Assembly: GCA_913052475.1 (NCBI GenBank)
Contig: CAJXEJ010000011.1
Span: 1-52,669 of the forward strand
Reading direction: 5' to 3'
DNA: 52,669 bases
Source of the DNA: an uncultured Dehalococcoidia bacterium
Lineage (GTDB): Bacteria > Chloroflexota > Dehalococcoidia > Lucifugimonadales > Lucifugimonadaceae
In this document: in pieces, positions 1-52,669 of the stretch
Numbering within the stretch: position 1 is the first letter of the stretch
Layout: each line of letters starts with the position of its first letter
The notes under the pieces: generated by a model
What the model saw: only the letters and a program-made list of their open reading frames with translations
The model's database searches: none
What the model was told of the DNA's origin: nothing
Program-made: the position numbers and the translations under genes

Positions 1-82
1 AGTTTCCAAACGTCCAAGCTATCAACATCCCAATAGGGATCATCATGAAGGCGAATCGGATGATTAGTTTTTCTCTGTCCAT
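1..82 (-). CDS. N-terminus of a membrane protein, cut by window edge
   Basis: An ATG on the minus strand at 80-82 opens a frame that stays open to the window edge (27 codons). It reads MDREKLIIRF followed by a hydrophobic run (AFMMIPIGMLIAWTFG), so a short charged head is followed by a signal anchor or first transmembrane segment. No family can be named from so little. A tandem 11-bp repeat lies 30-51 bp upstream of the start and may control it. The frame could be chance, but the charged-then-hydrophobic pattern is typical of a real N-terminus. Confidence 0.4.
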   Translation of the reverse strand, partial: MDREKLIIRFAFMMIPIGMLIAWTFGN

Positions 83-111
83 GATGGGGATTGCCTATTT
101 ATTTGGTCGTA

Positions 112-133
112 TTGCTGTAACTTTGCTGTAACT
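112..133. repeat. Perfect tandem 11-bp direct repeat, operator-like
   Basis: The 11-mer TTGCTGTAACT occurs twice head to tail (112-122 and 123-133). On the minus strand this places two GTTACAG blocks 11 bp apart, one helical turn, just upstream of the leftward gene starting at 82. Direct repeats with 11-bp periodicity are the arrangement bound by PhoB/PhoP-type response regulators. Whether this is a Pho box is inference, since the sequence is not an exact match to a known consensus. Confidence 0.4.
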
Positions 134-183
134 TCGCGAAAAGCCCCCACATTTCTGCGAGGACTCTTCAGTTCAAGTTCAGT

Positions 184-258
184 TGGAGCGGAAGAGGAGA
201 TTCGAACTCCCGACCCTCTCCTTGGCAAGGAGATGCTCTACCACTGAGCCACTTCCGC
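184..258 (-). tRNA. tRNA-Gly (GCC)
   Basis: The minus strand folds into a complete cloverleaf. The acceptor is GCGGAAG paired with CTTCCGC, the anticodon stem-loop CTCCTTGCCAAGGAG carries anticodon GCC, and the T-arm has GTTCGAATC. A discriminator U and an encoded CCA end the gene at 184-186. Length is 75 nt including CCA. No neighbouring tRNA forms an operon with it. Confidence 0.95.
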
Positions 259-450
259 TGGTGCCTTCAACAGTAAGCATTCTCGGGCATATGGTCAAGG
301 TCGGGTGAGGTTTTTACTGTGGAATTCGTATGATCGTGTGCGATCGTTGAGCGGATCGACGAGGCACGGCCCACAGTGGAGGGATACTTCGTACTCTTTC
401 GAAATCCTGAATCGAGTTCATGATGACGATTCAGATTGTTACGTTATGCA

Positions 451-1656
451 CTAAAACCGCTTGAAGAGTTCCCAGCAGGCGGCGAGTGGGTGGTAGTCGG
501 TTTTAGATGGGGGACTTTTGAGGTTGTCGTATCGCTGATTGTTGGAGTCGAGAATTCGATACCAACCGCCGTGTTGCTGATCGACGAGGTTTTCGAGCGA
601 CCATTTCCATGTTCGGTCGTACCAGTCCCAGTAGGTTTGATTACCGGTTCGGTTGGCGAGTATTCCGGCTGCCGCGATTGTTTCTGAGAGGACCCAGTAA
701 TAGCGATCTGTGTCAATGATTGTGCCGCCGGGGTGCATTGAGTAGTTGAAACCGCCATTGGCGTGATCCCAGCCTTTTTCAACGGCACCACCGAATAATT
801 TTTGCGCCTGGGGGAGCATCCAATCCTGAGGATTGTGCTCTTCGAGGATGAGGAGAAGCTTCGCCCACTCGCTCCAGTGTCCGAGGTTGTAGCCGTAGGG
901 TCGGAACAGGTTTTTCGGATCGTCGAGGTTGTACTGCCAGTCGATCGACCAGTCTTCACCGTAGTGTTCCCAGATCATGCCGTCGGACTGGCTGGTGAGA
1001 TCGATGCATACCCGCTTTGCCAGCGTTGTCGCTCGTTCGATGTAGCGTCGTTCACCGGTCGCTTCGTAGGCGGCAATCATTGCTTCGCAGGTGTGCATGT
1101 TTGCGTTCTGGCCACGATAAGGATCGATCACCGACCAACCGGGTGAGATTTCGTCGACGTAGAGTTCGTCGTTGAAGCGCCAGAATCGTTGCTCCATGAG
1201 ATCGAATGTTTCAGCGAGCGGTTGGGCGGCTTCTTCGATACCAGCTTTCTGCGCGGTTGCGTAGGCAAGAAGCACGAACGCGTGACCGTAGCAATGGTTG
1301 GTTGCGTCTTCGATTTCGAGACCGTTGAGAACCCAAGCGTAGCCGCCGGTCGACTGGCGGTGGTGTTTTTGGAGGAATCTTATTCCGTGACGGGCCGCAT
1401 CGAGATATTCGGGTTTGTTGAGCATCATGGCGGCTGTGGCGAAGACGTAGACAAAACGGCATGTGCCGACGAGGTGCTTAGTTTGGTCATCGTAGATTGA
1501 GCCGTCATCACGAAATTGGTTGATGTAGCCACCGAGATCGTTGTCGATGCACGCGGGGTAGTAAAAGTCGACGATGGCTTCGACTTGCGAGGTGAGGAAG
1601 GACAGGGAGCGGTAATTGGGTTGGTTGGTGTGACTAGGTTGTTCGGTGTTTGGCAT
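451..1656 (-). CDS. AGE-family sugar epimerase/isomerase
   Basis: A 401-residue protein of the N-acylglucosamine 2-epimerase superfamily, an (alpha/alpha)6 barrel whose members interconvert sugars at C2 (N-acetylglucosamine/mannosamine, mannose/fructose, cellobiose). Supporting blocks are HLVGTCRFVYVFA near residue 61, CYGHAFVLLAYA near 121, NANMHTCEAMIAAYE near 185, and HWSEWAKLLL near 260, which hold the conserved Arg and His residues of the active-site cleft. Length is normal. It is the last gene of a leftward run, 71 bp after the MDR reductase. The exact substrate is not readable; mannose isomerase-like or epimerase are both possible. Confidence 0.85.
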   Translation of the reverse strand: MPNTEQPSHTNQPNYRSLSFLTSQVEAIVDFYYPACIDNDLGGYINQFRDDGSIYDDQTKHLVGTCRFVYVFATAAMMLNKPEYLDAARHGIRFLQKHHRQSTGGYAWVLNGLEIEDATNHCYGHAFVLLAYATAQKAGIEEAAQPLAETFDLMEQRFWRFNDELYVDEISPGWSVIDPYRGQNANMHTCEAMIAAYEATGERRYIERATTLAKRVCIDLTSQSDGMIWEHYGEDWSIDWQYNLDDPKNLFRPYGYNLGHWSEWAKLLLILEEHNPQDWMLPQAQKLFGGAVEKGWDHANGGFNYSMHPGGTIIDTDRYYWVLSETIAAAGILANRTGNQTYWDWYDRTWKWSLENLVDQQHGGWYRILDSNNQRYDNLKSPPSKTDYHPLAACWELFKRF

Positions 1657-1680
1657 TGGACGATTGGACTTACCCTATAG

Positions 1681-1703
1681 CTCCCTCCCTTGAAGAGAGG
1701 GAG
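1681..1703. repeat. Polypyrimidine/polypurine hairpin repeat, copy 1
   Basis: CTCCCTC at 1681-1687 pairs with GAGGGAG at 1697-1703 across a TTGAAG-containing loop. It lies in the gap between the AGE epimerase and the MDR reductase. A closely similar block (TAGCT, pyrimidine arm, TTTGAAG, purine arm) occurs at 21783-21809 and a looser version at 20668-20687, so this looks like a dispersed intergenic repeat. Confidence 0.5.
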
Positions 1704-1727
1704 GATTCGCTGCAATTTGCGCCCCCG

Positions 1728-2738
1728 CTACTCGCTGACTCTTACTAGTAGCTTGCCAAAATTTTTGCCCTTTAGGAGGCCAATGAAAGCTTCGGGGGCG
1801 TTTTCGAAGCCGTCGACGATGTCTTCTTTGTACTTGATAGTGCCTTCTTTGATCCAGTTGGAGATTCGAGCGCGGGCGATCTCGTGCTGGAGTTCGAAGT
1901 CGTAGACGAGGAAGCCTTCGACGGTGGTGCGGGTACGGATGAGAGTTGCGAGATTGCGAGGTCCTTGCGGTGGCGTCGAGGCGTTGTACTGCGAGATTTG
2001 GCCACAGATGGCGACTCGCGACTTCAGCGCGAGATTCTCGAATACGGCATCGGAGATTGGGCCACCGACGTTGTCGAAGTAGCAATCGATACCGTTCGGA
2101 GACAGCCGAGCAAGTTCTTCAGAAACGTTTTGGGTTTTGTAGTTGATTGCAGCATCGAAGTCGAGTTCTTTCACGGTGTATTTGCACTTTTCATCGCTAC
2201 CGGCGATCCCGATCACGAAACAGCCGTTGATCTTGCCGATTTGACCGACTACTGCGCCGACCGCACCGGATGCTGCCGAAACAACCAAAGTGTCGCCAGC
2301 TCTTGGTTTCAGGACGTCGAGCAGGCCGAAGTACGCGGTCATACCCGGCATGCCGAGAATTCCAACCGCTGTTGAGATCGACCCGAGATCTGGGTCGACG
2401 GGTTTTGCGATGTGTGCTCCGATCGCTGCCCATTCCTGCCAACCGATGCTTGCTCGGACCGTGTCTCCGACCTCAAATAACGGGGATTCGCTTTGTTCGA
2501 CACGCGCTACAACTTCGCCGGTCATGACATCGCCGATCTCGAGTGGTGTTGAGTACGAGGGACCAGATCGCATGCGGCCTCGCATATAGGGGTCGAGGCT
2601 CATGTAGAGAGTGCGAATCAGTACCTCGCCGTGTTTCGGCTCAGGGATTGGAGATTCGGTTATTGCGAAGTGCTCGGGTGTCGGCTCGCCGGTCGGTCGA
2701 CTCGCCATGGTCCATGCTTGGTTTGTTCCGTTGGGCAT
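1728..2738 (-). CDS. Zinc-less MDR-family NADP-dependent oxidoreductase
   Basis: A 336-residue medium-chain reductase of the leukotriene B4 dehydrogenase/prostaglandin reductase/CurA group, which reduces the double bond of alpha,beta-unsaturated ketones and aldehydes with NADPH. The protein opens MPNGTNQAW. It has the GILGMPGMTAYFGLL block, the nucleotide-binding AASGAVGAVVGQIGK turn, and DCYFDNVGG. The Cys and His ligands of zinc alcohol dehydrogenases are absent. I chose the ATG at 2736-2738 because an AAGAGAG ribosome site sits just before it; an in-frame ATG at 2813 would overlap hyuA. It belongs to the leftward catabolic run. Confidence 0.88.
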   Translation of the reverse strand: MPNGTNQAWTMASRPTGEPTPEHFAITESPIPEPKHGEVLIRTLYMSLDPYMRGRMRSGPSYSTPLEIGDVMTGEVVARVEQSESPLFEVGDTVRASIGWQEWAAIGAHIAKPVDPDLGSISTAVGILGMPGMTAYFGLLDVLKPRAGDTLVVSAASGAVGAVVGQIGKINGCFVIGIAGSDEKCKYTVKELDFDAAINYKTQNVSEELARLSPNGIDCYFDNVGGPISDAVFENLALKSRVAICGQISQYNASTPPQGPRNLATLIRTRTTVEGFLVYDFELQHEIARARISNWIKEGTIKYKEDIVDGFENAPEAFIGLLKGKNFGKLLVRVSE

Positions 2739-2775
2739 ATTTCTCTCTTGGTTCTGTTGGTTACTGAACAGATCG

Positions 2776-4908
2776 TCAGTTGTTGTGTTCGATTCCGAGG
2801 TTTCCAAAGTCATCCACTCTGAGAGTCCACCCGGGATGAATTACGGTAGTGCAATCGGGTTCTTCGATAATCGCGGGACCTGTGAACATGGCTCCCGCGG
2901 GAAGTTTGGAACGATCATATACCGGTGTTTGTGCGATGCCGTTTTCATCCGAAGATTCGGCGAAGTAGACCGGGCGATTGCCTTTGATGGCAGTTGAAGC
3001 GTCGGTACTGGTATTGTTGAGCCTGTGCATTTTAGGTCGGGCGATTTTACCAACGGTTGTCAGGCGTAAATTGACAAGCTCGACCGGTTCATCGTTTGCA
3101 CGAAACCCATACGCCATTTCGTGGGCGTTATGGAACGATTCTGTGAGATTGCTTAGCCATGCAGCGTCTATATTGCCACTTTCCGAAGCGGGTACGCTGA
3201 GCTCGAAGCTCTGGCCCCAATAACGCATTTCGATGGCTCGTTCGAATACCGGTTCGCCGGATGCAGACGTAGCAATTTTGTGTGCTTCGCGACCGGCGGT
3301 TTCCAGCCGCGCGAACTTGTCGGCAATGCGTGAGGGATCGATCTCATCAGCACGAACGATCAGTGTTGTTGATCCTTCCATACGGACGTCGGTAACGAGG
3401 AGCCCAAGTGCGGACGCTGTGCCGGGTCCGAGCGGGATGAGCACGCGCGGAATTCCTGCCTGCTCGGCGAGCCGTACGGCGTGAGCGGGGCCGGCTCCCC
3501 CGAACGCAACAAGCATAAAATCGCGGGGGTCGTGGCCTCGTTGCACCGATACAAGGCGCAGTGCGTTGACCATTGCGGTATTGGCGATCTCGACGATGCC
3601 GTGCGCTGCCTCTTCGATCGACAGGCTGAGCGGATCGGCGCAGTGGGTGCGAACGGCTTTTCGAGCTGCATCAAGGTCGAGTGACATCTCGCCCCCGGCG
3701 AAGTAGGCGGGATCGAGTCGACCGAGGACGAGGTTGGCGTCGGTGATCGTTGGCTCATCGCCGCCGAGTCCGTAGCAGACAGGTCCGGGATCGGCACCTG
3801 ACGAGTGTGGTCCGACCCGAAGCGCACCACCGGAATCGATCCAGGCGATCGAGCCGCCACCGGCACCGATTTCTACAAGGTCGACGACGGGCGTCCTGAT
3901 CGGATAGCCTGAGGCTCCACCGAAGGCACCGGTACCACTCTGGGCAGCGCCACCGACGCTGTAGTCCTTGGTGATGTTCGGCTGACCGTTGCGAATAAGG
4001 CTGGCCTTGGCGGTGGTGCCACCCATGTCGAAAGAAATCACGTTGGGGTGGCCGAGTGCTGAGCCGAGCGAAGCGGCGGCGACGGCTCCGGCGGCAGGTC
4101 CTGATTCGACCATGAAGACCGGGTTTTCAGACGCTGCCGCGGCAGGGTAGACGCCACCGCTGGACTGCATGACGAGTAGTTCGGATGTCACGCCGACAGC
4201 ATGGAGCTTTTCGATGATCGATGCGAGATAGGTGCTGACAATCGGCGCAACCGACGAGTTGATAACTGTCGTTGAGGCTCTGAGGTATTCCCTGAACTCG
4301 GGAACAACGTCGGAGGATAGCGAGATGATGACACCTGGGAGTTTTTCCGCAATTGCCTTGCCGATGCGCTGCTCGTGATCGGGATTGCGGTAGGAATGGA
4401 GCAGGCAAACGGCTACGGCCTCGACGTTCGATTCGGCGATCTGATCGACTACTTTCGCCAACGCTGCCTCATCGAGAGGCGTTACGACTTCGCCTTTTGC
4501 ATCGAGTCGTTCAGGAACTTCGAAGCAGAGTTGGCGCGGGACAAGTGGAGCCGGCTTTTCAAACTGCAGATCGTAGAGAGAAGGGCGGATCTGACGGGCG
4601 ATTTCGAGCATGTCCCGAAAGCCTTCGGTGGTGACGAACGCCGTCTTCGCTGTCTTGCCTTCGATGATGGCATTGGTCGCCACGGTCGTTGCGTGAACAA
4701 CGTGTTCGATCGCTTCGGGGCCGACTGAATCGTCGAGGTCGAGTAGTTTCTGAACGGCTGCGATGAATCCAGATGCAGGATCGGCGGGGGTGGTCAACAC
4801 CTTCGAGGTTGTGACCTGCCCGGTGGCTGAATCGACCAACGTTCCATCGGTGAAAGTACCACCAATATCGACGCCGATTCTGAATCGACCTTCAGGAGTG
4901 GTGGTCAA
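2776..4908 (-). CDS. hyuA: Hydantoinase/oxoprolinase A subunit
   Basis: A 710-residue protein of the HyuA family, the actin-like ATPase subunit of ATP-dependent hydantoinases and 5-oxoprolinases; acetone carboxylase beta is a relative. Near the N-terminus IGVDIGGTFTDGT is the family phosphate-binding turn. Further in are HATTVATNAIIEG, FDMGGTTAKASLI and LVAFGGAGPAHAVRLAEQAG. The start is TTG at 4906-4908 behind GAGGAAA, and it overlaps the stop of the preceding hyuB as TTGA, implying coupled translation. It probably forms a complex with one or both HyuB paralogues to open a cyclic amide. The natural substrate cannot be read from sequence. Confidence 0.92.
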   Translation of the reverse strand: MTTTPEGRFRIGVDIGGTFTDGTLVDSATGQVTTSKVLTTPADPASGFIAAVQKLLDLDDSVGPEAIEHVVHATTVATNAIIEGKTAKTAFVTTEGFRDMLEIARQIRPSLYDLQFEKPAPLVPRQLCFEVPERLDAKGEVVTPLDEAALAKVVDQIAESNVEAVAVCLLHSYRNPDHEQRIGKAIAEKLPGVIISLSSDVVPEFREYLRASTTVINSSVAPIVSTYLASIIEKLHAVGVTSELLVMQSSGGVYPAAAASENPVFMVESGPAAGAVAAASLGSALGHPNVISFDMGGTTAKASLIRNGQPNITKDYSVGGAAQSGTGAFGGASGYPIRTPVVDLVEIGAGGGSIAWIDSGGALRVGPHSSGADPGPVCYGLGGDEPTITDANLVLGRLDPAYFAGGEMSLDLDAARKAVRTHCADPLSLSIEEAAHGIVEIANTAMVNALRLVSVQRGHDPRDFMLVAFGGAGPAHAVRLAEQAGIPRVLIPLGPGTASALGLLVTDVRMEGSTTLIVRADEIDPSRIADKFARLETAGREAHKIATSASGEPVFERAIEMRYWGQSFELSVPASESGNIDAAWLSNLTESFHNAHEMAYGFRANDEPVELVNLRLTTVGKIARPKMHRLNNTSTDASTAIKGNRPVYFAESSDENGIAQTPVYDRSKLPAGAMFTGPAIIEEPDCTTVIHPGWTLRVDDFGNLGIEHNN

Positions 4909-6680
4909 GATTGTTTCCTCAAATTGATAAGGGCGGTTCTAACTTTGCTTGTGGCTGACTCGTTGATTTCATTCGTGTTTTCGTCGATCACGACACCATA
5001 GATATCTCGTGCCCGCTGATGGTTGATTTTGCCTCCAACAACATCCTTGAGAACAGCGTTGGGATTGCGCTCGATTGGAGGGCCGTAGCCGCCGCCACCA
5101 GGAGTTTGGAAGCTCACGGTATCGCCGGGTTTGAGTTCGATTACGCACTTCGAGGTGAGTTCGCTTGCTTCTTCGTTGGGATGATCGGGATTCAGGATGT
5201 AGAACGCCTTGCGACCGTCCATTCCGCCGAAAATTCCTTTGGGCCCCTGAATATCTCGATCAGAAAGAACGGTGAAGGTCGCTGGGTCGTCTGGAAAGTG
5301 GTAATCACGGCGCATACCGAGTCCGCCACGGAATTTTCCTGGACCCTCGGAGTTTTCGATCAGCGAGAGGCGAGACACTCGCATCGGGAAGTGCGATTCA
5401 ACCTCTTCGACAGGAGCGTTTTCAGTGTTTTGCCCGTGTTGTTGCACGGCGTCGGGGCCATCGGAAGTTGCCCTTGCTCCGTAGCCGCCAGCGAGTGCTT
5501 CGTAGTTGCAGTGATATTCGCCGTTTTTGTTGTCAATAATTCCGAAACCAGCCTGCGCCATCATGGCTTTTGTTGCGGCGGCAACTTTGCCGGGCATGCC
5601 GGGAGAGAACGCCTTGAACAGCAGGTCGTTAATACGAACCTGAGTCTCCCAGCCGCCGACGACTGGAGCAGGGTGAACAGCGTGGACGACCGTGCCGGGT
5701 TTGGCGTTCATCTTGATGTGGCGATAGAAACCGTCGTTCACCGGCATATCGGGAGCCATCAGTGCCCTTAGGGCGTACGCACACGCCGAGAACGTCATTG
5801 CCTTAGTCGAGTTAACTGGCGCTCGGCGTTGCGGATCACAACCATCGAGATCGAAGAAGACCGACTCACCATCGACGATGATTTCTACTTTGAGCTTTAC
5901 AACGTTGTCGGTAAAACCGTCGTAGTCGAGGAAGCCTTCGGCTCCATAAACACCATCGGGGATGTTTGCGATTTCAGATCGAGTACGACGATCTGTGTAA
6001 TCGACTACCGCTGCGACGTACCGGTCGAAATCGCTGATGCCGTACTTTTCGACAAGATCGATGAGTCGACGGGCGCCGACCGTGTTGGCGGCGACCTGCG
6101 CTCTGAAGTCACCGGTTGTGACTCGCTTCGACCGAATCTGTGAGAGGAGAAGTTTGAATACATCTTCGTTCATCTCACCCCGCTTCACGAGCTTGACTGG
6201 AGGGATGATCACGCCTTCCTGGAATATTTCTTGAAAGGGTCCGATGGAAGCTGGTGCGCCACCTCCAACATCGACGTGGTGGGCTAGTGATGCCACATAG
6301 CCGACGAGTTTGTCGTTGTGGTGGACGGGACCGAAGACGGTTACGTCGTTGAGGTGAGATCCACCGCCGAACGGGTTGTTGACCACCAGCATGTCACCGG
6401 GTTCAAGATTTTCGGCTCCATAGGTCTTTACCGATGTGGGAATGAGTTCGACGAATGATCCGAGGTGGACAGGTTGGGTGAACGCCTGGGAGATGGCTCG
6501 GCAGTTGCGGTCGAAAAAAGCGCAGGAAAAATCCTGTCTCGTCTTCACGTTTGTCGAGTAGGCGGATCGGCGGAGGGCGGCAGCCATTTCTTCGGCTACC
6601 TGCGGCAGGGCGGAGCGGACGACTTCGAACTGGATCGGATCGACATGCGAGGCGAGGTATTTTGCGGGTTCACCGGCCAC
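4905..6680 (-). CDS. hyuB: Hydantoinase B subunit, copy 1
   Basis: A 591-residue HyuB-family subunit, the partner of HyuA in ATP-dependent ring opening of hydantoins or oxoprolines. Diagnostic stretches are ALRRSAYSTNVKTRQDFSCA, QAFTQPVHLGSF, GDMLVVNNPFGGGSHLND, HHVDVGGGAPASIG, and the C-terminal TPGGGGYGPP loop. The start is GTG at 6678-6680 with GAGGA 8 nt upstream, and it overlaps the end of the second hyuB by 11 bp. It is clearly homologous along its full length to the adjacent copy. Two B-type genes beside one A gene suggest either a mixed complex or two substrate specificities. Confidence 0.92.
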   Translation of the reverse strand: MAGEPAKYLASHVDPIQFEVVRSALPQVAEEMAAALRRSAYSTNVKTRQDFSCAFFDRNCRAISQAFTQPVHLGSFVELIPTSVKTYGAENLEPGDMLVVNNPFGGGSHLNDVTVFGPVHHNDKLVGYVASLAHHVDVGGGAPASIGPFQEIFQEGVIIPPVKLVKRGEMNEDVFKLLLSQIRSKRVTTGDFRAQVAANTVGARRLIDLVEKYGISDFDRYVAAVVDYTDRRTRSEIANIPDGVYGAEGFLDYDGFTDNVVKLKVEIIVDGESVFFDLDGCDPQRRAPVNSTKAMTFSACAYALRALMAPDMPVNDGFYRHIKMNAKPGTVVHAVHPAPVVGGWETQVRINDLLFKAFSPGMPGKVAAATKAMMAQAGFGIIDNKNGEYHCNYEALAGGYGARATSDGPDAVQQHGQNTENAPVEEVESHFPMRVSRLSLIENSEGPGKFRGGLGMRRDYHFPDDPATFTVLSDRDIQGPKGIFGGMDGRKAFYILNPDHPNEEASELTSKCVIELKPGDTVSFQTPGGGGYGPPIERNPNAVLKDVVGGKINHQRARDIYGVVIDENTNEINESATSKVRTALINLRKQS

Positions 6681-8391
6681 TGCGTAATTCCTCAGTTGCT
6701 AGGTCATCCACTTGCTGTGTGATCGAATCAACCACCACGCCATATCTCTCACGTGCTCGTTCAGCAGAGATTTTGCCCTGTAGCACGTCAGCCAGAACCG
6801 CCCCTGGATCCCGCTTGTATGGTGCACCGTAACCACCGCCACCAGACGTTCGATAGCTGATTACTTCGCCCGGTTGTAACTGGACCGTTGTTTTTGATGA
6901 GAGACGTTCTTCGGCACCGTTTTTGATGAGGGCATAAACGGACGTGCTGCCACGCTCGCCTTCGAAGAGTCCACGAGGTCCGAGCTTGTCACGGTCGGCG
7001 AGGATCGTGAAGGTTGCTTCTTCAGGGAACATGTAGTCGCGTCTTAGGCCTAGTCCGCCTCGAAACTCGCCAGGGCCCTCTGAATCGGGGACAAGCTCGT
7101 AACGAGTGATTCGAACGGGGTAGTTGGATTCGGTTTCCTCGACCGGGGCGTTCTCGGTGTTCTGGCCGTGGGACTGCACTGCGTCGGGCCCGTCTGAGGT
7201 TGAGCGTGCTCCATAGCCGCCAGCGAGGGTTTCGAGGAAGCAGTAGTACTCGCCCGTCTCGTGGTTTTCGCCGCCAAAGCCCGAATGGCACTGCATTGAT
7301 TTTGTCCCGGCACAAACGGCATCGGGCAGGGCAGGTGCGAGGGCTTCGAAGATCAAATCGTTCAGGCGAACATGGGTCTCCCAGCCGCCGACTACCGGAG
7401 CGGGGTGGACGCAGTTTGTGACGTTTCCTTCGGGGGCGTTGACATGGACATATCGGTAGAAGCCATCGTTCACGGGGAGATCGCGATCCATGAGGGCACG
7501 GAGCGCGTAGGCGCAGGCGGAAAACGTCTGGGCGAAGGTTGAGTTCACGGGCGCACGACGTTGCGGATCGGAACCGGTGGTGTCGAACTGTACTCCATCG
7601 TCATCGATGGTCACTTTTACGGCGAGGTTGACCACTTCGTCGGTGAAGCCATCGTTGTCGACAAAGCCTTTGGCTTCGAAGACACCTTTCGGAAGCTTGG
7701 CGACTTCGGCGCGTGTGCGGCGGTCGGTGTATTCGATTATTTCGTCGATGTAGTGATCGAACTCGCCGATGCCGTAGCGGTCGATTATTTCGTTGATACG
7801 TAGAGCACCGGTTCGGTTGGACGCGATCTGTGCTCGGAAATCGCCAGTTGTTTCGTGTTTCGAACGGATTTGCGAGAGAACAAGTCGGAACAGATCGTCA
7901 TCAAGCTCGCCTTTATTCACGAGCTTGATCGGCGGAATGATGATCCCTTCTTGAAAAACCTCCCGAAAGGCTCCGACGGAAGCGGGTGCGCCGCCGCCGA
8001 CATCGACGTGGTGGGCGAGACAGGCGGTGTAGCCGACGAGTTGGTCGTGGTGGTAGACGGGACCAATGAGCGAGATGTCGTTCAGGTGAACTCCACCGCC
8101 GTAGGGATCGTTCGACAAAATCATGTCGCCAGGGCCGAGGTTTTCGACGCCATAGCGGTGGACGGCTAACGGGACGTGTCGCACGAATGATCCGAGGTGG
8201 ACTGGCTGGGTGAACGCCTGGGCGACTGATCGGAGATCTTTATCGAAGAAGGCGCAGGAGAAGTCCTGACGGGTCTTCACATTGGTCGAATAGGCGGAAC
8301 GTCGAAGGGCGATCGCCATCTCCTCCGCAGCCTGCGTGAGGGCGTTGCGGATTACCTCGAACTTGATCGGATCGACGGCAGCCGTGGTCAT
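6670..8391 (-). CDS. hyuB: Hydantoinase B subunit, copy 2
   Basis: A 573-residue HyuB paralogue of the downstream gene. It keeps the same framework (ALRRSAYSTNVKTRQDFSCA, AFTQPVHLGSFV, GGGVHLNDISLIGPV, HHVDVGGGAPASVG, TSGGGGYGAP) with differences spread through the rest, so the duplication is old and both copies appear functional. ATG at 8389-8391. It lies 70 bp after the metallo-hydrolase gene and overlaps the next hyuB by 11 bp, consistent with one transcript. Confidence 0.92.
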   Translation of the reverse strand: MTTAAVDPIKFEVIRNALTQAAEEMAIALRRSAYSTNVKTRQDFSCAFFDKDLRSVAQAFTQPVHLGSFVRHVPLAVHRYGVENLGPGDMILSNDPYGGGVHLNDISLIGPVYHHDQLVGYTACLAHHVDVGGGAPASVGAFREVFQEGIIIPPIKLVNKGELDDDLFRLVLSQIRSKHETTGDFRAQIASNRTGALRINEIIDRYGIGEFDHYIDEIIEYTDRRTRAEVAKLPKGVFEAKGFVDNDGFTDEVVNLAVKVTIDDDGVQFDTTGSDPQRRAPVNSTFAQTFSACAYALRALMDRDLPVNDGFYRYVHVNAPEGNVTNCVHPAPVVGGWETHVRLNDLIFEALAPALPDAVCAGTKSMQCHSGFGGENHETGEYYCFLETLAGGYGARSTSDGPDAVQSHGQNTENAPVEETESNYPVRITRYELVPDSEGPGEFRGGLGLRRDYMFPEEATFTILADRDKLGPRGLFEGERGSTSVYALIKNGAEERLSSKTTVQLQPGEVISYRTSGGGGYGAPYKRDPGAVLADVLQGKISAERARERYGVVVDSITQQVDDLATEELRSGR

Positions 8392-8461
8392 GGTGGGGCG
8401 ATGATAGCTGGTGCGAACTCAGATCGGTGAATATTCCGGTTCAAGCCACCCCGAATCTTCT

Positions 8462-9304
8462 CTACAGCGGTTTCCACTCCGATTTTCCGCCTTCAGACAC
8501 GACCTTGCCAATACTCGATCCAGTTGCCAGATGGCCGGTGAGCACGATCCACTTCTGGGTTGAGGCGAGCATTAACAGACTTTTTCGTGATTGAGTCGAC
8601 ATCGCAGTGTTCCAGTCGAACGTCGGGCACCAGTTTTGTTCGGTCACCTGGGCTACGCTGTGGAACAGGTCGCCCGTGATAACGCCGGTCGTTCCGCCTG
8701 ATTCGATCAGTACGCACTGGTGACCCGGTGTGTGCCCGTTTGTCGGCAGGGTGGAAATCCCGGGCGCGATTTGCTCAACGCCGGTGATCAGCTTCAAAGC
8801 GCCGAGTGCCTCGAGGGGTTTGACTGATTTATCGAATGGCGGATTTTCGTTTTCTGGCTTTGAGTAGTACTCCCAGTCGCGAGAGGCGATCCAGTGGGTT
8901 GCGTTCGGGAAAGTCAGCCGAGGTGTATCGCCATCGTAGGTCACGTTCCAGCCGATGTGATCGCCGTGGCAGTGGGTTGTGACCACGACGTCGACGTCTT
9001 TCGGTTGAACGCCGAGAGCGACAAGGTTTTGGAGAAGTTTGCCTGGTTCACCAGTGTGCTCGTTGACCACGTCTCCCATTCCGGCATCAACGAGGATTGT
9101 CGGTTCCTTTCCGTTCGTCGCCCGAATGAGATGTCCACGCCAGTCGGGATGCCACTTGTCATCGGCTGTAAGGGCGATCGAACGGTACGGATCCCAAGCC
9201 TCGGGTGGTACGTCTGGGAACACCATCGCAGGGTCGCGTGGAACCGAGGGGCCATCGAGGACAGCCGTAATTTCGTAATCGCCAATAACGAGTGACGTGA
9301 TCAT
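8462..9304 (-). CDS. Metallo-beta-lactamase-fold hydrolase
   Basis: A 280-residue MBL-fold enzyme. The metal site is visible as THCHGDHIGWN (HxHxDH), then GHTPGHQC (third His), TGDLFH (bridging Asp) and a late LTGHLA. This is the layout of lactonase/hydrolase-type MBL proteins. The protein begins MITSLVIGDYEIT at the ATG at 9302-9304, only 5 bp after the upstream RraA-like gene. A longer start at 9343 exists but would run into that gene. In this operon it may open a lactone or hydrolyse an ester or amide next to the hydantoinase; the substrate is unknown. Confidence 0.85.
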   Translation of the reverse strand: MITSLVIGDYEITAVLDGPSVPRDPAMVFPDVPPEAWDPYRSIALTADDKWHPDWRGHLIRATNGKEPTILVDAGMGDVVNEHTGEPGKLLQNLVALGVQPKDVDVVVTTHCHGDHIGWNVTYDGDTPRLTFPNATHWIASRDWEYYSKPENENPPFDKSVKPLEALGALKLITGVEQIAPGISTLPTNGHTPGHQCVLIESGGTTGVITGDLFHSVAQVTEQNWCPTFDWNTAMSTQSRKSLLMLASTQKWIVLTGHLATGSSIGKVVSEGGKSEWKPL

Positions 9305-9309
9305 GTGGT

Positions 9310-10056
9310 CTAGAGTCTTCGTTCTTTCTTCATCCGTCGCCATTCTTCGAACGATTCTGGCTGTGGCGGGTAGTACTTGCCAGGAGCGACGTTTTCGGCT
9401 TCGATCTTGGTCTTGATATAGTTCTCGACCTCTTCGTGCTCGGTTGCGTGCTCAAGAACCTCGGCAGCCATCCAAGAGGGAACGACAATTACACCGTCAT
9501 CATCACCAACCATGACATCGCCGGGGCGGACGAGTGCACCACCTACGTTGATCTGAATATCTTGTTCAGCAGGGCTTGCTGTCGGCCCACCGTGCAGACT
9601 GCGCGCGGTGGCGTAGACGGCAAGGTCGTAGTTTTCATCGCGCAGTACGTCGAGGTCACGTATTGCACCATCGATAACCACGCCATCAGCGTTGTTCATC
9701 TTGAGTTGCAGGAGCTTTACATCGCCTGCGACGACCGTTTGCGCATCGCCTGCGATATCGGCAACCAGAACGTCGCCGGGGCCGCACTTGCCCATTGCAA
9801 TGTATTCAGGTGAGCCTTCGCCACCGGGGGTATCGGCTTTCAGATCGTCACGGAGAGGGAGGAAGCGAAGAGTTCGAGCCCGAGCGGCCAACTTTCGACC
9901 CATGGTGTAGTTCTGGAGTCCTTCGCAGACGCAGAGGTGCGAGCCGAAATACTTCACAGCGTTGTAGACCGTTGCAGTTGGGAGTTTTTTCAGTCCTTCA
10001 AGCACCTCGTCGGGCACGTGGACGGGTTTCATATCGAAGGTTGGGATGTCTGACAT
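9310..10056 (-). CDS. RraA-like aldolase family protein
   Basis: A 248-residue member of the RraA/4-hydroxy-4-methyl-2-oxoglutarate aldolase family (often mislabelled dimethylmenaquinone methyltransferase). Family marks are [33 protein letters not shown] with the catalytic Gly...Arg-Asp pattern, and a [17 protein letters not shown] block. Enzymes of this type cleave or decarboxylate 2-oxo acids using a divalent metal. The start is the ATG at 10054-10056 (MSDIPTFD) behind AAGAAAA; the frame runs further upstream but without a good site. It is the first gene of the leftward run and is divergent from the CoA transferase. Confidence 0.85.
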
Positions 10057-10281
10057 TTTTCTTGTATCTCGTTTCCGGTGAGCGTGTGTGGTTTTGTACG
10101 ACTCTGGATCAGAGCCGCGGGCAAGTGGATATTTGGGCGGGATACTACTCTCGTAAACCGAGCAGCCGCAACCGTTCGGTATCACGCTTCGTAACCGCAT
10201 TGCGGCTCATCATGCAGTAGAAAAGTAGTAGGGTTTGCGGCGATCGATGATTTCTCTAGTTGACTGATTCGGAGATTGCTG
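10057..10281. promoter_or_regulatory. Divergent promoter region
   Basis: This 225-bp gap separates the leftward seven-gene catabolic run from the rightward CoA transferase/crotonase pair, so promoters for both must lie here or very near. No clear consensus -35/-10 pair or inverted-repeat operator was recognised by eye. A GGAG ribosome site for the CoA transferase is at 10271-10274. Confidence 0.4.
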
Positions 10282-11463
10282 ATGTTGCCACATGGCAAAC
10301 CTTTATCAAGATTCAAAGTGCTCGACCTCACGCGCGTACGAGCAGGTCCGACCTGTGTTCGTCAGCTTGCCGATTGGGGAGCCGATGTGATCAAGATCGA
10401 GGCTCCGCCTGATGGCAAGGAAGCACTTGGTGGTGATCGCGATAATTCAGACTTCCAAAACCTTCATCGCAACAAGCGCTCATTGACGCTGAACTTGAAA
10501 TCGACGGTTGGGCGAGAGGTGTTCTACAAGCTCGTGAAGGATGCCGATGTGGTGGTCGAGAACTATCGACCCGACGTGAAGAATCGGCTTGGAGCCGACT
10601 ATGAGACGCTGGCGAAGATCAACGAGCGGATCATCCTGGTGAGCATCTCGGGTTTCGGGCAGGACGGGCCTTACGGTGATCGGGCAGGATTCGATCAGAT
10701 CGCCCAGGGCATGGGCGGACTAATGTCGATCACTGGTGCGCCGGGTGAAGGTCCGATGCGAGTCGGCATTCCGGTGGCTGATCTCTGCGCTGGGATGTTT
10801 GCCGCACAGGGAACGATGCTGGCTTTGCTGGAACGGGAAGTTTCTGGAAAAGGGCAGTGGGTTCGCACGTCGTTGCTCGAAGCGATGGTGCAGATGCTCG
10901 ATTTTCAGGCTGCGCGCTATCTGAAAGAGAATGACGTTCCAGGACAGGCGGGAAACGACCACCCGACGAATATTCCGACAGGTGTATTTCCGACTTCCGA
11001 CGGGCACATAAATATCGCGGTTGCTGGCGGCACGATGTTCGAGCGCTGCTGCGGTGCGCTTGGTCATCCCGAGTGGCTCGATGACGAACTGTTCTCCACT
11101 TCACCAGCAAGATCGAAAAATCGAGTCGCGATGAACGCCGCAATTTCGGAAGTCACGAAGACGAATACCAACGAGTACTGGATCGATCTGTTGAACAGCG
11201 TTGGCTGTCCGGCGGGTCCGATCAACTCGATGGACGAAGTTTTCGCCGATCCCCAAGTGAAGCATCTGGAGATGGCCGTTCGCGTCGATCACCCTCGACT
11301 CGGCAAGTTCGACGTTGTGAACCAGGCGATAAAGATGAGCCGAACACCGTCTGAGGTTAGGACGGCGACTCCTGACCAGGGAGAGCACACCGACGATATT
11401 CTGGCTGAGCTTGGCTACGACGAGAGGCTGATCGCCAAGATGCACGAAAACGGTGTTGTTTAG
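10282..11463 (+). CDS. CaiB/BaiF family (class III) CoA transferase
   Basis: A 393-residue class III CoA transferase, which moves CoA between carboxylic acids. The N-terminus LSRFKVLDLTRVRAGPTC and DWGADVIKIEAPP are the usual opening blocks. NKRSLTLNLK, VVENYRPDVKNRLG and ISGFGQDGPYGDRAGFD follow. The catalytic Asp is expected in VADLCAGMFAAQG. ATG at 10282 has GGAG 7 nt upstream; a TTG at 10276 would leave almost no spacing. It is followed by a crotonase, so the pair probably activates and processes an acyl-CoA from the adjacent catabolic genes. Substrate unknown. Confidence 0.92.
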   Translation: MLPHGKPLSRFKVLDLTRVRAGPTCVRQLADWGADVIKIEAPPDGKEALGGDRDNSDFQNLHRNKRSLTLNLKSTVGREVFYKLVKDADVVVENYRPDVKNRLGADYETLAKINERIILVSISGFGQDGPYGDRAGFDQIAQGMGGLMSITGAPGEGPMRVGIPVADLCAGMFAAQGTMLALLEREVSGKGQWVRTSLLEAMVQMLDFQAARYLKENDVPGQAGNDHPTNIPTGVFPTSDGHINIAVAGGTMFERCCGALGHPEWLDDELFSTSPARSKNRVAMNAAISEVTKTNTNEYWIDLLNSVGCPAGPINSMDEVFADPQVKHLEMAVRVDHPRLGKFDVVNQAIKMSRTPSEVRTATPDQGEHTDDILAELGYDERLIAKMHENGVV

Positions 11464-11541
11464 CAGCCCGGGTACCAGCATCGGCGGGCTAAATGCCTGA
11501 AAATCGACCAACTCAGTGAACAATTCGTTAAGGACAAAAAC

Positions 11542-12345
11542 ATGAGGCAGCTTGAACTGCAGACCGACAAGATGTTGGCGCACGTTGAAGATGGTGTTGG
11601 CTGGATAACGTTCAACCAGCCGAATAAGCGCAACGCAGTGTCGTTTGCAATGTGGCGGGCGATTCCAGAGATCATCGACGACTTTGCTTCTAGCGAAGAC
11701 GTTCGGGTAGTTGTGCTGAAGGGCGCGGGCGATAAGGCGTTCGTTTCAGGAGCCGATATTTCTGAGTTCGAGGAGGTGCGCAGCACACCAGAGCAGATCG
11801 CTATCTACGAAGCTGCGACCGGCGGTGCGAGTGCGGCTCTGAAATCGCTTGAGAAGCCGCTTATCGCAATGATTCGCGGATTTTGTATTGGCGGTGGAAT
11901 GGCTATCGCACTGACCGCCGATCTGCGCATTTCTGCCGATGATGGCCAGTTCGGCGTGCCAGCGGCGAAGTTGGGTCTGGGTTACGGCTACGGTGGAATC
12001 AAGGAGTTGATGAATCTGGTGGGACCGTCGTTCGCCAAGGAAATATTCTTTACCGGCGGGCGCTTCAGTGCATCGGACGCCGAGACGATGGGTCTGGCGA
12101 ATCGAGTGGTTACGGTCGATGAGTTGGAAGCGACGGTAACAGCGCTCGCGAGAACTATTGCCGACAACGCCCCTATGACCGTTAAGGCTGCGAAAGCGGC
12201 CGTGAACGAGGGCACGAAAAATCCCGACGAACGTGATCTCGATCGTGTTGCTGCGATGGTTGAGGCGTGCTTCAACAGCGAAGACTACAAAGAGGGCCGT
12301 CGGGCGTTCATGGAGAAGCGAAAGCCGCAGTTCCAAGGTCGGTAG
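11542..12345 (+). CDS. Crotonase-fold (enoyl-CoA hydratase/isomerase family) protein
   Basis: A 267-residue crotonase superfamily protein. Oxyanion-hole segments are visible as SGADISEF and GFCIGGGMAIALTADLRI, followed by FGVPAAKLGLGYGYGG. Classical hydratases carry Glu in GGGxE and in PExxLG; here those positions read A/M and PA, so both catalytic glutamates seem missing. It may therefore carry out another crotonase-type reaction rather than hydration. ATG at 11542 is preceded by AAGGAC. It lies 78 bp after the CoA transferase and faces tRNA-Phe. Confidence 0.85.
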   Translation: MRQLELQTDKMLAHVEDGVGWITFNQPNKRNAVSFAMWRAIPEIIDDFASSEDVRVVVLKGAGDKAFVSGADISEFEEVRSTPEQIAIYEAATGGASAALKSLEKPLIAMIRGFCIGGGMAIALTADLRISADDGQFGVPAAKLGLGYGYGGIKELMNLVGPSFAKEIFFTGGRFSASDAETMGLANRVVTVDELEATVTALARTIADNAPMTVKAAKAAVNEGTKNPDERDLDRVAAMVEACFNSEDYKEGRRAFMEKRKPQFQGR

Positions 12346-12407
12346 CGCCATTCCGCAATCGACCAGCCCCGGATAGACGGAATTGGCCGATTCTTAATTC
12401 AAACAAA

Positions 12408-12483
12408 TGGTGCCGAGGGGCAGACTCGAACTGCCGACACATGGATTTTCAGTCCATTGCTCTACCAACTGAGCTACCTCGGC
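12408..12483 (-). tRNA. tRNA-Phe (GAA)
   Basis: The minus strand gives a full cloverleaf. GCCGAGG pairs with CCTCGGC (acceptor), the D-arm holds AGCTCAGTTGGTAGAGC, and the anticodon loop ACTGAAAAT carries GAA. The T-arm has GTTCGAGTC. Discriminator A and an encoded CCA occupy 12408-12411. Length 76 nt. Confidence 0.95.
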
Positions 12484-12652
12484 TTGGCAACCACATGGCC
12501 GGTGCTACCTTGTGGGTAATGACACGGCACGGCAATCAATCGTAGCCGCGGTGTGGTGGTGAGGCAATAGAACCAGCGATGAGCCTGAGCTACTTCCCTC
12601 GAATCCTCACGTAGGTTGAACCATTAATCGGAGTAACCGCGAGGCGCGCTGA

Positions 12653-12658
12653 TATAAT
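12653..12658 (+). promoter_or_regulatory. Possible -10 element before the DRTGG gene
   Basis: A perfect TATAAT hexamer lies about 100 bp upstream of the P-loop/DRTGG gene, in a stretch (12484-12754) holding no gene. The expected -35 position has no good match to TTGACA, so this is a weak promoter candidate. Confidence 0.3.
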
Positions 12659-12754
12659 TTCGTCTGCTTATCGCTCGTTAACAATTCGACCAGAATCATT
12701 CGGCGAATGATCGTCATTAGCTGCTTCTGGACTGCGTGTACTTTGAGGACATTA

Positions 12755-13714
12755 ATGGCGACTCTTATCATCTCTTCAATCTCGGATCGTTCTGGAAAAA
12801 CCGCTGTGGCCGCTGCCCTGGCGTCACGGCTAGGATCGGATGGTTCTCAGGTAGCGGTTGGTAGGGCTGTAAGCGGCGATGCTTCGAGTAGTTCCGACGC
12901 TGATGTATTTTCCAACCTGTTGCCCGAGAGTCCTGCAGTGAGTGGAGCAGTCGGCGATATTGCTTCGAAGATTTCTGGTTCAACCGGTTCTAGCAAGATA
13001 GCGATTGTCGAAGGATCGTCCGACACTAGTTCAAACCTCGAATTGGCGAATTCGACTGACGGTCTGATTCTGCTGGTTACTCGTTACGGAGAAGGTATTG
13101 CTGCGGTTGCTAAGGAGTACGGATCGCGTCTTGCTGGCGTGATCGTCAATGGCCTCCCAAAGTATCGGGCCGAAGATGCCGATGGAACGATTGCTGGCGA
13201 TCTCGAAGCATCGGGAGCGAAGTTGTTCGGATCGATTCCTGACGATCGACGCATGCTTGCGCCGAAATTGGGCCAGGTCGCTGATTTTCTCGGCGGTGAA
13301 TTCCTGAACGGTGATGATCAGTCGGATCAACTTCTCGATAACTTCCTTATCGGTGGCCTGGTTCTCGACTGGGGCCCGTATTACTTCTCGAATCGCAAGA
13401 ACACTGGCGTGATCGTTCGTGGTGATCGTCCTGATGTGCAGCTCGCTGCTCTTCAAACCGATACGACCAGAGCCTTGATCCTTACAAAGGGCGTTCGTCC
13501 GGTTGAGTACGTGATGTACGAGGCGGCCCAACGAGGCATTCCGTTGGTTGTGGTTCCAGACAACACGCATGACGTGGCAGAGCAGCTCGAAGGATTGCAG
13601 CCGCGGGTTGCCTTTGATCACGTTGACAAACTCAGCCGCATGGTGGACCTGATTTCCGAACATGTCGATATTTCGGCACTGGAAGATCAGCTGGCGCAGC
13701 CGGCGACCAGATAG
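12755..13714 (+). CDS. P-loop NTPase with DRTGG domain, phosphotransacetylase N-terminal-like
   Basis: A 319-residue protein with the architecture of the regulatory N-terminal half of long phosphate acetyltransferases. A MinD/BioD-type P-loop is followed by a DRTGG domain, but the catalytic acetyltransferase domain is missing. The P-loop is SSISDRSGKTAV near residue 7. The DRTGG part covers roughly residues 200-310, with GDRPDVQLAALQTDTTRALI and GIPLVVVPDNTHDVAEQL. ATG at 12755 with GAGG 6 nt upstream. Family members of this type have no settled biochemical role; a nucleotide- or metabolite-sensing function is inferred. Confidence 0.75.
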   Translation: MATLIISSISDRSGKTAVAAALASRLGSDGSQVAVGRAVSGDASSSSDADVFSNLLPESPAVSGAVGDIASKISGSTGSSKIAIVEGSSDTSSNLELANSTDGLILLVTRYGEGIAAVAKEYGSRLAGVIVNGLPKYRAEDADGTIAGDLEASGAKLFGSIPDDRRMLAPKLGQVADFLGGEFLNGDDQSDQLLDNFLIGGLVLDWGPYYFSNRKNTGVIVRGDRPDVQLAALQTDTTRALILTKGVRPVEYVMYEAAQRGIPLVVVPDNTHDVAEQLEGLQPRVAFDHVDKLSRMVDLISEHVDISALEDQLAQPATR

Positions 13715-13734
13715 CGTCTTCTCAGGCAACTGGT

Positions 13735-14181
13735 ATGAGCATCCTCGACAAGATCGCCCCTCGGAAGGGCTACAAGCAACGTCGACTCGGAACGCCTTTG
13801 GTGTCGAATGTAGCGAAGACGCTATTTTACGTCGGCGTGCCCAGCTTTTTCCTGTCGGTGGCGCTGGTGATTTTTTTCGACAAAGGCGTAGAGCTCCCAA
13901 ATATTCCGGCGACTCGAACCGATTCAGAAGTGCTGGCGATGGTTCACGAGTATTTGAAAGAGACCGATGCTCGCACTATCGACGATTACAACATATTAAC
14001 CAACTGCTGGACTGAGTTCGGTGATGCAGAGTTCACGGTTGAGTACTTCAGTACCACGGGAATATGGCGGGTTAACGCTTACTACAGACAAGTACGTTAT
14101 TACTGGCGAGTGGATGATTCGACGATGACGTTAACTCGTGATCTGTGGTTCAAACCGAAGAGCCGAACCATTAAGTGTTGA
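13735..14181 (+). CDS. Single-pass membrane protein of unknown function
   Basis: A 148-residue protein I do not recognise. It begins with a basic head (MSILDKIAPRKGYKQRR), has one transmembrane segment around residues 29-48 (FYVGVPSFFLSVALVIFF), and a C-terminal part of about 100 residues rich in Tyr, Trp and Thr. The positive-inside pattern suggests the C-terminal part is outside the membrane. It follows the DRTGG gene by 20 bp, so they are probably co-transcribed. Confidence 0.65.
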   Translation: MSILDKIAPRKGYKQRRLGTPLVSNVAKTLFYVGVPSFFLSVALVIFFDKGVELPNIPATRTDSEVLAMVHEYLKETDARTIDDYNILTNCWTEFGDAEFTVEYFSTTGIWRVNAYYRQVRYYWRVDDSTMTLTRDLWFKPKSRTIKC

Positions 14182-14269
14182 ACGCTCGCTGATGGTGCAC
14201 GCATCAATTCGTTCTGAAATTTGTGCCACATCGTCGAGCAAATCGGCGGGCGGCGGCTAACATTACGTG

Positions 14270-16600
14270 ATGTCTTCGATTTCGCTCACTGAAAATTTAC
14301 TAGCCGGTCTTTCCGATCGACAGCGAGAAGCCGTAACTCACTCCGAGGGACCGCTGCTTATCGTCGCTGGTCCTGGCTCCGGAAAAACGCGAGTTATGGC
14401 GCACCGTGTTGCCTTTCTTATCGGCGAAAAGGGCATTCCTTCGTGGAAGATCCTAGCGGTCACTTTCACGAACAAAGCGGCGCGTGAATTGCGTGAGCGG
14501 TGCGAACGACTGGTTGGAGTGGGATCACCCGAGCTGCAAGTACGCACGTTCCACGGATTTTGCTCGCGGGTTCTTCGTTCTGATGGCGAGCACGTTGGGC
14601 TGAAACCAGAGTTCACGATCTACGATGCTGACGATCAGGCCCGAGTGGCGCGGCGCGTTCTCGATGGCCTTGATATCGATCCCAAGCAATTCCCGCCCAG
14701 GGCGTTGCTCAGCGTGGTTTCCGACGCTAAGAACAACATGCGTAGCCCGGCACAGCTTTCACGCCGAACCGAGACTTATCGTGACGAAGTGGCTTCGCGT
14801 TTCTATCAAGCATACGAAAGTGCATTGCAGCGGGCGAATGCTGCGGACTTCGATGATCTGCTGCTCAAGACGTACCAGCTTCTCGAAGGTTATCCGGAGA
14901 TGCTTGAGAAGTACCAGGAGCGGTTTGATTACTTGCTGGTTGATGAGTTCCAGGACACCAATCCGTTGCAGTTTCAGGTGGCTCGGCTGCTTGCATTGAA
15001 AAGCCAGAATATTTGTGTGGTGGGCGATCCAGATCAATCGATCTATTCGTGGCGCCACGCCGATCCGACCAACCTGACCGATTTCCAGAGCACGTTCAAG
15101 AACACGAAAATCGTAACACTCGATCAGAGCTATCGTTCGACCCAAATCATCCTCGAGGCAGCTGATTCCGTAATTGGGAACAACGATGGCCGGATGGAGA
15201 AGAATCTCTGGACCGAAAACAGCCGTGGCACTCGTATAACAGTCGCCGAGGCGTACAACGAAGAGGAAGAGGCCCGACTGGTCCTTGAGGCGGCGAACGA
15301 TCTAAAGACTAAGGACGGTATAGGTCGCAATGAAGTGGCGATCATGTACCGGGTTAATGCGCAGTCGCGTGCGTTCGAGGTGGCGTGCAACCGAGAGGGA
15401 ATTCCGTATCGACTTGTGGGTGGTGTGAAGTTCTACGACCGCAAGGAAGTCAAGGACATTCTGTCGTTCCTACGAGTCGTCGCCAACCCTGCTGATGACG
15501 CTGCACTGGAACGAATCATCAACGTTCCGACACGCGGGATTTCGGCCCGCACTGTTGCTGAACTACGTGTGGTTGCTAACGCAAATGACGTTCCGGTTCT
15601 CGATGTGATTCTAGACATCGCACGTGTCCAGATGGGTGATGAAGAGCCGTCTGCCTACTACGCCGAGCTTGCGACACGTGCGCTGAAATCGGTGACTGCG
15701 TTTGGAGATTTGATTACCCGGTTTATCGAGCAGTCTCTGGCGTTGGATACGAACGAATTGATCGATCTGATTGTTGAGCGAAGCGGTTACGGTGTGATGC
15801 TTCGTGAAGACAAGGAACGTGGCGAAGAACGGATGGAAAACCTGCAGGAACTTAAGGCGTCTGCCGAGCAATTCGCCGGTTCCGAAGAGCGTGGCCAACT
15901 GACAGATTTTCTCGAAAACGTGGCGCTGGTGTCCGATGTGGACGGACTGCAAGGCGGTGACGATATCGAAGCCGACAAAGAGGCGTTGACGCTAATTACG
16001 CTGCATCAGGCAAAAGGCCTTGAGTATGACGCAGTGTTCCTTGTGGGTCTCGAAGAGGGGATGTTGCCTCATTCTCGAAGCGTGGACGATCCAACTAACT
16101 TGGAAGAAGAGCGTCGACTGCTGTACGTCGGCATGACACGTGCTCGTAAGCGGTTGTATATGTTCCGGGCGTTCCAGCGTCGTTTCCGAGGTCAATCGGG
16201 TTCGCAGATGGCGTCACGATTCCTGCTCGAAATCCCCGATTCACTCGTGACTACACGTGACATCAGGGGTCATTCTCGGGTAGCCGATCGAATTCCTGAT
16301 CCGATGTGGACGAAACGGGCGGCAACAACACCGACTCCACGTTCTGCTTCCCGCTCGGAAGACGCATTTTCAGCCGGCGACAAAGTCCGACATAGAACGT
16401 TTGGTGAGGGTGTTGTGATCAATTCGTCGGGTGCGGGTGGCGATACGCAGGTGACTGTGGCGTTTTCGGGACATGGAGTGAAGCGTCTGATGCTGTCGTT
16501 CGCTCCACTGGAGAAAGTCGTCGAAGAAGAATCGAAACAGCAGTATGATCCCGACGAAGACGAGATCGAAATACAGGATCCCGATTTGTTTGCGCCCTAG
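14270..16600 (+). CDS. pcrA: ATP-dependent DNA helicase PcrA/UvrD
   Basis: A 776-residue superfamily 1A 3'-5' helicase for nucleotide excision and mismatch repair, replication restart and RNA polymerase handling. Motifs in order are AGPGSGKTR (Walker A), VDEFQDTNPLQ (Walker B), GDPDQSIYSWR (III), DQSYRS (IV), LHQAKGLEYDAVFL (V) and LLYVGMTRARKRLY (VI). A final small domain, VRHRTFGEGVV to the end, is the C-terminal RNA-polymerase-binding Tudor-like module of PcrA. A GTG one codon upstream (14267) is an equally possible start. No strong ribosome site is visible. Confidence 0.96.
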   Translation: MSSISLTENLLAGLSDRQREAVTHSEGPLLIVAGPGSGKTRVMAHRVAFLIGEKGIPSWKILAVTFTNKAARELRERCERLVGVGSPELQVRTFHGFCSRVLRSDGEHVGLKPEFTIYDADDQARVARRVLDGLDIDPKQFPPRALLSVVSDAKNNMRSPAQLSRRTETYRDEVASRFYQAYESALQRANAADFDDLLLKTYQLLEGYPEMLEKYQERFDYLLVDEFQDTNPLQFQVARLLALKSQNICVVGDPDQSIYSWRHADPTNLTDFQSTFKNTKIVTLDQSYRSTQIILEAADSVIGNNDGRMEKNLWTENSRGTRITVAEAYNEEEEARLVLEAANDLKTKDGIGRNEVAIMYRVNAQSRAFEVACNREGIPYRLVGGVKFYDRKEVKDILSFLRVVANPADDAALERIINVPTRGISARTVAELRVVANANDVPVLDVILDIARVQMGDEEPSAYYAELATRALKSVTAFGDLITRFIEQSLALDTNELIDLIVERSGYGVMLREDKERGEERMENLQELKASAEQFAGSEERGQLTDFLENVALVSDVDGLQGGDDIEADKEALTLITLHQAKGLEYDAVFLVGLEEGMLPHSRSVDDPTNLEEERRLLYVGMTRARKRLYMFRAFQRRFRGQSGSQMASRFLLEIPDSLVTTRDIRGHSRVADRIPDPMWTKRAATTPTPRSASRSEDAFSAGDKVRHRTFGEGVVINSSGAGGDTQVTVAFSGHGVKRLMLSFAPLEKVVEEESKQQYDPDEDEIEIQDPDLFAP

Positions 16601-16632
16601 GTGTCGATGACACGTTTATTGAGGACAAAAGT

Positions 16633-17175
16633 ATGCCTTCCAAGGTTCTTACAGTTCAAGTCAGCTCTGGGCACACGATGTCGAAACCTGTGGTGGACTC
16701 GATCACGCTTGTCGCAGGGTTTGGCGTTGAGGGTGATGCTCACAACGGAACCACGGTCAAGCACCGGAGTCGGGTGAGACAGGATCCAACGCAACCGAAT
16801 CTTCGGCAGGTTCACCTCATGCACGCTGAGTTGTTCGATGAGCTTCGTGATATGGGCTTCGACGTGCGGTCTGGGATGCTGGGCGAGAACATCACGACGA
16901 GTGGGATTGATCTGCTTGGTCTCCCGGTTGGAGCTCGATTGCACATCGGTGCAGAGGCGATTGTCGAGGTGACCGGACTGCGGAATCCCTGCGCCCAGAT
17001 TGATGGAATCGCTCCGGGACTGATGGATGCGTGTCTGGCTCGCGATTCCAACGGCAAGTTAATTCGCAAGACCGGAATGTTTTCGATAGTTGTGGTGGGG
17101 GGAGTTGTCCGCGCTGGCGATGCCATCAAGCTTGAAATGCCGGTTGGTGAGCAAGTCCGCATGCAGCCTGTGTAA
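16633..17175 (+). CDS. MOSC domain protein
   Basis: A 180-residue stand-alone MOSC domain protein. This family binds molybdenum cofactor or handles sulfur via a conserved cysteine. Visible parts are LGENITTSGIDLLGLPVG and the Cys-bearing VTGLRNPCAQI near residue 120, followed by the usual GV(V)RAGDAI strand. ATG at 16633 with GAGGA upstream. It follows pcrA by 32 bp. No molybdenum enzyme genes are nearby, so its partner is unknown. Confidence 0.85.
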   Translation: MPSKVLTVQVSSGHTMSKPVVDSITLVAGFGVEGDAHNGTTVKHRSRVRQDPTQPNLRQVHLMHAELFDELRDMGFDVRSGMLGENITTSGIDLLGLPVGARLHIGAEAIVEVTGLRNPCAQIDGIAPGLMDACLARDSNGKLIRKTGMFSIVVVGGVVRAGDAIKLEMPVGEQVRMQPV

Positions 17176-17228
17176 GGCACGACAACATTTGTTCAAATAT
17201 TGAACTATTCCGGCGACCGGCGGTGTAG

Positions 17229-17738
17229 ATGATCGAACTTATCCACTCACCAACCAATACAATCGTCGATATGCAGATACCTCGGTGGGATCGAATTTAC
17301 TACTTTGCGTTCACGGCCACGGTCTTTGCCCTCGCCAGCTTTGTAGGGCTGTTCGCTTTTCCACTTGTTGAACTGATGAACGACGAGAACGGTGAAGTCG
17401 CTCGCAAAACGCTTCTCGAAGACGGGCAGGGCCATATATTGCTCTTGAGCTTGTTGCCGCTTGTACTGGCTGGAAGTACTCTGCTGGTCGTTCCGAAACA
17501 TGGTCTTCCAGACAGATCGGCGAAGATAAACCTCTGGATATCGACCTTTCTGATCTACGTGTTCGTCATTTTGTTCATCTTTGTAGACGGTATTTTGTTT
17601 ATACCGACGGCGATATTGATGACTGCCGCCGCCGTAGGATCACAGGTGACGCGTCGAGAGCGAAAGATATTCGCCGGATCACCAACGGAATCGAAATCGA
17701 GCGGTGGTGGTGGTAAACGCAGGCGAAACAAGGGCTAA
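17229..17738 (+). CDS. Small multi-pass membrane protein
   Basis: A 169-residue protein with about four hydrophobic segments (near residues 20-43, 70-90, 102-122 and 124-143) and a charged tail rich in Gly, Lys and Arg. I do not recognise a family. A second in-frame ATG at 17271 (MQIPRWDRIYYF) could be the true start; neither has a clear ribosome site. Confidence 0.55.
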   Translation: MIELIHSPTNTIVDMQIPRWDRIYYFAFTATVFALASFVGLFAFPLVELMNDENGEVARKTLLEDGQGHILLLSLLPLVLAGSTLLVVPKHGLPDRSAKINLWISTFLIYVFVILFIFVDGILFIPTAILMTAAAVGSQVTRRERKIFAGSPTESKSSGGGGKRRRNKG

Positions 17739-17837
17739 ACTGTCGGCTATATGGCATCAGCACGTTCGTTCATTTGCCTTGAAGATTGTGTTGGATGGTC
17801 CCCGAGCGCCAGAGGAAAGCACGAGTAGACATTTCGT

Positions 17838-18341
17838 ATGACGGCATCAGCGTCACCCGGTGACACCGTAATTACAGACGAACTCCGATCGTTTATCGGG
17901 CTGGAATCGATTGGAGTCACGTACGATATCGAGCGTCACGCTGTCGAGCGATTTGCCGCTGCTATCGGCGATCCTAACCCCCTCTATTCCGACCGGGAAG
18001 TTGCCGAATCGACTTCGTATGGAAGCCTGATCGCACCGCCGACGTTCTTTCGATCGCTCCTACCAGACAACCTGCCGAATCCGTTTCCCGAGCCGTTCGC
18101 CCACGTGCTCGATGGCGGTAGCAAGTATCGCTTCAACGAACCGGTTCGAGTTGGTGATCAGATAACGGTCGTTCGCAAGATTGTCGATCTGTTTGAGAAG
18201 CACGGTCGGATGGGCACGATGCTGTTCAAGGTTGCTGAAATTTCGTATACAAATCAGGAAGCCCGATTGGTCGGAACCCAGACTACAACAACGATTACCT
18301 ACGGCACTGGAGAAAAGGATTTTGGCGTTGGCGACGGCTAA
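17838..18341 (+). CDS. MaoC-like hotdog dehydratase, N-type (FAS1-like)
   Basis: A 167-residue hotdog-fold protein of the N-terminal MaoC/hydroxyacyl dehydratase type. The phrases ERFAAAIGDPNPLYSD and LIAPPTFF are family-typical, as is the late VRVGDQITVVRKI strand. It overlaps the next hotdog gene by 14 bp, and such pairs usually form a heteromeric (R)-specific enoyl-CoA hydratase in which one subunit holds the catalytic residues. The downstream double SDR gene supports a role in acyl-CoA beta-oxidation or a related lipid pathway. Confidence 0.85.
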   Translation: MTASASPGDTVITDELRSFIGLESIGVTYDIERHAVERFAAAIGDPNPLYSDREVAESTSYGSLIAPPTFFRSLLPDNLPNPFPEPFAHVLDGGSKYRFNEPVRVGDQITVVRKIVDLFEKHGRMGTMLFKVAEISYTNQEARLVGTQTTTTITYGTGEKDFGVGDG

Positions 18342-18780
18342 AGAAATTTCAACCCTGTTGTTCGAAGACGTTGCGGTTGGCGATGAGCTTCCGGAACTGG
18401 TGAAAAATCCCGACACGAAGCAGCTCGTGAGGTACGCCGGTGCTTCTCAGGATTTTGTGGCGATCCACTACGACCAGAACGTGGCTGCTGCGGCCGGTCA
18501 CCCCAAGGTCATCATCCACGGTGCGCTGAAGAGTGCGTGGTTGGGTGAACTTGTTACCGGCTGGATGGGTTCGGGCGGGCGACTACTGGAACTCGATGTT
18601 TCGTATCGGATGATTGATTTTCCTGACGACGTGGCGACATGTGTTGGCAAAGTTACTGACGCTCGTATCGAGAACGGAGTTGGCCTGGTCGAACTCGAGA
18701 TCGGACTTCGGCAGACTGACGGAACTATCTCAACTCCGGGTAGGGCATTGGTGTCTTTGCCATCCAGAGAAATTCTCTAG
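18328..18780 (+). CDS. MaoC-like (R)-enoyl-CoA hydratase subunit
   Basis: A 150-residue hotdog protein carrying the hydratase-2 motif, in ASQDFVAIHYD (Asp-x4-His), and the HGALKSAWLGEL helix. It is the catalytic-type partner of the preceding gene. I place the start at TTG 18328 because AAAAGGA ends 8 nt before it; this gives a 14-bp overlap with the upstream gene. It probably hydrates trans-2-enoyl-CoA to the (R)-3-hydroxyacyl-CoA consumed by the next gene's product. Confidence 0.85.
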   Translation: MATAKEISTLLFEDVAVGDELPELVKNPDTKQLVRYAGASQDFVAIHYDQNVAAAAGHPKVIIHGALKSAWLGELVTGWMGSGGRLLELDVSYRMIDFPDDVATCVGKVTDARIENGVGLVELEIGLRQTDGTISTPGRALVSLPSREIL

Positions 18781-18835
18781 CATTCGACCTTAATTTCCAC
18801 GAACTAAAATATCTCAACCATAGGAATCTGAATAA

Positions 18836-20656
18836 ATGAGTGGTGTGCTTGAAGGCAAAGTAGCAATCGTCACGGGAGCAGGTCGGGGAATCGGTCGTGG
18901 TATAGCGGAGGAGCTAGCGGCAAATGGTGCGAAAGTCGTAGTCAACGACGCTGGCGTATCACTTACCGGTGAATCCGAGGGGTTGAGTCCCGCCGACGAG
19001 GTTGTTGCCGGAATCAAAACCGCCGGCGGCGAGGCTGTGGCGATCGCAGAATCGGTTTCTACGTTCGATGGCGGTGGAAGAATTGTTCAGGCTGCGCTCG
19101 ACACGTTTGGACAGCTAGATATCGTCGCAACGGCAGCTGGAATTCTTCGGGACCGCATGATCTACAACATGACTGAAGAAGAGTGGGATGCGGTCTACGA
19201 TGTTCATCTTAAGGGCACGTTCAACATCGTTCGACACGCGGCTCCGCTGTTCCGGCAGCAGCGAGGGGGACGAGTAATCACGTTCACCTCGGAGTCGGGT
19301 CTTGTTGGATTCCCCGGCCAGGCGAACTACGGTGCTGCGAAATCGGGAATTCATGGCTTCACGAAAGTCGTAGCTAAAGACCTTGGCAAATATGGCGTCA
19401 CGGCGAACTCGATTGCACCTCGGGCAGAGACTCGCATGGTGGAATCGATACCCGAGGCAACACGTGAAAAGCTTGCAGCAAACGGGCTATTCCCCGGTAA
19501 AAACGAGGCTTCGTGGGAGCCGGAAGATGTTGCGCCGTTCGTTGCGTTCCTAGCTTCAGACTATTCGGCACCAGTAAACGGTCAAACGTTCCTCGTTTAT
19601 GGAGGAAACGTTGTTCATATGACGTTGCCTCGTCGGGTGAAGACGATCTACAACTCCGCACCGTCTGCGACATGGGAGCCAGATCAATTGGATGCGCAGG
19701 TGGGACCGAATCTCCTTGGGCATCCAGCGGTTGTAGGATCGAAATCAGGCAAACGACTCGAAGGCAAGGTTGCTGTTGTAACCGGAGCGGGGCGAGGGAT
19801 TGGTCGCGGAGTAGCGAAGCTCTTAGCGGCACACGGTGCATCGGTTGTTGTTGCCGACATTGGAGTTGCTCTGGACGGTGATGGTGAGGACACCACGCCT
19901 GCTGCGCAGGTTGTTGAGGAGATATCTGAGCTTGGTGGTAACGCCGTTGCTTCGTATCACTCGGTCGCCACGATGGAGGGCGGCGAAAACATCGTGAAGA
20001 CAGCGATGGAAGAGTTCGGTCGACTCGATATTGTCGTTACCGCAGCCGGGATTTTGCGGGATCGAATGCTGTTTAACATGACCGAGCAGGAATGGGATGA
20101 TGTGATGGCAGTGCACCTGAAGGGCACGTTCTCGGTCGTTCAACCCGCATCGCAAATTTTCAAAGAACAGGGCAGTGGACGGATCGTCACGTTTAGCTCG
20201 GTGTCAGGGCTGTACGGCTACGGAGGTCAGTCGAACTACGGTGCGGCTAAAGACGCTATTGCTGGATTTACACGAGTGGTGGCGAAAGATCTGGCGAGGC
20301 ACGGTGTGACGGCAAACGCAATTTCTCCGGGTGCACAGACTCGAATGACCGATTCGATTCCCGATTCGACGAGGAATATGCGCAAAGGTGAGTTCCTGCC
20401 TCCACCGGAAGGCACGCTTACAAACGAGCCGGAGCAGGTAGCGCCGATGATTGCGTGGTTGGCTTCGGATCAGGCTTCTGACGTGACAGGCCGGATTTTC
20501 CACACTGTCGGTAATCGAGTGAGCTTGATGAATTCACCCGAGCAGGGACGATCGATCCACAAAACAGGTCGCTGGACCGTTGAGGAACTGGCGGGCGTGT
20601 TCCCTGAGACGATCGGCATGGATCTAGTGAACCCGGCTCCACCGCAGGAGGGCTAG
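18836..20656 (+). CDS. Tandem double-SDR dehydrogenase (MFE-2/Fox2-like)
   Basis: A 606-residue protein made of two complete short-chain dehydrogenase domains, roughly residues 5-270 and 305-575. Each has the cofactor turn VTGAGRGIGRG, an AAGILRDRM block as in peroxisomal multifunctional enzyme type 2, and a Tyr-x3-Lys site (NYGAAKSG and NYGAAKDA). Family knowledge points to NAD-dependent oxidation of (R)-3-hydroxyacyl-CoA. Fungal Fox2 has exactly two such domains fused to a hydratase 2; here the hydratase is encoded by the two preceding genes. The two domains differ throughout, so the duplication is not recent. Confidence 0.92.
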   Translation: MSGVLEGKVAIVTGAGRGIGRGIAEELAANGAKVVVNDAGVSLTGESEGLSPADEVVAGIKTAGGEAVAIAESVSTFDGGGRIVQAALDTFGQLDIVATAAGILRDRMIYNMTEEEWDAVYDVHLKGTFNIVRHAAPLFRQQRGGRVITFTSESGLVGFPGQANYGAAKSGIHGFTKVVAKDLGKYGVTANSIAPRAETRMVESIPEATREKLAANGLFPGKNEASWEPEDVAPFVAFLASDYSAPVNGQTFLVYGGNVVHMTLPRRVKTIYNSAPSATWEPDQLDAQVGPNLLGHPAVVGSKSGKRLEGKVAVVTGAGRGIGRGVAKLLAAHGASVVVADIGVALDGDGEDTTPAAQVVEEISELGGNAVASYHSVATMEGGENIVKTAMEEFGRLDIVVTAAGILRDRMLFNMTEQEWDDVMAVHLKGTFSVVQPASQIFKEQGSGRIVTFSSVSGLYGYGGQSNYGAAKDAIAGFTRVVAKDLARHGVTANAISPGAQTRMTDSIPDSTRNMRKGEFLPPPEGTLTNEPEQVAPMIAWLASDQASDVTGRIFHTVGNRVSLMNSPEQGRSIHKTGRWTVEELAGVFPETIGMDLVNPAPPQEG

Positions 20657-20667
20657 GGAGTGTTTCC

Positions 20668-20687
20668 CCTCTCTTCGGGGAGAGAGG
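20668..20687. repeat. Polypyrimidine/polypurine hairpin repeat, copy 2
   Basis: CCTCTCT (20668-20674) pairs with AGAGAGG (20681-20687) over TCGGGG, in the 51-bp gap between two convergent genes. It may act as a terminator for either strand, though no U-tract follows. It resembles the repeats at 1681 and 21783 loosely. Confidence 0.4.
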
Positions 20688-20707
20688 ATATGAGACGCCT
20701 AGCTGGT

Positions 20708-21709
20708 TTATATTCGGTACGTCCGACGTGCGGTGTTTCGAAATAGCGACGCTTTTTCGCTGGCAGAGTAGCCCTCAGCGATTCGCTTGAAGGTGTTCCA
20801 CAGAATTGTGTACGAGGTGGATTGTTTGTCGACCGGGAAGTTGCTTTCGAACATGCAGCGATCGGGGTCGAATGCTTCGATGCAGTGATCGTAGAAAGGC
20901 GCCATTGCGGTTGCTAGTTCTTCTGACGAGGCGGGTGTGTTTCGTTCACCCCAACCCAGGCCGCTGAGGGGCATTCCGAATCCGCCAACCTTCATGACAA
21001 CGTTTTCGCAGGTCGCAAGTTCGTTGATGCCCGTTGACCAATCACTGAAAACTTCGTCTTGGCTTCCTGCGTAAGGACCAATTCCGATTGGGCCGGCGAT
21101 GTGATCCACGATGATCGTAACGTTTGGGAACGTTCTTGCCAGGTCAACGAGTTCTTGCAGTTGCGTGTGATAGAGCCAGGCATCAAAACTCAGACCAAAT
21201 CGGTCGAGCACACCGAAACCTTCTCGAAAATTGGAGTTTCCGAGGAGCTCTTTTGGAGGATTTTTGTAGCCACCAATATCTGGGCTCGCATCCCAGCACG
21301 ACGAGTTACGGATACCTCTAAATCGGTTTGGGCTGGCAGCGATATGTGCTTCCAGAACTTCCTGAACTGCGTCGCCGAGAGTTAAGTCTGCGTAGCCAAC
21401 GATTCCGGCGGCAACGTTCGTATTGCCGTATTGACCACTGGCGCTCTGGGCGGCGAGACCATTCACAAACTCGGTTTCACCAACGGGGCTCATGCTTGCA
21501 GGTCCATCTTTTCGGTACATAGCACTGCATTCGACAAAGACGGTTTCGGTGATGTTGTGCCCGCCTCCAGTATCGGCGAGTAACTCGTCGAGTGTATAGC
21601 GGTTGCCGGGGCGGTCCCAGAAATGGTGATGTGGATCACAGATCGGTAGATCGGGATCGATCGGTTCTTCGGATGTGAGAGCGAGCCAGTCGGGTCGGGA
21701 AGTTGTCAT
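20708..21709 (-). CDS. Amidohydrolase-2 family metal-dependent hydrolase
   Basis: A 333-residue TIM-barrel hydrolase of the amidohydrolase-2 group (2-pyrone-4,6-dicarboxylate lactonase relatives). The metal motif near the N-terminus is CDPHHHFWDRPGNRY. Later blocks are FRGIRN, VDHIAGP and the family-typical RCMFESNFPVD near the end. ATG at 21707-21709 is chosen; an in-frame start 69 bp upstream falls into the repeat region. It follows the sulfatase gene and may act on the same substrate pool. The reaction is probably lactone or ester hydrolysis. Confidence 0.85.
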   Translation of the reverse strand: MTTSRPDWLALTSEEPIDPDLPICDPHHHFWDRPGNRYTLDELLADTGGGHNITETVFVECSAMYRKDGPASMSPVGETEFVNGLAAQSASGQYGNTNVAAGIVGYADLTLGDAVQEVLEAHIAASPNRFRGIRNSSCWDASPDIGGYKNPPKELLGNSNFREGFGVLDRFGLSFDAWLYHTQLQELVDLARTFPNVTIIVDHIAGPIGIGPYAGSQDEVFSDWSTGINELATCENVVMKVGGFGMPLSGLGWGERNTPASSEELATAMAPFYDHCIEAFDPDRCMFESNFPVDKQSTSYTILWNTFKRIAEGYSASEKASLFRNTARRTYRI

Positions 21710-21782
21710 GTTGCTTGTGTGAGGTGAGTGTTTGTGGTTGCGACGATGTTGATCTTGACGGTAGGCGATTGAACCCACCCTC

Positions 21783-21809
21783 TAGCTTCCTCCTTTGAAG
21801 GGAGAGAGG
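21783..21809. repeat. Polypyrimidine/polypurine hairpin repeat, copy 3
   Basis: A TAGCT-led block with a pyrimidine arm, a TTTGAAG centre and a purine arm (GGGAGAGAGG), lying between the amidohydrolase and sulfatase genes. It matches the copy at 1676-1704 closely in order and spacing, with a few substitutions. Confidence 0.5.
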
Positions 21810-21830
21810 ACAGACAGGCAATGGATGACG

Positions 21831-23129
21831 CTACTTCACCATTTGATCGAAGACTGGGAGGAGTTGTGCGCGGACTGCTGCTCGCTCGGTGTTGTCGTTT
21901 GCTGCATAGCAGGCTGACTCTTCTTCTGGATCAGCGTTGACGTCAAACAGACGGCCATCGTCGTAGAGCTTGTATTGGTGCGTGCGGATATAACGTGCGA
22001 AGCGGTGCACTCGTCCGCTCATAGGCTCGAAGTGGAAATACATCCAGTCCCGCGAATCGCCTTTTTCACCCCTGAGCTGCGGCAAGAACGTGCGACCGTC
22101 CATGACGTAGCCATCGGGTGCGGAGATTCCCGCAGCATCCATGATCGTTGGCAGGAAGTCAGATGAATCGACGAGGTCGGTTTCGACGTGGCCTTCCGGT
22201 ATCGTTCCTGGCCAACTGGCGATCATTGGTACGTGGGTCCCGCGGTCGACCGTCAGGCCTTTACCACCACAGACTTCGATATGCGAATGCATGAGTGAGC
22301 AGACTTCGATTGGCGATCCGTTATCGCCGACGTAGATGACGAGCGTGTCTTCGGCAATGCCGAGTTCTTCGAGTTTGTCGTTAACTCGACCAATCACCTT
22401 GTCGTGGTATTCGACCATGTCTTTGTAGTAGCGGGGATCATCGTCCCAGCCTTCTAGTTCGTCCCAAGTTCGCCCGCCAAGGGTCAGGTTTGAGGGTGGG
22501 ACAAAATCGTCGAACTCCGGGCTGTCGGGAGTTGGCTCGAGCGGTCGGTGTGTGAGCGCCATTGGGAAGTAGACAAAGAACGGGTTGTTCTGGTTCTTCT
22601 CCATGAAATCGATGATGTAGTCGGCAAATATATCCTCGCCATACTTGCCTTCCATGTTGCCGAGGAACTTGCCGTTTTCGTAGACGATAGGGTCCTTGTA
22701 GCGGGAGCCTTTGTCCTCGGTGTGGTGCGGGTGCCATACGCAGAATTCGTCGAATCCAGCATCTTCGATCGTTTGGCCGGTCGATCGCGCTTCGGGCATT
22801 TCGTCGGGCGGATTGTAGGAGTGGAGCTGCCATTTACCCGCGATGCAGGTCTTGTAGCCGGCGTCGGAGAAGATGTGGCCGAACGTGACTTCATCGGGAG
22901 CAATCAGGCCGAATCCGATGTAGTTTCGGAAGTTGTACTTGCCTGTCATCAGTTGCACGCGGGTCGGTGTGCAAAGTGGCTGTACGTGGGCGTTCTCGAA
23001 GCGTGCACCGGTGGCTGCCATACCGTCGAGTACAGGTGTGGCGTAGGAGGTGCCTCCGTTGGCTCCGATGGCTTCGTATCCAAGGTCGTCGGACATGATT
23101 AAGACGATGTTTGGTCGGCGGCTTGGCAT
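21831..23129 (-). CDS. Type I (formylglycine) sulfatase
   Basis: A 432-residue arylsulfatase-family enzyme that hydrolyses sulfate esters. NIVLIMSDDLGYEAIG holds the paired metal-binding aspartates (14-15). PLCTPTRVQLMTG has the C-x-P-x-R signature, whose Cys53 is converted to formylglycine by a separate enzyme not found here. YVGDNGSP supplies a further metal ligand. The start is the ATG at 23127-23129; the frame continues upstream into low-complexity Arg-rich sequence with no family match. No signal peptide is evident, so it looks cytoplasmic. It lies between an amidohydrolase and a ThuA-like gene. Confidence 0.93.
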   Translation of the reverse strand: MPSRRPNIVLIMSDDLGYEAIGANGGTSYATPVLDGMAATGARFENAHVQPLCTPTRVQLMTGKYNFRNYIGFGLIAPDEVTFGHIFSDAGYKTCIAGKWQLHSYNPPDEMPEARSTGQTIEDAGFDEFCVWHPHHTEDKGSRYKDPIVYENGKFLGNMEGKYGEDIFADYIIDFMEKNQNNPFFVYFPMALTHRPLEPTPDSPEFDDFVPPSNLTLGGRTWDELEGWDDDPRYYKDMVEYHDKVIGRVNDKLEELGIAEDTLVIYVGDNGSPIEVCSLMHSHIEVCGGKGLTVDRGTHVPMIASWPGTIPEGHVETDLVDSSDFLPTIMDAAGISAPDGYVMDGRTFLPQLRGEKGDSRDWMYFHFEPMSGRVHRFARYIRTHQYKLYDDGRLFDVNADPEEESACYAANDNTERAAVRAQLLPVFDQMVK

Positions 23130-23173
23130 GTTTTGTGGGTTTCTTTCTTGCAAGGAGGAGTGCCGGTGTTCGT

Positions 23174-23800
23174 CTAGCTCAGGTAGTTGAGAGCGTTGCG
23201 GATTAGTTTTTGGAACTCGGGGTGTTGCTGGGATGATCCGGCGTGACCCAGTGCGATGTTGGCGACTCGACCGGCGCCGAACTGGTTGGTCCAGCCGAGT
23301 GGTTTGTCTTCGCCTTCGACTACTCCGTGCATGAACGTGTCGATGCCGGGTTGAATGTCGAGACCGCAGTAGCACTCGTCGTAGGTCCAGAAGTTGGATA
23401 CACCAGCGGCGATCGGGTGATCGGGCTGATCGATATAGACCTGGAACCATCCGAAAGGCGGGTGCCAGCTTTCACCTAGTACCCAGCCTCCGCCAGTGAT
23501 CTTTTTTGTTTGTGACCATTCGGGGCATGATGCCGCCGAAATGTGAATAGAGAGTAGTGAGCCACCGCCGGCAACGTACCCTGCAAAGCCTTCGCGCTGG
23601 GCATCGTTAAGATCGTTGTTAGTAGCTTCCTGTCGAAGAGTATTCAGAACGATCGCGTCGAAACCTGAAAGATCGCCAGCCAGTTCGTCGGCCGACTCTG
23701 ACAGCGTAATAGCGTGCCCCGCAGCCTCAAGGAATTCCTGCAAAACCGGGGTTGATTCTTCGTACGGGTGCTTACCACCGGTAATTAGAAGCAAATTCAT
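23174..23800 (-). CDS. ThuA-like domain protein
   Basis: A 208-residue protein of the ThuA (trehalose utilisation) glutamine-amidotransferase-like fold. It opens NLLLITGGKHPYEES and has FVAG-like GYVAGGGSLLSIHISAA, HPIAAGVSNF and the closing GRVANIALGHAGSS. Proteins of this family often sit in carbohydrate or glycan-breakdown clusters, with a 3-keto-sugar link known for some. It lies 45 bp upstream of the sulfatase on the same strand, so a shared sulfated carbohydrate substrate is possible. Confidence 0.82.
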   Translation of the reverse strand: MNLLLITGGKHPYEESTPVLQEFLEAAGHAITLSESADELAGDLSGFDAIVLNTLRQEATNNDLNDAQREGFAGYVAGGGSLLSIHISAASCPEWSQTKKITGGGWVLGESWHPPFGWFQVYIDQPDHPIAAGVSNFWTYDECYCGLDIQPGIDTFMHGVVEGEDKPLGWTNQFGAGRVANIALGHAGSSQQHPEFQKLIRNALNYLS

Positions 23801-23887
23801 TGGGGATTCTCCTGATTGTCTAGTTAGTTAGGAACCAAATAGTGGATCGGTGTCGGTCTGGAGCGCCTGAGTAGATTTGGCCGACGC

Positions 23888-24517
23888 CTATGAAGATGTT
23901 GAAGCTTCCACCGATTTAGCAGCAACAAGTTCGGGATAGAGTGCTTCCCACTCTTTCCGCCAGATTTCCATGAGCACGAACTCGTAGCCATCGCGTTTTA
24001 CTTCCCTTAGAGGAGTAAAACCGGCCTTCCTAAACGAGTTTTGCGCACGATGGTTGGTAGTGAGCGTGTGCAGATAGACCCGCTCGAGTCTCGTTTCCGT
24101 GAATATATGTGCAAGCGTGGATTTGACGACGTCAGTGCCATAACCCTTGCTCCAGTAGTCGCGGTCTCCGATCATGATGCCCAGTTCGCACTGCGATTTG
24201 TCGGTATTGATGTCGTAGTACATGCAATTGCCTATGTGGTGACCGTCGAGGGTGTCGATTGCCATGCGGACTGACCAAGGCGACGGGTAGTTGACATCGT
24301 CGCGATGATAGCGGATGTACTCGCCATACGTGAGGGTTGCCGGGCGGGTTGCGTCGAGTCTCGCCAATTCAGGATCGATACGCCATGAATAGTCGGCTTC
24401 GGCATCGTCCATCGATTTATTGCGAAGCACGGTGAGTTCACCGACGAGCCTTAACTCAGTCGTTTCCTGTTCTGCCTTCATAAAAGGCCACAACTTTTTC
24501 CAGGACTCGCGCTTCAT
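23888..24517 (-). CDS. GNAT-family N-acetyltransferase
   Basis: A 209-residue acetyltransferase. The acetyl-CoA loop is in ELGIMIGDRDYWSKGYGTDV, followed by HTLTTNHRAQNSFRKAGF, typical of RimJ/RimL-like GNATs that acetylate protein N-termini or small amines. It overlaps the NUDIX gene; if the internal ATG at 24481 is used the overlap falls from 62 to 26 bp. Substrate unknown. Confidence 0.85.
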   Translation of the reverse strand: MKRESWKKLWPFMKAEQETTELRLVGELTVLRNKSMDDAEADYSWRIDPELARLDATRPATLTYGEYIRYHRDDVNYPSPWSVRMAIDTLDGHHIGNCMYYDINTDKSQCELGIMIGDRDYWSKGYGTDVVKSTLAHIFTETRLERVYLHTLTTNHRAQNSFRKAGFTPLREVKRDGYEFVLMEIWRKEWEALYPELVAAKSVEASTSS

Positions 24518-24962
24518 TCCGATGGGTCAGCCTCTTTGATGCTTCTTTGATGTCGATCCATTCAACATCATCGTACTCATGATCGTGATTTGATGTGTCG
24601 CCACCGATGTATTTCATCAGGTACCAGTGAACCGTTTTATCGATTCGAACGGTGCTGTCGTCAGCAAATGGCAGTTCGCCGAAGATTTCTCCGGCAGTGC
24701 GGTAGAACGAGTAATAGGTATCGACGATTGCTGGGCCGGTTTCAACCCGCAACCCGGTCTCTTCGGCGACTTCACGCGCTGCTGTTTCTGCTACCGATTC
24801 GCCCTGCTCAGGCGTTCCTTTGGGTAGCGCCCAGAGTGACTCAGCGCGGCGATGGCAGAGGACAACAGTTAATTTCCCGCCGTTGTCGGGGTTCGGGCGA
24901 AGCACAACGCCGCCTGCTGACCAACGGTCGATTGAGTGATCTGTTGTGCGCTGGTTGGTCAT
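24456..24962 (-). CDS. NUDIX hydrolase
   Basis: A 168-residue NUDIX enzyme that cleaves nucleoside-diphosphate-linked compounds with Mg. The NUDIX box is intact: GTPEQGESVAETAAREVAEE ending in TGL. WSAGGVVLRP at the start and WYLMKYIGG later are usual strands of the fold. It is transcribed away from korA and followed by an overlapping GNAT gene. Diadenosine polyphosphate hydrolase or house-cleaning roles are possible. Confidence 0.9.
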   Translation of the reverse strand: MTNQRTTDHSIDRWSAGGVVLRPNPDNGGKLTVVLCHRRAESLWALPKGTPEQGESVAETAAREVAEETGLRVETGPAIVDTYYSFYRTAGEIFGELPFADDSTVRIDKTVHWYLMKYIGGDTSNHDHEYDDVEWIDIKEASKRLTHRNEARVLEKVVAFYEGRTGND

Positions 24963-25123
24963 GGTCCAAAACCGGGTACGGATCTGAAAAAGTCAGAAAT
25001 CCAATTGAGCGAATCGGTGAATGTGTGAGCGGATTCTAAGTTTGGTGGTGCCAATGGTCAAACGCCAGCCGGTCATGTTTCATTTGACTCTGGTTTCGAT
25101 TCGAAATTCATCACGAAAATAAA

Positions 25124-25152
25124 TTGACACTGAACTGATCGAATTCGATAAT
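25124..25152 (+). promoter_or_regulatory. Near-consensus sigma-70-type promoter
   Basis: A perfect -35 TTGACA (25124-25129), a 17-bp spacer, and -10 GATAAT (25147-25152), one base from consensus. The predicted start of transcription is about 25157-25160. It is the strongest promoter seen in the window and points at a structured stretch with no protein-coding gene, ending in a terminator. Confidence 0.75.
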
Positions 25153-25157
25153 TGTTA

Positions 25158-25337
25158 GTTGGGTAAACGCAATAAAATGCCACTTTGTAGCACACGCTCA
25201 CATCAAGAAGATGAAAATCGCAGTCGCCCGACTGGAACGACTGCATCGGAAGTGCTATCACATTTTTTAATGGGCATGCAGGAAATAACAGATAAACAGT
25301 AGCCGCATGAATCTCGATTGATGGATGCGGTTTTTTT
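25158..25337 (+). ncRNA. Candidate structured RNA: small RNA or attenuator leader of korAB
   Basis: About 180 nt lie between a near-consensus promoter and an intrinsic terminator. Nested complementarity is visible: ATGCC 25177-25181 with GGCAT 25273-25277, TAGCAC 25188-25193 with GTGCTA 25252-25257, and GCAGTCG 25220-25226 with CGACTGC 25238-25244. That gives one long rod with internal bubbles and an apical hairpin. CATGC 25275-25279 can instead pair with GCATG 25305-25309 inside the terminator stem, so two exclusive folds are possible. korA starts 77 nt downstream. Size and rod shape also recall 6S RNA. No known family was recognised. A 19-codon ORF at 25211 lacks ribosome-site spacing. Confidence 0.55.
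25303..25337 (+). terminator. Intrinsic terminator upstream of korA
   Basis: CCGCAT (25303-25308) pairs with ATGCGG (25325-25330), followed directly by seven T (25331-25337). No protein gene on the plus strand precedes it, so it must end the RNA starting near 25158 or attenuate korAB. Confidence 0.75.
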
Positions 25338-25413
25338 GCGCCTGAATCAATATCGTCGGGCGTGGGAATAGAAGAGCTTGTGGAACAGCAACTCCATAAA
25401 AAGGTAGTCTCAA

Positions 25414-27129
25414 TTGGATAAACACGACTTCGTTATCCGATTCGCCGGAGAGGGCGGTCAGGGACTGGTCACATCAGCCGATGCGCTGGCACGAGCGGCC
25501 GCTCATGCCGGTTATTTTGTACAGACCCATGCGACATATCCTTCGCAGATTATGGGTGGACCAGCTTCATCACAGGTAAGAATTTCGACCACGCCTGTGT
25601 TGAGTTCCGGTGATGGTGTTGATGTTCTGGTGGCGCTGAATCAGTACGCCTACGACCACCACAACGAAGATCTGAATCCCGGTGGTGTAACCGTTTACAA
25701 CGCCGAAGAATATGACTTGCCGGAAGGTGGTCACTACTTCGGTATCAAGGCTGACGAACTAGCGAAATCGACCGGTAACGCCCGAGCGGCGAACATGGTT
25801 ACGATTGGTGCTGTCACCAAGCTTATCGATTTCAACCCTGAAGAGATCGATGAATTTATCAGACAACGCTTTACTCGTGGACGCGAGGGTGATGACGAGA
25901 TTATCGAGGCCAACATCAAGGCTGTTCGGCTTGGTGCTGAGGTTGCGGATTCAGCAGGGTTTAACGTGGGTCAACTCGAATCAGCAACTCCGCCTGACTA
26001 CTCGCAAATCATCATTACAGGCAATGCGGCTATTGCGATGGGTTCGACCGCTGCGGGATGCGATTTCTACGTTGGATACCCGATTTCTCCTGCTACAACC
26101 GTTTTGGTATGGATGGAGAATAATCTATGGGGCGAAGGACGCTTCGTTCATCAGGTCGCTTCGGAAATTGAAGCGATCAACGCCACTCTTGGCGCAGGAT
26201 TTGCCGGTAAAAAAGCAATGACCGCCACTGCTGGCCCTGGCTTTTCTTTGATGAGTGAAGGGCTTGGGCTTGCGTGGATGGCTGAAATTCCGATGGTGGT
26301 TGTAAACGTTCAGCGTGGTGGTCCTGCAACGGGCTTGCCAACCAAATCTGAACAGTCCGACCTTTACACCTGTATGCACCCCGCACACGGCGACATCAAA
26401 ATGCCGGTGCTGGCTCCGGGTTCGATCGAAGAGTGCTTCTGGGCTGCTGTGCTGGCACAGAACTGGGCAGAGCGATATCAGGGTCCGGTGATTCTCATGA
26501 CGGAATTCGGTCTTGCCGAGCGCGGTGAAAATATTCGACGACCTGATCTTTCAAAGGTGAGTCAGGAATGCCGAACAACCGTTAGCGAGGGCGATACCGG
26601 CAAGCGATACGACTCGTGGGATGGCTCGACACCTCTTCCGGGTATGCCTATTCCCGGTGGCCCTGGTGCCTATGTTGCGAACGGCTCGGAGCATGACGAG
26701 ATTGGTGATACAACTCACCTGCCTCGACACCACGTTCGACTTATGGAGCGTCGGTTCAAGAAACTCGACCTTCTCAAGGACTCTCCCTACGAAATTGAAA
26801 ATGCTGACGCCGATTGCATCATCATGCCGTGGGGTAGCTCGAAGGGACCGGCTCGCGAGGCATACGACAGACTTCGTGAAGAGGGAGCGAACATTGGCTG
26901 GTTGTACTCACTTGCTCTCCATCCGTTACCCGAGGAAGTGCTGGCTGTCTTGAAATCTGGCAAGAAAATCATCGTCCCAGAACTTAACTATCTCGGGCAG
27001 TGGTCGGCTCTTCTCCGTATGGAGGGTTTCAATGCCGAGTCAATTACCCAGTACACAGGGCTGCCGTTTAGACCGGCGGATCTCGTGACGAGAATCAGAG
27101 AACGAATCGGTGCAGGAGTAACGGCATGA
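25414..27129 (+). CDS. korA: 2-oxoacid:ferredoxin oxidoreductase, fused gamma-alpha subunit
   Basis: A 571-residue subunit of a CoA-dependent 2-oxoacid (probably 2-oxoglutarate) ferredoxin oxidoreductase. Residues about 1-185 are the gamma domain (RFAGEGGQGLVTSA; YPSQIMGGPASSQVR). The rest is the alpha domain, with YVGYPISPATTV, MTATAGPGFSLMSEG and VNVQRGGPATGLPTKSEQSD. The product with KorB makes acyl-CoA, CO2 and reduced ferredoxin. The start is TTG at 25414 with AAGG about 9 nt upstream; no ATG fits. It overlaps korB by ATGA. The structured leader upstream suggests regulation by attenuation. Confidence 0.93.
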   Translation: MDKHDFVIRFAGEGGQGLVTSADALARAAAHAGYFVQTHATYPSQIMGGPASSQVRISTTPVLSSGDGVDVLVALNQYAYDHHNEDLNPGGVTVYNAEEYDLPEGGHYFGIKADELAKSTGNARAANMVTIGAVTKLIDFNPEEIDEFIRQRFTRGREGDDEIIEANIKAVRLGAEVADSAGFNVGQLESATPPDYSQIIITGNAAIAMGSTAAGCDFYVGYPISPATTVLVWMENNLWGEGRFVHQVASEIEAINATLGAGFAGKKAMTATAGPGFSLMSEGLGLAWMAEIPMVVVNVQRGGPATGLPTKSEQSDLYTCMHPAHGDIKMPVLAPGSIEECFWAAVLAQNWAERYQGPVILMTEFGLAERGENIRRPDLSKVSQECRTTVSEGDTGKRYDSWDGSTPLPGMPIPGGPGAYVANGSEHDEIGDTTHLPRHHVRLMERRFKKLDLLKDSPYEIENADADCIIMPWGSSKGPAREAYDRLREEGANIGWLYSLALHPLPEEVLAVLKSGKKIIVPELNYLGQWSALLRMEGFNAESITQYTGLPFRPADLVTRIRERIGAGVTA

Positions 27130-27995
27130 GTAAGCGCAATCCTGAATACGACTTCGCCTGGTGCCCGGGATGTGGAGACTTCGGAGTGCGTCGAGCACTG
27201 CAGGTCGCACTTGAGGGCTATTCGGCAGAGCACGAGGAACCACAGGCGAACAATGTTATTATCGCGGGTATCGGTTGCTCCGGAAATATAGTGCACCTCG
27301 TTGAGGGTGAGCAGCCATTCGGCATTCATGGCATCCACGGCCGAACGCTTCCGATTTCATTTGGTGTGAAACAGGGCAACTCGGATTTGAACACGGTTGT
27401 TGTTGCCGGTGACGGTGACTTCCTGTCGATCGGTGCTGAGCATCTGGGACCTGCTGCCAATCGAAACGTTGATGTAACGGCTGTTGTTATGGACAACGGT
27501 GTGTACGGCCTGACCAAGGGTCAGTCTTCACCGACTACCGCGTTCGGCAAGATCACTGCTTCGACTCCGCTTGGCAAGATCGAGAACCCCGTTTCACCGC
27601 TCAAGCTTTACATGTCGATTGGTGTGACGTTCATTGCGTCGTACTACTCAAGCAAGCCCCGTGTGCTGGCGAAACTGATTCAAGAAGCGATGAACCATAA
27701 AGGGTTCAGCATCGTTCATGTCCAGTCGCCTTGCACAACCTACAACGACACTTACGATCTTCTGAAGGGCAAGCCGAAGGAAGGGGTCAAGGGACTGGCC
27801 TACGAGATTCCCGAAGATCATGACCCGACGAGTGTTGAGGATGCGAACGATTTGTTGAGTCGTCCTGGAATTCCTCTTGGAGTTATCTTTAAGCAGGAGC
27901 GCAAGACGTTTCGGGACCGCTACGAAGAACTGCGGGAGCGGTCGCCAAAGCGCACGAATGACGAATTGCTGGATTCGTACTTGCTGCAGATGTAG
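27126..27995 (+). CDS. korB: 2-oxoacid:ferredoxin oxidoreductase, beta (TPP-binding) subunit
   Basis: A 289-residue thiamine-diphosphate subunit. WCPGCGDFGVRRALQ and GIGCSGNIV contain the cysteines expected for the cluster-binding beta subunit. GDGDFLSIGAEHL followed by MDNGVYGLTKGQ is the TPP/Mg binding motif. Starts inside the korA stop (ATGA), so the two are translationally coupled. A GC-rich hairpin follows 24 bp after the stop. Confidence 0.94.
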   Translation: MSKRNPEYDFAWCPGCGDFGVRRALQVALEGYSAEHEEPQANNVIIAGIGCSGNIVHLVEGEQPFGIHGIHGRTLPISFGVKQGNSDLNTVVVAGDGDFLSIGAEHLGPAANRNVDVTAVVMDNGVYGLTKGQSSPTTAFGKITASTPLGKIENPVSPLKLYMSIGVTFIASYYSSKPRVLAKLIQEAMNHKGFSIVHVQSPCTTYNDTYDLLKGKPKEGVKGLAYEIPEDHDPTSVEDANDLLSRPGIPLGVIFKQERKTFRDRYEELRERSPKRTNDELLDSYLLQM

Positions 27996-28018
27996 TTTTA
28001 TTACTGCTAAACGACAAA

Positions 28019-28035
28019 CCCCGCACATGGCGGGG
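28019..28035 (+). terminator. Probable terminator after korB
   Basis: CCCCGC (28019-28024) pairs with GCGGGG (28030-28035) over a five-base loop, followed by a T-rich CTTGTTGTTG. Position just after korB fits an operon end; the U-tract is imperfect. Confidence 0.6.
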
Positions 28036-28154
28036 CTTGTTGTTGGATTGTTGAGATCGCTGTGAACGCAGGCGGTGTCACTCCAGATAAGTTCCGCATT
28101 ACACAGGAACCTTGGCGTTAATCAGTTTGAGAGGGCGCGTTCTTCTACATATTG

Positions 28155-28463
28155 CTACGGTGAGTCACGTCGGGCGATACGGCTGCGGTGCAGACGAGCT
28201 TTCAGTGCCGAGACTGATACGTCGAGTGTGTCTGCGGCTTCCTGATTCGAAAGGCCCTGCACGTCACGAAGAATCACGGCTACTCGAAGGTCTTCTGGCA
28301 GATCGTTGATTGCGGCGTCGATACGGTTGCCAAGCTCGCTATTCATCGTCGCAGCGACCGGTGACTCGGAGTAGCTGCTCAAAGGGACATCCATCCGTTG
28401 AGCAACGTTGTACACGAATCCCGAGTGCTTCTCGGCTGTCTTCGTGAATTCCTGTGCGTTCAA
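28155..28463 (-). pseudogene. ECF sigma factor remnant with region 2 core deleted
   Basis: A 102-codon frame. Its first ~24 residues (AQEFTKTAEKHSGFVYNVAQRM) look like the start of sigma region 2. It then jumps to a linker (SESPVAATMNSELGNRI) and a good region 4 (LPEDLRVAVILRDVQGLSNQ, then VSALKARLHRSR). About 70 residues that bind the -10 element and core polymerase are absent. ECF factors are normally about 170-200 residues. The only start is TTG at 28463 without a ribosome site. I read this as an in-frame deletion derivative, probably non-functional. A region-4-only DNA-binding protein is a less likely alternative. Confidence 0.65.
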
Positions 28464-28773
28464 AAACCGTCGCGTGAATCGTGTAGTGGCTTCGGTCGAA
28501 ATGAAGAGTCATCTCACCATCAAGGGCAACCGATGCCTGTTCAATTCTACTAGAATCGGCCTCTTCTTCAGCGGGTGTTGCCTGGCCATTGCAGACATAA
28601 ATTCGGCGAGATTGAACACAAAAAGCACTAAAGTGGGATAAGAAACCCTCAGAAATTCGAGACTTCGCCCCCCAAAATATAAATGCTCTTTGAATCGAAT
28701 GTGAGTACATTGCATCCTATTAACTGTCCGGCGAGCGACAATCATTATTGCCGTCGGCAGCGTGGAGACTAAA

Positions 28774-28878
28774 GTGAGTGGCTCAACGTCGTGGATTGAT
28801 AAACTGATCGGTCGGGATGAAAAACACTCATCTGACGTTCCCTGTACCGAAGGCATGGGTGATTGCGCGGTTGGATGA
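28774..28878 (+). CDS. Mini-ORF 1 of an overlapping pair (34 aa)
   Basis: GTG at 28774 is preceded by GGAG with ideal 6-nt spacing. The 34-residue product (starting VSGSTSWIDKLIGRDEK) has two Cys (CTEGMGDC). Its TGA stop overlaps the ATG of the next mini-ORF as ATGA, and a strong terminator lies 124 bp further on. No family recognised. Either a real small coupled pair, or one small gene broken by a frameshift at the junction. Confidence 0.4.
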   Translation: MSGSTSWIDKLIGRDEKHSSDVPCTEGMGDCAVG

Positions 28879-28976
28879 CGAGTCTTGCTCAGACGGTTGG
28901 TTTAATTCGACAAACTCTCCAGCTGGACGTTCCCGACTCGCTAAAAGAGAAGCTACGAAATCTTTCCGACGAATAG
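28875..28976 (+). CDS. Mini-ORF 2 of an overlapping pair (33 aa)
   Basis: ATG at 28875 overlaps the stop of mini-ORF 1. The product, MTSLAQTVGLIRQTLQLDVP and 13 more residues ending KLRNLSDE, is amphipathic and looks like the end of a protein rather than random sequence; the DVPDSLKEKL phrase recalls the segment after the zinc motif in small anti-sigma proteins, which is only a guess. It ends 25 bp before a bidirectional terminator. Confidence 0.4.
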   Translation: MTSLAQTVGLIRQTLQLDVPDSLKEKLRNLSDE

Positions 28977-29001
28977 CCTTCACGAAGAGATTGGTTAATT
29001 G

Positions 29002-29032
29002 AAAACGGCGATCTAGATCGCCGTTTTTATTT
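29002..29032. terminator. Strong bidirectional terminator
   Basis: A perfect palindrome, arms AAAACGGCGATCT and its complement (29002-29027), continues into a T-run on the plus strand and has T4 on the minus strand. It lies 26 bp after the plsY stop on the minus strand and 25 bp after the mini-ORF pair on the plus strand, so it serves both. Confidence 0.88.
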
Positions 29033-29057
29033 ACTCGTTTTTCCGGCGCTCAGCGGA

Positions 29058-29723
29058 TTAGCGAAGACGGTCCTGCCTGAAAGGCGTCTCGGAGTTGTCG
29101 TCGAGAGAGTCGTCAGGACGGAAGTAGTCCTTGTGTCGTCTGTGGAAGTACATGCTGTGGAGCATTATTGCAATTCCGATTCCCGTGAGACCGTAGACGA
29201 TGTTCGGGTCGGCACTGGAGCTTGGGCGGAATGAGAGTGTGATGAATACGGCATAGCCGACGATACCACCCCACAGGCTCGGGTGGGCAAGTTTCCTGTT
29301 CATAGCGAAGGATACGGTTGCGCCTATTGCCAACCCGAGGAACACCACAACTGGGACGATGCCCATCGATGTTCCCATGAGGGTTACGACGCCATCGCCA
29401 CCTCGAAACTTGGTGAATGGTGAGTTCCAGTGCCCAGCTATTGCTGCGGTGGCTGGTACGAGGAGTTCTGGGCCGTCGAGGCCAAGCTGGCGTGCCATGA
29501 GGATGGCAGTGAGGCCTTTTGCCCAATCGATCAATGTGACGATTACTCCCTGTTTACGAGAGACTTCGCGCCAGATATTGGTAGCTCCGGCCTGGCGAGA
29601 ACCGACTTTGAACACGTTGATACCGTTGAGCCGACCTATGGTGTAGGCAACCGGAACAGCACCGAATCCGAATGCGATTGCGGCGGCGATTATGTATGTG
29701 GCGAGGGTTACTTCGGAGCTCAT
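29058..29723 (-). CDS. plsY: Glycerol-3-phosphate acyltransferase PlsY
   Basis: A 221-residue integral membrane acyltransferase that transfers an acyl group from acyl-phosphate to glycerol-3-phosphate, the first step of phospholipid synthesis. The loop motifs are GSRQAGATNIWRE (family GSGNxGATN, slightly divergent) and GHWNSPFTKFRGGDGVVT (GH...KFxGGKGVAT type, with Asp replacing the usual Lys). About five or six transmembrane segments are visible. ATG at 29721-29723. The substituted motif residues are worth noting, but overall fit is good. Confidence 0.85.
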   Translation of the reverse strand: MSSEVTLATYIIAAAIAFGFGAVPVAYTIGRLNGINVFKVGSRQAGATNIWREVSRKQGVIVTLIDWAKGLTAILMARQLGLDGPELLVPATAAIAGHWNSPFTKFRGGDGVVTLMGTSMGIVPVVVFLGLAIGATVSFAMNRKLAHPSLWGGIVGYAVFITLSFRPSSSADPNIVYGLTGIGIAIMLHSMYFHRRHKDYFRPDDSLDDNSETPFRQDRLR

Positions 29724-29842
29724 ATCGTGAAGTGGATTGTATCAGCGAGCGCTTGTTTAATGGTTAGCGTTTTGCGTGAGGTAATAAATAGATATTTTAT
29801 TGCGCACCATTTGTGAGGGGAATGGGTTCACAATAGCGCGTT

Positions 29843-31117
29843 ATGGCTGATATTTCCGGACAGGAATCGAAATCCCTTGATTCGAGTAACGACGAATCAC
29901 AACGCAATGTTGGGTTCGTCGACTCGTTGCGAAATTCTTCGCTTCAAAGATTCATCGCGGCGACCATGTTCTGGGGCACGGGTCATCAGTTGATAAACCT
30001 TGCGCAGGGTTATCTTCTTTTCGAGCTGACTGGATCAACTCTTTGGCTGGCTACTCTTGGTGCTGCAGTTGGTATTCCGAACGTGATTGTTGGTGTTCTT
30101 GGCGGTGTGCTCGCCGACCGGATTCCACGCATCAGGATGCTGAAAATCGGTGCGTTTATCGCAGGAACTCCGATGCTCATGATCGGAATTCTCTATTCGA
30201 CCGATTCGCTTGAGCCGTGGCATGTTGTTGTTGCAGGAATGTTCCAAGGATCGGGACTAGCGATCGACTGGATTTCAAGACTGTCGCTTCTGCCCGACGT
30301 GGTACCCAAGAAGATTCTCGTGCGTTCGATTTCGCTCGATCAATCAATTTTCAACGGTGCACGTGTAGCAGGTCCGTTGATTGGTGGCTTCCTGTTGGGT
30401 GCTGCGGGACCGGGTGTTGCTTACGGTGTGATAGCTGGACTGTTCGGCATGGCACTACTGATTTACACGACGTTCCAGCCGGTTTCTCAGGTCGTTCGCG
30501 CTAAGTCGGCAGGGGTGATTTCGGATCTACTCGAGGTGGGGCGCGTAATTCGGGATCGGCCGATCTTACGAATGAACCTGATGTTTACGTTCGTGAATGC
30601 CCTGATGCTTGGCGGGATGGTTTTTATCATTCCGGCGTTTGCCAAGGAAATCTTCAATACCGATGAGAGAGGATTGGGATTTCTCTTCGCTGGCGTTGGC
30701 ACTGGAGCTGTTGTGGGTGCGATGACGATGTCGTGGTCAGGTGGTGTGCGGCGAGCCGGACCGGTACTTCTGATTACGGACATATTATTTGGTAGCTTCG
30801 TGATTATCTGGGCTCATACCAGCGACATACTAGTGGCTATGCCCTTTGCGTTCTTACTCGGATTTTTCAATTCAGTTCACGTTGCTCTCGGAATTGCAGT
30901 AATCCAATTCAACGTTCCTGCCGAAGTTCGAGGCAGGGTGATCGGTGCTTACGAGATTGCCTGGTCAGGTTTTGCGCTGGGCGGATTAGCGAGCGGGTCG
31001 CTCGCGGCGATTTTCGGCTTGCGGGCTTCGTTAACGATTCTTGCGACAGGATTGATCGTGTTTACAATTGTTGTCGCCACTGTGAGTAGTAAGTTCAGGG
31101 CAAGCCGAATCGAGTAA
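29843..31117 (+). CDS. MFS transporter (EntS/MFS_3-like)
   Basis: A 424-residue permease with about 12 membrane helices. After a hydrophilic head, FWGTGHQLINLAQGYLLFEL leads into the first helices, and GVLGGVLADRIPRI is the MFS motif A loop between helices 2 and 3. A second such loop region follows the central break near residue 215. The group includes exporters such as EntS and macrolide efflux proteins. The gene is divergent from plsY and convergent with ccmE. Substrate unknown. Confidence 0.88.
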   Translation: MADISGQESKSLDSSNDESQRNVGFVDSLRNSSLQRFIAATMFWGTGHQLINLAQGYLLFELTGSTLWLATLGAAVGIPNVIVGVLGGVLADRIPRIRMLKIGAFIAGTPMLMIGILYSTDSLEPWHVVVAGMFQGSGLAIDWISRLSLLPDVVPKKILVRSISLDQSIFNGARVAGPLIGGFLLGAAGPGVAYGVIAGLFGMALLIYTTFQPVSQVVRAKSAGVISDLLEVGRVIRDRPILRMNLMFTFVNALMLGGMVFIIPAFAKEIFNTDERGLGFLFAGVGTGAVVGAMTMSWSGGVRRAGPVLLITDILFGSFVIIWAHTSDILVAMPFAFLLGFFNSVHVALGIAVIQFNVPAEVRGRVIGAYEIAWSGFALGGLASGSLAAIFGLRASLTILATGLIVFTIVVATVSSKFRASRIE

Positions 31118-31182
31118 AGAGCGCGTTTCCGTGATGCGCAGTTGAATCATCCATCTTCGAAGGTTTGAGGGTGGTTATCAGA

Positions 31183-31740
31183 TTAAACTTCTTGGTTGAA
31201 GTAGTCGGGTTGATAGGGCGGTGTTTCGGGATCGCCGTTGTTCTGAGCGTCGATCTCGGCCTGTTCGGATTCAGTCAGGTACTTGGACGGGCAGCGCACT
31301 GTCAGATTCTCGGCGTTGAATGATCCGTCGACCAACTTTTGACCCTGCAGGATGATTTCGGAATGATCGTTAAAAAACACCTGCCCGATTTCACCCCGGT
31401 ACGTGACTTGCAGTTCACCAATACCGTCTTCGTCTTTGATTGCGAAACGAGCGGTTAAACCGTCGGCGTCTCGGACGTAGGAATCCTGCACTAGCTTGCC
31501 AGTAACACCGACCTGCCTGTCGGTGGCTGTTGGCGCCTCCTCAGCGACCTGGGCGACCGACAGATAGTCGACGGTCGCTCCTTCAAAGGCACTAAACGCA
31601 AAGTACGCCAATGCGACAGCAACGAGCACGAATGCGAACGCCAGCTTGGCGCGAGGCCCCATGAGGGTTGAAGTGCGCGCCGTAGCCACAGTTGTTTGCG
31701 GGGCTTCAGGCTGCTGTTGGTCGTTTGATTGGTTTGTCAT
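31183..31740 (-). CDS. ccmE: Heme chaperone CcmE, Cys-type variant
   Basis: A 185-residue CcmE, which carries heme outside the membrane for attachment to apocytochrome c. One membrane anchor is at residues 32-51, then an OB-fold domain (GVTGKLVQDS, GELQVTYRGEIGQVF, EIILQGQ). Where proteobacterial CcmE has a heme-binding His, this protein has VRCPSKYL: Cys150 and Tyr154 in a C-x3-Y pattern, as known for the archaeal/Desulfovibrio-type variant. ATG overlaps the previous stop as ATGA. It is the last gene of the ccm run. Confidence 0.9.
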   Translation of the reverse strand: MTNQSNDQQQPEAPQTTVATARTSTLMGPRAKLAFAFVLVAVALAYFAFSAFEGATVDYLSVAQVAEEAPTATDRQVGVTGKLVQDSYVRDADGLTARFAIKDEDGIGELQVTYRGEIGQVFFNDHSEIILQGQKLVDGSFNAENLTVRCPSKYLTESEQAEIDAQNNGDPETPPYQPDYFNQEV

Positions 31741-32300
31741 GTTCGGTCTGCGTTAGCGATTGAGCTTTTGAGTTTTGCGATTTCGTGCTGCAGTACTCGC
31801 TGTTTGCGACCCATGTACAGCACGTATGCGAAGAACAGCGCCCATGTAATTGCGAAAACCGCAAACAGGTAGCCAAGATTAGTTTCCAGTTTGCCTTCTT
31901 CACGTTCTACGACGGATGTTGCGATGCCGTTCTGTGAGGAGACGGTGATTGGTGCAAATCTCTCACGATGATCACGAAGCCGTCGTGCTGATTCCGCAGG
32001 TTCTTCACCCTGAGACGAAACCCAGCGATCTCCCGATTGATTCTCGAGGCCAAATTCAGTGTTGGTTGACAGCTCAAACGTGGTGACCGTACCGGTCGAG
32101 TCGGACACGGCGAAACGAGTTAATCGATCATTATTGTCGGTTTCGACACCGACGACGATTCCGCTGAGGATCGATTTGTCCTGAGCAGAGGAAGATTGCG
32201 AGAGGGCGGTTGTGGCACTCAGCGCAAGGATTAATGCAATAGCGAGCCGAGCAGTCCCGGTTCCGATTCCAGGGCAAACAATAGCTTTCTTCACAGTCAA
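31737..32300 (-). CDS. CcmD-like protein fused to an extracytoplasmic domain
   Basis: A 187-residue protein starting at TTG 32300, whose TTGA overlaps the ccmC stop. Residues 18-36 are a signal peptide or anchor. Residues about 43-135 are a soluble, beta-rich region (SGIVVGVETDNNDRLTRF, VTTFELSTNTEFGLE). A C-terminal membrane helix at 142-163 is followed by RKQRVLQHEIAKLK, the sequence pattern of CcmD (one helix plus basic tail). CcmD is normally only about 40-70 residues. Position between ccmC and ccmE matches ccmD. I infer a CcmD with an added outer domain that may touch heme or CcmE. Confidence 0.72.
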   Translation of the reverse strand: MTVKKAIVCPGIGTGTARLAIALILALSATTALSQSSSAQDKSILSGIVVGVETDNNDRLTRFAVSDSTGTVTTFELSTNTEFGLENQSGDRWVSSQGEEPAESARRLRDHRERFAPITVSSQNGIATSVVEREEGKLETNLGYLFAVFAITWALFFAYVLYMGRKQRVLQHEIAKLKSSIANADRT

Positions 32301-33013
32301 TTTGCTCCCGTCATTACTGATGTTGATGAGGCTCTTTTCAGTTCGACAAGATCGTCTTCGGATTTTCGGATTTTGTACCGATTCTGGACGAGGAAGATAA
32401 ACAGGAATGTGAATGCTATTGTCGATGCCAGCAACACGATTCCAAGATCGCTTCCGAGAGTCGAGTCGGCATCCGCAGCAGGTCCGGTAACGAGCGGTGG
32501 GTGTGCCTGTGACCACAGGTTAGTGGCGAAGTAGATGATCGGTGTATCTATCGCACCGGTAACTCCGATGATTGCTGCGAGACGCTGTCGGTGCGCACCG
32601 GGCGGAAAGTAGGCTCGGAACATTAGGTAGGCGACGTAGATGAAGAAGAGGATGAGCGCGGTCGTGAGCTTTGCCTCACCGGTCCACCAGACCGCCCACA
32701 CGGGGCGTGCCCAGATCATTCCAGATAGAAGCATAATGCCACCGAAAACGACACCGACTTCAGCTGATGCCACCGCTAGCCGATCCCACTTTTCGTTCTT
32801 CTTCCACAGATACATGAACGAGCTACCGCTGACCACGAGAATACCCATCATCGAGCCCCATGCCACAGGTACGTGGAAGTAGAGGATTCGCTGGACTGCG
32901 CCCTGGTTTGTTTCAGTGGGGACCCAGATGAATATGAGGTACAGAGCGACACCCATGAGGGCGGCACTGAGGATGAGGAGTGGATCGAGTCGGTTGAGGA
33001 CTTTGTTGATCAA
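32297..33013 (-). CDS. ccmC: Heme exporter/handling protein CcmC
   Basis: A 238-residue six-helix protein of the CcmC/CcsA family that presents heme to CcmE. His47 (YFHVPVAWG) and His171 (WSQAHPPLV) are at the expected external heme-ligand positions. The tryptophan-rich loop is IWARPVWAVWWTGEAKLTT; most relatives have WWxWDxRLT, so the WD is replaced by TG while W101, W106, W109 and W110 remain. The start appears to be TTG at 33011-33013 with no clear ribosome site. It is followed by the CcmD-like fusion through a TTGA overlap. Confidence 0.9.
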   Translation of the reverse strand: MINKVLNRLDPLLILSAALMGVALYLIFIWVPTETNQGAVQRILYFHVPVAWGSMMGILVVSGSSFMYLWKKNEKWDRLAVASAEVGVVFGGIMLLSGMIWARPVWAVWWTGEAKLTTALILFFIYVAYLMFRAYFPPGAHRQRLAAIIGVTGAIDTPIIYFATNLWSQAHPPLVTGPAADADSTLGSDLGIVLLASTIAFTFLFIFLVQNRYKIRKSEDDLVELKRASSTSVMTGAN

Positions 33014-33120
33014 GAGAGGAAATGCAGATTTCTAGAGTGTGGATACCTGGCGAATTTTATCATGGCGGTGTTTACTTCAGATAAAGTTTTTCATGTAGTG
33101 AACGTGTCGATTTCGCTGAA

Positions 33121-33795
33121 TTAATCTTCGAGGATGTGCTGGAAAATGAACGCGAAAACCACGACGAAAGTAACGTCGAATGCGACTGCGAGCTGAAGCC
33201 ACTGTGAGATATCGGACCAACTTCGACCGTTGACTATGTGACTCGTCGATTCGACAGCGGCCATTAGAAGTGGGATAACTACTGGTAGGAACAATAACGG
33301 CAACATAACTTCTCTCGCCCGCACTCGTACCGACATTGCAGCGAAGAGTGTGCCAACCGCGCTGAATCCGATGGTCGTTAGCAGGCTGATGACGAGCATC
33401 TCCCAGCGGAACACGACGAGATTGAACAGCACTGCGAACACCGGAATAACAATGATCTGCGCAACGGCGATGAAGAGGAAATTTCCGAGTGCCTTGCCGA
33501 GGTAGATAAGGTCACGACTCATCGGCGCAAGCATGAGCGCTTCGAGAGTGTTGCCTTCGACTTCGAGCGCAAACGCCCGGTTGAGTCCGGTCACCCCGGC
33601 AAATGCGATTCCTGCCCAGAGAACGCCAGGACCCACGAGCTTTGCGTTGCTCTGGTTGAGGTCGATGGCGAAGGTAAATATGACGAGTACGAGCAGAGCG
33701 AAACCGGCGATTGCAACAACCACATCTTTGTTGCGGATTTCGAGGAGCAGGTCTTTTCGACCTATTTCCCATATGACGGCGAATGAACCCATCAT
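33121..33795 (-). CDS. ccmB: Heme ABC exporter permease CcmB
   Basis: A 224-residue permease with six membrane helices that partners CcmA. Family blocks are RKDLLLEIRNKDVV at the N-terminus, AGVTGLNRAFALEVEGNTLE and LMLAPMSRDLIYLGK. ATG overlaps the ccmA stop (ATGA). A 107-bp gap separates it from ccmC downstream; that gap shows no gene. Confidence 0.93.
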   Translation of the reverse strand: MMGSFAVIWEIGRKDLLLEIRNKDVVVAIAGFALLVLVIFTFAIDLNQSNAKLVGPGVLWAGIAFAGVTGLNRAFALEVEGNTLEALMLAPMSRDLIYLGKALGNFLFIAVAQIIVIPVFAVLFNLVVFRWEMLVISLLTTIGFSAVGTLFAAMSVRVRAREVMLPLLFLPVVIPLLMAAVESTSHIVNGRSWSDISQWLQLAVAFDVTFVVVFAFIFQHILED

Positions 33796-34526
33796 GGCAG
33801 TGCACCTGACGTTGATTCGGACGAGTTTGCGGCGAGTATTTCTGCACGATCTTGAGAAGGATTCGTTGAGGTTAGTCCCACGGTCCCGCTATTCAGCACG
33901 ACGGCTCGATCGGCGAGCTCAAGAGCGTGCTCGACAATGTGGGTGGTTATTACGACGGTTCGACCCGTCGACCTGTAGTTATCGATGATCTTCTCGAGTC
34001 TTGAAACCGATTGGCTGTCGAGTCCCGACTCGGGTTCGTCCAGAAGTAGAAGCTGTGGATCGTGCATCAGAGCGCGTGCGAGTGCTACTCGCTTCTGGAA
34101 TCCGTGCGAGAGCGTTCGGATCCGGTGGTCGAGACGAGGTTCGATGCCGACTTGAGACGTGGTTTTGACGATGAGATCGTCAACGTTTTCGAGTCGATAC
34201 ATCTCAGCGAAGAACATCAGATTCTCTCGCACGGACATATCGGCGTAGAGCATCGGCGAGTGCAATACCGAGCCAGTCATCGCACGAATTGCAGGACCAT
34301 TTTTGGCGATATCAGAACCGTGAATCGAGACACTCCCCGAATCGATCTGTGTGAGCATTGCGAGAATCCGGAGCAGGGTTGATTTACCGGCGCCGTTAGT
34401 GCCGAGTAAAACCGTTACTTCACCCGCTGGCAGTTCAAGATCAAGCCCCCGCAAAACGGCCGTTTCGCCGAAGTTCTTGACGACGGCTTCGGTTTTGACG
34501 GCGATTTGAGGTACCTGGCTAACCAC
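33792..34526 (-). CDS. ccmA: Heme ABC exporter ATPase CcmA
   Basis: A 244-residue ABC ATPase. Walker A is LLGTNGAGKSTLL, the signature reads LSHGFQKRVALARAL (LSxGxxxR type), Walker B is LLLLDEPESGLD, and the switch His is in VVITTHIVEHAL. With CcmB it releases the heme-CcmE complex for use. The start is GTG at 34524-34526 with GAGAG upstream, 12 bp after the phosphofructokinase stop, so both are probably on one mRNA. Confidence 0.92.
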   Translation of the reverse strand: MVSQVPQIAVKTEAVVKNFGETAVLRGLDLELPAGEVTVLLGTNGAGKSTLLRILAMLTQIDSGSVSIHGSDIAKNGPAIRAMTGSVLHSPMLYADMSVRENLMFFAEMYRLENVDDLIVKTTSQVGIEPRLDHRIRTLSHGFQKRVALARALMHDPQLLLLDEPESGLDSQSVSRLEKIIDNYRSTGRTVVITTHIVEHALELADRAVVLNSGTVGLTSTNPSQDRAEILAANSSESTSGALP

Positions 34527-34538
34527 TTGTGGCTCTCG

Positions 34539-35813
34539 CTAGCTCTTTACGGTGAACCGACGTTTGAAGGCGTCGGGTTGCATCAAGGCGCTGTTGGCGA
34601 GTTGTTCCAACATTTCTGGATTATCAAGGTCCGACTGTTCGAGCCGAATCATGTAGCGACGGGCAACGTCATAGTAGAGATTTTCAGTGTCGACCATTCG
34701 TATGGCAGTTTTGCCGGTTTCGGAATCTCGTAAATCGTCGAAAGGAACGGCTTGGAGTTGGCTGTCGACAATGCAAATCATCGCACCTTCCTTGGTGCGC
34801 TCATCTACGTCACCGTTGGACAGCAGGAACCTGACAGCACCATGTCCGAGTGTTCGTGTGTAGTCGATATCGAACGGAATTGGCGCCGCCGATCGGAGCT
34901 CATATCCGAGCGTGAGATCGACGATACCCATCGCCTCGCCGCGGTCCTTGAATCGACGCTCAACTTCGGCTCGGAGGACTCGCGCCAGCGGCAGGTCAGC
35001 AAGCCGTATGTTGCCATACTCGTCACGCGGAATTTCAACTCCGGCGATGTTGCGTAGATCGCTCATTTTAAGCTTGCTGGCGATGCCTTCAGCGATAATC
35101 GCTACGCCATCCGGTCGACCCGCAACTCGACGCTTCAGAATGGCACCTTCGAGGACGTCGCAAACCTCGGAAAGACTGACCGTATTCTGTGAGAATTCTT
35201 CGGGGATTAGCGTGATCGTCGATGCCGCTGCTTTGCCGATTCCGAGAGCCAGATGACCTGCGTGGCGCCCCATCGCAACGATGAAGTACCAGCGGTTGGT
35301 TGTGACGGAATCTTCTTTGATATTCATCACGATACCGGCACCAACATGACGTGCGGTTTCGTAGCCGAAAGTTGGCATATCACCGGGGAGCGGAAGGTCG
35401 TTATCGATTGTCTTTGGGACGTGGGCTACGCGGATGGCTCCTTTGGTGGCTCGGGATATTTCTGAAGCACCGAATGAGGTGTCGTCTCCACCGATAGTAA
35501 TCAGGTGGCTGATGTCGAGTTTCTTGAGAGTCGCAATGCAGGTTTCGAGATCCTCAGCCCGTTTAGTGGGATTCGTGCGAGACGTGTGAAGAATCGAACC
35601 ACCTTGTGTGTGGATGACCGAAACATCTTCGATAGTCAGATTTACGATTTGTGAAGTATCGCCTTTGACGAGAAATTCGTAGCCGTTCTTGATTCCTACG
35701 GCTTCATACCCTGAGTTCACCACTTCGATAACGGCGGCTGAAATTACGCTGTTGATGCCCGGTGCAGGGCCACCGCCAACCAGAATTCCGATACGCTCAA
35801 TCTTGTTCGCCAT
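34539..35813 (-). CDS. Phosphofructokinase, PPi-dependent type by key residues
   Basis: A 424-residue phosphofructokinase that phosphorylates fructose 6-phosphate. ILVGGGPAPGINSV, TIGGDDTSFGASEI (108-112 region) and HVPKTIDNDLP are the core motifs, with MGRHAGHLALG further on. Enzymes using ATP have Gly at the fourth GGDG position and Gly in PGTIDND; here these are Asp and Lys134, the pair that marks pyrophosphate as phosphoryl donor. ATG at 35811-35813 with AAAGGG upstream. It heads the ccmABC operon, an unusual neighbour. Confidence 0.9.
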   Translation of the reverse strand: MANKIERIGILVGGGPAPGINSVISAAVIEVVNSGYEAVGIKNGYEFLVKGDTSQIVNLTIEDVSVIHTQGGSILHTSRTNPTKRAEDLETCIATLKKLDISHLITIGGDDTSFGASEISRATKGAIRVAHVPKTIDNDLPLPGDMPTFGYETARHVGAGIVMNIKEDSVTTNRWYFIVAMGRHAGHLALGIGKAAASTITLIPEEFSQNTVSLSEVCDVLEGAILKRRVAGRPDGVAIIAEGIASKLKMSDLRNIAGVEIPRDEYGNIRLADLPLARVLRAEVERRFKDRGEAMGIVDLTLGYELRSAAPIPFDIDYTRTLGHGAVRFLLSNGDVDERTKEGAMICIVDSQLQAVPFDDLRDSETGKTAIRMVDTENLYYDVARRYMIRLEQSDLDNPEMLEQLANSALMQPDAFKRRFTVKS

Positions 35814-36040
35814 CCGTAATCCCTTTGGTGTTCTTCTGATCATTCGATATCGATTGACCGATTATGTTCTATATCGCAGCCATTTCGTAGAAGGTGCGCA
35901 TCCAAGAATATGCGAAGCGTACGGAATATGCGTGAAATTGTGCAGATGGATTGCTGAATATTCCGGTTTCGACAGAGACTCGCGACTTAGTGTTTTCTAC
36001 GCGTTTTCGATTGGGAGATGGCAATGATTGTGATTTCGCA

Positions 36041-36541
36041 ATGACTGAAAATCGACATGACGAACTCACTGTCACCGAGATGTGGTGATATACCCTGCAG
36101 CAGCGATGAGGATAGCCCTTCATCGCTGCTGCAGGGTACCCACCGGTGCTACGGAAGTTGAAATTACAATGTTGCCATGAGCACACTCATCCCGAATCGA
36201 GCGATCATCGACAAGGTGATCGGTGATGAGTGATGGTTTTCTTTGTTCCGACTGCGAAGTTGCCGATGGAAGTGACCGCTATGGATTCTGTGACGAAGAT
36301 TCTTGAGGGCGTTGGGTATGGATCGGGCGAGGAGCCGTGGTTGCCGGTGGGGATTGGAGTTAATCACAGCATGGCGTACGTTGGTAAGGTCGGCACGGGC
36401 GCCGTGAATGTTTTCACCGCTCTGGGTGATACCGGCAACGTTGCAGCAAGGTTGCAAGCTCACGCCGCTGCCGATCGGATTGTTGTATCGGAGAGCGTGT
36501 ACGCACCTGTTGTGGATACCAGTGCAGAACGTCGAAGTTAG
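36041..36541 (+). pseudogene. Class III adenylate/guanylate cyclase remnant
   Basis: The main piece (36177-36541) encodes the second half of a class III cyclase. MSTLIPNRAIIDKVIGDE carries a conserved metal-site Asp, then comes an in-frame TGA. One base further the frame resumes as VMVFFVPTA, and after that are PWLPVGIGVNHSMAYVGKVG and FTALGDTGNVAARLQAHAAA. Restoring one base after GAG (near 36231) joins the halves. The first half of the catalytic domain is gone. A 15-codon piece at 36041 (MTENRHDELTVTEMW) may be the original N-terminus, cut off by a 19-bp inverted repeat at 36091-36138. Non-functional as written. Confidence 0.72.
36091..36138. repeat. 19-bp perfect inverted repeat
   Basis: TACCCTGCAGCAGCGATGA (36091-36109) and its exact complement (36120-36138) flank a 10-base spacer. 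There is no T-run, so it is not a standard intrinsic terminator. It sits at the break in the cyclase remnant and may be a small REP-like or mobile hairpin, or a scar of the deletion. Confidence 0.85.
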
Positions 36542-36594
36542 AGGGTGTGGAGAGTGCTTTGGTGTTCACGTAATTTCGTCCTTTAGCTAGATGA

Positions 36595-37317
36595 ATGCCT
36601 ATGATCGACCTTGAACTCGTCGCCCATCGGTTCGCCCTCGAAGGAACGGCCGAACGAGCGGCTGGGCAAAAGAACTATCTGAAATCCGGTCTCGATTTTT
36701 TCGGTGTTTCAGTTCCGGTAGTTCGTGCCGCTTTGAAACGGGAAAGGAGAGAGAACCCGGTAACCGATCGTTCAGGGTTACTTACGATCGCATTTGGATG
36801 CTTCGAAACTTCTTATTTCGAGATGCATCTGTTTGGAGTGTTGCTCCTCGGTCAAAATTCTTCGTTGTTAGAGATCGAGGACCTTGGGAAGCTCGCTGAT
36901 CTAGTAAGAAAGTGCAACACATGGGCACTTGTCGATCCACTAAGCAAACCTGGCGAAGATCTTGTCGGCAGGGGGATGCCGATCGTCGGATCGATCCTTG
37001 ATGCTTGGAGCACGGACGATAATTTCTGGATCAGGCGTTATTCACTTCTTGTGCTAATGCGGGGGTTGGTGCGTGACGAGGAGTACTGGGGTCGCTTCGT
37101 TCGATACGCCGATTCGATGATCGAGGAGAAAGAATTTTTCATCCGAAAAGCGATCGGGTGGACACTTCGGGAAGTTTCGAAGGTACGACCGAAGCCGGTA
37201 GCTGAATATGCGCGTCGACACATGGCGGTCATTTCGGGCGTAACGTTTCGTGAGGCGGTGAAGTATTTGCCTGAACCGGAGCAGGGCGAGTTACAGGCGG
37301 AGTATAAGGCGCGGTGA
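36595..37317 (+). CDS. AlkD-like DNA alkylation repair glycosylase
   Basis: A 240-residue HEAT-repeat protein of the AlkD/AlkC group, which excises bulky or cationic alkylated bases without flipping them. The DNA-contact residues can be aligned: Trp110 and Asp114 in NTWALVDPLS and Arg147/148 in FWIRRYSLL. IRKAIGWTLREVSK and the early YFGVSVPVVR-like segment are also typical. ATG at 36595. It is 53 bp after the cyclase remnant and stands alone. Confidence 0.88.
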   Translation: MPMIDLELVAHRFALEGTAERAAGQKNYLKSGLDFFGVSVPVVRAALKRERRENPVTDRSGLLTIAFGCFETSYFEMHLFGVLLLGQNSSLLEIEDLGKLADLVRKCNTWALVDPLSKPGEDLVGRGMPIVGSILDAWSTDDNFWIRRYSLLVLMRGLVRDEEYWGRFVRYADSMIEEKEFFIRKAIGWTLREVSKVRPKPVAEYARRHMAVISGVTFREAVKYLPEPEQGELQAEYKAR

Positions 37318-37473
37318 TCGCCCTTTCACATAACCTCAGCGGAGATTTCCTGATTTTCCGACGTGGAAAGGAACTTGAATAGCGATGCGATAGCGTTGCT
37401 GCGATGCCCGATCTCCACACGACCACCGAAAACCCCTCCACAGGAGTCGATCAAGTGCATCAGCCGTCATAGG

Positions 37474-38646
37474 CTAATGCGTGTGTGGGTGCCCAACCAG
37501 ATTTGGGTGGGTGGAGTGGATCGGGTTGAAGCGTCGGCCCTTGCGGAGGGTTTCGACGGGGAGTAGAAGCTGGTTGCCGGCTCGTTCATTGCCGAGGGCG
37601 TCGGTGAATGTGACCGAGCCTTCCCGGTGTTGGATCACGGCAATATCGGCGTCAGCACCGACCTTAAGGGTTCCGATGTGGTCGGGGAGCCCGACTGCCG
37701 CTGCTGGCTTCGTTGTTCCAAATGCCAGTGCATCTTTGATCGAGTAGCCGAGATGGATGTACTTCGACAAAGTGGTCATCAGGTCGAATACAGGTCCACG
37801 GACGTTATAACGGTGTACGTCGGAAGAGACCGTGCCGGGGTCGAGTCCCTGCTCAAGGCAGGCTTCAGCAACCGGGAATGCGAACGATCCTGCGCCGTGA
37901 CCAACGTCGAAGATAATTCCCCGTTTCATGGCGTCCCATGCCGCGTCGATAACTTTGTTGTTGTTGTCGAGAATTCCGTGCGGATTGCCCGTAAATGAGT
38001 GGGTGACGATGTCGCCGGGGCGGAGCTTTTCGAGGAATTCGTCAAAGCTGTGGATAGATCCGCCGATGTGAATCATCACCGGTTTGTTTAGTTCCTTGCC
38101 GGCTTCAAGCGCACGGTCGAGAGCGACCATGTCGTTCTTTCCGACGATTCCTTCGGTGAGTCGAACCTTGATTCCGACAATTACATCGGAATGCAGTTTT
38201 GCTGCCTCGACTGCCTTTTCGACACGAGCCCAGCGAATATCTTCGAGCTCTCCGATGTCGTTATCGAGTTGTCCCATACCGGAAATGTGGAGGAATGCGA
38301 GTACACGAGTGGATGCCGAGTCCATCACGTACCGGTGAAACCCGGCGACTGTGTTTGATCCCGACGAGCCAGCGTCGATGGCAGTGGTTACACCACGGTA
38401 AACACAGGCAGGATCGGCTTCGATTGCGAGATGAGCGACTCCCCACCAGACGTGAACGTGAAGATCGACCAGCCCCGGTGTTACGAGAAGATCATCGGCC
38501 TCTATTACGTCGTGGGTGTCGCCGTCAGAAACGTAATCTTCGATTTCGGCAATTTTGCCACCGGCGACGGCGATGTCTTTCTTTGCATGTATACCTTGTG
38601 CGGGGTCGATTACGTTGCCATTTTTAATCACGAGATCGTAGGTCAT
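37474..38646 (-). CDS. Amidohydrolase/deacetylase family metallohydrolase
   Basis: A 390-residue cyclic amidohydrolase superfamily enzyme. YDLVIKNGNVIDPAQG is the N-terminal beta-sandwich, LVTPGLVDLHVHVWWG the HxH metal site, and YRGVTTAIDAGSSGS follows. Later elements are IGIKVRLTEGIVG, which holds the Lys to be carboxylated, HIGGS, and SSDVHRYNVRG with the last Asp. The family (dihydroorotase-like, EF_0837 type) cleaves cyclic amides or N-acyl groups; substrate uncertain. Confidence 0.87.
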   Translation of the reverse strand: MTYDLVIKNGNVIDPAQGIHAKKDIAVAGGKIAEIEDYVSDGDTHDVIEADDLLVTPGLVDLHVHVWWGVAHLAIEADPACVYRGVTTAIDAGSSGSNTVAGFHRYVMDSASTRVLAFLHISGMGQLDNDIGELEDIRWARVEKAVEAAKLHSDVIVGIKVRLTEGIVGKNDMVALDRALEAGKELNKPVMIHIGGSIHSFDEFLEKLRPGDIVTHSFTGNPHGILDNNNKVIDAAWDAMKRGIIFDVGHGAGSFAFPVAEACLEQGLDPGTVSSDVHRYNVRGPVFDLMTTLSKYIHLGYSIKDALAFGTTKPAAAVGLPDHIGTLKVGADADIAVIQHREGSVTFTDALGNERAGNQLLLPVETLRKGRRFNPIHSTHPNLVGHPHTH

Positions 38647-38713
38647 GTGATGACTTTCGTATGAACTATTCGAGAGATGCGAGAATCAACTTGCAGGCAG
38701 ATAGTAGCGTGAG

Positions 38714-38740
38714 CCAACCGGCATTGCGAGTGCCGGTTGG
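38714..38740. terminator. Hairpin between amidohydrolase gene and DinB pseudogene
   Basis: CCAACCGGCA (38714-38723) pairs perfectly with TGCCGGTTGG (38731-38740) across seven bases. It lies just after the stop of the leftward DinB remnant. No T-run follows on either strand, so termination activity is uncertain. Confidence 0.45.
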
Positions 38741-38748
38741 AAACTCAG

Positions 38749-39241
38749 TCAGGTGACTGTTCCCATTCGTCGTTGCCATAGAGCGATGCTCTTCCCCAGT
38801 TAATTTTTCCGGCGTGATAGGTGTCGCGCTCGAGAACGATCGGCATAAGGATTCGAGTCGGTGTCGGCTCTCCCTAGGGCACCGAGCGCAATTCGTCGAG
38901 TTCTGAATCGTCTTTCAGCGTAGAGAACGAATCCAGAAGATAGGCCTGGGCTTCCTTCAGCCATTCGACCGCGGCATCTTTGGTAGCGGGGCAATTTTCG
39001 GGTGGTGTTGCGGGGTTGTCACCTTAGTTGAATTCTCGACCTCGGAACACTGCAGTTGGGTACATGTACTTAAACACGCCGATGTGGGCGACGGTGTCGC
39101 GAATCGAGCGATGGGAACCTTCGGGAACGGCGGACCAATCATCGTCGGTTACCGATTCTAGGTTTTGAGGACTGTTTGCCATCTTCCATCGAACGCAGAA
39201 TTGAACAGGTATGCCCATTCGTTGATTGCGACTCGTGACAT
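38749..39241 (-). pseudogene. DinB-family protein, broken by one frameshift and two stops
   Basis: Reading leftward from the ATG at 39239-39241 gives MSRVAINEWAYLFNSAFDGR then WQTVLKT and a stop at an AAAA tract. One added A restores NLESVTDDDWSAVPEGSHRS, IRDTVAHIGVFKYM. The same frame then meets TAA after RGREFN and TAG after ELRSVP, and continues to GKINWGRASLYGNDEWEQ and a final TGA at 38749. Whole length and order match a DinB/DUF664-type four-helix protein with His ligands (TVAHIG, TYHAGKI). Three separate lesions make this a decayed gene. Confidence 0.85.
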
Positions 39242-39372
39242 TGCCGGTGCTCGCTTTAGTTCTTGGTTGGCTGAGGGTGGACAGAACTTAGCACCAGATT
39301 AGCCGCCATAGATGTGAAGAGCATGATTATTTAACTCTGGCTAACAACGGGTATGAGAGACTCGTTAATGAT

Positions 39373-40311
39373 ATGAAACAACGGCTTCACAAAATACTTG
39401 CCTCAGCGGGCATTGCATCGCTCCGAAAATCGGAGCAGATGATTTCCGAAGGGCGGGTCAAGGTCAACGGTGAGACTGCTCACATTGGCGATTCCGCTGA
39501 TCTTGAGACTGATGACATTGTTGCCGATGGCAATCAGGTTGCTGCGGAGCAAAAACGTTATCTGCTTTTAAATAAACCGACCGGGTATGTGACAACGGTT
39601 ACCGATCCACACGACCGGCCGACCGTTATGGACTTGATCCATGTTCGGGAACGGATTTATCCCGTTGGGCGGCTTGATGTCGACACCGAGGGTTTGCTGT
39701 TTCTTACGAACGACGGTGATTTTTCGCAGAAGATGGCGCACCCAAGTTTTGAGATCGAAAAGACGTATCTCGCCGAGTTGGCAACCGCGCTGACTGAAGA
39801 GGGTGAGTCGCTGCTGGTTCGTGGAATTCGACTGGAAGATGGCCCGACTGCACCTGCCAAGATCAAGATCGTTTCAAGGCGTCGTCGTCGAGTGGAGATA
39901 ACGATTCACGACGGGCGCAATCGTATCGTTCGGCGGATGTTCGAATCGGTGGGATCGCCGGTTACTCGGCTGCGTCGAATTCGTTTTGGAACCGTCGGAC
40001 TCGACGATATGCCGAAGCGTGGCGTTAGGGAACTGACGGGCAGGGAAATGACCTCCCTAATGGACCTTGCGGTTGAGTCGAGGCGGGTCGCCAAACCCCG
40101 TCCAACCCGGAGGAAGCCCGAAGAACCAACTCGCAAAGAGCGTCGAGCTGATTTCGGTGCCAAACGACCGGTTCGACGGTCTGGAGCAGGTGAACGAGCT
40201 GCTTTGTTTGATCCGGGTAATTCCCGAAGGCCGACGGCAAAGACGAAGCGGCGCGGTAGTGGGCGGCGAACGGGTGGCCGACGTTCAGCGTCGCGTTCTG
40301 GTGGGTGTTAA
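39373..40311 (+). CDS. rluB: RluB/RsuA-type pseudouridine synthase with basic tail
   Basis: A 312-residue enzyme that converts uridine to pseudouridine in ribosomal RNA. Residues 1-60 are an S4 RNA-binding domain (RLHKILASAGIASLRKSE). The catalytic Asp102 is in VGRLDVDTEGLLFLTN. RNRIVRRMFESVG and VTRLRRIRFGTVGL complete the fold. After about residue 235 comes a disordered, strongly basic tail (RKPEEPTRKERRADFG, then SGRRTGGRRSASRSGG), longer than usual and probably RNA-binding. RluB versus RluE/RsuA cannot be decided by eye. Confidence 0.9.
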   Translation: MKQRLHKILASAGIASLRKSEQMISEGRVKVNGETAHIGDSADLETDDIVADGNQVAAEQKRYLLLNKPTGYVTTVTDPHDRPTVMDLIHVRERIYPVGRLDVDTEGLLFLTNDGDFSQKMAHPSFEIEKTYLAELATALTEEGESLLVRGIRLEDGPTAPAKIKIVSRRRRRVEITIHDGRNRIVRRMFESVGSPVTRLRRIRFGTVGLDDMPKRGVRELTGREMTSLMDLAVESRRVAKPRPTRRKPEEPTRKERRADFGAKRPVRRSGAGERAALFDPGNSRRPTAKTKRRGSGRRTGGRRSASRSGGC

Positions 40312-40392
40312 GGCGTCCTACACACTCGCCTGTTGCGTTGATCTCGTAAGTGTCGCCCTTTTCCTCAGGGAGATCGGGCCGTTGTTGGCCTG

Positions 40393-41985
40393 CTAATCGC
40401 TCAACTTGCGCACTACTTTGCCCGGTAGCGTGCCGTTTGGCTTGCCGTTTTCCAAGGCCGGTTTTCCGTTGACGAAAACATAATCCATGCCGGATGAGTA
40501 GATGTGCGGGTTCACGAAATCGTTGTGCTGTTTGACGTTTGCCGGATCGAAAACCAACACGTCGGCGATCTGGCCGGGAGCGATTCTGCCTCGTCGCGAG
40601 AGATTCAGTCGAGAAGCTGGCAGTGCGGTCATTTTGTAGATCGCTTCTTCCAGTGTGAATAATCCACGCTGCTCGACGAATTGTTCAATGATTACTGAAT
40701 TGGTTGCGTAGCTACGGGGGTGTGGTTTGCCTGACGAAAGCGGACCCTGATCTCGCAACGATGATCCGTCGGATGCGATCGCCATCAACCGCCATTTTGC
40801 GATCGAATCGATGTCCTGAAGCTCCATCGAATGGAGCACATAAGAGCCTTCGGATTGCTCGTACAGACGCAGTGCCGCTTCTTCCGGTTCACAGCCCCAT
40901 TCGTCGGCGATGTCCTGAAGTGAGCGACCTTCGAGCGATTGGTCGGGTGGGAAGCTGGCGATAACACAGCCTTCTGCCGTGTGATTGCGGTTGATGTAGT
41001 AGGTGACTTCGGTGCGGATCTGCGCTCGAATATCGGAGTCGCCGAGGCGTTCGAGTGTTTTTTCTCGTCCGCCTTCAAGCGCCCACCGAGCAAACATTGC
41101 GCCCGAGAATCCGGTCGATGACCACTCGTAGGGATATTGGTCACCAGCAACATCGATTCCCTCGGCACGGGCGCGTTCCATGCCTTCGATTAGCTCGTAG
41201 CCGCGTCCCCAGAACTTTGGACCAACGGCTTTGACATGTGAGATTTGAATGCGCACACCTGTTCGCCGACCAACTTCGATGGCTTCGGCATGGGCGGGAA
41301 AGAGTCCGCTGAGATCGTCGGCTTCGGAACGGATGTGAGACGAGTAGAGCTTGCCGCGTTCGGCAGCAGGTCGAGTAATGGCGATCACTTCATCGGTGAG
41401 TGAGTAGGAGCCGGGACCGTACCAGAGACCAGTCGACATGCCGAGCGCACCAGCATCAAGCGATTCGGCGAACAGACCCGTCATTCGGTCGAGTTCTTCG
41501 GGTGTGGGCATCCGAGCTTCCATACCCATTACGGCGCCTCGCACAGTGCCGTGGCCGACCTGTGCGGCGATGTTGATCGTTGAACCAGATTCTTTGAGTG
41601 CGGTCAGGTAGCCGTCCATGGTCGACCAGCCGGGCTGGTAGTTCGGGTCGTACCGGTCGGTTCGCTCTTTGAAACCGCCGATGTTCTTGTCGGTAAGTGG
41701 GGCGCATATGCTCATACCACAGTTGCCCATGAGTTCGAACGTGACGCCCTGAGTGAGTTTGGAGTCGGCGTACGGATCTATCAGGAACGAATTGTCGGAG
41801 TGGGTGTGGAGGTCGATGAAGCCGGGGGTTACGACCTTCCCTGTGGCGTCGAATTCACGCGCCGTTCCTCCTGAGATCTCACCGACGCTGACTACAGAAT
41901 CGCCTTGGATGGCGACATCGGCTTTGAACCGGGTTGAGCCGGTGCCGTCGACAACCGTTCCGTTTCTGATGATGAGATCGAACAT
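40393..41985 (-). CDS. N-acyl-D-amino-acid deacylase family amidohydrolase
   Basis: A 530-residue D-aminoacylase-type enzyme that releases D-amino acids from N-acyl forms. FDLIIRNGTVVDGTGSTRFK is followed by GFIDLHTHSDNSFLID (metal HxH), ELMGNCGMSICAP with the metal Cys, SSHIRSEADDL, IQISHVKAVG and ASDGSS. ATG at 41983-41985 is chosen because AGGAG lies 7 nt upstream; the open frame continues further. It could act on peptidoglycan-derived or lactam compounds and fits the scavenging theme of the window. Confidence 0.9.
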   Translation of the reverse strand: MFDLIIRNGTVVDGTGSTRFKADVAIQGDSVVSVGEISGGTAREFDATGKVVTPGFIDLHTHSDNSFLIDPYADSKLTQGVTFELMGNCGMSICAPLTDKNIGGFKERTDRYDPNYQPGWSTMDGYLTALKESGSTINIAAQVGHGTVRGAVMGMEARMPTPEELDRMTGLFAESLDAGALGMSTGLWYGPGSYSLTDEVIAITRPAAERGKLYSSHIRSEADDLSGLFPAHAEAIEVGRRTGVRIQISHVKAVGPKFWGRGYELIEGMERARAEGIDVAGDQYPYEWSSTGFSGAMFARWALEGGREKTLERLGDSDIRAQIRTEVTYYINRNHTAEGCVIASFPPDQSLEGRSLQDIADEWGCEPEEAALRLYEQSEGSYVLHSMELQDIDSIAKWRLMAIASDGSSLRDQGPLSSGKPHPRSYATNSVIIEQFVEQRGLFTLEEAIYKMTALPASRLNLSRRGRIAPGQIADVLVFDPANVKQHNDFVNPHIYSSGMDYVFVNGKPALENGKPNGTLPGKVVRKLSD

Positions 41986-42168
41986 TTTGTTCTCCTGAAA
42001 TAGCCGATTTACCTGAGTGAGCGCGAGCATACCGCGGATACGGGAGTAACATGTTTCGACTCAAGATCAGATCTCGCCAGAGTTTTCGTGGAGATATTCA
42101 CAGAATATCGAGAAGCTGGCGGGCACGTAGCTGAATATTTGAATCGGGCATTGAAAGAACAAGAAAAA

Positions 42169-42936
42169 ATGAAGTTTGTGAGATTTTCTAATGGTGGCGA
42201 TGCTGCATATGGTGTTGTCGATGGCGACACAGTAAAAGAGATTTCTAATTCGCCAATTGGTCAAGATTACTCGGAGACAGGCGCAACGCACGACCTGAAC
42301 GAAGTAAAAATCCTCGCCCCGAATCCCAACCCCAGCAAGATGCTGTGCCTGGCACTGAACTACGATTCGCATCTACTTGGTGCCGACAAGCCAACGCGGC
42401 CAGAGCCGTTCTACAAGAACACCAATGCGATTATTGGACCTGGCGACCCTATCAAGCTTCCTGCAGATGCAGGCCTTGTCGTTTGCGAGTCAGAGCTGAT
42501 TGCGATTATCGGCAAAGATGCCAGCAAGGTTTCTGAAGCCGCCGCTCTCGACTACGTTTTCGGTTACACCGCCGGTAACGACGTTAGCGCACGTGAGTGG
42601 CAGTCGGGTGCTAAGGCCGACAAGCAGTGGTGGCGAGCGAAGTCGTCTGACACGTTCGGTCCCACAGGTCCGTTCATCGTCACGGACATCGATCCGCAGG
42701 ATGTGAATATCCGGGGTCTCGTAAATGGTGTCGAAGGGCAGAAGTGCCACTCGTCCGAGATGATTTTCAACGTGGCGCAGGCCGTTTCGTTCATTTCCCA
42801 GTACACAACGCTTTATGTGGGCGATATGATCTGGACCGGAACTTCAGGAACGACTCCGCCGATCAACGTTGGTGGTGATGTGACCGTTGAACTCGACAAG
42901 GTTGGCGTGCTGCACAACCCAGTAATCGCAGGGTAG
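42169..42936 (+). CDS. Fumarylacetoacetate hydrolase family protein
   Basis: A 255-residue FAH-fold enzyme (acylpyruvase, 2-oxo-hept-3-ene-dioate isomerase/hydratase relatives). KMLCLALNYDSHL and PEPFYKNTNAIIGPGD precede the metal site in VVCESELIAIIG (Glu-x-Glu). GYTAGNDVSAREWQ provides the third acidic ligand, and GDMIWTGTSGTTPP ends the active site. I start at ATG 42169 (MKFVRFSNGG) because the family begins there. It would cleave C-C bonds of diketo acids from aromatic or related breakdown. Confidence 0.9.
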   Translation: MKFVRFSNGGDAAYGVVDGDTVKEISNSPIGQDYSETGATHDLNEVKILAPNPNPSKMLCLALNYDSHLLGADKPTRPEPFYKNTNAIIGPGDPIKLPADAGLVVCESELIAIIGKDASKVSEAAALDYVFGYTAGNDVSAREWQSGAKADKQWWRAKSSDTFGPTGPFIVTDIDPQDVNIRGLVNGVEGQKCHSSEMIFNVAQAVSFISQYTTLYVGDMIWTGTSGTTPPINVGGDVTVELDKVGVLHNPVIAG

Positions 42937-43253
42937 TTAGGGTGGCACGACCACGTTTTCTGGCAGTTTGAAAATCGTGACTGAACCGAATAGAAGGAAC
43001 GGTTGCCTGAAAATGGGCTAGCGGTCTTTTTCTTCAGGAAACGATTTCCCGAGTGCATCCGAGAGGTCTGGGGCTGGCTTGTTCGAGGACTGGTGATGCT
43101 TGGGCGATAGATCCTGAAAATGAATTCAGGATGACGTAGAGCAATTGGGATTGTTGGCGGATTGTTGCTGCGTGCAGCTGACGCTTATCGGTCGGCGATA
43201 GTTGACCTGCCGGAAAAGATGGTTATGCCACCCGGAAAACGTGCTACTGTCAC
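42937..43253. other. Gene-free gap with a REP-like hairpin
   Basis: This 317-bp gap between convergent genes holds no credible ORF. A hairpin ATCCTGAA (43111-43118)/TTCAGGAT (43125-43132), followed by GACG, resembles short REP-like elements found between genes in many genomes. Nothing else was recognised. Confidence 0.5.
43111..43132. repeat. REP-like short hairpin
   Basis: Eight-base perfect arms ATCCTGAA and TTCAGGAT around AATGAA. No further copy was noticed in this window, so its repeat nature is inferred from general resemblance only. Confidence 0.4.
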
Positions 43254-44183
43254 CTACACACCGAAGTTTCGAGCTACTTCGCCTTCGGTTAGCCAGTAGA
43301 AGATGAGGTAGCCGCCGACGAGTATCAAGACTCCGGCGGAGATCGGGTGGACGTAGGGCATTGCGCGGCGGATCTGGTTCACAATCGCACCTTTGAAGCC
43401 TGCGATGCCGATCGTAAGTACCGTGATTACGAAGGTCATACCAAGTGCGTAGGCGAGGAATTGGCCGGTTGCTTGTGCTATTCCGCCGGTAGCAAGAGAG
43501 CTACTGATAAGCCCAAGAAAGATGGGAAGAGTGCAGCTGAGAGATGCCACGGCGTAGGAGATTCCGAACAGGAAGTAACCCTTTACGCTGGTATCGCTTG
43601 CCAAGCCGATGCGTGATGCCGCTGACTGGGCACGATTGTTGTAGAGCCTGCCGCCTGCGAACAGATACGCGCCCAGACCAGCCATCACAAAGCCGAGGAA
43701 AAATCCGACCCATGGAAAGATCGAGATAAACGATCGGGCGCCAGACGAAATAGCGAGGCCGACACCACCAAACAGAAGTACGAAACCGGCTCCGAGGGCT
43801 GCGCTTACGTAAAGAGCCTTCAGCAGAGAACGAGAGAAGCATCGAGTAGATCGGCCGTCTTCAGCATCGCCCTGTTGATCGGTCAGATACATCGTGAGAA
43901 ATGCCGGGAGCATCACGAAACCGCATGGGTTTACTGCGGCGACCATGCCAGCAGCAAAAGCAAATCCGAGTGGGAGGAAAGAGCCGATGTTGGTAACCAG
44001 TCCGGCACTGTCGGCAGAGTAGTTGAGCGCTCCCTCAATAAAGCTGTTGGTCCCTGGGCCAGCGATCAGTCCGGCGACGAAGGCAAACCCCGCAACCAGT
44101 GCGGCTACCGTAGCAGGAATAGGCAGATTCTTCGGTTCGAATCCAACTTCTTCTTGAGAGAATTTTGTGCTAACTGGTGTCAT
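43254..44183 (-). CDS. ccdA: CcdA/DsbD-type membrane thiol transporter
   Basis: A 309-residue membrane protein that moves reducing equivalents across the membrane for cytochrome c assembly. The redox pair is Cys87 in AAVNPCGFVMLPAFL and Cys217 in VASLSCTLPIFLG, each in the conserved helix. Eight or more hydrophobic segments are visible, two of them in an N-terminal extension before the CcdA core. It is 7 kb from the ccm operon but would supply its thiol reduction. No thioredoxin-like CcmG is adjacent. Confidence 0.9.
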   Translation of the reverse strand: MTPVSTKFSQEEVGFEPKNLPIPATVAALVAGFAFVAGLIAGPGTNSFIEGALNYSADSAGLVTNIGSFLPLGFAFAAGMVAAVNPCGFVMLPAFLTMYLTDQQGDAEDGRSTRCFSRSLLKALYVSAALGAGFVLLFGGVGLAISSGARSFISIFPWVGFFLGFVMAGLGAYLFAGGRLYNNRAQSAASRIGLASDTSVKGYFLFGISYAVASLSCTLPIFLGLISSSLATGGIAQATGQFLAYALGMTFVITVLTIGIAGFKGAIVNQIRRAMPYVHPISAGVLILVGGYLIFYWLTEGEVARNFGV

Positions 44184-44471
44184 ATTTCTGATCGAACATT
44201 CCCGAGCTATCGTTGACGATTAATAGACTAGCGAATCTGGGGTTAATTTTCCCAAAGAGGCTGGGGAACAGCGTGGATTGTTCTCGACGACTGTTACTAA
44301 ATCCGATGCATGGCGAGTGAGATAGATTCACGATAAGCCATTGAGGCTGTTTTCTGGATGTAGAAATTGTGTTTGCTGGTTAGAGATTAATACGGCACCT
44401 ATGATGACTTGGATTGCGCGCCTGTGCTTCATTTTGGCTTTAATGTCCGTTAGCCACGAGATCGCTCTGGA

Positions 44472-45191
44472 TTGGCACTCAAACTCGATAACTCACAACC
44501 ACTTCTGATCCCCCTCAACGACGACGCTGATTCGCGAGAATTGCCGCGCGTTACTGTGCACCTCGCGATAGCCGATGTTGAACTTGAGAGCGCCATGCTG
44601 AGTTTGCTGGGACGAAACGCTCGCTTCTCGGTTGTAAAAGGCAGTATCGGCTATGCCGCCGAATCGGATGTGCGCCTGATCGATGAGCCACCTGATGTCG
44701 ACCAACAGCGAGACCTCGGCGAGATATCTCCACCGAAATTACTTTTCATTGGACTAGATTGGTCGGACGAGTCGATGGTCGAGGCCGCACGTGCCGGAGC
44801 ATGGGCTTATATAAGCGAATCGGCTGATTCAAAGGATCTCGAATCCGCAGTTTGTGGGCTTGTCGAGTCACAAGGCAGCCCGTTGTTGAAGCAGATAGCA
44901 GCAAGCGAAGTTGCTTCTAGGCTGCTGTTGGGTGAGTTCTCGGCAATTCGTGATGACACGGTTGAAGTAGCCGTCGAGCCGAATCCGTTGAAGAATCAGG
45001 AGATCGAAATCCTTGAGCTGATTGCACGGGGTGAGCCAAGTAAGAGTATTGGCGACATTATTGGGCTGGGTGAGCAGACAATCAAGAACTACGTGGTGAA
45101 AATACTCGATAAAACGCATACTCACAATCGCGCACACGCCGCCGCTGTTGCATCTCAGCGCGGTTGGCTCTCGCCGCTTGAAGACATGTAA
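44472..45191 (+). CDS. LuxR-type regulator with degenerate receiver-like domain
   Basis: A 239-residue protein whose end (EIEILELIARGEPSKSIGDI, then EQTIKNYVVKILDKTHTHNR) is a clear LuxR-family DNA-binding helix-turn-helix. The first ~140 residues look like a response-regulator receiver fold (VTVHLAIADVELESAML; PKLLFIGLDW; AARAGAWAYISESADSKDLE). The Lys expected in the GYLLK position is Ser, so phosphorylation may not occur. The start is probably TTG 44472. It lies 181 bp upstream of rpsB; its targets are unknown. Confidence 0.78.
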   Translation: MALKLDNSQPLLIPLNDDADSRELPRVTVHLAIADVELESAMLSLLGRNARFSVVKGSIGYAAESDVRLIDEPPDVDQQRDLGEISPPKLLFIGLDWSDESMVEAARAGAWAYISESADSKDLESAVCGLVESQGSPLLKQIAASEVASRLLLGEFSAIRDDTVEVAVEPNPLKNQEIEILELIARGEPSKSIGDIIGLGEQTIKNYVVKILDKTHTHNRAHAAAVASQRGWLSPLEDM

Positions 45192-45281
45192 TTTCGGTGC
45201 CATTTTCTAACTGAATTTATAGTCTGGTGTTGAACTAGAGCTGTGATAGAATGTGGTTCGATTCGTTGCATGAATGTTCGG

Positions 45282-45356
45282 CGCGGGCAAGTCCCGCGTC
45301 TATTTGTGTGTGGCGATATTTCTTACACAAGGCCGGTTCTAAAGTTGTTGAACCGG
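45282..45356 (+). promoter_or_regulatory. rpsB leader with two hairpins
   Basis: CGCGGG/CCCGCG (45282-45298) and CCGGTTC/GAACCGG (45333-45356) form two stem-loops between the LuxR-type gene and rpsB. The first may end the LuxR transcript (TCTATTTG follows); the second lies about 17 bases before the start codon of rpsB and could be part of a ribosomal-protein autoregulatory leader. Function is inferred from position only. Confidence 0.4.
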
Positions 45357-45372
45357 AAGCAGAGGCAAGTAA

Positions 45373-46605
45373 TTGACGACTTCAGAGACCCCGCAAATTG
45401 CTCCAGTAGAAACTGAGCAAGAGGAGACTCTGGCGCCTCTCGACCTGCGTTCGCTTTTCGTCGCTGGTGTGCATTTCGGGCACCCTTCTAAGCGATGGAA
45501 TCCTAAGATGGCTGAGTACATCTTTGGTAAGCGCTCGCGTGCACACATCATCGACCTTTCTAAGACAGTGACAGCCTTGAAGACCGCTAAGGAATTCATC
45601 GAGAAAATTGTTGGACAGGGCGGCGAGTGTTTGATGGTCGGGACTAAGGCCCAGGCTCAAGGTGCGATTAAAGACCATGCCGACCAGGTCGGCGCCATGT
45701 ACATCAACCAGCGTTGGCTGGGTGGCATGATGACGAACTTCCAGACCATTCAAGCTCGTATCGAGCGGCTGGTGTTCCTAGAAGACGCATTCGCCAAAGA
45801 CACCGTCGTTGCTCAGACCAAACGTGAGTCACTCATGTTGGCAGCTGAGGTCGAACGTTTGAACAAGTTCTTCGGTGGCATCAAGGAAATGGAAAAGCTG
45901 CCGCAGGTTCTGTTCGTTGTTGATATTGACAAAGAGAAAATTGCTGTTGCCGAGGCAAGGCGACTTGGTATCCCGATCGTTGCGATCGTTGATACGAACT
46001 GTGATCCAACAGAGGTTGACTTTGCAATTCCTGGCAATGACGATTCGGTGCGCTCGATCTCATTGATCACGCGACACATTGCAGAGTCGATCTCGGCCGG
46101 TAAGGCTGCTGCCAAGCTCGCTCGTGAGGAACGAATGGCTGCTGAAGCTGAACTCGAAGCGCAGGAAGCTGCTGCCCGAGCAGCAGCACAGGCCAAGGCT
46201 GCCGAACGGGCTGCGAAAGCTGAACCCAAGGCAAAGAAGACCGAGGCTGAAGCTGCTAAGCCTGCGAAGGCCGAAGCTGAAGCAGACGAGAAGCCTGCAG
46301 AATCCAAGCCGAAAGCTGAACCCAAGGCAAAGAAGACCGAGGCTGAAGCTGCTAAGCCTGCGAAGGCCGAAGCTGAAGCAGACGAGAAGCCTGCAAAAGC
46401 GAAGCCAGCTGCAAAGGCAAAAGCCTCTGTGAAACCTGCTGCAAAAACCAAAACCAAAGCCAAGCCGAAAGCTGAACCCAAGGCAAAGAAGACCGAGGCT
46501 GAAGCTGCTAAGCCTGCGAAGGCCGAAGCTGAAGCAGACGAGAAGCCTGCAAAAGCGAAGCCAGCTGCAAGGGCAGAAGCCGCAGATGATAGCGACTCCA
46601 AGTAG
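45373..46605 (+). CDS. rpsB: 30S ribosomal protein S2 with long repetitive C-terminal tail
   Basis: A 410-residue S2. The body (residues about 20-245) has [35 protein letters not shown] and [20 protein letters not shown]. After that come about 165 residues of Ala/Lys/Glu/Pro-rich sequence built from three near-identical units ([20 protein letters not shown]...). Typical S2 is about 230-260 residues. The start is TTG 45373 with GAGG 7 nt upstream. It begins the conserved rpsB-tsf-pyrH-frr run. The tail is probably disordered and exposed at the ribosome surface. Confidence 0.96.
46216..46574 (+). repeat. Three in-frame direct repeats inside rpsB
   Basis: Units start at 46216, 46312 and 46468 (spacing 96 and 156 bp). 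About 84 bp is shared by all three and roughly 107 bp by the last two, with almost identical bases, so the duplications are recent or kept alike by gene conversion. All spacings are multiples of three, preserving the reading frame. Confidence 0.9.
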
Positions 46606-46709
46606 TCGCCGGAGTTAGCAACCGAAAAAACTAACGAATAACGTGAACAAATATTCAGGCGGCCGTGTGCGTCGATTGCCGCGATTGCCGAACGAACGAG
46701 GATAAAGAA

Positions 46710-47213
46710 GTGCCAGTATCAGCTGCACAAGTAAAAGAGCTCCGAGACAAGACAGGCGCAGGCATCATGGACTCCAAGCGAGCCCTTGAAGAGTCCGACG
46801 GCGATCTTGATAAGGCTGAAACCCTCTTGAACCAGAAGGGCTTGGCATCCGCCGCTAAGAAGGCGGATCGTGAGACATCAGAGGGTCTGGTCGTTTCGTA
46901 CATCCACACCGGTGGACGTGTTGGTTCGCTGGTTGAACTTAACTGCGAGACCGACTTTGTGGCTCGAACTGATGACTTCTCGGTGCTTGGCCGAAACCTT
47001 GCGATGCAGGTCGCAGCGATGAGTCCGCTCTACGTCGACCGTGATTCGGTTCCAGAGGATGTTGACAACGTTGAGAATGAGCAGCTGTTGCTTGAGCAGG
47101 AGTACATCCGAGATTCGAGCATGAAGATTACGGACGTTGTGAAAGAAACTATCGGTAGGCTTGGCGAGAATATTCGGATAAGACGATTCTCTCGTTTCGA
47201 GCTTGGTGGATAA
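46710..47213 (+). CDS. tsf: Elongation factor Ts, short form
   Basis: A 167-residue EF-Ts, the nucleotide exchange factor of EF-Tu. LRDKTGAGIMDSKRALEESD is the N-terminal UBA-like region that grips EF-Tu. VELNCETDFVARTDDF is the core motif. E. coli EF-Ts is about 280 residues; here the second half of the core and the coiled coil are absent, as in other short bacterial forms. The start is GTG 46710 with GAGGA 7 nt upstream. Directly after the stop lies a 48-bp perfect palindrome. Confidence 0.94.
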   Translation: MPVSAAQVKELRDKTGAGIMDSKRALEESDGDLDKAETLLNQKGLASAAKKADRETSEGLVVSYIHTGGRVGSLVELNCETDFVARTDDFSVLGRNLAMQVAAMSPLYVDRDSVPEDVDNVENEQLLLEQEYIRDSSMKITDVVKETIGRLGENIRIRRFSRFELGG

Positions 47214-47261
47214 TTATTAGACTGAATGCCCGGTCGATCGACCGGGCATTCAGTCTAATAA
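47214..47261. repeat. 48-bp perfect palindrome between tsf and pyrH
   Basis: Two 24-base arms (TTATTAGACTGAATGCCCGG then TCGA, and the exact complement) meet with no spacer, beginning on the first base after the tsf stop. In RNA this forms a long stable hairpin. No T-run follows (AGTGTTGAT), so if it terminates it is not the classic type. It may protect or separate the tsf mRNA from pyrH. Confidence 0.95.
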
Positions 47262-47286
47262 GTGTTGATAAAGAGAAGGATGACTG

Positions 47287-48018
47287 ATGGCTAATCCGGC
47301 ATATCCGCGAGTGATATTGAAGATGTCGGGAGAGTCATTTAAGGGTCCCGGGGAATTTGGTTTGGACGCTGACACGCTTCAGTATGTGTCGCTACAGATC
47401 AAAAATATTGCTGAGATGGGTACCGAGATTGGCGTGGTCGTCGGAGGAGGCAACTTCTGGCGAGGTGCTGACTACGAGCAGACTGGTATGGATCGCTCGA
47501 CTGCGGACTTCGCTGGAATGCTCGGAACGATTATGAACGCACTCGCCCTGCAGGATGCTCTTGAACGCACTGGAGTTATCGTTCGTACTCAATCGGCGAT
47601 TTCGATGCCTTCGGTTGCGGAACCGTACATCAGACGCCGAGCGATCCGACACCTTCAGAAAGGGCGTGTAGTTATTTTCGCTGGCGGTACGGGAAACCCG
47701 TACATGACGACCGACACGGCGGCGGCACTACGCGCACTTGAGATTGGTGCCGATGCGCTGATCATGGCTAAAAACGGAGTTGATGGCGTTTACGATTCCG
47801 ATCCTCTGAAGAATCCTTCTGCCGAGAAGTACGAAAAGCTCTCGCACTACGATGCGTTGTCACAGCGTTTGCAAGCACTCGATAGCACGGCACTTTCGCT
47901 GTGCATGGATAACTCGCTGCCAATCGTTGTATTCGATATATTCAAGACCGGAAACTTGGCTTCGATTCTCGCTGGTGAGCGCGTCGGGACGTTGATAAAC
48001 GGCGAAGCCGCTAAATAA
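47287..48018 (+). CDS. pyrH: UMP kinase
   Basis: A 243-residue amino-acid-kinase-fold enzyme phosphorylating UMP to [52 protein letters not shown] and [20 protein letters not shown] are the family blocks. ATG with AAGGA upstream. Normal length; standard position after tsf. Confidence 0.96.
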
Positions 48019-48131
48019 TCAATCCTTTCGTTACGGTTAATGGGTAGCGAATACCCGAAGTCGGTTGTATTTTTTGTGTCAGCGGGTAGGGCTGCTAGGC
48101 TGTCTGTACAGATAAGTTCGGGAGAAATACG

Positions 48132-48689
48132 ATGCTGGATGAAACTCTCGCCGACGCCAGAAAAAGGATGTCGGACACCGTCGAGGCCCTAAAAAGAGAA
48201 ATGGGTAGCGTACGGACGGGGCGTGCTGCGACAGGGCTGGTCGAAAATCTGAAGATCGATTACTTCGGTAGTGAAATGCCGTTGAATCAGCTTGCACAGA
48301 TCAATGTTGGCGATGCACGATTGCTTGTGATCCAACCTTGGGACAAGAACGCCATCGACCCGATTGCCAAGGCGATCCAAAACTCTGACCTGAGCATTTC
48401 GCCCAACATCGACGGGGCGATTATTCGACTGAATCTCCCATCGCTCACCGAAGAACGTCGTCGTGATCTGGTTCGTTCGCTGAAAGCTCGTAGCGAAGAG
48501 AGCAAGATCTCGATTCGCAACACTCGTCGAGATGCGCAGGATACGATTCGGATGATCGAAAAAGAGGGTGAAGCCTCGCAAGACGATTGCCAGCGCGCTC
48601 AGAAGGATCTACAGAAGCTGACCGACGATGCCGTAGAAAAGATCGAAGTTGAGGCGGCAGCTAAAGAAGAACAGGTAATGCAGGTTTAG
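48132..48689 (+). CDS. frr: Ribosome recycling factor
   Basis: A 185-residue RRF that with EF-G splits post-termination ribosomes. Motifs are EMGSVRTGRAATGLVENLKI, WDKNAIDPIAKAI, IIRLNLPSLTEERRRDLV and the C-terminal helix with DAVEKIEVEAAAKEEQVMQV. ATG at 48132 follows GGGAGAAATACG. Normal length. Confidence 0.96.
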   Translation: MLDETLADARKRMSDTVEALKREMGSVRTGRAATGLVENLKIDYFGSEMPLNQLAQINVGDARLLVIQPWDKNAIDPIAKAIQNSDLSISPNIDGAIIRLNLPSLTEERRRDLVRSLKARSEESKISIRNTRRDAQDTIRMIEKEGEASQDDCQRAQKDLQKLTDDAVEKIEVEAAAKEEQVMQV

Positions 48690-48778
48690 TCCTGCAACGT
48701 CGCCGCACATCTGCGAGAATTCCAAATTCGACCGGCATTCCGTCCGTCATTAGAACCGCATCCCCAATCTAGCAGCAT

Positions 48779-49513
48779 ATGACCGCGAATCCAGAAGTAT
48801 CCAAGCGCAGCAAGAACGGAAAGCAATCCGTTCCTAACCATGTCGCGATCATCATGGATGGCAATGGACGTTGGGCTGAATCGCGAGGCTTGGATGTTTC
48901 GGAAGGTCATCACGCAGGATTCGAAAATCTGAAACGTGTTGTGGCCGATTTCGCCAAGCGTGGGGTTGGATATCTGACGTTGTTTGCGTTCTCGACGGAA
49001 AACTGGGATCGCCCCGAATCCGAAGTAAACGGAATTCTCGAACTTGCGATAGCTGTGATTGCTCACGAAGCTCAGCAACTTCACGAGAATGGAGTGCGTA
49101 TCAAGCATCTCGGGCAGGTCGATCGACTTTCGCCAGAGCTCAGGGATGAGCTTGAACAGGCTGTGGAGATGACTGCCAAAAACACTGGACTCACATTGGG
49201 AATTGCGTTCGATTATGGAGGTCGAGCAGAGATTACCTATGCTGTAAGGCAGCTAATCGCTGATGGTGTTCCGATCGATGAGATCGATGAAAGCAAGTTC
49301 GCCGAATATCTGTACACCACCGACATGCCGGATGTGGATCTGCTGATACGCACGGGTGGTGACTTTCGAATCAGCAATTTCTTGCTGTGGCAGACCGCCT
49401 ATTCAGAGTTTTACTCATCGGAAACATGCTGGCCCGATTTTTTCGGTGAGCAGGTCGACCAGGCGTTCGAGTCGTTCAACGAACGTCAGCGTCGATTCGG
49501 CAAACGAATTTAG
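48779..49513 (+). CDS. uppS: Isoprenyl transferase (undecaprenyl diphosphate synthase)
   Basis: A 244-residue cis-prenyltransferase making the lipid carrier for cell wall and glycans. HVAIIMDGNGRWAESRG holds the catalytic Asp27; FAFSTENWDRP, AFDYGGRAEI and DLLIRTGGDFRISNFLLWQ are conserved. The last normally reads RTSGExRISNF; here the segment is RTGGDFRISNF, a mild variant. It is in the usual place between frr and cdsA. Confidence 0.95.
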   Translation: MTANPEVSKRSKNGKQSVPNHVAIIMDGNGRWAESRGLDVSEGHHAGFENLKRVVADFAKRGVGYLTLFAFSTENWDRPESEVNGILELAIAVIAHEAQQLHENGVRIKHLGQVDRLSPELRDELEQAVEMTAKNTGLTLGIAFDYGGRAEITYAVRQLIADGVPIDEIDESKFAEYLYTTDMPDVDLLIRTGGDFRISNFLLWQTAYSEFYSSETCWPDFFGEQVDQAFESFNERQRRFGKRI

Positions 49514-49576
49514 CTTGCGGTTTCTCGACAACACCCCCGGCGATCACTCGCTGCCGAATCCCTACAGGAAGTCCAG

Positions 49577-50386
49577 TTGCGTATTCGAATAATCAGCGCA
49601 AGCGTTGGCATTCCGGTGGTGCTGCTTGCCATCTGGTTGGGATTGCCGGGTACCGCGGTTCTTGCGATTGCTGCAGGTGCGACAGGTGGTGTCGAGCTCG
49701 ATCGCATGATGAGACCGGCAGGCGCACGTGTGGGTAGCATTCGGATGGTGTCGCTGGTAATTGGGCCGATTTTACTTGCGGTTGTCGGACTCTGGATGGT
49801 GAACGATGGTCGAATCACTGGCGATCATTTACCGATTACGTTGGCGATTATTTTTACTCTTGCGCTGCTGGTGCGAGGCACCGCAACACTCGGGCGAGCC
49901 GATCGAAATGCAAGTGATTGGGTCTACTGGGTGTATGCGGCGTACTTTGGGCTGGCTCTCGCCCATGCGCCTGTGCTGGTCGATCTGAACAAGGGGCGTG
50001 AACTTATCTTGCTGGCCATCCTCACTACGTTTGCAATCGATTCTCTGGCGTTGTTCGTCGGCGTGTCTATTGGGCGTAGGCGGTTGGCTTCGACTATCAG
50101 CCCGAAGAAATCCTGGGAAGGTGCGATTGGGGGAGTGGTTGGTGGAGTCGTGGCGGCTATCGCGATCGACGCTGCCTTCGACATCCCGTTTACAGTCCTA
50201 TCGGCCGGAATCCTTGGTGCGGTGCTTGGTGTAACTGCTGTTGTGGGTGATTTGTACGAATCGTGGGTCAAACGCCGGGCTGGTGTGAAAGATAGCGGGG
50301 TATTGATTCCCGGTCACGGCGGCATTTTGGACCGATTGGACAGCGTGATTCCCAATCTAGTAATCGTATACTGGACGGCAGTATGA
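49577..50386 (+). CDS. cdsA: Phosphatidate cytidylyltransferase
   Basis: A 269-residue membrane enzyme making CDP-diacylglycerol from phosphatidic acid and CTP. Many hydrophobic helices precede the signature near the end, SWVKRRAGVKDSGVLIPGHG then GILDRLDS, and ISPKKSWEGAIGG earlier. The start is TTG 49577 with AGGAAG 6 nt upstream. Its stop overlaps dxr by ATGA. Confidence 0.93.
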   Translation: MRIRIISASVGIPVVLLAIWLGLPGTAVLAIAAGATGGVELDRMMRPAGARVGSIRMVSLVIGPILLAVVGLWMVNDGRITGDHLPITLAIIFTLALLVRGTATLGRADRNASDWVYWVYAAYFGLALAHAPVLVDLNKGRELILLAILTTFAIDSLALFVGVSIGRRRLASTISPKKSWEGAIGGVVGGVVAAIAIDAAFDIPFTVLSAGILGAVLGVTAVVGDLYESWVKRRAGVKDSGVLIPGHGGILDRLDSVIPNLVIVYWTAV

Positions 50387-51528
50387 AGCACGCTATAAAA
50401 AACCTCGTGATTTTGGGGTCGACTGGATCGGTTGGAACCCAGACACTCGATATTGTTCGTGCATTCCCTGATCGTTTTGCGGTCGTGGGCCTTTGCAACG
50501 GCTACAACGCGCCTTTGTTCAAGCAGCAGATCGATGAGTTCAAGCCATCCTTTATTAATACGCTTGGCGAGGTTGAGTCGGAATACGGTGGTGCAACGTT
50601 CGCCCTTGCCGAAGAGATCGTCGCTCGTCCTGAGGTCGACCTTGTTGTTGCGGCGACTGTCGGGTGTGCAGGAATGGCACCGGCCATTGCGGCACTTCAT
50701 GCTGGTAAAACCCTCGGTCTCGCCAACAAAGAAGTAATCGTGATGTCGGGGAACGGGCTCATTGAGGCAGCTCGATCAGGTGATGCGACCATTCTTCCAA
50801 TAGATAGTGAGCCATCGGCGATATGGCAGTGTCTTGAAGGCGAAGTAAGCGAGCCATCGAGGCTGATTATCACTGCTTCAGGTGGGGCGTTTCGAGATCG
50901 AACTTGGGATTCACTTGGCGATGTGACGCCTGAACAAGCATTGAAGCACCCTACGTGGACGATGGGCGCAAAGATAACTATCGACTCAGCAACTCTGATG
51001 AATAAGGCCTTCGAAGTAATCGAATCGAGATGGCTGTTCGATATTCCGTTCGAGCAGATTGATGTCACGATTCATCGCCAGAGCATCGTCCATTCGATGG
51101 TTGAGTTCCTTGATGGCACCCTGAAGGCGCAACTCGGACCCACGAGCATGTTGCAGCCGATTCAGCACGCACTGTTCTACCCGGAGCGGCAGGCCAATGA
51201 CGATCTGCCAAAGCTCGATGCAGTGGCGATGGGATCGCTAACGTTCGAGGAGATGAATCAATCGCTATATCCGTGCTTCGAGATGGCGCTCGAATATGGC
51301 AAGAAGGGCGGTACGTATCCCGCCGCACTCGCCGGTGCTGACGAAGCTGCGGTGAAATTGTTTCTAGACGGCGTTATCAAATTCACTGAGATGCCCGATA
51401 CGGTCGCGAAAACACTCGCTTTGCACGAGTCAGTTATCGTACCGTCGGTAGTTGACACGATCGAAGCGGCGCAGTGGGCAACCGAAACCACACTGGCGCG
51501 CCACAATCATTCGACAATTATCCGCTAG
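50383..51528 (+). CDS. dxr: 1-deoxy-D-xylulose 5-phosphate reductoisomerase
   Basis: A 381-residue MEP-pathway enzyme making 2-C-methyl-D-erythritol 4-phosphate with NADPH. NLVILGSTGSVGTQTLDIV binds the cofactor. LANKEVIVMSG, ILPIDSEPSAIWQCL (metal Asp and Glu), ITASGGAFRDR, KITIDSATLMNKAFEVIES and VTIHRQSIVHSMVEF are all present. ATG inside the cdsA stop. It shows the organism makes isoprenoids by the MEP route. Confidence 0.96.
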   Translation: MKHAIKNLVILGSTGSVGTQTLDIVRAFPDRFAVVGLCNGYNAPLFKQQIDEFKPSFINTLGEVESEYGGATFALAEEIVARPEVDLVVAATVGCAGMAPAIAALHAGKTLGLANKEVIVMSGNGLIEAARSGDATILPIDSEPSAIWQCLEGEVSEPSRLIITASGGAFRDRTWDSLGDVTPEQALKHPTWTMGAKITIDSATLMNKAFEVIESRWLFDIPFEQIDVTIHRQSIVHSMVEFLDGTLKAQLGPTSMLQPIQHALFYPERQANDDLPKLDAVAMGSLTFEEMNQSLYPCFEMALEYGKKGGTYPAALAGADEAAVKLFLDGVIKFTEMPDTVAKTLALHESVIVPSVVDTIEAAQWATETTLARHNHSTIIR

Positions 51529-51539
51529 CATTAACTTAT

Positions 51540-52669
51540 ATGCCAGAAACAGTATTTTTCGGTGTCGTCACGTTTCTTGTCGTGCTCGGCCCCCTCGTAA
51601 TTCTTCACGAACTCGGTCATCTCTGGACCGCTCGACGCTTCGGCGTAAAAACTCTTGAATTTGGATTCGGATATCCGCCGCGGGTAGGTGGTATCTGGAG
51701 TGGCGCGACTCCTGTATTAATCGACGCCGGAACCGTTTTCGAAATTGATCGCGGCTCGCTGGTGGGAAAGACCGCCACTATCCGCACGTTGCTCGACGAG
51801 CAGAGTCGATCGGTTGCCGTAAACGTTCGCAAGCGTGCTAAAGGTGACGACTCCGAGGCGTCGGAAGGTGGCTTGATCATCACTGGCAAGATCAAATCTT
51901 TCGAGGGTGACCAGTTGATCGTCGCCGACATGCTGTGGTCGTTCAACTGGCTGCCGCTTGGTGGTTTTGTGCGAATGGTCGGTGAGGAGAGCAGCAGCGC
52001 TGTTGGCTCGCTGGGCAGCAAGCCACGATGGCAGCGAATCGTCGTGATGGGTACTGGTGCGTTTGTGAACGCCGTCATCCCGTTCATTTTGCTTCCGCTG
52101 GTACTGATGATTCCGACCGAGAAGCTCGTTGGCGACGTAACGATCGTAACTGTGTTTCCGGGATCTCCAGCCGACGAAGCGGGGATCAAACCGGGCGACA
52201 AGATCGTCAAGGTGGACGGTCGGAAGATCGAGAATATTTCTGAACTCCAGCAGGCAGTTACTGTGAAGCTGGGGGCGAAGAGCACGTGGGAACTCGAATC
52301 GGGAATCCCGAATATTTTTGCGCGTCCGGCTGAGTCTCAGTATCAGTACACGGGTGCTGTCGAAAAGGTCACCCTGATCCCTCGTTGGAGGCCGCCGAGT
52401 CGACAGGTCTTAGCTGAAGTTTCGGATCCCGAGACCGAGATGTCGCTGGCTAGGGCGCGGGTGTACGACGTGTCTGTTGGTCTCAATACCCTTGTTATGG
52501 TCGTCGATGAACCAACTGACACGCTGTATGAGATATCAAACGAGGATGCGGCAAGGCTCGATCCACCGGCGGCAATGGGCGACATCCTTCGGGTGGTCGG
52601 AACGGCTCAAGACGGTGGCAAGCATATTTCTCTTGCCGACGCCCGATTGCACGACAACGGTCTTGGTAC
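51540..52669 (+). CDS. rseP: Site-2 zinc protease RseP (partial, C-terminus missing)
   Basis: ATG at 51540, 12 bp after dxr, opens a frame that runs off the window (376 codons seen). The zinc motif is HELGH at residues 23-27 in the first helix. WSFNWLPLGGFVRMVGEE and RIVVMGTGAFVNAVIPF are the next family elements, then a PDZ domain (FPGSPADEAGIKPGDKIVKV). Between the usual GT strand and LPLGG lies an extra stretch of about 70 residues (IDRGSLVGKTATIRTL... DQLIVADML) not seen in typical RseP. Role: intramembrane proteolysis of anti-sigma or signal peptides. Confidence 0.92.
   Translation, partial: MPETVFFGVVTFLVVLGPLVILHELGHLWTARRFGVKTLEFGFGYPPRVGGIWSGATPVLIDAGTVFEIDRGSLVGKTATIRTLLDEQSRSVAVNVRKRAKGDDSEASEGGLIITGKIKSFEGDQLIVADMLWSFNWLPLGGFVRMVGEESSSAVGSLGSKPRWQRIVVMGTGAFVNAVIPFILLPLVLMIPTEKLVGDVTIVTVFPGSPADEAGIKPGDKIVKVDGRKIENISELQQAVTVKLGAKSTWELESGIPNIFARPAESQYQYTGAVEKVTLIPRWRPPSRQVLAEVSDPETEMSLARARVYDVSVGLNTLVMVVDEPTDTLYEISNEDAARLDPPAAMGDILRVVGTAQDGGKHISLADARLHDNGLG

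Follow-up and report, generated by a model that had tools for sequence, protein, structure and literature searches.

A leader open reading frame that ends at a conserved intrinsic terminator suggests translation-coupled attenuation of korAB in Candidatus Lucifugimonas

Why would a transcript that begins at a near-consensus promoter meet an intrinsic terminator before it reaches korA, in the operon for a 2-oxoacid oxidoreductase? The question is raised by the window, the whole stretch of 52,669 nucleotides analyzed here, which comes from an uncultured member of the SAR202 Chloroflexota, a group described in passages of PMC10444878 as widespread marine bacteria that have only recently been cultured. 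The initial annotation had read the interval in front of korA as structured RNA, either a regulated leader of korAB or a free RNA of 6S-like size and shape. We compared it across 19 genomes, the window's own and 18 others, of the Candidatus Lucifugimonas genus, to which the named Candidatus Lucifugimonas marina JH1073 belongs. In the alignment of korA upstream regions, the order promoter, leader, terminator and korA is identical in all 19 genomes. Of the two readings, the regulated korAB leader with a terminator finds support, and the riboswitch and the 6S-like free RNA do not. The regulated leader is supported by the presence of the promoter and terminator in 19/19 genomes, by the lack of a recognizable second sigma-70-like promoter and by hairpins that are kept beyond the terminator. 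The earlier reading also overlooked a 41-codon leader ORF, which fills 25177-25302 and around which the arguments below are built (Table 1).

Table 1. Features of the korAB leader region and operon, in window coordinates
Feature	Start	End	Strand	Basis
Sigma-70-type promoter, TTGACA (25124-25129), spacer 17, GATAAT (25147-25152)	25124	25152	+	11/12 consensus letters
Leader ORF, ATG to TAG (TAG 25300-25302), 41 codons	25177	25302	+	frame open in 15/19 species
Hairpin H1 inside leader ORF, consensus 10 pairs, 5-nt loop	25220	25244	+	mean z -2.08, 19 species; 14 with z < -1
Intrinsic terminator H2, stem 25301-25308/25325-25332, loop 16, seven T 25331-25337	25301	25337	+	mean z -3.66; 19/19 with z < -1
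Hairpin H3 directly after T run	25335	25366	+	mean z -2.05; 13/19 with z < -1
Hairpin H4 just upstream of korA ribosome-binding site	25374	25394	+	mean z -1.84; 17/19 with z < -1
Probable korA ribosome-binding site AAAGGT	25400	25405	+	read from sequence; aligned GAGAAGGT-like block kept in genus
korA, 2-oxoacid:acceptor oxidoreductase subunit alpha (POR domain fused to POR_N), TTG start	25414	27129	+	TIGR03710 549.6 bits vs cut-off 482.75; Pfam POR, POR_N, PFOR_II
korB, 2-oxoacid:acceptor oxidoreductase subunit beta	27126	27995	+	Pfam TPP_enzyme_C, PFO_beta_C

The promoter is present as first described and is kept throughout the genus: TTGACAC-N16-GATAATT is found upstream of korA in 19/19 genomes, with one additional match elsewhere in 5 of them. 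Its score is 11/12 in every one of the 19 species, compared with a shuffle-level best internal candidate; between the leader promoter and korA, no second sigma-70-like promoter scored above letter shuffles in any of these species. From the position of the -10 box we infer that transcription starts at about 25158, about 6 nt past it. The -10 box is overlapped by a palindrome, ATCGAATTCGAT, at 25138-25149, which is seen in the window and in 6 of 18 relatives and is a possible operator. On the minus strand, a divergent promoter, TTGACC-17-TAGAAT (25033-25061), faces a NUDIX gene at 24456-24962. It lies in a block that is well conserved across the genus alignment, so the NUDIX gene and the korA side share a short two-way promoter region.

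Downstream, korA begins 77 nt past the T run on the same strand, as had been noted. In the 17 genomes measured, 107-122 nt separate the terminator stem from the start of korA; the contigs of L013 and L017 stop just past this start, as is visible in the alignment. The NCBIfam 2-oxoacid oxidoreductase beta models score korB under their cut-offs. The enzyme is given here as a 2-oxoacid:acceptor oxidoreductase; the name in the initial annotation was 2-oxoacid:ferredoxin oxidoreductase. Right behind korB, a 102-aa ORF on the minus strand (28155-28463) has its hits chiefly among models of sigma-70 region 4 and of ECF sigma factors and may be a truncated sigma factor. Elsewhere in the window, a 606-aa ORF on the plus strand (18836-20656) consists, judged by eye from its translation, of two successive short-chain dehydrogenase-like copies, apparently a tandem fusion.

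The terminator was also correctly recognized at the outset, with arms CCGCAT (25303-25308) and ATGCGG (25325-25330) followed by seven T, and it is kept in 19/19 genus genomes. In the alignment, 97.4% of the H2 cells are paired and the CCGC/GCGG core is invariant in all 19 rows. A typed terminator pattern gave no match in 100 shuffles of the window. In the genus it is found once per genome in 16/19, the other three carrying C for T before the stem, and it was found in 0/57 other family genomes.

Does the RNA in front of this terminator fold into the rod that the initial annotation described? As a whole, the leader folds no better than shuffled sequence (MFE z = -1.29; 19/200 shuffles fold equally well or better), and its 5' and middle parts show no folding excess, with mean z values of +0.38 and +0.17 over the 19 species. 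The nested stems of the proposed rod fare unevenly. The outer stems, 25177-25181/25273-25277 and 25187-25193/25252-25258, exist in the window sequence and are not conserved: over the 19 species, 48.5% of their cells are paired, compared with 47.6% in shuffles (177/500 at least as high) and 29-43% when the arms are slid. The apical stem, 25220-25229/25235-25244, is real and conserved. This stem, H1, has two-sided changes at 7 of its 10 pairs and 80.5% of cells paired, although the count of two-sided changes is by itself unremarkable (113/500 shuffles). Taken with the terminator hairpin, it reaches 88.0% of cells paired, compared with 83.2% in shuffles (0/500) and 37-51% when slid. The conservation check that had been proposed, on the korA upstream regions of relatives, keeps H1 and the terminator and loses the outer rod stems. 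Many rows also carry a U-rich stretch after H1. Beyond the T run lie H3, whose pairs were left uncounted on the alignment because its arms shift register, and H4, which is weak in the window copy (z -0.71). By their position, these two hairpins would exist only on RNA that passes the terminator or that comes from an unseen promoter very close upstream.

Most of the RNA between the promoter and the terminator is taken up by the leader ORF, whose ATG lies 24 nt past the -10 hexamer. Its frame contains 6 internal stops over the alignment, compared with 40.9±11.6 in 2000 runs in which alignment columns were permuted within conservation classes (0/2000 as low), and 15 of 19 rows are open, compared with a shuffle mean of 2.2; the stop counts of frames 1 and 2 are like the null. 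Where leader codons differ, the amino acids they encode are more similar than expected (0.047 vs a null of -0.405±0.186; 0/300 shuffles), a test made on 11/19 rows with L010, L012, L013 and L015-L019 left out. Neutral simulation on the leader tree from an open root gave on average 5.0 open rows and never more than 12 over 150 runs, compared with the real 15, although the one simulated set that was checked is less diverged than the real alignment (62% vs 52% identity). The synonymous excess alone is weak (P = 0.06), as are an earlier synonymous count on 10/19 rows and position-specific rates alone, and the case for coding rests on stop avoidance together with the geometry described below. These comparisons indicate that the leader region is under coding constraint and support the view that the ORF is translated by ribosomes. 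Within the genus no clear Shine-Dalgarno sequence precedes it, only a mostly conserved GGGT.

The peptide itself changes fast. Among the 12 of 19 rows from which the leader-peptide profile A3 was built, identity to the window copy is 24-46%, and the peptides have in common only a loose C-terminal pattern. The one copy tested has no Pfam or NCBIfam match. At E<=1e-5 the profile finds one match, at the leader, in 14/19 genus genomes (12 of these 14 built the profile) and none in 57 other family genomes, the best outside match having an E value of 9.4e-4 and an internal stop; at E<=1 it gives scattered chance-level matches, with some match in 56/76 genomes. In L016 and L018, both of which still have the promoter and terminator, the ORF stops prematurely, after 19 and 5 codons respectively. 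In L004, L010 and L013 the frame is shifted by single-base indels, which may be genuine or may be assembly errors. In L004 the leader starts at a TTG or at an in-frame ATG 12 nt upstream.

In most species the leader stop codon lies at or close to the terminator. In the window, the TAG occupies the three bases before CCGCAT, and the stop abuts the CCGCAT stem in 11/19 species. It precedes the stem by 3 nt in L007 and by 10 nt in L013, falls inside the hairpin in L004, L010 and L015, and in L017 is reached 8 nt beyond the T run, the frame reading through the hairpin and the run itself. In all, 17/19 species have the stop no more than 10 nt from the stem, within the hairpin or, in one case, just beyond it. 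The distance from ATG to stem is also confined, at 121-134 nt in 19/19; in the window, measured from the first base of the ATG, it is 126 nt to the stem and 160 nt to the end of the T run.

How unusual this geometry is was gauged by a terminator scan of 452,669 bases, comprising 400 kb of JH1073 and the window, which found 39 terminators. Sixteen lie behind an ORF of at least 100 aa, with stems 10-83 nt past the stop (at least 22 nt in 15/16) and loops of 3-7 nt in 15/16. The leader terminator, in contrast, has a loop of 16 nt and a stem that begins 2 nt inside its own stop codon. Among the 23 terminators without a long ORF before them, a set that contains the leader's own, 11 have a short ORF (8-70 codons) whose end is near the stem. 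For 3 of those 11, not counting the korA leader, a long ORF also follows within 300 nt, and their promoter scores are 7-8/12. A short ORF near a terminator is thus common by chance in a single genome, and the case for the korAB leader rests on its conservation across species. In JH1073, terminators at L121 position 2869 and L133 position 8809, both on the plus strand, have a short ORF that ends at the stem or close to it, with a long ORF beginning 10 or 67 nt later; their promoter matches are weaker than that of the korA leader, and they are possible further leader attenuators.

We propose that the korAB leader is a translation-coupled transcription attenuator of the pyrBI type, a reading that the comparative evidence makes probable. 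The first ~145 nt of the transcript, mostly the leader ORF, would be translated by ribosomes, and a ribosome with the leader stop codon in its A site would cover about 10 nt downstream, that is, the whole 5' arm CCGCAT. With a ribosome close behind RNA polymerase, formation of the terminator hairpin would be blocked and korAB would be transcribed. If the leader were translated late or not at all, or if RNA polymerase outran the ribosome, the hairpin would form and transcription would stop at the T run. Because the stem lies so near the start codon, coupling would have to be fast or RNA polymerase would have to pause; H1 and the U-rich stretch may, speculatively, tune the relative speeds of the two machines. 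By analogy with pyrBI, the quantity sensed would most likely be translation-transcription coupling itself.

The pyrL leader ORF has 44 codons, and the U-rich stretch before the pyrBI terminator has a role in attenuation. The korAB leader resembles it in having an ORF of similar length, an intrinsic terminator and a U-rich stretch before the terminator. It differs from it in operon, phylum and peptide, in an ORF that in most cases runs up to the first base of the stem and in a 10-bp hairpin within that ORF, and pausing or a nucleotide signal of the pyrBI kind would carry over only by analogy. For E. coli pyrBI, passages of PMC5021804 describe suppression of the intrinsic terminator by the ribosome advancing on the PyrL leader. 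The effect of stop codon position on a terminator is documented in passages of PMC4824070, again for E. coli: moving the stop codon from 28 to 5 bp before the terminator lowered efficiency from ~90% to <10%, and uncoupled translation abolished this proximity effect. Counting against the proposal, ribosomes barely repressed a terminator placed 30 bp into an ORF. The korAB geometry, with a stop a few nucleotides before the stem, is of the terminator-suppressing kind in those tR2 reporters, which, unlike the natural leader, are artificial constructs with a full-length gene (PMC4824070, same passages). There the first ribosome is also described as reaching RNA polymerase within ~100-200 nt, and terminators located less than 100 bp into an ORF as still functional; the leader's distances to stem and T-run end fall where coupling is just being set up. 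A short translated uORF governs termination before the main gene in two further systems, described in PMC7815308 (mdtU-mdtJI) and PMC12218461 (the Sinorhizobium DUF1127 leader). The former differs from the korAB leader in using Rho and spermidine, and in the latter translation is needed for attenuation, the opposite direction.

Other readings of the same unit have to be weighed. Closest in form is a variant in which the leader peptide is a ligand-sensing arrest peptide: a stall at or near the stop, brought about by a ligand such as a compound that the 2-oxoacid oxidoreductase uses or makes, would hold the 5' arm of the terminator open and turn korAB on, and no antiterminator hairpin would be needed. 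Since the peptides share only their loose C-terminal pattern, we do not favor this reading and regard it as unlikely. Alternatively, the unit could be a stand-alone gene for a 41-aa small protein with its own promoter and terminator, with korAB transcribed from an unrecognized promoter or by passive leakage. The coding constraint on the frame fits such a gene, as does the way in which the strong promoter and conserved terminator frame the ORF exactly. Against it stand the fast-changing peptide, cut early in 2/19 species and frame-shifted in 3 more, the lack of a Pfam or NCBIfam match for the copy tested, the failure to recognize a second korAB promoter, and a spacing of stop and terminator that differs from what the 16 terminators after long ORFs show, and we consider a small-protein gene rather improbable.

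The readings that place function in the RNA fare worse. A free-standing small RNA with a regulatory function, ~175 nt long and with its 3' end at the terminator, be it 6S-like or acting in trans, would accord with the discrete promoter and terminator in 19/19 and with the two-sided changes in H1, and in size and as a discrete promoter-terminator unit the leader does resemble 6S RNA (RF00013). Unlike 6S RNA, it has no conserved closing stem and matches the model at E<=0.001 in 0/19 genus genomes, in a search that put only 4/14 control genomes over the cut-off. The Rfam comparison that had been suggested gave no match at gathering score in the region, for riboswitch, T-box or any other known family, and below that score two chance-level matches, both on the minus strand. 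With the outer stems not conserved, the 5' and middle parts folding at shuffle level and the leader under coding constraint, such an RNA appears highly improbable. A classical amino-acid attenuator or a riboswitch with a competing antiterminator would likewise explain a leader ORF followed by a terminator. The two-state arrangement first proposed around CATGC does not survive the comparison, as the letters at 25275-25279 are present in only 1/19 rows. No upstream segment pairs 6/6 with the 5' arm CCGCAT in any of the 19 rows, the best column for 5/6 pairing reaches 7/19, and 6/6 pairing to the 3' arm is seen in at most 2/19 at any column. The first six letters of A1 do pair 5/6 with the 3' arm in 15/19 rows, largely through G-U pairs, and give a weak hint of an RNA switch. 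In the L016-L018 clade, the 5' end of the transcript pairs at least 7/8 with the 5' arm of the terminator, and 2 of these 3 genomes have a prematurely ended leader ORF; the complementarity could be an RNA-only substitute. As an antiterminator it was set aside, a rough estimate giving about one such match per leader by chance. The peptides, inspected by eye in the 19 rows, share no run of one amino acid, which speaks against regulatory codons of the trp/his type. An amino-acid attenuator or riboswitch of this kind is, in our judgment, very unlikely.

To what extent does the translation-coupled leader reach beyond the genus? A unit of this kind extending to other genera was rejected, as both the terminator pattern and, at E<=1e-5, the peptide profile are without a match in the 57 other family genomes searched. 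Among 36 korA upstream regions outside the genus, taken from 35/42 family genomes with a korA match at E<=1e-100, a promoter scoring 11/12 was found in 7, at 197-326 nt upstream, and a terminator-like site in 1, 306 nt from korA. Near-consensus promoters so far upstream of korA in other genera suggest that a long leader before korA may predate the terminator. In L081, the sole g2 genome, the promoter is followed by AGGAGAGACCT-ATG, a clear Shine-Dalgarno sequence with its start codon, and by a frame of ~85 codons that overlaps the korA start; this leader has no terminator.

Among the papers that searches of an open-access library listed, none has a title or displayed abstract on leader-peptide attenuation in SAR202 or for this enzyme. 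If the proposed attenuator is correct, translation-transcription coupling controls a central 2-oxoacid oxidoreductase operon in the Chloroflexota, and the rule followed by the korAB leader would be a simple signature with which to find such switches in genomes for which no expression data exist. Were the arrest-peptide variant true instead, the leader would encode a new metabolite-sensing leader peptide, in the SAR202 clade.
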